A stretch of 31,778 bases of DNA from a virus, in IMG/VR virus record IMGVR_UViG_3300022845_000012, positions 1 through 31,778 of that record, one strand, 5' to 3'. Position 1 is the first letter of the stretch. Every line of letters starts with the position of its first letter. Shown one piece after another: positions 1-31,778 of the stretch. Below the pieces are notes generated by a model. It was not told the DNA's origin. It saw only the letters and a list, made by a program, of their open reading frames with translations, and did not search any database. Made by a program: the position numbers and the translations under genes.

Positions 1-200
1 AGTGGGACGACGAGCCGGGAAAGCTGGTGGCCAAGTGCCAAAGCGGACGGTTCGACTGCAAGGGGCGCATCAACAACGTCTGCGTTTGGAACAAAGGCGA
101 GGACGGCAAAGGGCGTCAGCTGCCTGCCGACATGATGACGCCGGACTGGTGCCAGTACAAGGCTGGCGCGCTGGACGATGCAGAGGGGATGCGTGGATGA
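1..200 (+). CDS. Partial small cysteine-containing phage protein (5' end outside window)
   Basis: An open frame enters from the left edge (first full codon at base 3) and stops with TGA at 198-200, giving at least 65 residues. It has four cysteines, two in a C-x6-C arrangement (CQSGRFDC) and two further on in VCVW and WCQY contexts, so a small zinc-binding fold is possible but unproven. The frame is supported by the ATGA overlap with the next gene at 197, the coupling used throughout this arm. I do not recognise the family. A different frame across the same bases is also open but gives Arg-rich, low-complexity protein and is a shadow. Confidence 0.6.
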   Translation, partial: WDDEPGKLVAKCQSGRFDCKGRINNVCVWNKGEDGKGRQLPADMMTPDWCQYKAGALDDAEGMRG

Positions 201-436
201 CCAAATGGAAACTACCCGAGGGCCGAGAACCGATAACCGATGACGAGCTGGTCGCGCTGACACGACGCATGGTCGGATCATCCATCGACTACAAGGAGCG
301 ATACGAGGCAGAGAAAGAGCGCGCCGAAATACTAGAAGAACTACTCATGGACGCCGTAGCGGACCTGCGTGACGGGGTACCTGATTACAAGATAGACTAT
401 CGAATTGGCAAAGTAATTCTAAGGATGGATCAATGA
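197..436 (+). CDS. Small hypothetical phage protein, charged, helical (79 aa)
   Basis: The open frame extends upstream to base 2, but I place the start at ATG 197. It overlaps the previous TGA (ATGA), and the upstream extension is Arg/Gln-rich shadow of the preceding gene. The protein begins MTKWKLPEG and has a central Glu/Lys/Arg-rich stretch (residues about 30-55, EAEKERAEILEEL) predicted as helix or short coiled coil. There is no recognisable enzymatic motif. Its stop overlaps the next start (ATGA at 433-436), so it sits inside a translationally coupled series leading to the DNA polymerase. Function unknown; probably an early phage accessory protein. Confidence 0.6.
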   Translation: MTKWKLPEGREPITDDELVALTRRMVGSSIDYKERYEAEKERAEILEELLMDAVADLRDGVPDYKIDYRIGKVILRMDQ

Positions 437-885
437 AAACTGGAAACATATTCTGCGTCTTTATCACAGAGTCAGGCTCTGCGTTCGGCGCCTGTACCGA
501 CGATGGCACACAAGTCTACATCCCACCTACAGTGGCACGGTCTGCCAACCTTGCGGTTGGGGAAGCAGTGGTTGCGGACATGATCCCTAACTCACACCAG
601 CCGGAGCGTACTCCATGGTTTGCCACGCATATCGTAAAAGCAGTGGACTCTGACTTAGACAGCACGGTATACAAAGTTGTCACCACTGCACCGGCGTACG
701 TGACAACAGCAGAGGTCGCAGCAGAGGCCGACATAACCACCAGTGCAGCAAACGCTACACTCAACAGGCTGTTCAAAGTAGGGCGTATCGCCAAGGCAGA
801 TGTGTTCGGTAGGTACGGCCAGACACGCGCGTCCTTCTGCCTATGGGCGGCGAACGCCAGCAGTTTCACAGCAACCGAGGAGTAG
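433..885 (+). CDS. Hypothetical protein: beta-rich N-terminus plus winged-helix-like C-terminus (150 aa)
   Basis: Starts at ATG 433 overlapping the previous stop and ends 3 bp before the polymerase GTG. The N-terminal half (about residues 1-70) is beta-rich and looks like a small barrel or OB-type domain (CVFITESGSAFGACTDDG followed by alternating hydrophobics). The C-terminal half (about 88-145) has the helix-turn-helix then wing pattern of a small wHTH: TTAEVAAEADI, AANATLNRLFKVGRIAKAD, then an aromatic strand pair FGRYGQTRASFCLWA. That suggests nucleic-acid binding. Its position directly before the polymerase would suit a replication accessory or early regulator. Domain assignments are by eye; the function is inference. 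Confidence 0.6.
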   Translation: MKTGNIFCVFITESGSAFGACTDDGTQVYIPPTVARSANLAVGEAVVADMIPNSHQPERTPWFATHIVKAVDSDLDSTVYKVVTTAPAYVTTAEVAAEADITTSAANATLNRLFKVGRIAKADVFGRYGQTRASFCLWAANASSFTATEE

Positions 886-888
886 CAC

Positions 889-2745
889 GTGGACATTATC
901 ACCATCGACTTCGAGACCTATTACGACAGCGACTACAGCCTGTCTAAGCTGACGACCGAGGCGTACATCCGTGACCCCCGCTTCGAGATCATCGGTGTAG
1001 GGATCAAGGTCAATGACACTGAGACTGACTGGTACTCCGGCGCTGACGCGTCGGGGTTCCTCAACGCCGTCGACTACACCAACGCAGCGATCCTGTGCCA
1101 CAACACAGCCTTCGACGGGGCGATCCTGTCTTGGCACTGTGGTATCAAACCCAAGCTGTGGCTCGACACGCTGAGCATGGCGCGGCCCCTGCACTCCATG
1201 ACTGTGGGCGGCAGCCTCAAGGCGCTGGCTACCTACTACAAGCTGGGTGCAAAGGGCGACGAGGTCGTGCGGGCATTGGGTATGCGGCGCAAAGACTTCA
1301 CGCCAGAGCAGATGCGGTCCTATGCAGACTACTGCGTGCAAGACGTTGAGCTTACGTACAAGCTGTTCAAGAAGCTGATGCGCCAGTTCCCCAAGGAGGA
1401 GCTGCTGGTCATCGACCAGACCATTCGGATGTACACTGAGCCTCAGCTGGAGCTGGACACGGACGTGCTGGAACACCACCTCGCTGCTATCCACGAGCGC
1501 AAGGCCAAGCTGCTAGAGAAACTGGGCGGCGAGGAGCGGGCCAAGAAGTTCCTCATGTCCAACCCGAAGTTCGCCAGCCTGCTGCAAGCGATGGGCGTAC
1601 AGCCACCCATGAAGGTCAGCCCCACCACTGGCAAGCAGACCTTTGCCTTTGCCAAGAACGACACAGAGTTCACGGCATTGCTCGAACACCCCAAGGCATC
1701 GGTGCGCACCATTGTCGAAGCACGGCTGGGGACCAAGAGCACCATCGAGGAGACACGTACCAAGCGGTTTCTGGAAATCTCTGAGCGTGGGCCACTGCCC
1801 ATCATGCTCAACTATTACGGTGCCCACACTGGCCGCTTCAGCGGCGGGGACAAGGTGAACCTACAGAACCTGCCGAGAGGGGGCGCGCTGCGCAAGGCGC
1901 TGGCTGCACCCGATGGGCACGTGGTCGTGGCGTGTGACTCCAGCCAGATCGAAGCGCGACTGGTGGCCTACCTCGCTGGGCAGGATGACCTCGTGCAGTC
2001 CTTCCGCGAGGGGCGCGACGTGTACTCTGAGTTCGCCACTGATGTGTACCAGCGCCGCATCGTCAAGACCGACAAGGTCGAGCGGCACGTAGGCAAGACC
2101 TGCATCCTCGGACTGGGCTACGGCATGGGTCCGCCTAAGTTCCAGCACTCGCTGGCCACGGGGTTTATCTCTGTGAAGGTCGACGAGGGTGAGGCGCAGA
2201 AGATCGTGCGGCTGTACCGCAACAAGTACCACCGCATCCAAGCGTTCTGGAACCGGTGTAACCACCAGCTCAGCGAGATGGTGGCGGGCGCGAGCGGCGA
2301 GCTCTGCGATATTATATCTTTCGATAGCGAAGGTATCGTTCTCCCCAACGGGTTGCGCCTTAGATACCCAGCCCTGCGCCGTGCCGCCCATGGGTTCGAG
2401 TATATCAACGACGCAAGGGTGTATCGAAAGTTTATCGAGGCTCGTGTCGTGGGCAGCGAACTCCCAGAGTTGACGTGGACGAAACTCTACGGCGGTAAGG
2501 TGGTGGAGAACATCACACAAGCTGTTGCGCGCATCGTCGTGTCCGAGCAGATGGCCAAGATCGGGCGGCGCTACCCCGTCGCGCTACAGGTGCACGACGA
2601 GATCGTCTGCGTGGTGCCCGAGGGGCAAGCGGATGCTTGCAAGGACTTCATGATGGACGTCATGGCCACCCCGCCCAAGTGGGCACCCGACCTGCCCGTG
2701 GCCTGCGAAGCAGACATCGGCCCCAACTATGGAGAAGCGAAATGA
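889..2745 (+). CDS. polA: Family A DNA polymerase with 3'-5' exonuclease domain (Leu762 type)
   Basis: Replicates phage DNA. The start is GTG at 889, which gives an N-terminus running directly into the exonuclease motif DFET (D7, E9). Exo II is HNTAFD (D76) and Exo III is YCVQD (Y148, D152), so proofreading looks intact. Polymerase motif A is CDSSQIE (D350), the O-helix is R399-HVG-K403-TCI-L407-GLG-Y411-G, and motif C is QVHDE (D570). At 618 aa it lacks a 5'-3' exonuclease domain, as is usual for phage replicative enzymes. The residue matching E. coli Phe762 is Leu407. Leu at this site is known from many environmental phage polymerases and in studied cases is linked to slower, more accurate synthesis. 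The stop overlaps the next ATG (ATGA). Confidence 0.95.
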   Translation: MDIITIDFETYYDSDYSLSKLTTEAYIRDPRFEIIGVGIKVNDTETDWYSGADASGFLNAVDYTNAAILCHNTAFDGAILSWHCGIKPKLWLDTLSMARPLHSMTVGGSLKALATYYKLGAKGDEVVRALGMRRKDFTPEQMRSYADYCVQDVELTYKLFKKLMRQFPKEELLVIDQTIRMYTEPQLELDTDVLEHHLAAIHERKAKLLEKLGGEERAKKFLMSNPKFASLLQAMGVQPPMKVSPTTGKQTFAFAKNDTEFTALLEHPKASVRTIVEARLGTKSTIEETRTKRFLEISERGPLPIMLNYYGAHTGRFSGGDKVNLQNLPRGGALRKALAAPDGHVVVACDSSQIEARLVAYLAGQDDLVQSFREGRDVYSEFATDVYQRRIVKTDKVERHVGKTCILGLGYGMGPPKFQHSLATGFISVKVDEGEAQKIVRLYRNKYHRIQAFWNRCNHQLSEMVAGASGELCDIISFDSEGIVLPNGLRLRYPALRRAAHGFEYINDARVYRKFIEARVVGSELPELTWTKLYGGKVVENITQAVARIVVSEQMAKIGRRYPVALQVHDEIVCVVPEGQADACKDFMMDVMATPPKWAPDLPVACEADIGPNYGEAK

Positions 2746-2948
2746 CCCCAGAGCACCGCCACGCCCACTACCGGATAATGGCCCCCACTGGAGTGAAGAT
2801 GGGCCGCCTGTTCCCAGCCGTCTATAACAAGGGTGGGGACGATCTCCTCGCGTGGCTTGTAGACAATACACCGGAGGGCGGTAACCTAGCCGAGACAATG
2901 GCCGCGATCGCTATGGACGCAATGGCCGAAGAAAAGGATACAGCATAA
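2742..2948 (+). CDS. Small hypothetical protein (68 aa)
   Basis: The frame is open upstream to 2637 within the polymerase gene, but the ATG at 2742 overlaps the polymerase TGA (ATGA) and starts the plausible protein MTPEHRHAHYRIMAPTG. The stop TAA at 2946-2948 overlaps the next ATG (TAATG). The N-terminus is His-rich and the C-terminus has a short amphipathic helix (AETMAAIAMDAMAEEK). I recognise no family. Tight coupling on both sides between polymerase and nuclease supports it being a real gene in the replication operon. Confidence 0.6.
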   Translation: MTPEHRHAHYRIMAPTGVKMGRLFPAVYNKGGDDLLAWLVDNTPEGGNLAETMAAIAMDAMAEEKDTA

Positions 2949-3610
2949 TGACCAAACTTGCCCACTCATATTCAGCCCTCAAGATGTATGAGAACTGCCC
3001 GAAGAACTACTACCACCAGCGCATCGAGAAATCCGTGCGCGACCCCGGCAACGCCGTCACTGCCTATGGTGAGCGTGTGCATAAGTCGTTGGAGCTAAGG
3101 CTGGGTGAGGACGCGGCGACCCTGAACCAAGAGGCGTCACGGTACGAGGCGCTGTGCGCCAGCATCGAGAGACTGGCGACAGGCGGTGTGCTCACGGTCG
3201 AGGAGGAGATGACGCTCAACGATAGCCTCAAGCCCACGGGCTGGTGGGACCCCGACGCGTGGCTGCGCTCTAAGATCGACGTGCTTGTGCGCAAGGGGCC
3301 AGAGGCTATCATGTTCGACTGGAAGACAGGCAAGCGCCGCCCCGACTTCGACCAGCTGGAGCTGTTTGCGGTGCAGGTGTTCAAGCATTACCCTGAAGTC
3401 CAGCGTATCAAAACCACCTTCGTCTGGCTCAAAGAGATGAAGATGGACAGCGAGACCTTCACTCGCAAGCAGGAAGCCCCGATCTGGGAGAAGATACTCG
3501 GCAAGATCAAACGGATCGAGGGTTCGGCTGAGCATGACAACTGGCCAGCCAAGCCGAGCGGGCTGTGTGGCTGGTGCCCGTGTAAATCTTTCTGCGAATA
3601 TGCAAAATAA
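2948..3610 (+). CDS. Cas4/RecB-like PD-(D/E)XK nuclease with putative Fe-S cluster
   Basis: A 220-aa exonuclease of the RecB/Cas4/AddB-type PD-(D/E)XK superfamily. The N-terminus has the typical SYSALKMYENCPKNYY segment with Cys17. The catalytic core is seen as D111 (SKIDVLV), D124-W-K126 (FDWKTG) and a downstream Gln helix (DQLELFAVQVF, Q136/Q143). The C-terminus has C207-x2-C210-x-C212-x3-C216 (CGWCPCKSFC). With Cys17 this matches the split four-cysteine 4Fe-4S arrangement of Cas4 and AddB. It probably processes DNA ends for recombination-dependent replication, next to polymerase, VRR-NUC and helicase. There is no CRISPR array or other cas gene here, so it should not be read as a CRISPR adaptation gene. 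Confidence 0.85.
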   Translation: MTKLAHSYSALKMYENCPKNYYHQRIEKSVRDPGNAVTAYGERVHKSLELRLGEDAATLNQEASRYEALCASIERLATGGVLTVEEEMTLNDSLKPTGWWDPDAWLRSKIDVLVRKGPEAIMFDWKTGKRRPDFDQLELFAVQVFKHYPEVQRIKTTFVWLKEMKMDSETFTRKQEAPIWEKILGKIKRIEGSAEHDNWPAKPSGLCGWCPCKSFCEYAK

Positions 3611-3642
3611 AAGTTGACATACAATACACAGAAGAAGTACAC

Positions 3643-4011
3643 ATGGCTACGACACCAGAGGGGCGGATCAAAGCGCGGCTCGACAAGATGATGAAGGCCG
3701 AGGGCGTCTGGTACTACAGTCCACAGGCTGGCCCCTTCGGTGTTGCAGGTATCCCTGACAGGGTCGCCTGTGTGTTTGGCCACTTCGTTGGCATCGAGTG
3801 CAAAGCAGACAAGACCAAGAAGCCCACGGCGCTGCAGATGAAGTGCATGAGGGACATTGAGAACGCGGGCGGCAAATGTTTTGTTGCCTATGATGACGAG
3901 ACTATCGAAGCGGTTAGGGAGTATATCCGTGCTTGTAATTCCAAAGGCCAAGGCGTTGGCACTGAAGCTGAAGAACCCGGCCCGGGTGTTGGCGACGGTC
4001 CCCTCTGCTAA
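3643..4011 (+). CDS. VRR-NUC domain nuclease (122 aa)
   Basis: A small stand-alone VRR-NUC (virus-type replication-repair nuclease) protein. Visible motifs are the N-terminal helix TPEGRIKARLDKMMKAEG, then PQAGPFGVAGIPDRVAC with the catalytic Asp, then GIECKADKTKKPTALQ with the E-x-K pair and downstream Gln, and a closing strand/helix GGKCFVAYDDETIEAV. The family includes Holliday-junction or flap nucleases associated with phage helicases. The last part of the frame (after about residue 97, Gly/Pro/Glu-rich) overlaps the helicase start by 83 bp, so the C-terminal tail is probably dispensable. An AT-rich 32-bp gap separates it from the Cas4-like gene. Confidence 0.85.
   Translation: MATTPEGRIKARLDKMMKAEGVWYYSPQAGPFGVAGIPDRVACVFGHFVGIECKADKTKKPTALQMKCMRDIENAGGKCFVAYDDETIEAVREYIRACNSKGQGVGTEAEEPGPGVGDGPLC
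3916..3921 (+). promoter_or_regulatory. Ribosome binding site deciding the helicase GTG start
   Basis: The sequence AGGGAG lies 7 nt upstream of GTG 3929, inside the VRR-NUC gene. It supports the GTG rather than the upstream in-frame ATG at 3857, which has no comparable site and would add residues unlike the helicase N-terminus. Confidence 0.5.
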
Positions 4012-5482
4012 GATGCTGTCGTTCCGTGGGACTGATCTGGTCGCGGTGCCGCATAAGATCGGCGAGGTCCAAAAGCTACGGGCCCTCGGGATCGCCGCAC
4101 CCTCACCTATCCTGCATTACTACGACTGGCCGGGCCAGTTCGTACCGTACGAGCACCAGAAGCTGACCGCTGCGTTCCTGACTATGAACAGCAAGTGCTT
4201 GGTGCTTAACGAGATCGGGACTGGCAAGACACAGAGCGCGCTCTGGGCAGCCGACTACCTCATTAAGCTGGGCGCGGTGAAGAAGGTGCTGATCCTGTCC
4301 CCGCTCTCCACACTGGAGCGGGTGTGGGGTGACGCTGTATTCAAGGGCTTCTACCACCGCAAGCACGTGGTACTCCACGGTGCCGCGGCGCGGCGCAAGA
4401 AGCTGCTCAACACAGAGGCGGACTTCTACGTCATCAACCACGACGGGTTCAACATCATCGCTGAGGATGCGATCGGCAAGTTTGATCTGGTCATCGTGGA
4501 CGAGGCGGCGGTGCTGCGGAACCCATCGACCAGCCGGTACAAGCACTTCAAGAAGTGGATGGGCAAGAACCCTGACACCCGCCTGTGGCTGATGACTGGT
4601 ACGCCCACGCCTAACGACCCCACCGACGCGTGGACCTTGTCGCAACTGGTTGACAGCCCTTATGCAACGCGCACCTACACTGCGTTCCGTGAACAGGTGA
4701 TGATGAAGATCGGCCAGTGGAAGTTCGTGCCCCGTGCTGACAGCATGGACACCGTGAAGAACGTGCTGCAACCGGCTATACGTTACACACGTGACGAATG
4801 TTTCGACCTGCCCGACACGGTGATCCAGACCCGCAGGGTAGAGCTGACACCCGAGCAGAAGAAACACTACACGACCATGATGCGCCGCCTTGTCATCGAG
4901 ATGGAGTCCGGCGACGGAACCATCAGCGCAGTGAACGAGGCTGTGAAGGTACAGAAGCTGGTACAGATTGCCTGCGGCGTGGCTTACACGGACGATGGGC
5001 AAGATTTCGAGATTGACTGTTCACCACGGGTGAACGCAGTAAAGGAGGTGATCGAAGAAGCAGGCGAGAAAGTCATCGTGTTCGTGCCCCTGACAGGGGC
5101 GCTGAACATGCTGGAGCGTGAGTTGTCTAAGCGGTGGTCGGTCGGTGTCGTCAACGGCGCTGTGTCATCCAAGAAGCGGGACCAGATTTTCTACGACTTC
5201 CAGCACAGCAAAGACCCGCGTATCCTGATCGCTCACCCTGCGACGATGGCACACGGCTTGACCCTGACCGCGGCCTCGACCGTGGTGTGGTACGGCCCCA
5301 TCACCAGCAACGAGCAGTATGTTCAGGCAAACGGGCGCATTGAACGTATCGGGAAACGGCATGTCAGCAACGTGGTCCACATCGAAGCGACCGATCTGGA
5401 GTACAAGATGTACCACCGGCTGGCCAACAAGCAGAAACTGCAGGGCCTGCTGCTCGATCTAATCCAACAATCAACGGAGTGA
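3929..5482 (+). CDS. SNF2/DEAD-like superfamily 2 DNA helicase
   Basis: A 517-aa ATP-dependent helicase or translocase. The frame is open from 3857, but I choose GTG 3929 because it has a good Shine-Dalgarno (AGGGAG) and because the protein then begins MLVIPKAKALALKLKNPARV, like phage helicases that start just before a VPHKxxEV-type segment. Motif I is NEIGTGKT (K100), motif II DEAA (D191-E192) in LVIVDEAAVLRN, motif III LMTGTPTPND, and motif VI QANGRIERIGK (R470, R473). The second RecA domain is seen around KVIVFVPLTGALNMLE and VVNGAVSSKKRD. This SNF2-like architecture is common beside VRR-NUC genes in phages. It probably remodels forks or recombination intermediates. It overlaps VRR-NUC by 83 bp. 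Confidence 0.9.
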   Translation: MLVIPKAKALALKLKNPARVLATVPSAKMLSFRGTDLVAVPHKIGEVQKLRALGIAAPSPILHYYDWPGQFVPYEHQKLTAAFLTMNSKCLVLNEIGTGKTQSALWAADYLIKLGAVKKVLILSPLSTLERVWGDAVFKGFYHRKHVVLHGAAARRKKLLNTEADFYVINHDGFNIIAEDAIGKFDLVIVDEAAVLRNPSTSRYKHFKKWMGKNPDTRLWLMTGTPTPNDPTDAWTLSQLVDSPYATRTYTAFREQVMMKIGQWKFVPRADSMDTVKNVLQPAIRYTRDECFDLPDTVIQTRRVELTPEQKKHYTTMMRRLVIEMESGDGTISAVNEAVKVQKLVQIACGVAYTDDGQDFEIDCSPRVNAVKEVIEEAGEKVIVFVPLTGALNMLERELSKRWSVGVVNGAVSSKKRDQIFYDFQHSKDPRILIAHPATMAHGLTLTAASTVVWYGPITSNEQYVQANGRIERIGKRHVSNVVHIEATDLEYKMYHRLANKQKLQGLLLDLIQQSTE

Positions 5483-5486
5483 GCAC

Positions 5487-5882
5487 ATGACCGTGACAGT
5501 CGACAGCGTCATCAAGACGTACATGAAATTACGAACCCAGAAGGAAGTGATCGAGGCGGAAGCCAAGGACAAGGTGGCTACCGTCAAGGAGAAGATGCTC
5601 AAGCTGGAAGCATGGTTGAAAGCCAAGCTGGACGCCGATGGGCTCACGTCTTTCAAGACGGACCACGGCACAGCCTTCCTGACCACCACCGACTTTGCTA
5701 ACGTCGATGATTGGGACGCCGTGCTGCGTTTCATCCGCGAGGAAGAAGCCTTCGATATGCTGGAGAAGCGGATCAGCAAGACCGCAGTTCGGGGCTACAT
5801 CGAGACCAACAAGGAAGTCCCGCCGGGCGTCAAGTATGGCACCAAGCTGGACATCAACGTCCGTAAACCGACAGCTCGTTAA
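5487..5882 (+). CDS. Conserved phage coiled-coil protein of unknown function (131 aa)
   Basis: Starts 4 bp after the helicase stop. Residues about 5-50 form a Lys/Glu-rich coiled coil (KLRTQKEVIEAEAKDK, KEKMLKLEAWLKAKL). A compact domain follows with TSFKTDHGTAFLTT, DDWDAVLRFIREEEAFDMLEKR, TAVRGYIE and PPGVKYGTKLDINVRKP. I recognise this pattern from hypothetical proteins that sit next to ssDNA-binding or recombination genes in many phages, but I know no established function. A Gam-like or nuclease-regulating role could be imagined from the coiled coil but is not shown. Position between helicase and SSB-like protein implies a DNA-transaction role. Confidence 0.8.
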   Translation: MTVTVDSVIKTYMKLRTQKEVIEAEAKDKVATVKEKMLKLEAWLKAKLDADGLTSFKTDHGTAFLTTTDFANVDDWDAVLRFIREEEAFDMLEKRISKTAVRGYIETNKEVPPGVKYGTKLDINVRKPTAR

Positions 5883-5892
5883 GGAGGACCCT

Positions 5893-6900
5893 ATGAGCGA
5901 TATCATCCCCGTAAACGTACAAATCCCCGCGCACCTTGCCGCCAAGGTGGGCCAACCCTCTGCCCTGTCGCAGAGCATTGCCTCTGGTATCTCCAGTGGC
6001 CAGTCGTTCCCGCGCATCTCGATCAAGGGTGCACGGTTCCGGATCATCGAAGATGGTACCGAGACCGTACTGGACACCACCTCTCTGGACGTGGTGATCG
6101 TGGGTGCCAACCCCAAGCTATCCAAGACCTTCTACGCCAAGGCGTGGGACAAGGACGCTGAGCCCAGTGCACCCGACTGCTTCTCGCTAGACGGTGTGCG
6201 CCCGCACCCTGAGAGCGAGGGTCCACAGAACGACGTGTGTGCATCGTGCCCACACAATGCGTGGGGCTCCAAGACTGGACCGCAAGGCCAGCAACTCAAA
6301 GCCTGCACCGACCAGAAGCGGTTGGCCATTGTGTCGGCTGATGATCCCGAAGGCCCCGTCTACCTGTTGCAAGTCACGCCTGCAGCACTGAAGGGGCTGA
6401 ACGCATACCACAAGGAGTTGTCAGTACGTGGCATCCCCGCCGAGGTGGTCAAGACCAAGATCACCTTCGACACTGACGCGTCCTTCCCCAAGCTGAAGTT
6501 TGGTTTCGGTGGGTTCCTCGACGAGAATACCTATGCTGCGGTGGAGCCTCTGTTCGGCGCTGACAACGTGATGGACATCACTGGCGAGAAGCAACCCGAG
6601 ACGGCTGCAGCGCCAAGCCAGCCACGCAAGGCGTCCCCAGTGAAAGTCAAGCCTGAGCCGGAGCCCGAGGAGGAAGCTGAGGAAGAAGCTGAGGAAGAAG
6701 CCCCAGCGGCTGAGGAGAAGCCGAAGCGCGGCTTCGGTGCCAAGAAGGCTGAGGAGCCCAAGGCTGCAGCAAAGCCCAAGGCTGCAGCAAAGCCAAAGCC
6801 AAAGGCAGAGCCCAAGGCCGCTGCTGAAGTGGACGACGACGTGGCCAGTTTGGCTGACGAGATCGCCGCGCTGGTAGGGGATGATGACGACGATGAATAA
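5893..6900 (+). CDS. Probable ssDNA-binding protein with zinc finger and acidic tail
   Basis: A 335-aa protein. The start ATG 5893 has a strong AAGGAGG at 5881-5887; the frame extends upstream to 5695 but without support. The N-terminal domain (to about residue 210) includes PRISIKGARFRI, VVIVGANPKLSKTFYAKAW and a four-cysteine set C96, C116-x2-C119 (CASCPHNAWGS) and C138 that could bind zinc. It then has LLQVTPAALKGLNAYHKEL and FPKLKFGFGGFLD. A low-complexity linker follows: Glu/Ala blocks, then Lys/Ala/Pro repeats. The C-terminus is DDDDDE. An OB-like core plus acidic C-terminal tail is the layout of phage SSBs such as T7 gp2.5 and T4 gp32. The function is inferred from layout and from memory of this conserved phage family. 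Confidence 0.75.
   Translation: MSDIIPVNVQIPAHLAAKVGQPSALSQSIASGISSGQSFPRISIKGARFRIIEDGTETVLDTTSLDVVIVGANPKLSKTFYAKAWDKDAEPSAPDCFSLDGVRPHPESEGPQNDVCASCPHNAWGSKTGPQGQQLKACTDQKRLAIVSADDPEGPVYLLQVTPAALKGLNAYHKELSVRGIPAEVVKTKITFDTDASFPKLKFGFGGFLDENTYAAVEPLFGADNVMDITGEKQPETAAAPSQPRKASPVKVKPEPEPEEEAEEEAEEEAPAAEEKPKRGFGAKKAEEPKAAAKPKAAAKPKPKAEPKAAAEVDDDVASLADEIAALVGDDDDDE
6652..6830 (+). repeat. Low-complexity Glu/Ala and Lys/Ala/Pro codon repeats inside the SSB-like gene
   Basis: Short in-frame tandem units are visible: GAGGAAGCT-type repeats near 6667-6700, and AAGGCTGCAGCAAAGCC repeated near 6770-6795. They encode the linker between the folded domain and the acidic tail. Such units can change copy number by slippage without breaking the frame. 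Confidence 0.7.
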
Positions 6901-7171
6901 TACCGCCCTCGACTTTGAGAAGGTGGAACTGGTGCGCGAGCGCATGGCCCTGACTATCAAGGACATGAGCAAGCTGCTCGGTACCTCTCGGGCCACCTAT
7001 TACAAGTGGGTGGACGGTGGACCGATACGGGAGCGCAACGAGAAGAAGGTCAAAGAGACCCTGCGCCAGCTTCTACCCCTGTTAAAAGAAGGAACTTGGC
7101 CCCCTTACGGGGCCCAGCATTGGACCAGTGAACAACGCCTTGACGCGCTCATTGAGATTTTGGGAGTATAG
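6893..7171 (+). CDS. Small Cro/C1-like helix-turn-helix protein (92 aa)
   Basis: Candidate starts are ATG 6881, 6884 and 6893, all overlapping the end of the SSB-like gene. I prefer 6893 because the purine-rich AGGGG at 6876-6880 is too close to the first two, but this is uncertain. The protein has one HTH: ERMALTIKDMSKLLGTSRATYYKWVDGG, the pattern of lambda-repressor-like DNA-binding domains, where the second helix carries TSRATYYKW. The C-terminal half is a short helical segment (SEQRLDALIEILGV). It could regulate the primase-helicase gene downstream, since it lies immediately before the only sizeable gap and hairpin in the arm. The target is unknown. Confidence 0.75.
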   Translation: MNNTALDFEKVELVRERMALTIKDMSKLLGTSRATYYKWVDGGPIRERNEKKVKETLRQLLPLLKEGTWPPYGAQHWTSEQRLDALIEILGV

Positions 7172-7188
7172 GCGTAAGGTGGCTAAAC

Positions 7189-7210
7189 GGGGAGGGCATC
7201 GGCCCTCCCC
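7189..7210 (+). promoter_or_regulatory. Perfect 9-bp GC-rich hairpin before the primase-helicase gene
   Basis: GGGGAGGGC (7189-7197), loop ATCG (7198-7201), GCCCTCCCC (7202-7210) form a perfect inverted repeat 22 bp upstream of ATG 7233. There is no T-tract after it on the plus strand (AAATCAAAG follows), so it is not a classical intrinsic terminator. It may be an RNA stem affecting read-through or translation of the primase gene, a processing site, or an operator-like palindrome for the neighbouring HTH protein. Confidence 0.55.
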
Positions 7211-7232
7211 AAATCAAAGCAAGGCGTGACAC

Positions 7233-10088
7233 ATGAAGACGTTGGATTTCCTCCAGCGCGTTCTGCCGACAGAAGGTATGTACTGCAGGTTCTCCCTAAC
7301 CGGTAAACGCAACCGGTTCTACAACAGCTTGACTGATGTAGTGGATGAAGTGCAAGCACTAGACCAACGAGGGCAGGATGCGTACTTCGCTATCTCCAGT
7401 TTCATGGATGACAGCAGCCGCAGAAACGTAAACGTACAGGCAACCAAGGTTGTTACGATCGACGTAGACTGCGGAGACGACAAACCATTCCCCACATGGA
7501 AAGAAGGGCTGAAGGCCCTTGGTCAATTCATCACCGAGATGAAGCTGCCCAAGCCCCTGATAATCAGATCGGGCAACGGGCTGCACACCTACTGGGTTCT
7601 GGAGCGCGACCTCAATCGTGACGAGTGGACGCCACTGGCCCGCGCCATGAAGGACGCTGCCGCAGGGCAGAAGTTCGACATCGACGTGACCAAGACGGCC
7701 GACGCCTCGCTGGTCCTGCGCCCTGTGGGCACCCACAATTTCAAGGACCCGACCAAACCCAAACGTGTTGAGGTGCTACTTGACGGCGGTGATACCACCG
7801 GGGCTGCACTGAAGAAGGCACTGGCCTACTACTTCAACCCGACAAACGCGCCAGTCAAAAAGAAGAACAGCGGCCTGCTGGACAGTCTCGCAGCGCGCGG
7901 CGACATGCCCCCTGCCATAGGCAGCATCATCGTGGAGAAGTGCCAGCAGATCAACTGGGCGGTAGAGAACCAAGACAAGGTGCCCGAGCCATTCTGGTAC
8001 GCCCTGATTGGCGTGGCTGCGTTCTGCGAGGAGCCCGAGGATACTGCGCGGCGGTGGAGTGAGGACCACCCCAGTTACTCCGAGACTGCCACGCTCAAGA
8101 AGATGGAACAGTGGCGGGAGCAAGCCACCGGGGCCTCGACCTGTGCGAAGTTTGAGGGTGAGCGACCTGTTGGGTGTAAGGGTTGCCCATTCATAGGTAA
8201 GATCGGCAGCCCGGCCCGACTGGGTGTGCGGTACCAAGAGGTGGACACCAGCGCCGACGCGCCCGAGGAAGTTGTCACAGAGGTCGAGATACCCAAGCCG
8301 TTCAAGCGGACAGCCAAGGGGATCATGGCCACCATCGACGACACCGACATCGAGGTAGCACCCTTCGACATCTACCCGCTCAGCTATGGGTATGACGAGC
8401 ACCTTGGTTACGAGGTGGCTCAGTTCATGTGGGAGCGCCCACACGTAGGGTGGAAAGTGCTGGCGCTGCGCCAAGCCTATCTGGCTGACGGCACGTATCG
8501 GGAGTTCGTCGGCAGCATCGCAGACCAAGGCATTGTACTGCAGACCAAGAGACAGACGGAGTATTTTCAGATCATGATGCGCTCATATATGAATGAGTTG
8601 CGCAAGGTCAGGACTGTCACGAACCATTACTCTACGATGGGGTGGAAGGAAGACAACAAGGTCTTCGTTCTGGGTGACGATCTCTACCGGCGCAACGACG
8701 ATGGGACTGTGGCCAAGGACGTTATCAGGCTGGCGACCCACGTGAACCGCGCAGGCAGTGACATGTTCACAGTCTGTGGGGACTACAACACATGGAAGGC
8801 TGGCACCTCTATCCTGCGCAAGGGCAAGCTCAACGCTCACCAGTTCTCCATAGGCATCGGGTTCGCTTCGATCCTCATGCAGTTCACCGGGCTCAAGGGC
8901 GTGACCGTGTCGTTCTACGGCCCGTCCGGCAGCGGTAAATCACTGGCCCAGTTGATGCAGCAGTCGCTATGGGGCGACCCAGAGAAGCTGCACTTCCAAT
9001 CCAAGTTCACAGCGAACTCACTGTTCAACCGCTTCGGTCTCTATGGCAACCTGCCCATGACGGTGGACGAAGCCACCCAGATGTCAGACAAAGACATTGG
9101 TGATTATCTATACTGGGTCAGCCAAGGCCGGGACAAAGCCCGCCTCACACGCAGCGCTGAGGAGAAGGCCCCCAAAGAATGGGCGCTGTTCTCCACCCTC
9201 TCAACCAACAGGCCGATCTCCAGCAAGCTGATCTCCACGGGCGCCGAGACGGACGCACAGCTTGCCCGACTGCTGGAACTCAGGGTCGATGCGTCACCCC
9301 TGTTCTCCGCGGGCACCGACGTAGGCCGTAAGTTACACCGCCTGTTCACACAGAACTATGGCCACGCTGGGCGCATGTTCCTTGAGCGGGTCATGCAGAT
9401 CGGTGAGCAGGGTATCCGCGCCATACTGGCCAACGCCTTCGAGGAGTTCCAGAAGAAGTACAACAAGGCGTTCACAGGTGTGGAGCGGTTCTGGGAAGTC
9501 GCCATCGTGATGACTGAACTGGCGATGCGGCTGGCACATGAGTGGGGCATCATCGACTACCCACAGGAACCCTCGATCAAGTGGGTCCTCAGCCAGATCG
9601 ACGACATGCGCGAGACCGTCGAGGATAACCGTCGTGATGTGTTCGACCTGCTGGCGGAATACGTCAACGAGCACCTGAGCGACACGCTTCTGGTCTGGCA
9701 CGATCCGGGCAAGGACCCACTGCCGAACTACGACCGGCTGCCCAGAGGGCCAATCCGTATCCGCATCGACGGGCACAGGAACACAGGCTCAACCAAGCTG
9801 GTGGGTGGCACGATGTTGCTGGAGCGCACGCACTTTCGCCAGTGGTTCGCCAAGCGAGGCGGGAACCCACGGGACTTCACAGCCCAGATCGCGCACGATG
9901 GGGCGGACGCAACGCCAATAACGAAGAAGGCTTCGCTCGGTAAGCACACGCCGATCTCGCCGCCGCAGTGCTACGTTGTAGGGATAAACCTGAAGCACCC
10001 ACGGCTGCAGTCGATCCTCGAAGGTATCGAGCAGCAGCAGGACAACCTGTTGATGGGCGACGTGGTTGACATTGCAGACAGACGCTGA
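7233..10088 (+). CDS. Primase-helicase (AEP-like primase domain plus DUF927-like ATPase)
   Basis: A 951-aa protein likely to combine priming with replicative helicase activity. The N-terminal domain (about 1-190) fits an archaeo-eukaryotic primase/RepB-like fold: catalytic D77-V-D79 in VVTIDVDCGD, then SGNGLH118TYW, then TADASLVLRPVGTHNFKDP. A cysteine cluster CAKFEGERPVGCKGCPF lies near residue 305-325. The C-terminal ATPase has SYGYDEHLGYEVAQFMWE, Walker A GPSGSGKS (K569) and Walker B MTVDEAT (D612-E613), with a later STNRPISSKL sensor-like segment. This matches DUF927-type primase-helicases of phages and plasmids. It ends the plus-strand arm; its stop is 2 bp from the opposing gene's stop. 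An AAGG at 7221-7224 serves as ribosome binding site. Confidence 0.85.
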   Translation: MKTLDFLQRVLPTEGMYCRFSLTGKRNRFYNSLTDVVDEVQALDQRGQDAYFAISSFMDDSSRRNVNVQATKVVTIDVDCGDDKPFPTWKEGLKALGQFITEMKLPKPLIIRSGNGLHTYWVLERDLNRDEWTPLARAMKDAAAGQKFDIDVTKTADASLVLRPVGTHNFKDPTKPKRVEVLLDGGDTTGAALKKALAYYFNPTNAPVKKKNSGLLDSLAARGDMPPAIGSIIVEKCQQINWAVENQDKVPEPFWYALIGVAAFCEEPEDTARRWSEDHPSYSETATLKKMEQWREQATGASTCAKFEGERPVGCKGCPFIGKIGSPARLGVRYQEVDTSADAPEEVVTEVEIPKPFKRTAKGIMATIDDTDIEVAPFDIYPLSYGYDEHLGYEVAQFMWERPHVGWKVLALRQAYLADGTYREFVGSIADQGIVLQTKRQTEYFQIMMRSYMNELRKVRTVTNHYSTMGWKEDNKVFVLGDDLYRRNDDGTVAKDVIRLATHVNRAGSDMFTVCGDYNTWKAGTSILRKGKLNAHQFSIGIGFASILMQFTGLKGVTVSFYGPSGSGKSLAQLMQQSLWGDPEKLHFQSKFTANSLFNRFGLYGNLPMTVDEATQMSDKDIGDYLYWVSQGRDKARLTRSAEEKAPKEWALFSTLSTNRPISSKLISTGAETDAQLARLLELRVDASPLFSAGTDVGRKLHRLFTQNYGHAGRMFLERVMQIGEQGIRAILANAFEEFQKKYNKAFTGVERFWEVAIVMTELAMRLAHEWGIIDYPQEPSIKWVLSQIDDMRETVEDNRRDVFDLLAEYVNEHLSDTLLVWHDPGKDPLPNYDRLPRGPIRIRIDGHRNTGSTKLVGGTMLLERTHFRQWFAKRGGNPRDFTAQIAHDGADATPITKKASLGKHTPISPPQCYVVGINLKHPRLQSILEGIEQQQDNLLMGDVVDIADRR

Positions 10089-10090
10089 CC

Positions 10091-13000
10091 CTAGTTAGCG
10101 GTATACACGTCGACGATACGCTGCGCCGCATCCCTTGAGGATAGCGGCGTAGTTTTTAGGAACCGCGCGGTGGCGCTCAACCGTTGGGCGCGCAATGCTT
10201 TGCTGACCCTGTCGCGTATGTTGACAACCTCCAGCCCCGTGCCTTTCGCGCTCCGGTTCCACTCGCGAACTTCATCGTACAGGTCCGCGACCTTCGCCCG
10301 ATCGCCCTGTACCTGCGCTGCGACGATGCGGTCGCGGTAGTAAGAGGTCATGGACTTCTGGTACTCCACGATCAGCTTGGACTCCCGCACACTCTCGTAC
10401 GCCCGTGAAGCGGAGCCCGGGTATAGACCAAGGATACGGCCAATGGCGATAGCAGAGTTGTAATCGTTGGATACGGTGTACCCGCGTTTATCCACGATGG
10501 CACCGTACTGCTCGTAGGCGACGGCGTCCCCCAATGCGCGACCGAACGTGACCGGCGACTCCCGCAGGATGGATGTGAGCGACGGGGCCTTACCACCGGG
10601 CACAATGGCGTCAATGATGCTGCCAATCGTACCCACAGCCTGTTGGGTCCAAGAGGCCATTGGCCCACCTATCTGGAAAAACTCACGTTGCACGTCAGCA
10701 CCGGCCAAGAACATGCCAGTCCCCGGCGCGATGTCACCTGCGGAAAAGCGCCCGCCCACATCGTAGGGTACCAGCTTATTCAGCGCGCCGCTTACCAGCG
10801 TCTCACCGAGACCGGGAAGAAGCCCGTCGCCAGTGCGGCGGATGGAGTCGCGGATGCTGGGCATGGGTATCCCGAACTTCTGCGCCAAGGTGTTGACAAG
10901 GTCCTCGATGTCTTCAGCGTAGGGTACGCCCCGCAGACCACTGAGCAACCACAGGGACCCAAGCATGACCACTTGCCCTTTCAGTGGTAGGTTCGCAATA
11001 AGCGCCGCGGTGTTTACCGTGAACATCTTGAACATGAACGCGAACTGGAGTGGCCCACCACGGAACAGCGCCGGTCTGCCCCCCGCTGTGTAGTCCCCCA
11101 ATGTCTTCAGCACTAGGTCTGCACTGAACTCAGCTGCTGCTTCCGCCGCTGCCTCACGTGACTTACCCGCGGCAAGGTTGCGCTGGAACATCAGCTCAAA
11201 CGCAGCGAGACCGGTTGCGCGACGGCTAAGCTGCTCTGTTATGTTGAACGGCCCCATGAACGTCAGCAGGAACTTCTGCGCACCGCCGGATGTGATGCGG
11301 CCACGGGCTGAACCCATTAACGAGTTGGTCTGTGCGGCTTGGAAGATACCACTGTTGATACCCTCGGATATAAAGTCCGCAGCCGCCCTCGATATACCCT
11401 TCGCCTTGAGCTGGGCGTCTGTGAGCCCCTTCCAGAACTCAGCGGTGTCGTTTTGCCCGCCAAAGCCCGCCGATTTAATCATCTTGGTGAGCGTGGTGGA
11501 CGCCCGCATCATGCCGAAGCCCCCGCCGAACCCTGTCTTATGGTTCACGGTACCAAGGGCAGCCGGTACGTTCGTACCCATACTACTTACGTTGAGTCCG
11601 GCCGACGCCACCATCATGCCAAGGTAGCTGATAGAGGTCAGCATCTGGACCATCGCAATGTGCTTGTTGTTAGCGAGGTCTGTCTCCAGCACCCCCTTCT
11701 GTTGGTCGAGGAAATCCACCCACTTACGCGCTTCGTTGTACTTAGCCGCGCCTTTGTTCGGTGCGTCCTCTGTCACAAACTGGTTGTGGTACTCCTCAAA
11801 CTCCTGCCGGGCGATGCTGATAGCGTCCTCGTTGGGTGTAGGCTCAGCCTTGAGCTGCTCATACTCCGCCTTCAAGCGGTCGTACTTCGCCTGATCGCCA
11901 AGCCACAGCGCGCGGCCGTCGCCACTGAAATCCATTGCGTCTGCCAGTGCTACTGACGTCTTGTCCCTAGCGATTGTGGATGCTCTGGACTCAATGTGCT
12001 GGGAGATAGCACTGGTCAGGTCGTTGGTTGCGCCGGGTGTAAACCCTGTCTTCAGCTGCCGCAGGATGGCGTTGTTACCAGCGGATGTGGACGCGATGAC
12101 GATTTGCTCCAGCTTCTGCGGTGTCAACGGGATGTTGAACCTGCGGATGAAGCGCAGTGTTGCGTCATGGCTGAGCTCCGGGTCGGTGCTGGCAGCGTTG
12201 ACTACCGCACCACTGATCCCGGTCAGCGTACCCTCTTTCATCACGGCCTTGCCTTTACCCCCGTCTGCATCGGCGTCCCACACCTCCACGGTATAGGTCT
12301 GACCGCCGAACAGATCGGTGAGCTGCTCGGCTGCCGTGATCGACTGTGATTCTTTCGCGAACTGCATGTACGGCGCTTGCTCACGGTAGGCTTCCATGAG
12401 CTGGAACTTCTTCCCGTCTTTATCCCGGAACTCCATACCTGCACTGTACTCGCCTTCACGTACGATGGGCACATACCCAGTCAGGATCGTGCGCACCGCG
12501 GCTTTCTCCGCGTCGATTGTGTCTGAGAGTTGCCCCGCTATGAACCCTACTTCCCGTTGCACCGCCATACGCGCCTCTTTCACCGACGAGGGGCTGCCCG
12601 GGGTATTCTCTGGTGGGTTATAACGCGTCCGCAGACCGTCGATCATGTCGATGATCGCCTGCTTCTCGCTCTCTGGGAACGCCGCGATGCCGTTGTTCTT
12701 ATCGTTTGGCGTGAACAGATCATAGATACGGTCACGGCCTTTACCGAGCAGTGCGGAGTTGAACTGGATCAGGAATTTTTCTGCAGACTCAGCGTCTCGG
12801 GTCGACGGGTCAATCGTCCCGTTCTCAAAGGTGGCGAGATTTGCGTCCTGTATTTCCACATACCGGCGCACTGCCCTGTCCATTAACGCGCGGTCGCTGT
12901 CAGTCATCGCGGCAGCCATAGCTTTCTGCAGGCGGCGGTACGTTGTGGACACTTCCTCGTCGTACTTGGTCAGCTTGGCTTCGAGCACAGCTTGGGCTGT

Positions 13001-16000
13001 GTGCGCCATGGCATCCAGTTCTTGGTTGAACGCCTCCCACTCCACGTCCGTGAAGGTCTGCTGCACGTCTAGGTAGGCCACCGCGTTGTATGTGTTACTG
13101 TCGATGCGTGCTGCGTACTTCTTGGTGATCGCGTTCTTGGCCTTGTCAGTGGTGGCCTTAGCCAGCTCTGCGTCGCGCGCGGCTGTGAGCTCTGCGCGCT
13201 TGGCAGCCGTCATGGTCTCTGGGGTGTTGTAAGGTACCTTGACGCCTTTGGCCCACTCCGCACGTGACAAGCGGTTCTGTTTAAGCAGGTTCTCGAATAT
13301 ACCCTTCACCGGGTTCAGCTTACCAGTGACCGGGTCGCGCAGGTACAGCTTCGGAAGGTTCTTCGTGGACGGTGCACGGAAGTTGAACGTCTGCACCATA
13401 CGGTTGGCCTTGAGGACGTAACCTGCCTTCTCACGACCCTCGACGCTGATTCCTTTACCGCTGAAACCTATGCCAGCGAGCCGCTCGATCCGCGGCTGAA
13501 GTGCTGCCTTACGCATGGTCTGCATCCGGGTAACCACAGAGCGCGCGGTGTTGGTCCTCTTTAGCAACAGGTTGTACACCAGTTGGCCACCTTCGCTGCG
13601 CATGGCGCGGAAAATGGTGGGTGTCACCAAGTTTTGCTTGACCTTGTCGTACGAGTTCCTGATGTCCGCCATGCCCAGCTTGAGCGTCTTCATGGCAGAG
13701 TCGATCCGGTCCTGCGCGTCCATCATGGAGTCAGGCTCAGCCGATACCGGGTTATCTATTATGTGGCCCATGCTCCGGATAGTGCCTGTGGCCGACTGCG
13801 TGCTGAAGCGGCCTGTACCCGTGGGGTCAGTGCCAGCATCGAGACGGGTGAGGCCCGCGGCCACGCGGTCAGTGTTGAACACGGAGCCAGTCTCCCCAGT
13901 GCGCAGGTACCTACGGCTCTGGTTCATCATGTAGCGGGCGACATCGTCATCGAACTTAAAGCCGACTGCGTTCAGCCAGCTCTTGGCTTTCGCCCACCAC
14001 TTGCGCAGCAGGCTCATCTCGACGCGGGCTGCGAAGTCCGACAGGTATTCCTCTGTTGCTTCGGCGCGCGACATCTCCCGTGCTGCCACCGCGTTGTCGA
14101 TAGCTTGCTTCATGTCAGGCGAGCTGTCGGTGTAGATGGTATCCATGAGCGCTGTAAAGTCTGCGTTGCTCGCTACGGCGCGCATACCGTAGTGGCCCAG
14201 CACCTCGTGGGCCATGACAAACTCTAGCTGCTCGCGCGTTGCGATGCGGTCGCTGAACACGATCACCTCACCGTCGAAGAAGTACCCCGCAGCTGGGGCG
14301 GTGTCGAAGTCGCCCTGCGTACGTGCTGCCACGGCACGGTTGTATAGGTCAGGGTTACGCTGCTGCAGGTCGGCTTGGTCCTTGAACACCGAGAGCTTGG
14401 GCTTGACCTTGAACTTGGACAGGAAATTACGGGCGATCATCCGCTGTTTACCAGCGGGCAGAGGCGTCGCGCGCTTGCCGTTGGCAAGGACTGCGTCGGC
14501 CAAGGTGGCGAGGGAGAATTTACCGGTCTCCACGGTGGTGGCGATCTGCCCCATCCGCGTGTTAGGCGTGTTCCGCACAGTAGCATACCCGAGCACGCTG
14601 TTCTTAGGGTCAGCCCTGCGCACGCGGACAGCCAGCTCTTTGAAACGCGTCTGGAGCATGGCGCGGCTGTTATCTGGTACGGCACCGCTGTTCCACGCAT
14701 CAACCATAGTCTTCAGCTCTTTAGCCGCGAAGTCTGCGTCGGTCGTGCTACCACCGAGGGTGCGATGTGCATCCGCCCGGGCACGGTACTCCCCAACCTG
14801 TTTGTATTGTCTGGCAGTGGCGTTGGCTTCCAGCGCGCCGTCCGCAAGCGCAGCTACTTCTGGGTCAGCGTTGTCGCTGAGCGTAAGTAGCTCAAGCCCG
14901 GCATCCAGCTCCGCTTGGTTTAGTAGTGTCCGCTTTGTGCGCGACTCGTTCATCAACACATCTTTAGCATTAGCCACCAGATCGACGAGCTCGGCCTTCA
15001 GCGCAGCGGCGGCTTCTTTTTTGGGCTCCGGTGGTGCGCGCGTACCCTTAGCTTTGGGTGCGTTTTTGGCAGCCTCGGCATCAGCTTTTTTTTTGGCCTT
15101 CAGCGCAGCGGCGGCTTCTTTAGCCGCCTCCATCTTCTGAGTCTCGGCATCTTTCTTAGTCTGCAGCGCAGCGGCTTCGGCTTCTTTCGCAGCCTCCGCT
15201 TCTTCCTTCGACCGCGTGGCTGGGGCGCGCTCTGCTTTAAGGTTTACAGCTGCAGCCTCCGCCGCTTTGAGGCGCGCACGCTCCGCATCAGTCATACCAC
15301 GGCTGAACTTTACTTCAGGTTTCCGGGCAGGCGTCGGTTCTTGAGCGGTTTCTTCGACACGCGCTCCGGCAGCTTCCTGCCCTTGGGTGTCTTCGCCTCG
15401 AACTCCCTTGCCAGCTTTGGGTCCTTTGCGTAGAGCGCTCTCCTTTGCGCCTTGCTTTTTAGGGGCGTCTTGCGTCCTCTGCTTGAGTTTGTCACCTTTG
15501 GGTGGTGCCGGAGGCACCGCCTCCGGGCGTACTTGCAGACCCCAGCCGGTTTTTCCGGGGAGTTCCACGGCGTCAAGCCGGTCGGCGGGTACGTTTTCCC
15601 GACTTGCCACGCGCTTCCTTTGCAGTTGAGCCGCAACTTTATTCTTGAAGGGCTGCCCCTTGGCAGTACCAAACACTCCCTCTGGGAGTGCAGACGGCGC
15701 AACCGCTGGCTCTATGATCGTTGGCGGTTCAGCGGCTTGCCGCCGCAGCTTGTTGCTCTGCCGCTTCCGCACTTTCTCTGCGTCCGCAACGAGTTTAGTA
15801 TATGCTTGGCGGAAAGTGGGGTCTGTTATTTCTACTTCTGGGTCAAACTCGGCGATCCCTAGTGCTGTGGCTACATCGGCCCGGACCTCGGGGCCGACAG
15901 CCGCCACTTCAGCTTGCCAGTCCGCTTTCGCTGCGTCTGTGAGCAGGTTATACTGGTCGCCCAGTATGAGACCCCCGATGGTCTCAGCGTCGGCTTGCAA

Positions 16001-18067
16001 TGCTCGCTGCTCATCCCGCGAACGGAGAAGCTGGTCCTCGCGCTGCGTACGTTGTGCTGCCTCTTGTCTTGTGCGCGCCACTGCCTCGTCCTGTGCTGCC
16101 TGCCTTTGCTGCACCTGTTGAGCCAGCAGGTCTTGCTGAGCGCGCATTTGCGCACCCATAGCGGTCTCAGCCAACGGGGCCGGGGCCGGGGCGTAAGTCT
16201 CAGCGCGCTCAGACGGCCGTTGGCTCAGCCGCTGCGCCCCCGGAGGTAGGTCCATGCGGCGCTGCAGGATAAGCGTAGCCTGTTCGACAGGGCCTTCTGC
16301 AACAGGTGCCGGTGCGGGCGTGATGACAGGCTCCGCAGCAGCGACAGCCGCTTCGCTTGACAATGAGCTTTGAGAAGCGGGCATCTTTGACTTGTTGTAT
16401 TTAGCGCGCCACGCCTCGAATTTTTGGCGTTCATCAATATCACCGGGAATAGTTATCCCGCTGATGGTACCCGATCCTTTTCCTTGCTCTGGAAGGCCCA
16501 AACCACGGCGCAAAGAACGCACTGTATCAGCATCCATCCCAACTTTTGTGGCAACCTCCTCTGCGGTCAGGTCTTGTGCGTGAAGTTCTGTGATTTTATC
16601 GAGAACATTGGGGTTTGCCTGACGGATTGCATCTGTCACCATCTTGTCGCTTTCCTGAGTCCACAAAGCCAGTTTGCTTTTTGGTTCTTCAGGCATACCC
16701 GGTATAGGCATAGCCCCCGGTGGCGGCGTAATGATAGGCCCTGTGTCTGTGGGTGGCGGCGTAGGCGCTCCCTGAACCGTACCACCGCTAAGCACATCTG
16801 CAGGCTCAGTGCCCGTGAGATCGCGGTTTGGTGTGGGTGTCTTTTCTGTGGTCGGCGCGCGCCCACCCTCGAACGGCATGACAGCAGCGCGAAAGCCACC
16901 ACCAAGTAGGAAGCCTGCGCCTGCGGCGACAATCGCCTCATCTTTGTACTTGGAAAAGAGCGTAGGGGCGAGCGCTGCCCAGTCACGCTCGTTTAACTGG
17001 TCCCGCAGCTCAGGGTCAAACATCACCCGGTCGGCCAGCGTGGCAAATGTCTCCGCGGCGGCTTCAGCACTACCGACACCCACAATGGGCCCGACAGTAT
17101 TGCGCAGCGTGCGCTTACTTGCGTCACGCAACGCCGTGCCGAACGCGCGGCTGAACGCCCCTGCGAGGAAGGCTTCTGGTAGCGTCTGTGCTACGGTCTT
17201 GGTGAGGGCTGTGGCCCAGATGTCTGACTGGACCTCGGGGTCCTCAACGCCATAGCCACCCTGCTGCGCTGCCGTGTAGGACGACTGCACTTCCATTGGG
17301 AAGATCGTGGCGAAGACACCGCCTAGCTGCCCGGCGCGGGCAGCAGCCCCACCGGCAGCGGCTGCGCGAAGGCCACCGGCAGCAAGCGCACCGCCGCCCA
17401 CACCGCCTGCAATGGCGAGTCCAACCGTGGGCAGAGAGCGCGAGGCAGCGGTAAGAATCTGCCCACCCAGCCCTTGCCGCTCGCGGATCATAGCATCGCG
17501 CGCGTCGTCCGCAGCGCTCGGGCCGAGGAACTCACCGGCACCTACAAGCGCACCGCCGACACCCTCAGCGCCCAGCATTTGGGCTCCGCGACCAATGCCC
17601 CCAACAACACCTTCACCTACGTCACGAAAACCCATGCCGACATTGCCGAGGAACCCCCGGCCTTCGGAGATAGAGTCCAAATACCGGTTGTACTCAGCGG
17701 AGCTACGGCTCTGCCACCCGGGCCCTTCCGGAGCCGGAGCCGGTTGCCCGATCGCGCCGCGTGTCTGCAGCGCAACATCGTAATCCTCACGGCCGAACTC
17801 CACACCGCCTGCGGAGAAACGATCCTGCCCGGGGTTGTAATAGACGCCAGAGCCCTGCGCGATCCCAGTATTACCGGGAGGCGGTTGCAGCCGTGGCGCT
17901 GTACTAGCGCCAAGCCCAGTGATGCGGTCTAGCGCGCGTTGGCGTTCCACTGTGGCGTCCGCAAGACCCGGCCGGATACCCTTAACCCCCATCTCTGGTA
18001 GGTTGCTGTAGAGATCAGTCCGCCGAGTGCGCAGTCCAGCTCCGTACTTCAGCTCTTGTTCAGCCAT
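10091..18067 (-). CDS. Giant polyvalent-type virion protein with HExxGH metallopeptidase motif (2658 aa)
   Basis: A single uninterrupted frame, ATG at 18067 with GGAG 6 nt upstream. Segments in order: disordered N-terminus; Gly/Ala-rich hydrophobic stretch (about 212-255) that could insert in a membrane; Pro/Thr linker; an HTH-like stretch (about 480-520, LTAEEVATKVGMDADTVRSL); Gln/Arg-rich coiled coil (about 640-760); Lys/Ala/Glu coiled coil (about 925-1040); a metallopeptidase-like domain with H1287-E-V-L-G-H1292-YGMR; long helical regions; and a C-terminal segment GLRGVPYAEDIEDLVNTL (about 2377) reminiscent of LPD38-type polyvalent domains. Large polyvalent proteins are thought to be packaged and injected to protect phage DNA. 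It lies last in the virion module, after two likely ejection proteins, which fits that role. The domain names are from memory. Confidence 0.8.
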   Translation of the reverse strand: MAEQELKYGAGLRTRRTDLYSNLPEMGVKGIRPGLADATVERQRALDRITGLGASTAPRLQPPPGNTGIAQGSGVYYNPGQDRFSAGGVEFGREDYDVALQTRGAIGQPAPAPEGPGWQSRSSAEYNRYLDSISEGRGFLGNVGMGFRDVGEGVVGGIGRGAQMLGAEGVGGALVGAGEFLGPSAADDARDAMIRERQGLGGQILTAASRSLPTVGLAIAGGVGGGALAAGGLRAAAAGGAAARAGQLGGVFATIFPMEVQSSYTAAQQGGYGVEDPEVQSDIWATALTKTVAQTLPEAFLAGAFSRAFGTALRDASKRTLRNTVGPIVGVGSAEAAAETFATLADRVMFDPELRDQLNERDWAALAPTLFSKYKDEAIVAAGAGFLLGGGFRAAVMPFEGGRAPTTEKTPTPNRDLTGTEPADVLSGGTVQGAPTPPPTDTGPIITPPPGAMPIPGMPEEPKSKLALWTQESDKMVTDAIRQANPNVLDKITELHAQDLTAEEVATKVGMDADTVRSLRRGLGLPEQGKGSGTISGITIPGDIDERQKFEAWRAKYNKSKMPASQSSLSSEAAVAAAEPVITPAPAPVAEGPVEQATLILQRRMDLPPGAQRLSQRPSERAETYAPAPAPLAETAMGAQMRAQQDLLAQQVQQRQAAQDEAVARTRQEAAQRTQREDQLLRSRDEQRALQADAETIGGLILGDQYNLLTDAAKADWQAEVAAVGPEVRADVATALGIAEFDPEVEITDPTFRQAYTKLVADAEKVRKRQSNKLRRQAAEPPTIIEPAVAPSALPEGVFGTAKGQPFKNKVAAQLQRKRVASRENVPADRLDAVELPGKTGWGLQVRPEAVPPAPPKGDKLKQRTQDAPKKQGAKESALRKGPKAGKGVRGEDTQGQEAAGARVEETAQEPTPARKPEVKFSRGMTDAERARLKAAEAAAVNLKAERAPATRSKEEAEAAKEAEAAALQTKKDAETQKMEAAKEAAAALKAKKKADAEAAKNAPKAKGTRAPPEPKKEAAAALKAELVDLVANAKDVLMNESRTKRTLLNQAELDAGLELLTLSDNADPEVAALADGALEANATARQYKQVGEYRARADAHRTLGGSTTDADFAAKELKTMVDAWNSGAVPDNSRAMLQTRFKELAVRVRRADPKNSVLGYATVRNTPNTRMGQIATTVETGKFSLATLADAVLANGKRATPLPAGKQRMIARNFLSKFKVKPKLSVFKDQADLQQRNPDLYNRAVAARTQGDFDTAPAAGYFFDGEVIVFSDRIATREQLEFVMAHEVLGHYGMRAVASNADFTALMDTIYTDSSPDMKQAIDNAVAAREMSRAEATEEYLSDFAARVEMSLLRKWWAKAKSWLNAVGFKFDDDVARYMMNQSRRYLRTGETGSVFNTDRVAAGLTRLDAGTDPTGTGRFSTQSATGTIRSMGHIIDNPVSAEPDSMMDAQDRIDSAMKTLKLGMADIRNSYDKVKQNLVTPTIFRAMRSEGGQLVYNLLLKRTNTARSVVTRMQTMRKAALQPRIERLAGIGFSGKGISVEGREKAGYVLKANRMVQTFNFRAPSTKNLPKLYLRDPVTGKLNPVKGIFENLLKQNRLSRAEWAKGVKVPYNTPETMTAAKRAELTAARDAELAKATTDKAKNAITKKYAARIDSNTYNAVAYLDVQQTFTDVEWEAFNQELDAMAHTAQAVLEAKLTKYDEEVSTTYRRLQKAMAAAMTDSDRALMDRAVRRYVEIQDANLATFENGTIDPSTRDAESAEKFLIQFNSALLGKGRDRIYDLFTPNDKNNGIAAFPESEKQAIIDMIDGLRTRYNPPENTPGSPSSVKEARMAVQREVGFIAGQLSDTIDAEKAAVRTILTGYVPIVREGEYSAGMEFRDKDGKKFQLMEAYREQAPYMQFAKESQSITAAEQLTDLFGGQTYTVEVWDADADGGKGKAVMKEGTLTGISGAVVNAASTDPELSHDATLRFIRRFNIPLTPQKLEQIVIASTSAGNNAILRQLKTGFTPGATNDLTSAISQHIESRASTIARDKTSVALADAMDFSGDGRALWLGDQAKYDRLKAEYEQLKAEPTPNEDAISIARQEFEEYHNQFVTEDAPNKGAAKYNEARKWVDFLDQQKGVLETDLANNKHIAMVQMLTSISYLGMMVASAGLNVSSMGTNVPAALGTVNHKTGFGGGFGMMRASTTLTKMIKSAGFGGQNDTAEFWKGLTDAQLKAKGISRAAADFISEGINSGIFQAAQTNSLMGSARGRITSGGAQKFLLTFMGPFNITEQLSRRATGLAAFELMFQRNLAAGKSREAAAEAAAEFSADLVLKTLGDYTAGGRPALFRGGPLQFAFMFKMFTVNTAALIANLPLKGQVVMLGSLWLLSGLRGVPYAEDIEDLVNTLAQKFGIPMPSIRDSIRRTGDGLLPGLGETLVSGALNKLVPYDVGGRFSAGDIAPGTGMFLAGADVQREFFQIGGPMASWTQQAVGTIGSIIDAIVPGGKAPSLTSILRESPVTFGRALGDAVAYEQYGAIVDKRGYTVSNDYNSAIAIGRILGLYPGSASRAYESVRESKLIVEYQKSMTSYYRDRIVAAQVQGDRAKVADLYDEVREWNRSAKGTGLEVVNIRDRVSKALRAQRLSATARFLKTTPLSSRDAAQRIVDVYTAN

Positions 18068-18079
18068 AATCTACTCCAG

Positions 18080-19972
18080 CTATCCTGCGGGCTGTACTGT
18101 GCCGTCAGGAGCAATATACACGGGTGTGGAGAACTGACCACTAGGCGTTTGTACAAGGATCGCCGGGCCGGGTGCGTCATTACCAGCGTCGTCTTTGTGC
18201 GGGTAGTCATTGACGCGCACTAGCTGCACCTGCTCGTTCTGAGGAGTGATGTACGTCGCAAACGAATCTCCGCTGGCCGCGTCCGCCTCCCAGTTTATAC
18301 TACGGTTCTTAGCGGCGTCGGCCGCCGCTGCGACGGCAATCTCACGGGCACCTTGCTGCTCCGTTTTTATACCTTCCTTACGGGCGAACTGTGCCAGCTC
18401 AGCTTCTGCGGTAGCCGCAGCGTTTTGCTGTGATATGTAGTCTTGGTCATAACTATCGCGCACGTTTTGCGCGAGTATGTCCCAGTCCTCCAGATACGCG
18501 CGCTCGCCGTCGAGGAAGATCGCCACGGTGCCGTCGGTGTACGGCTGCACTTCGACCTGCTGGTTCGGGTACCGGCGCTGCAGTATCTCCTGCACTGGCC
18601 CGAAGTTTTCTTGCTGGATACCCACGATAGCCGCCATCCCTTGGAGGTAACTGTTCTCTTTGCGTAGCGCGTCAGTAGCAGTTATAGCGTTGCTCACCGC
18701 CAAGCCTTGGTTGTACCCGGCGGCGTCACCTGTAGTCGCGTAATACTGCAGCAGTGATTCTTCCCGTGCGAGCTGCCTGTTATTGGCGTCTATTGCATCA
18801 AAGATTTTTTCAGGGGCTTCAACAAACACACGACTACCAGCGCCTTTGGTTTTCCCGAAGGCTAACTCCACCGGCGTACCGAAGTTGAGCTGCAGTCCAC
18901 CCCACGAGGTCTCTTTCGTCGGTGTTTTAGGAGCCGGTGCTCCGACCCCGGAGTCTGCCGCCACGGAACCACTAGGCGCACCCTGACCCACAAGTGCTAA
19001 CCTGTCAGCTGCTTCGTCGTACTGGTTAATCTGCTCAAAGAACTGCGCCCCGAGTTCCGGGGATACCATAGACAGCGGTACGGCTACACCGTACTCCAGC
19101 GCGCGAGTACCTATACGCTGTAGGAGTGCAAGAGCGTCTGTAACTGCGTCAAGAAGCCCGCTACCGGTAGCTGCCGCTACACCGAGTGTACGTTGCTGTA
19201 TCTCCAGCGCCCTACGCATCTCCGGTGTTAGGTTAGGGTCCTGTAAAGTCTGCGCTACCGCCTGCTGCACAGCCATAGGGCTAGTCACTCCGGGTACGCC
19301 GGGCAACTGCATCTGCTCACGAGGGTCAGTAGCTGTACGCAAGTCGGCCACAACCCCGTATCCCGCTGGTGTGTTGGCTAGACCCGCCCGCACAGCCATA
19401 GACTCCGGGGTCATAAAGGAGCGTTGAGCTTCAGCTGGTAGCACCTCGCTCATGAACTGTATGTTCTCCAGTGGGCCGAGGTAGTCGCTACCGTCTTTGC
19501 CGGGTAATACCGTAGTGCCCGCACCGCCAGATACATTACCCCCAAAAGACAGTGGTACACTGGACCCGAAGGGGGACCCGTCGTAGGGCGGTGCAGTAAG
19601 CGTAGGCGAACCAGCAGGCTGCACAGCGGGTTGGTTCGCACCAGCACCGGTTAAGCCCTGCAGCAGGCCAGCGCGTTGTGCAGCCTGCTGGTTCGCCCGC
19701 GCAGCGGCCTGTGCCGCTCGGCCTTGTGCTGCTCGTTGTGCGGCCATCTGCGCAGCGACTTGCTGCTGCCGCAGCTCCAGCTCTTTCTGGGCGCGCACGT
19801 CTGCGTTACCTGCGAGACGCGTCTGCTCAGCGCGTGCGCTCATGACGCTGCGCGCGTCTTGCCGACCAAGGTTTGCCTCCACACCTGCTTGGAAGGCTTC
19901 GCCTACACCAGTGCGCGCGGGACTGATCCCGCTGATAGTGTACGAACCCTTATTAAAAACGCTGGTAGCCAT
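18080..19972 (-). CDS. Putative internal virion/ejection protein (630 aa)
   Basis: ATG at 19972 with AAAGG upstream; the stop is 12 bp before the giant gene. The N-terminal 110 residues are Ala/Gln/Arg-rich coiled coil (SARAEQTRL, QKELELRQQQVAAQMAAQRAAQ). A Gly/Pro/Ser linker follows, then mostly helical sequence with AVAQTLQDPNLTPEMRRALEIQQRTLG (shortened here to the helix around residues 235-260), and a C-terminal beta-like part ending in TPVYIAPDGTVQPAG. No enzymatic motif is visible. The location between a Gly/Ala-rich membrane-like protein and a giant polyvalent protein matches the internal-virion (ejectosome) block of T7-like phages. Function inferred from context only. Confidence 0.65.
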   Translation of the reverse strand: MATSVFNKGSYTISGISPARTGVGEAFQAGVEANLGRQDARSVMSARAEQTRLAGNADVRAQKELELRQQQVAAQMAAQRAAQGRAAQAAARANQQAAQRAGLLQGLTGAGANQPAVQPAGSPTLTAPPYDGSPFGSSVPLSFGGNVSGGAGTTVLPGKDGSDYLGPLENIQFMSEVLPAEAQRSFMTPESMAVRAGLANTPAGYGVVADLRTATDPREQMQLPGVPGVTSPMAVQQAVAQTLQDPNLTPEMRRALEIQQRTLGVAAATGSGLLDAVTDALALLQRIGTRALEYGVAVPLSMVSPELGAQFFEQINQYDEAADRLALVGQGAPSGSVAADSGVGAPAPKTPTKETSWGGLQLNFGTPVELAFGKTKGAGSRVFVEAPEKIFDAIDANNRQLAREESLLQYYATTGDAAGYNQGLAVSNAITATDALRKENSYLQGMAAIVGIQQENFGPVQEILQRRYPNQQVEVQPYTDGTVAIFLDGERAYLEDWDILAQNVRDSYDQDYISQQNAAATAEAELAQFARKEGIKTEQQGAREIAVAAAADAAKNRSINWEADAASGDSFATYITPQNEQVQLVRVNDYPHKDDAGNDAPGPAILVQTPSGQFSTPVYIAPDGTVQPAG

Positions 19973-19986
19973 AGTGGTGCCTTTCG

Positions 19987-20982
19987 TTATGCGATGCCAC
20001 CAAACAGATCGCCAGCGCCGCTCGCCAAATCACGAGTGTACTGGTCTCTACGGTCTTGCAGACTTTGGTAGATAGGCATCGACAGCCCAGCCACTCCTTG
20101 TGGGGCTTGATCTGGGAGCATACCATATCCAGTCTGCATAAGTCCCGCCTGTGTCTGGCGACCACGGGCCTCCTCAGCAGCAGCTGCTGTCGCCCCCGCC
20201 TGAGTACTGCGGATACCCGCACGACGCTGGGCAAAGGCTGCTTCGTCCGCCCCCATACCACGGGTCTGTTCACCCAGCTGCCGCTCCGAGGCGATCTTAG
20301 TCTCGGCAAACGCCTGCTGGGGATTGGGGGCTTGCTGCGCCGCCATCTGGATCATCTCATTGGCCCCGCGTACCCGCTGCTCAAACATCTCTCTGTTTGT
20401 CGTAGCCATACCCTTGAGTTCTTCGAGTTGTGCCTGTTCCACGGCGGTCAGCTCCTGCGGTGGGCGGCCAAACACGGTCATGGCCAGCTGAGCCACGCCC
20501 GCAGGGTTGGCAAGTATCCCTTGCCCTACTTTTTGGAAGAAGTCGCCAAGACCTCCAGCGGTGGTTGCGCCTGCTGCGCCTGCTGCGCCTCCAGCGGCCG
20601 CGCCTGTTACACCCGCTGTGCCAGCCGCACCAGCTGCGCCCACAGGTGGTCTAAGCGAGGCCGTCATCGGACCACTCACTGCGTTTGTCGACGCCGCTGC
20701 GGGCCCCCCGAACATTCCTTGGAAGCCACCGGCACCCGCGAAGCCGCCGAGTCCACCCATGAGCGCCCCGGTCAGTGGGTTCCCCCCAGTCAAGCCCGAG
20801 GCTGCCCCGCCGAGCACAGCGCCTGTCAGCGCGCTACCTCCTGCAGTCCCGAGGAAAGCGCCAGTACTGGCCCAGCCCGCGCCCGCCATTGCGGTCCCGA
20901 GCGCACCGGCTATCATCGGTGCGACAAACGGGATGGCGATTGCCGCCACTATACCCAGAACTTTTTTGACACCCTTAGACAT
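19987..20982 (-). CDS. Gly/Ala-rich putative DNA ejection protein with membrane-prone N-terminus (331 aa)
   Basis: ATG at 20982 with AGGAGA 6 nt upstream. The N-terminal part is strongly hydrophobic (VLGIVAAIAIPFVAPMIAGALG, residues 7-28) and continues with many GxxxG/GxxxA patterns to about residue 150, as in glycine-zipper membrane proteins. The C-terminal half is helical, Gln/Ala/Glu-rich (ELTAVEQAQLEELKGMATTNREMFEQRV around residues 182-209) and ends DLFGGIA. This layout resembles small ejection proteins that form the first part of the trans-envelope channel in podoviruses (T7 gp14-like or P22 gp7-like in role). There is no sequence-level proof. It sits between the GNAT-like gene and the 630-aa gene with short gaps. 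Confidence 0.65.
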   Translation of the reverse strand: MSKGVKKVLGIVAAIAIPFVAPMIAGALGTAMAGAGWASTGAFLGTAGGSALTGAVLGGAASGLTGGNPLTGALMGGLGGFAGAGGFQGMFGGPAAASTNAVSGPMTASLRPPVGAAGAAGTAGVTGAAAGGAAGAAGATTAGGLGDFFQKVGQGILANPAGVAQLAMTVFGRPPQELTAVEQAQLEELKGMATTNREMFEQRVRGANEMIQMAAQQAPNPQQAFAETKIASERQLGEQTRGMGADEAAFAQRRAGIRSTQAGATAAAAEEARGRQTQAGLMQTGYGMLPDQAPQGVAGLSMPIYQSLQDRRDQYTRDLASGAGDLFGGIA

Positions 20983-20991
20983 CGCTGTCTC

Positions 20992-21426
20992 CTATAAAGT
21001 CATGCGGACAAGCGAGCAGGATTTATTAAACCCGAACTTGTTCCTGTATATTTTTGCCAGTCGTTCGTTGGCATATGCGTCAAGGAATACACACCCGTTG
21101 GCTTTAAGCCAATCTAAGATCAGATTCCAATACGCGTCCTTGAATTTCATCAGGCGCTCACCGCCCATGGCGATTACATCTGCGCCCTTATGCCCGTTCG
21201 TATCGTTGAATTGAAGGGCCACGATTACCTTGGGCACACCACTCTCCCGGCCGATAAACAACACACACATACCCGTAGTTGCCAGCACGTGAATATCATT
21301 TGGCGTAATGTCGAGGATACCCACTTCGTTACTTTTACACGACGCATCGAGTATGGGCTCCAGTGCCGCCCACTCATCATCCACCTGCTCCGGTGACAAC
21401 ATCTCGATGGTCAGGTCAGTCCGCAT
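20992..21426 (-). CDS. GNAT-like protein in the virion module (144 aa)
   Basis: The frame is open to 21474, but the start is best at ATG 21426 (MRTDLTIEML), which has AAGG 6 nt upstream and overlaps the previous stop by 11 bp. The pattern fits a degraded acetyltransferase fold: LTIEMLSPEQVDDEW, GMCVLFIGRESGVPKVIVALQF (beta strands), LMKFKDAYWNLILDWLKANGC (helix), then DAYANERLAKIYRNKFGF with a closing strand SLVRMTL. The NERLAKIYRNKFGF part resembles GNAT motif B. T7 gp13, encoded in the comparable place, has also been annotated as GNAT-like. A clear acetyl-CoA loop (Q/RxxGxG/A) is not visible, so catalytic activity is doubtful. Confidence 0.6.
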   Translation of the reverse strand: MRTDLTIEMLSPEQVDDEWAALEPILDASCKSNEVGILDITPNDIHVLATTGMCVLFIGRESGVPKVIVALQFNDTNGHKGADVIAMGGERLMKFKDAYWNLILDWLKANGCVFLDAYANERLAKIYRNKFGFNKSCSLVRMTL

Positions 21427-22225
21427 CGTCGGCCTTCTCTGCATACTGCTCCAGCATCCGGTCGAAGAACTCACGCCCCTTCATGTCCACAACATTCTTT
21501 GGGATCACGTATTCGCCGGTGTGCGCCTCGATCATCACAGGATCGCTTGCCTCACCGCGGACGCGGCCGCCGTCTTTCATGGACTGCACAGGGGCTGCGC
21601 CCGCCATGGCAGGAGTACCACCGGCCATCATATTCTGACCGCCGACGTTAGCTTGCGCGGCGCGGGCGGCAATGAGGATAGCAACGATGAGCCCTTGGTC
21701 GTACTCGGGCGACAGGTCTTGCTCGGTGGCGATGCCCTGCTGGATAGCGAACTGGCGAATTTGCGGGTAGAGCGCTGGGTTGCGCATCACTGTGGTCGCC
21801 AGCTGTACCATCGTATTCAGTTCTTGCTGGGTCAGCTCACCGGTCATCACCGCTTCGTCGATCGCCTGCTTGATCTGCGCCATTACCTGCGGGTTGCGGG
21901 TTGCGAGGTCTTGGATTTGCATCTCGATCATGTCGGGCGACGCAGGTTCCTGCGGATTCATCTGCCCGAGCATTGCCATACCAGCGGGGCGCATTGGCTG
22001 CCCGTCGGGCCCGATCGCACCGCCCATCTGGTAAGACGGCAGCTGGCTAGGAGCCATCTGCGGGGCCGCACCATTTACAAGCGAGGGCATCGCGCCAGAG
22101 AGCCCGCGCATTGCAGGTGATTGTGGCACGCCAGACATAAGCCCTTGCAAGATAGGCGGGACAGAAGTCGGTGCCGCCTGCGATTGGCTGTTACGCTGGG
22201 TTTTGGTCATGGGAGCACGGGCCAT
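21416..22225 (-). CDS. Phage structural protein with GGxV...GEYVIP C-terminal motif (269 aa)
   Basis: ATG at 22225, 2 bp after the previous stop, with AGAGG upstream. The N-terminal 95 residues are disordered and rich in Pro, Met, Gln and Gly. The middle (about 95-190) is helical (MIEMQIQDLATRNPQVMAQ, LTQQELNTMVQLATTVMRN). The C-terminus carries KDGGRVRGEASDP then EAHTGEYVIPKNVV and FFDRMLEQ. That HxGEYVIPxxVV-type motif recurs near the ends of tape-measure and other virion proteins of many phages. Probably a minor virion or assembly protein in the tail/ejection module. The exact role is unknown. Confidence 0.7.
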   Translation of the reverse strand: MARAPMTKTQRNSQSQAAPTSVPPILQGLMSGVPQSPAMRGLSGAMPSLVNGAAPQMAPSQLPSYQMGGAIGPDGQPMRPAGMAMLGQMNPQEPASPDMIEMQIQDLATRNPQVMAQIKQAIDEAVMTGELTQQELNTMVQLATTVMRNPALYPQIRQFAIQQGIATEQDLSPEYDQGLIVAILIAARAAQANVGGQNMMAGGTPAMAGAAPVQSMKDGGRVRGEASDPVMIEAHTGEYVIPKNVVDMKGREFFDRMLEQYAEKADDAD

Positions 22226-22227
22226 GG

Positions 22228-22584
22228 TTATCCTCTCAGTTGTGTAATGAGTATCTCCACGGTCGCCCGCAGGTTAGCTACGTCATTGGCGAGCTTTTGC
22301 ACGTCGGTGAGCAGTTGGTTGTAGTCCTCTAGGATAGGCACGCTGGCCCCACTTATGGTGACGCCGCTGCCGTTTGCGCTAACCCGTTGCATCGTCTGCA
22401 CTGGCGGCACAGACACAGCCAGCCGCGCGATATTGACCGCCGCACTAGCCAGATCAGGTTCCCCACGTGTACCCGTAAGCAGCTCGACATTCTCTTTGAG
22501 AGCGTTCAAAATCTGCGACTGCCACTCCTCGACACCGACGAGTGGGACTGCGGGGACCGCCGTGTATCTGCTCCGTGTTGCCAT
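22228..22584 (-). CDS. Hypothetical virion-module protein with C-terminal coiled coil (118 aa)
   Basis: ATG at 22584 overlaps the stop of the upstream tail gene (TGATG). The N-terminus has EEWQSQILNALKENVELLTGTRG, the middle is small-residue rich, and the C-terminal third (about 85-117) is a heptad-like helix (EDYNQLLTDVQKLANDV, then NLRATVEILITQL). I recognise no family function. Its tight coupling with the tail nozzle gene suggests a small tail or virion assembly component. Confidence 0.65.
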   Translation of the reverse strand: MATRSRYTAVPAVPLVGVEEWQSQILNALKENVELLTGTRGEPDLASAAVNIARLAVSVPPVQTMQRVSANGSGVTISGASVPILEDYNQLLTDVQKLANDVANLRATVEILITQLRG

Positions 22585-24971
22585 CAGACCTCTCTCAAAC
22601 CCATCGGTGTTTCAGCGACGCGTACGGCTCTCAACCGCACAGAGCCCTCAACACCTATCTCGAATGTATCCGATTGATAGCCACTAGGCAACCGAAACAC
22701 TCTACGGCTGTCCATCTCCTGTGTCATTACGAGCTCCCGGTTAACCCAGAACTTAAACACCACCCCGCCACTGGCGTCCCATATACCCTCAGTGGTCCCC
22801 CACTCTGTCTCGGCAGCGTCCCACACTGGGGAGACCGGCGCGTAATCCGCGTCCACCTGCGCTGCACCGATGTTGATCGGGTTGGGCGTGGTGATGACCT
22901 TGGACTTCCACTCGTATGGTTGTGGGGGCTGGGCGAGGTTGTCCCATTGGTACACGTCACCGTCAGTCCCTGTGGTGTAATACAAGTTGTTTGAGAGCGG
23001 ATCGTACCACGTGGCTTCGGGCTGCTCATTGGTCACGAGGTCGACGAAGAACCCGCCTGCCCGTTCGTCACGCTCAAAGCTGATACCCCCCGTAGAATGC
23101 CACGCGAGGTAGGTGTCCTTGTACGCGGTGGCGAGTAGCGTGGCCGGGTCGAGGTCAGCGTTCCATGTGTCGCTGTTGTAAAGCATACGGGTCGCGAGCT
23201 GCGGGCCAGTCGTGGTCGAGTAAAGTGCCAGCCCGTCATGTGTGGCATACATAACCCCGAAGCCCATGCTGGCGATGCTGCGTTTGTTAAGGCAAGGGTA
23301 CCGGGCGTCTATACGCCCAAGGCTCAGCACAACCGGGTCGTTCCCTTGGACAAGGTAAGGGTAGTTCTCGGTGGCCACAATCAAGTAGCCGGAGAACACG
23401 GCAAGCCCGACTATGTTGTGCGGGATTTCCTGCTTGTACGCCCGCGGCCATGCGTGGTACTGGCCCGGCTCCGAAAAGTAGAGCTCGTTGCCAACGAAAC
23501 CCACAAGGATATTGTTGTTGTATTCGAGCAGACCTTGCAGCCCCTCGGGCGGCGGGTCGTAATCGTCCGTCAATAATGCGTTCAGCAGGCTGGTCACATT
23601 GAAATCGTCAACGAAGTCGTAAGAGCTTTCGCCCCAGTACCGCGGTGTGCTTGTCCCGGGGTTCTCAGCTACGTCGTGGTAGAGCGTGCCACCGTCGCCG
23701 CCAGACCCGACACCGCCTGCGTAGGTGAACGTGAAATCATCCGTTACATCTGTGACTTCGCCACCGGCAACCCCATCGCTGATCTTGAAGTAGTTTCCCA
23801 CTGACAGGTTGTGCGGTTGCGCGGTTGTGACTGTCGTGCCGACCACGGTCGTGACCGCCACGGGGAACCACAGGGTGGCGAGCCGCAAATACTCGGTGTC
23901 CGACACAGTCGAGAGCGTGCGGTACAGGCGGATGCCCTGCACTTGGTTGTTACCTGCGGGCTTGGCGATCGGCAGATTGCTGACTGTGACGACCTGCCCT
24001 TCCTTGGTAAAAATTTCGTCCGAAGGCTCTGAACCTACAGACTCCTCGTCCCACGGGGTGAACCACGTGTAGAGGTAGCTGCGCGCTTGCGTAGCACCAG
24101 CGAGGCCAACGCGCCCGTCAGCTGTTGGTGTGGGCGCGGACTGGAACCCGGGGCTGGTGTATGTGAAAGTCGTTGGGTCAACAACCGTGACCTCGATAGA
24201 CGTGGCATTCAGGTTGGTGATGTCCCACTCCACGTTGCCGCTGGTCGTGAGGGGTGTAGTCGACGCCACCTCAAACGTATCAACTGTGGGCGTATTCGTA
24301 ACCGTTAGGATGTTCGCCGCCGCGGTGCCTGATGTGAACCGCAACAAGACCCGCGAGCCAATAGCCAGTCCGTGCCCCGTGATCGTCACTGTGATGGTCG
24401 TATCCGCTTGATCGTAGGTCCCCGACCGATTGGTAAAGCCGCTTATAGTGACAAACGCACCTGACTTGAGGCCATGCGCCTCAGAAGTCGTCATGGTCAC
24501 GAGGCCGCCAGCATCGCGGGCGTATGTCGCTGTCGTCTTGGTGGTGAAGGCCGCCGCGGTAGCCGCCGGGGTCAATATCGGGAGAGGTAAGCCGAGATCA
24601 TAATACTCCGTGGGGTAGGGCTCGGTCCCAGACGTGGCCAGACGGTAGGTGGACACCTTGGGTTTTCCGTCGCCAGTGTAGTAGAACCGCTGCTCCCCGA
24701 CGTTCCGGGAGCCGGACGGTGTGGAAATGTCCACATCCTTGTCCCACGCGAGCCAGACAGGGTTGTTCGCCGGATCGTAGAGCGCGTGCAGTGTGACCGG
24801 TTCGACCCCCGACAGCCCGTGGTTCCCTACGACAACCGGTTGTGGGTAAGGGATCAAGTCGCCAGAATACAGCTTGACGTTCGTCGCCGTCTGCGCCGCC
24901 ATATCGGGAAGAAGCTCTGGCGCGGTGCGCGGAGCTTTCCCTAAAAACTTCTGGAGCTTGACCCCTGCCAT
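22584..24971 (-). CDS. Large beta-rich tail protein, nozzle/hub-like (795 aa)
   Basis: ATG at 24971 follows the small Cys-rich gene. The N-terminus has the pattern KLQKFLGKAPRTAPELLPD then AAQTATNVKLYSGDLIPYP, which I associate with podovirus tail-tube/nozzle proteins (T7 gp12-like or P22 gp10-like in role). The second half has propeller-like blades: LYFSEPGQYHAWP, GLAVFSGYLIVATENYPYLV, IASMGFGVMYATHDGLALYS, and WYDPLSNNLYYTTGTDGDVY. Between about residues 130 and 420 there are three insert-like repeats with an H-G/N-L-x-x-G start (EAHGLKSGAFVTISG, GHGLAIGSRVLLRF, PHNLSVGNYFKISDG) and a TFxY/V end, resembling E1-FCCH-like modules seen in other phage tail proteins. Function by pattern, not by search. 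Confidence 0.7.
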   Translation of the reverse strand: MAGVKLQKFLGKAPRTAPELLPDMAAQTATNVKLYSGDLIPYPQPVVVGNHGLSGVEPVTLHALYDPANNPVWLAWDKDVDISTPSGSRNVGEQRFYYTGDGKPKVSTYRLATSGTEPYPTEYYDLGLPLPILTPAATAAAFTTKTTATYARDAGGLVTMTTSEAHGLKSGAFVTISGFTNRSGTYDQADTTITVTITGHGLAIGSRVLLRFTSGTAAANILTVTNTPTVDTFEVASTTPLTTSGNVEWDITNLNATSIEVTVVDPTTFTYTSPGFQSAPTPTADGRVGLAGATQARSYLYTWFTPWDEESVGSEPSDEIFTKEGQVVTVSNLPIAKPAGNNQVQGIRLYRTLSTVSDTEYLRLATLWFPVAVTTVVGTTVTTAQPHNLSVGNYFKISDGVAGGEVTDVTDDFTFTYAGGVGSGGDGGTLYHDVAENPGTSTPRYWGESSYDFVDDFNVTSLLNALLTDDYDPPPEGLQGLLEYNNNILVGFVGNELYFSEPGQYHAWPRAYKQEIPHNIVGLAVFSGYLIVATENYPYLVQGNDPVVLSLGRIDARYPCLNKRSIASMGFGVMYATHDGLALYSTTTGPQLATRMLYNSDTWNADLDPATLLATAYKDTYLAWHSTGGISFERDERAGGFFVDLVTNEQPEATWYDPLSNNLYYTTGTDGDVYQWDNLAQPPQPYEWKSKVITTPNPINIGAAQVDADYAPVSPVWDAAETEWGTTEGIWDASGGVVFKFWVNRELVMTQEMDSRRVFRLPSGYQSDTFEIGVEGSVRLRAVRVAETPMGLREV

Positions 24972-24974
24972 GGC

Positions 24975-25115
24975 TTACTTCTTCTTCTTCGCTGCTTCTT
25001 TCTTCGCGCACTTGCCCGCGGCGCGGCACTTGCCGGGCGTCGGGCACGAGGCACACGGCTTGAACACCATGCCGCCCTTCTTATAGCTCATCATCTTTTT
25101 CTTCTTATCCATCAT
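24975..25115 (-). CDS. 46-aa Lys/Cys-rich small protein (likely zinc-binding)
   Basis: A short gene easily missed by length cut-offs. ATG 25115 overlaps the o-spanin stop (ATGA) and has GGAGGG 7 nt upstream. The protein starts MMDKKKKMMSYKKGGM, then VFKPCASCPTPGKCRAAGKC, and ends in a Lys-rich tail. The four cysteines are spaced C-x2-C-x5-C-x5-C, suitable for a metal site. Similar YKKGGMVFKPC-type short proteins next to tail genes occur in other environmental phages as far as I remember. The start and stop fit exactly between o-spanin and nozzle genes. Function unknown; nucleic-acid binding or virion assembly is possible. Confidence 0.7.
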   Translation of the reverse strand: MMDKKKKMMSYKKGGMVFKPCASCPTPGKCRAAGKCAKKEAAKKKK

Positions 25116-25309
25116 TTGCATACCCTCCCTCTGGTTTCGTTGTGGACTACCACGTCCGTTAGTAGGCCCCGGTCATTTTCCAGAAGCCAGTCGATCGTCG
25201 GCTGGCCGCCAAAAGGGATTGTGCGTGACCAGTCGCACTCAGTGCTTCCCAGACAGCCACTTAGAAGCCCGATCAGCAAGACCGGAATCATCCAAGATTT
25301 CAATTTCAT
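25112..25309 (-). CDS. Rz1: o-spanin-like outer-membrane lipoprotein (Rz1-type)
   Basis: A 65-aa lipoprotein. The N-terminus MKLKSWMIPVLLIGLLSGC is a signal peptide with lipobox L16-S-G-C19, so Cys19 would be lipidated. The mature part has CDWSRTIPFG and ends VVVHNETRGRVC, a two-cysteine, NxT-containing layout I associate with phage Rz1-like proteins. The start has GGAGG 5 nt upstream. It overlaps the i-spanin gene by 71 bp in another frame, the classic overlapped Rz/Rz1 arrangement. With the i-spanin it would fuse inner and outer membranes in the last step of lysis. Confidence 0.75.
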   Translation of the reverse strand: MKLKSWMIPVLLIGLLSGCLGSTECDWSRTIPFGGQPTIDWLLENDRGLLTDVVVHNETRGRVCK

Positions 25310-25457
25310 CGCGCACCTCCCGGGCTGTCTTCACATCTTCCAGACGCTGTTCGGTCTGCTTCGCCGCACGCGCCTTGCCAGCCTTGCGGTAACCAAAGAA
25401 GTACATCACCAGCCCGCTGGTTATCGCTGCGCCAATAGTGACAAGCAGGTCCATCAT
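25239..25457 (-). CDS. Rz: i-spanin-like protein (Rz-type)
   Basis: The frame is open to 25502, but I choose ATG 25457 because AGAGGG lies about 7 nt upstream and the protein then begins directly with the membrane segment (LLVTIGAAITSGLVMYFFGY, residues 4-23). After a basic stop-transfer (RKAGKARAAK) comes a charged coiled coil (TEQRLEDVKTAREVRDEIEI) and DDSGLADRASKWL. One N-terminal transmembrane helix plus a periplasmic coiled coil is the i-spanin layout. The overlapping lipoprotein gene supports the call. The 72-aa length is short compared with lambda Rz (153 aa) but common in small phages. Confidence 0.75.
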   Translation of the reverse strand: MMDLLVTIGAAITSGLVMYFFGYRKAGKARAAKQTEQRLEDVKTAREVRDEIEILDDSGLADRASKWLSGKH

Positions 25458-25543
25458 CCTTTGGCCCTCTTGTACAGAAGGTACCTGCGCCAAATCCTGC
25501 ACAACTTGCCTTCAGACCTTTGCCATGCGGGAGTCTTTGCCAT
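25454..25543 (-). CDS. 29-aa mini-ORF beginning MAKTPAWQR (possible truncated conserved small protein)
   Basis: Between endolysin and i-spanin is a short frame with ATG at 25543, GAGGA about 9 nt upstream and a TGA overlapping the i-spanin ATG. It encodes MAKTPAWQRSEGK followed by a basic/aromatic tail. The first 13 residues match, from memory, the start of a conserved short phage protein family that continues with NPxGGLN. Here that continuation is absent and no other frame restores it. Either it is a divergent coupled leader gene or the remnant of the family. Coupling at both ends argues for translation. Confidence 0.45.
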   Translation of the reverse strand: MAKTPAWQRSEGKLCRIWRRYLLYKRAKG

Positions 25544-25559
25544 CAGCGTATTTCCTCGG

Positions 25560-26012
25560 TTACGCCAGCTCGAAGTGCGGGCCGTCAATGAAGGGGCGCT
25601 TGCCCTCGCTCCGGCGCAAATCTACATAGGCGTTCATGGCTTGCTCCATTGTGCCGCTCCATTTGCGGATGTCTGGTATATGCCACGCGGCGCCCCAGCG
25701 CAGGACAGCACCCGTCTCTATGGCGGCCTCCTTCATGGCGTCGGCAAGGTCGTCATAGAGGTTCAGTTCCCACGAACCCCTGCTGCCAATGTAGGCCATT
25801 AGGTCAACGGCCTTGCCGTCCAAATGCTTGGAGCGCATGGTCTTGCTCGCACCTTTGTCGACTAGGACCCGCTGTTCCTCTATTGTACGGAGTCCGCAGA
25901 TCACACCAAAATCAATCTTCGTGGTCAGGATCGCCAGCTTCACAGTTGCCACGAGCTGTTCGTCTACACCCTGCAGGTTGCTCATGCTGCGCTCTGAAAG
26001 TCTAAAGCTCAT
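25560..26012 (-). CDS. Endolysin, M15-family L-Ala-D-Glu-type peptidase
   Basis: A 150-aa peptidoglycan-cleaving enzyme. The N-terminus MSFRLSERSMSNLQGVDEQL is typical of single-domain M15 (VanY/T5 endolysin-like) peptidases, and supports the start at ATG 26012 over the internal ATG 25985. Zinc ligands are seen as S-K-H63-LDGKAV-D70 and H146 in GPHFEL, with GLRTIEEQ and WGAAWHIPD as supporting conserved segments. No signal peptide, so it depends on the holin for release. The start overlaps the holin stop by 11 bp, and spanins follow, which makes a complete lysis cassette. Confidence 0.9.
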   Translation of the reverse strand: MSFRLSERSMSNLQGVDEQLVATVKLAILTTKIDFGVICGLRTIEEQRVLVDKGASKTMRSKHLDGKAVDLMAYIGSRGSWELNLYDDLADAMKEAAIETGAVLRWGAAWHIPDIRKWSGTMEQAMNAYVDLRRSEGKRPFIDGPHFELA

Positions 26013-26490
26013 GTGTTTTCTCCGTTGTGTTGCTTGCGCCGAAGTAGAAGGAGATGACAGCAGATGCGCTACCCCCCAGCCAGCCTACAGCAACGTTGAT
26101 GAGACCAAGGTCGGCACCGTGGTCGATGAACGTCACTGCCCCAACGTAGCCAAAGAACGCAAGCAGCGTCCCTACGGCAAGGACGGTGGGCGTCATATCT
26201 TTAACGCTGGCGTGGCGGCGACGCGCGCTGTCTCGGTCTGACGCAGCGATCTTAACCAAATCCACGTCCAGCTGTTTCATGCTGACCTTGAAGTCCGCCT
26301 CGACCTTTTTGATTTCAGCCAGTTGCGCCGGTGTGGCGTTTGTTACCGCAGCCTCGACCGCTTCCAAGGTTGACTCAGGGAGACCCAGCTTGTCGGCCAC
26401 CAGCTTAATCGCCATGCCGCCCAGTGGTCCGCCTAGCGCGGTCGCGATGGTCGGGGCCACCGCCCCGAGTATTGCCGTCAGGTTTTTCAT
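26002..26490 (-). CDS. Holin, 3TM GTA-holin-like (162 aa)
   Basis: The frame is open to 26694, but ATG 26490 overlaps the upstream stop (ATGA) and starts the expected MKNLTAILGAVAP. An amphipathic or membrane-associated N-terminus (4-32, rich in Gly/Ala) is followed by a charged helical middle (ESTLEAVEAAVTN, AEIKKVEADFKVSMKQLD, RDSARRRHASVKD) and two clear membrane helices at about 101-122 (PTVLAVGTLLAFFGYVGAV) and 129-151 (GLINVAVGWLGGSASAVISF). This matches the 3TM holin family known from gene-transfer agents and phages of alphaproteobacteria. It directly precedes the endolysin. Confidence 0.8.
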   Translation of the reverse strand: MKNLTAILGAVAPTIATALGGPLGGMAIKLVADKLGLPESTLEAVEAAVTNATPAQLAEIKKVEADFKVSMKQLDVDLVKIAASDRDSARRRHASVKDMTPTVLAVGTLLAFFGYVGAVTFIDHGADLGLINVAVGWLGGSASAVISFYFGASNTTEKTHEL

Positions 26491-26972
26491 TGTTGCAGAT
26501 CCTTCAGATACATTGCGAAAAAGTACAGCAGCCCGCCGCCTATGCCGACAGTAGCAGAAAGCGTGGCGCCAAGGAACACTTTTGCAAAGAACGCTTGCTG
26601 CTCTGCGATTACGGCTTGTCGTTGCTTGCGCAGCTGCCCCTCGGTGCGCAGGATTTCCTCCCATGTTCCCATGCCGTAGGTCATCGACACCCACACCTTC
26701 AGCTCATAGCGCTGCGCCTCAATCTGCTTGCGTGCTAGGACCGCTTGCGTAGCCATCGCCTCAATGTTACCGGAGCCTGTCAGAAGCCGCGTGATAACGC
26801 TTGGATTCTTCGTGGACTTCTCAATCGCGAAGATTTGCGCAGAGGCACCCATCCACTTCTGGATGTCACCGTGCATAGACTCAATATCGCGGCCGATCTC
26901 GAAGCCGCGCTTGAGCATCGAGAACGCTTTACTGGCGGCACCTATCGCTAAGGTGACTGAAGCTGGGTCCAC
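26487..26972 (-). CDS. Membrane-anchored protein of unknown function upstream of holin (161 aa)
   Basis: The start is GTG at 26972 (1 bp after the previous stop); the stop overlaps the holin ATG. Residues 1-30 are MDPASVTLAIGAASKAFSML-like, followed by GFEIGRDIESMHGDIQKWMG, a charged helical body with WEEILRTEGQLRKQRQAV, and a C-terminal membrane helix (about 131-155, VFLGATLSATVGIGGGLLYFF). I recall very similar hypothetical proteins beside lysis or tail genes in many marine phages, but no established function. A role in the lysis complex or in membrane attachment is inference from location and topology. Confidence 0.75.
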   Translation of the reverse strand: MDPASVTLAIGAASKAFSMLKRGFEIGRDIESMHGDIQKWMGASAQIFAIEKSTKNPSVITRLLTGSGNIEAMATQAVLARKQIEAQRYELKVWVSMTYGMGTWEEILRTEGQLRKQRQAVIAEQQAFFAKVFLGATLSATVGIGGGLLYFFAMYLKDLQQ

Positions 26973-26973
26973 A

Positions 26974-27198
26974 TCACTTCCTCAAGTGCTGTTCTATATT
27001 GTCGAGCTTTTCCATCACTGCCTTAAAGGATTCCTTGACCTCTTTGAACTCACGGTCGTGGGCTTCCTTGGTCGCAGCAATTTGCGCCTTGATGACCGCA
27101 ATATCTGTCGTGTTCGTCTGCGCCTTGGTGTGCAGTAGCCATACGAATCCGGCCACTGGCGCTATGATCCACTGCATGATGGTGTTAAGCACGTCCAT
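26974..27198 (-). CDS. Small membrane protein with coiled coil (74 aa), lysis-associated
   Basis: The frame is open to 27378, but ATG 27198 starts MDVLNTIMQWIIAPVAGFVW, a membrane helix right at the N-terminus (about 4-23). The upstream extension is Arg-rich and overlaps the previous gene. Residues 33-72 form a coiled coil (IAVIKAQIAATKEAHDREF, EVKESFKAVMEKLDNIEQ). A single N-terminal transmembrane helix plus a coiled coil would suit a holin partner, a spanin-like factor or a small structural protein. It overlaps the heme-oxygenase-like gene end by 14 bp and is followed after 1 bp by the next gene. Confidence 0.65.
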   Translation of the reverse strand: MDVLNTIMQWIIAPVAGFVWLLHTKAQTNTTDIAVIKAQIAATKEAHDREFKEVKESFKAVMEKLDNIEQHLRK

Positions 27199-27697
27199 CG
27201 GTACGCTCCTTGATTTCATCCATGATGCGGAGAAGCGCGGTAAAGCAGTCGCGAGCCTCGGCAGCCAGTTCACTACGTACACGGTACGCTTTGAGTTCCT
27301 CAAGCGCCGCTTTGCGGTCATCCCACACGAGGTGAGAGGTCGGGTACCCTTCAAGGCGCCGTCGCATAATCTCGCCACCCATCAGGTGCGCACCGGTCAG
27401 CACGTATGCTGCCCCGGCGATCTTGTCGTCCGTGTCCAGAGACTCGGCGTATGCGTAGGCAGCAGGTACAGGCGTGCTGATGCGCCCCACTTCAGTGATG
27501 TCGTCTTCCAGCCGCGCGGTGCGGTGCAGAACCACAGGCAGCGTGGGGTCGATCTTGTGGTGGATGCGCTGGATCGCGTAGAGCCAGTCGCTGTACCAAT
27601 CCATAGGCGGCTTGCCAGACGCCATGGCAGCGCCCACGGGGTGTTCCTCGCAGGCGTGATGCTGGTCGCGCGTGGCTTCCCAGAGCGGCCTTGTCAT
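27185..27697 (-). CDS. Heme-oxygenase-like protein (170 aa)
   Basis: ATG 27697 overlaps the chaperone stop (ATGA), with AGAGG upstream. The N-terminus L-W-E-A-T-R-D-Q-H13-H-A-C-E matches the heme oxygenase pattern L-x-E-A-T-x3-H-x3-E, whose His is the proximal heme ligand. Next come YSDWLYAIQRIHHKID, then HRTARLEDDITE. The distal-helix equivalent is AAYVLTGAHLMGGEIMRRRL, with the G-x2-L-x-G-G signature of bacterial heme oxygenases. The length is slightly below the usual 190-240 aa. In the classic reaction heme is opened to biliverdin, Fe2+ and CO using reductant and O2. Cyanophages are known to carry heme oxygenase genes; here no bilin reductase is in the window. Activity is not proven; another heme-oxygenase-fold function is possible. 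Confidence 0.75.
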   Translation of the reverse strand: MTRPLWEATRDQHHACEEHPVGAAMASGKPPMDWYSDWLYAIQRIHHKIDPTLPVVLHRTARLEDDITEVGRISTPVPAAYAYAESLDTDDKIAGAAYVLTGAHLMGGEIMRRRLEGYPTSHLVWDDRKAALEELKAYRVRSELAAEARDCFTALLRIMDEIKERTDGRA

Positions 27698-28053
27698 GGG
27701 GCCTCTGGCCAGTTGATGTCCGTGGGAAAGCCGGCCTGCGCCGTGATGTCCCGCAGCGCTTGGCGGTAGGTAGCCCATGCAGCTTGATCCACGGGAGCGT
27801 CCGGGACTTGAGTCCAGTCTGATGCGGCAAGTAGGCCGTTGCGTTGCGCGCGGGCTTGGGCGGCGAGGGCTTCGAGATCAACAGGTGGTGCAACGTAAGG
27901 TGCCGCAGTTGCCTTGGCAGCGTTGAAAACCTGTGCGCCGATTGGCTCCACATCATTTGGGTCAGCGGTGAATGGTATCCAGCCGTGAGCGGGGTGCTGA
28001 ATCTCGCAGTCGATTGTCCCAAAAGCGTTGTATTGTGCGTTGCGGAAGTTCAT
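27694..28053 (-). CDS. Tail fibre assembly chaperone (APC-like), downstream copy (119 aa)
   Basis: ATG 28053, 1 bp after the fibre stop. The N-terminus (MNFRNAQYNAFGTIDCEIQHPAHGWIP in character) resembles small domains that start phage tail-assembly proteins and hold P-F-T-A-D-P-N-D. The C-terminal part has ALAAQARAQRNGLLAASDWTQ, then AAWATYRQALRDITAQAGFP and a final WPEAP. The R-x-x-R-N-x-L-L-x-x-x-D-W and YRQALRDI...GFP...WP pattern is the hallmark of phage tail assembly chaperone/APC domain proteins. It follows the collagen-like fibre gene directly and probably helps fold or trimerise it. A second copy lies at the right edge of the window. Confidence 0.8.
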   Translation of the reverse strand: MNFRNAQYNAFGTIDCEIQHPAHGWIPFTADPNDVEPIGAQVFNAAKATAAPYVAPPVDLEALAAQARAQRNGLLAASDWTQVPDAPVDQAAWATYRQALRDITAQAGFPTDINWPEAP

Positions 28054-28054
28054 A

Positions 28055-30406
28055 TCACGCTATCCTAACCCAAAGTGTGAAGACAGTCCTGCTATCGTAC
28101 TCAAGAACGGTATATGGCCCCATCAACCTCCAAGTGCCTGTAGGCGAGATATTAAAGGGGTTCCACCCGCCATTATTAAAAACTACATACAATAGGCTCG
28201 ACCCTGCCAAAGTGGTACCGAGGCCTCTAGGGGGTATGTTAAAGCCACTCTCCCCCAAAAGGGCATAACTGTTGACGGCTCCAGCGGGAGGGGCAGTTGC
28301 TGTACCAGACGTACCCTGCGGACCCTGCGGACCCTGCACACCTTGTGGGCCCTGCGGACCAGACGTACCCTGCGGACCCTGCGGACCTGTACCCTGCGGA
28401 CCCTGCGGACCCTGCGGACCAGTTGGGCCGGTCGAACCACCAGTGCCGTTAAGGCCAGATGGACCAGTTGGGCCTGCGGGGCCTGCGACTGTAGAGTTCG
28501 CGCCTTGGGGGCCTGTCGGACCTGTCGGACCATTACCGGCTACACCCTGCGGGCCTTGCGAACCAGTGGGGCCAGTTGCGCCGGTAGGGCCACCGCCGGT
28601 AGGACCTGTCACACCCGTCGGGCCTTGCGGGCCAGTTGGGCCAGTGGCCCCTGTGCCCGTTGCACCGGTCGAACCTGTCGGACCCGTGGGACCGAACGTA
28701 CCTTGTGTACCCTGAATACCTTGCGGACCAGTGGGGCCCGCTGCGCCGAGCGCACCGGATGTACCTTGGATACCCTGTGGGCCAGTGGGACCAACCGCAC
28801 CGAGTGTACCGTCTATGCCCTGCGGGCCGCTTGGGCCGGTCGGACCTGCGAGACCTTGGAGACCACGGGGGCCGGTTGGGCCTTGTGGGCCGACGATCTG
28901 GCCAGCATTATTCCAAGCCGAACCGTCCCAGATGTACAGATCACCGGATGCCTGCACGATGATGGCATCGTTAAGTGTGTTGCCTGTAGGCGGCAGGTCA
29001 CCAACAGTGGCGACCTCGCCAACAAAATTGATCGAGGTACCTTGAGGACCCTCTGAACCAGTCGGTCCGGTGTTACCCTGCGGACCTGTCGGACCTGCTA
29101 CACCAATCGAACCTGTCGGGCCGCTGAGGCCAGTACTACCCTGAGTACCTTGAATACCTTGAATACCCTGCACGCCTTGCGCACCGGTTGGACCTGTCGG
29201 GCCGGCAACCGTAGAAGCACCACCCGCAGCACCTGCGGCTCCGGTCGGACCAGTCGCACCAGTCGAACCCGTTGGGCCCTTGAGGCCGGGTGTACCTGTC
29301 GGACCTGTAGGACCAGCGGCAGTTGACGCATCACCCTGCGGACCAGTGGGCCCTGTGGCCCCGTCAGCGCCAGCGGCGCCGGTCAGGCCCTGTGGCCCAG
29401 TGGGGCCCTGCGGGCCAACGATTTGCCCGACGTTATCCCACGCTGCGCCATCCCATACGTAGAGGTCGCCATCAGCAGTGACGATGTAAGCGTCGTTGAT
29501 GACATTGTCGACAGCAGGTAGGTCACCGACAGTGGCGACCTCACCCTTAAATGTGATGGATGTACCCTGCGGGCCTTGCGACCCTGTTGGTCCAGTCGGA
29601 CCTTGGGTTCCGGTTGGGCCTGTTACACCTTGCGGTCCAGTTGGACCGGCCTGTGTAGAAGCTGCGCCTGTTGGACCAGTAGTACCGATGTCGCCCGTTG
29701 GGCCAGTTGGGCCTGTTATGCCGTCGAGTCCAGCGCCGCCCTGCGCACCAGTTGGGCCTACCTCACCCTGAATACCCTGCGCGCCAGTGTCGCCTTGAAT
29801 ACCTTGTACACCCTGTGGACCAGTGGGGCCGAGTGGGCCCTGCACCGTTGAGTCTGCACCCGTAGGACCAGTAGGGCCCTGCGGGCCGACGATCTGGCCG
29901 ACGTTGACCCACGCGGCTCCGTCCCAGACGTAGAGGTTACCATCGGCAGTGACGATGTACGCGTCGTTTGCCGCAGCACCAGCAGGCAGATCACCGACGG
30001 TGGCGACCTGACCCAGAAAAGAGATGGACGTACCCTGCACACCCTGCGCACCTTGCGGGCCGGTGGGGCCAGCGACAGTCGAGTCAGCGCCTGTGTCGCC
30101 TGTGAGGCCCTGCGGACCGGTAGGCCCTTGGATACCCTGCACGCCTTGCACACCTTGGATACCTTGCGGACCAGTCGCGCCCGTGTCGCCTGTGAGGCCA
30201 GTAAGGCCTGTGTCGCCAACGGGGCCAACGATCCCGCCATATGGCAGGCTGAGATACGCGTTCACCCCATCCCCGATTTTGAACTGGTTCGTGTCTGTCT
30301 CAAGGACAATCTCCCGGTCCGCAAGAACCGGGTTAAACTCAGTCCAACGGCCGAGCGTGTCACCGCGCAGTGCGAAGCCAATCGTGGAGGATGGGGTGAT
30401 GGGCAT
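28055..30406 (-). CDS. Collagen-like tail fibre/receptor-binding protein (783 aa)
   Basis: ATG 30406, 2 bp after the glycosyltransferase stop. Residues 1-65 ([20 protein letters not shown], then [21 protein letters not shown]) match the N-terminal attachment domain of phage fibres and Mtd-like proteins. From about 65 to 700 there are long runs of G-x-y triplets dominated by GPT, GPQ and GVQ, which should form a collagen triple helix. These are interrupted by three related 50-residue modules starting GTSI and ending VGQIVGPQG or AGQIVGPQG. The C-terminal 80 residues ([17 protein letters not shown], then [17 protein letters not shown] and WVRIA) form a beta-rich tip, the likely receptor-contact or trimerisation domain. 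The neighbouring glycosyltransferase suggests that Thr in GPT may be sugar-modified. Confidence 0.85.
28888..29042 (-). repeat. Fibre interruption module, copy 3 (C-terminal-most)
   Basis: A non-collagen module of about 50 residues: [18 protein letters not shown], a variable loop, [20 protein letters not shown], then AGQIVGPQG. It is related to the copies at about 29409-29566 and 29886-30034 and the most divergent of the three. Confidence 0.75.
29409..29566 (-). repeat. Fibre interruption module, copy 2
   Basis: A module with [18 protein letters not shown], a loop with [25 protein letters not shown] and VGQIVGPQG. It is nearly identical to copy 1 in its second half, so a recent duplication or gene conversion is likely. 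Confidence 0.75.
29886..30034 (-). repeat. Fibre interruption module, copy 1 (N-terminal-most)
   Basis: A module with [39 protein letters not shown] and VGQIVGPQG. It occurs between collagen segments and may act as a hinge, trimer-register clamp or lectin-like side domain. Confidence 0.75.
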
Positions 30407-30408
30407 TC

Positions 30409-31473
30409 TCAGGCCGCCTTATCGAGGGAGTAGAACTCCAAGTTACGCTTCAACCGCTCGTCGCCGGGTTCAAGGTCCACTGCGAGCGTGCCGTGCTCGA
30501 CGGCTTCCTCTTGCTCCCCAAGGTGGTAGGCTGCCAGCGCAAGTAGATCATGCGGCTTTGCCCCCCAGACACTCGGGTCCATCGTATAGACCAAGGCTTT
30601 GTCCTTGATCGTCAGCGCCTGTTTAGCACAGTCGTAGCTAAGCTGCCACTGTTCTGTTTTGCGGGCGATGTCGGCCAGCTCGACCCACGGCTCGCGGGTG
30701 TTGGGGGCTTCCTTGGTCGCCTTGTCCAGCCAGACTTGCGCTTGTGCTTTGTCGCCCAGTGCCTCATAGGCTTGGGCCATGACACGCATGGCGTAGCACC
30801 GCTCGTTCGCCCAGTTGGCGTTCGGGTTTTCGAGGTACTTGTGCAGCGCCACAATGGAGTCGACCCACCGGCGGCTGAACGTCAGCTCGCGGGCGTAATA
30901 GAACGCGTTGCGCGGACAGGCCGGGTCTTCCTTCACCGATAGCTCCAGCAGGTCTATGTACTGGCCACGACTCTTGGTTGGATCGGGGTGGTGGCTTACC
31001 AGCAGCATGTCAGTGTGGGCGTAGACCTCGTCGATCCGCGCGTCTGGGCGGGGGTACTCGTGGCACGGGTGGTGCCAGTGGTAGCCGTGACGTGCGTGAA
31101 TCTTCTCATAGAAGAACTCGATGCCTGCGCCCCAGTCGAACTTGTAACGCAGCCGGGTGGTCTCATCCATCTTCCATACGCGCTCGATCTCCTCACGCCA
31201 GCCGGGTTCCAGCCGCTCGTCAAGGTCAAGGCTGATACACACGTCGATGTCGCGGGGGATCAGCGCAAGCGCTGCGTCACGGGCTTTGTCGAACCGCCAC
31301 GGGGTGATGCAGATTTCAGGCACGGTCGCGCCGCACGCGCGGGCGAGCTCGACGGTCTCGTCGGTGCTGCCGGTGTCGGCAATAAGGATCAGGTCCGCAT
31401 CTTGTGCGGACTCACAGAACTGCTCGACAAACGAAGCCTCGTTCTTGCTGATGGCGTATACGCAGATTTTCAT
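30409..31473 (-). CDS. GT2-family glycosyltransferase with TPR-like C-terminus (354 aa)
   Basis: ATG 31473 with GGGAGAG upstream, 3 bp after the chaperone stop. The N-terminal GT-A domain has [31 protein letters not shown], and the metal/sugar-nucleotide-binding D83-L-D85-E in [20 protein letters not shown] lies further on. After about residue 180 come helical repeats with TPR character ([81 protein letters not shown]). This GT2+TPR layout is known from protein and glycan transferases, in which the TPR can bind a protein acceptor. It lies directly upstream of the GPT-rich collagen fibre, so that fibre is the obvious candidate acceptor. The acceptor is inference. Confidence 0.85.
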
Positions 31474-31476
31474 ATG

Positions 31477-31778
31477 TCACTCTCCCGGTTTGGTTGGCCA
31501 CTCGATGGTGTAGGGGAAGCCCCCTTGGGAGGTTATGTCACGGAGCGCCTGCCGATAGGAAGCCCATTCGGTTGTGATGGTGTTGTCGCTCAGGGCCATC
31601 CAGTCACTGTCCGACAGCAGTTGGTTGCGTTTGGCTCTAACTCTTGCAGAGGATGCATTGTAATAATTTTGTTTTTCCTCTGGTGTCTTTTCGACAACCG
31701 ACCACTCAAGATGCCACTTGTCACCTGCATAGGTGGGCGTGTCTGCTCGAACGGCTCTGTAGGTCGTTTCGTCGATGG
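31477..31778 (-). CDS. Partial tail fibre assembly chaperone (APC-like), upstream copy
   Basis: A minus-strand frame enters from the right edge and stops with TGA at 31477-31479, leaving about 100 visible residues; the start is outside the window. The C-terminus has RAKRNQLLSDSDWMALSD, then EWASYRQALRDITSQGGFP and IEWPTKPGE. This is clearly the same domain as the 119-aa chaperone at 27694-28053 (R-N-x-L-L-x-x-S-D-W, YRQALRDIT-x-Q-x-GFP, WP). The visible N-terminal part (RAVRADTPTYAGDKWHLEWSV then VVEKTPEEKQ) differs from that of the other copy. It probably serves a fibre gene further right. Confidence 0.8.
   Translation of the reverse strand, partial: IDETTYRAVRADTPTYAGDKWHLEWSVVEKTPEEKQNYYNASSARVRAKRNQLLSDSDWMALSDNTITTEWASYRQALRDITSQGGFPYTIEWPTKPGE

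Follow-up and report, generated by a model that had tools for sequence, protein, structure and literature searches.

A putative phage-borne heme oxygenase family that recurs next to tail-fibre modules in unrelated phages

Heme oxygenases (HOs) are enzymes that open heme and free its iron. The stretch of viral DNA analysed here (31,778 nucleotides, hereafter the window) very probably encodes a putative heme-binding relative of these enzymes, as judged from sequence comparison and predicted structure. The protein very probably belongs to a new phage-borne HO family, whose gene recurs immediately after the tail-fibre genes in unrelated phages, well away from the pigment genes that normally go with phage HOs. 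Among the papers searched there was no report of this fibre-linked family. HO homology, an HO fold and kept heme-ligand and heme-anchoring positions were all obtained computationally. The family is a member of the HO superfamily, which we file as a variant because the canonical Gly-Asp feature of the distal helix is replaced.

The gene occupies positions 27185–27697 on the minus strand, reading from 27697 to 27185 (the same positions on the plus strand hold another frame). It encodes 170 amino acids and is recognized by its motifs and by profile and fold matches, its own Pfam score lying below the cut-off. The preliminary description had proposed an HO-like gene here from a proximal signature (L-x-E-A-T-x3-H-x3-E) and a distal one (G-x2-L-x-G-G). 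Both are present, the former as LWEATRDQHHACE (with Leu5, Glu7, Ala8, Thr9, His13 and Glu17) and the latter as GAHLMGG (with Gly102, Leu105, Gly107 and Gly108), and the proposal is borne out by Pfam and profile homology, an AlphaFold match and purifying selection. The gene is translationally coupled to a tail fibre assembly chaperone (Phage_tail_APC; 27694–28053, minus strand), the start ATG sharing bases with the chaperone’s stop codon in the ATGA overlap already described. Further upstream, on the same strand, lie a collagen-like tail fibre with an Mtd_N-type N-terminal domain and many Gly-x-y repeats (28055–30406) and a glycosyltransferase/TPR protein (phrog_13126; 30409–31473), which often adjoins the fibre in related loci. 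Downstream come small membrane-type genes and an M15-type endolysin (25560–26012, minus strand) that marks the lysis block; a 74-residue protein with a hydrophobic N-terminal stretch (26974–27198, minus strand; start placed from the homologue L063) shares 14 bases with the end of the HO-like gene. The reported position between tail fibre and lysis genes is therefore real, and it recurs in unrelated phages. Two tail-chaperone-like genes (27694–28053 and 31477–31776), alike at their C-terminal ends (WASYRQALRDIT and WATYRQALRDIT), lie on either side of the fibre and glycosyltransferase genes, a hint that a fibre unit was duplicated or exchanged.

Taken singly, the window protein scores below the cut-off of the Pfam family Heme_oxygenase, PF01126 (E 0.047, 13.9 bits; cut-off 23). 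Its relative L047 lies above it (27.7 bits), family members reach E 1.8e-6, and 31 of 37 aligned members match the same model. A profile built from 32 members and searched against the PDB picked up the human enzymes HO-2 and HO-1 (E 8e-4 to 1e-3), and hhalign of the family profile against five canonical HOs gave 95.9% (E 5.4e-9, 165 columns). The gene is under purifying selection, with dN/dS of 0.06–0.13 in family pairs whose dS is 0.5–1.7. Searches of PHROGs, NCBIfam and INPHARED (tblastn with two members as queries) returned no relatives, and Synechocystis HO-1 used as a seed in IMG/VR found nothing.

Structure prediction, proposed earlier as the check on this assignment, agrees with the profiles. 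The AlphaFold2 model of the window protein (pLDDT 94.2, pTM 0.89) and that of a distant Rhodobacteraceae relative (pLDDT 93.4) both adopt the all-helical HO fold, and among the 50 Foldseek matches listed for each against the PDB there are only HOs, with TM-scores by query of up to 0.83 and 0.79, respectively. No different fold emerged. The closest viral structures are two uncharacterized, HO-annotated proteins of uncultured Caudovirales, A0A6J5RJ96 and A0A6J5KN38 (TM 0.85 and 0.87; length 175–189), which, compared by structure and identity, share about 20% identity with the window protein. Fold, profile homology and selection together rule out a chance motif.

Residues were paired with those of HO-1 by profile alignment, that is, from sequence. 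On the proximal side, His13 corresponds to the heme ligand His25, Glu17 to Glu29 and Arg10 to Lys22; further pairs are Asp50/Glu62, Asp66/Asp92, Tyr98/Tyr134, Gly107-Gly108/Gly143-Gly144 and Arg139/Arg183. His13, Glu17, Asp50, Asp66, Tyr98, Gly107-Gly108 and Arg139 are invariant in all 50 non-redundant representatives (95% identity), as are Ala103, His104 and His46, although part of this invariance is biased by the HHACE.H and GAH..GG segments contained in the seeds used to find the loci; the seeds did not extend to His46, Asp50, Asp66, Tyr98, His122 or Arg139. Arg10 is kept except in two representatives with Lys. A locus recovered by profile search with no motif seed (L202) keeps His13, Glu17, Tyr98, Ala-His, Gly-Gly and Arg139 and is without His14, Cys16 and His46; with one in-frame TGA reported, it may be decaying. 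Loss of the His and Gly motif across close homologues, which would have spoken against the assignment, was thus seen in none of the 50.

Not everything in the first reading stood, however. The fold, the proximal His and the Gly-rich distal helix hold, but the distal pocket departs from the canonical enzymes in ways that had gone unnoticed: Gly139-Asp140 is replaced by Ala103-His104 (Ala-His in 50/50, the Gly143-Gly144 part being kept) and Tyr58 by His46. In addition, Arg136 becomes Leu100 and Lys18 becomes Trp6. Among the propionate positions, Tyr98 and Arg139 are invariant and that of Lys18 is occupied by Trp, Tyr or Phe, an assignment made by alignment. Pseudomonadota HOs carry Y-V-x-E-G-S-x-L-G-G in the distal helix, so the register is not firm and this helix could be aligned one residue differently. 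The invariant His, Glu and Asp residues on pocket-lining helices (His13, Glu17, His46, Asp50 and His104) might instead form a non-heme metal site, as in HO-like di-iron oxidases. We regard this as very improbable, given that neither the propionate positions (Tyr98, Arg139) nor the Gly-Gly kink vary, that the PDB matches listed are true HOs only, and that classical HOs also have acidic residues where Glu17, Asp50 and Asp66 stand.

Canonical HOs (PF01126; human HO-1 and HO-2, HmuO and Synechocystis HO-1) share with the phage family the fold, the order of helices, the proximal His and the equivalents of Glu29, Tyr134, Arg183 and Gly143-Gly144, yet the phage proteins are 30–50 residues shorter and 14–19% identical to them. 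A parallel for the distal helix comes from plant HO-1, which is an active enzyme. In soybean GmHO-1, Ala149-His150 and Gly153 are spaced from Tyr144 as Ala103-His104 and Gly107 are from Tyr98, and these natural residues serve an alternative hydrogen-bond network (PMC7948506). The substitution of Gly-Asp is therefore not by itself an argument against activity, even though Asp140His strongly lowers that of human HO-1 (cited in PMC7948506). In plant HO-1 an inserted region displaces the proximal His, which also has different bonding (PMC7948506), whereas in the phage family its spacing is canonical and its Glu partner is retained. Phage HemO, both of cyanophages and of the hemO-pcyA/X-alaS cassettes (P-SSM2, S-SSM6a; PMC11480375), is likewise a phage-encoded member of the superfamily. 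Cyanophage HOs, however, are canonical, with a Gly-Asp-Leu-Ser-Gly-Gly distal motif that the fibre-linked family does not have, and HemO in these cassettes adjoins a bilin reductase (PMC11480375), a partner absent here. That no bilin gene is in view holds well beyond the window: among 44 carrier contigs none encodes a bilin reductase (PF05996), the linked ferredoxin-dependent enzyme of phage bilin cassettes (hemO with pcyA, pcyX or pebS). A linked plant-type ferredoxin as electron donor was likewise absent from all 44. These absences are not final, since every one of the contigs is a fragment or of uncertain completeness.

Relatives are encoded by at least 128 stretches in IMG/VR; a first scan gave 61, a wider one 128 and a third 147, near-copies included, with the best 80 of each listed for the last two. 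A first scan of genome contigs returned no relatives, and three loci, all in Rhodobacteraceae, came from a broader scan (two prophage-like, one bare contig). The gene is rare in cells, being present in two of the 296 genomes sampled from the family to which the Aliiroseovarius genome belongs. In Aliiroseovarius sp. S1123 and Roseovarius sp. TE539 (L195:1116-15878 and L194) it sits within a GTA/phiJL001-like tail module, in the former locus in the order tape measure, DUF2460, fibre, fibre, DUF4376, HO-like gene, Gp84-type hub and GTA_TIM hub. A further copy (L109:10001-10502) has a frame break near codon 20, from either sequencing error or decay.

With near-copies removed, a tail-fibre module immediately precedes the gene in 37 of the 48 informative representatives; fibre matches made via one cluster are loose because it contains collagen repeats, and those via cassette clusters c2/c3 are independent of it. 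Start/stop overlaps with the upstream gene recur (1 or 4 bases). The fibre-linked setting spans a podovirus-like backbone with the phrog_511 internal virion protein (the window, L113, L115, L122 and L124), a T4-like backbone with gp23 (L088, L097, L107 and L110) and, as a third, the GTA/phiJL001-like tail module of the Rhodobacteraceae genomes. A recurrent fibre cassette with a conserved c3 protein of about 140 residues was observed in L188, L097, L101 and L195; this protein has no match in Pfam, PHROG or INPHARED. The recurrence of the fibre module across three backbones, the repeated overlaps and the altered distal pocket, in which the invariant His46 and His104 might ligate iron, would all suit an HO-fold protein that binds heme without turnover, as a heme-carrying or redox-sensing partner of the tail fibre (a virion component, a fibre maturation factor, or a heme bait for a host heme receptor). 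We nonetheless consider this unlikely: the HO-like protein is far more conserved than adhesins, and in a T4-like branch the gene is not beside fibres but has RNase H-like, YkuD and Dps genes nearby. Nor are iron-binding HxH motifs, the basis of the Ferrojan/Trojan Horse idea (PMC11705849), enriched in the neighbouring fibres (2 observed against 1.2 expected).

Seven representatives have the gene in a setting other than the fibre-linked one, and five of them form a single clade in which RNase H-like, YkuD and Dps/ferritin genes follow it; one locus of the clade (L074) carries gp23. Mapping the two settings onto the tree takes two changes, compared with 6.7 for shuffled labels. T4-like loci with Dps/ferritin-like, L,D-transpeptidase and RNase H-like genes nearby include L012, L014, L017, L025, L068-L070, L078 and L082-L084. 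Such neighbours raise the idea of iron handling, in which the enzyme would free heme iron and ferritin-like proteins of phage or host would store it. In the main T4-like clade, each of the five representatives does have a Dps/ferritin gene (PF00210) 1.5–3 kb downstream, and the domain occurs in 6 of 44 carrier contigs, but the other 38, above all the fibre-linked ones, are without it, as are L071-L074 of the same clade. We therefore hold this iron-handling account to be distinctly improbable.

The reading we prefer, to which we give a probability of roughly 60% from sequence and models, is that of a late-expressed, small, phage-specific, non-canonical HO that acts on host heme without a bilin pathway. 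The protein would be made late, together with the tail fibres, and would bind heme via His13 between the proximal helix (residues 5–18) and the distal helix (90–106). His104 and His46 may stand in for Asp140 and Tyr58 in organizing the distal water network, by analogy with Ala149-His150 in plant HO-1. Electrons would come from a reductase or ferredoxin that hosts could supply, and host heme would be opened to biliverdin, CO and Fe2+. As the carriers have no bilin reductase, the benefit probably lies in heme removal or iron release while virions are assembled, and not in pigment. The gene's location after the fibre module would reflect its late expression and its co-transfer within a mobile fibre cassette. 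The effect of Asp140His in human HO-1, the aromatic residue at the Lys18 position and the want of a contig-encoded plant-type ferredoxin count against this reading, as does the alignment-based register of the distal helix.

Characterized phage HOs belong to bilin (pigment) contexts, and the fibre-linked family is separate from these, strongly conserved and without bilin genes. It offers a natural test of Ala-His in place of Gly-Asp in the distal helix, an exchange that weakens human HO-1 and is normal in plants. It is doubtful, though conceivable, that the HO-fold protein is a heme-binding working part of the fibre module in many phages, serving maturation, adsorption or recognition of heme-uptake receptors; if so, there would be a link between heme chemistry and how the phage recognizes its host. 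A family that accompanies fibre cassettes in three phage types, and occurs in Rhodobacteraceae genomes as well, raises the question of what a phage gains from opening or holding heme.
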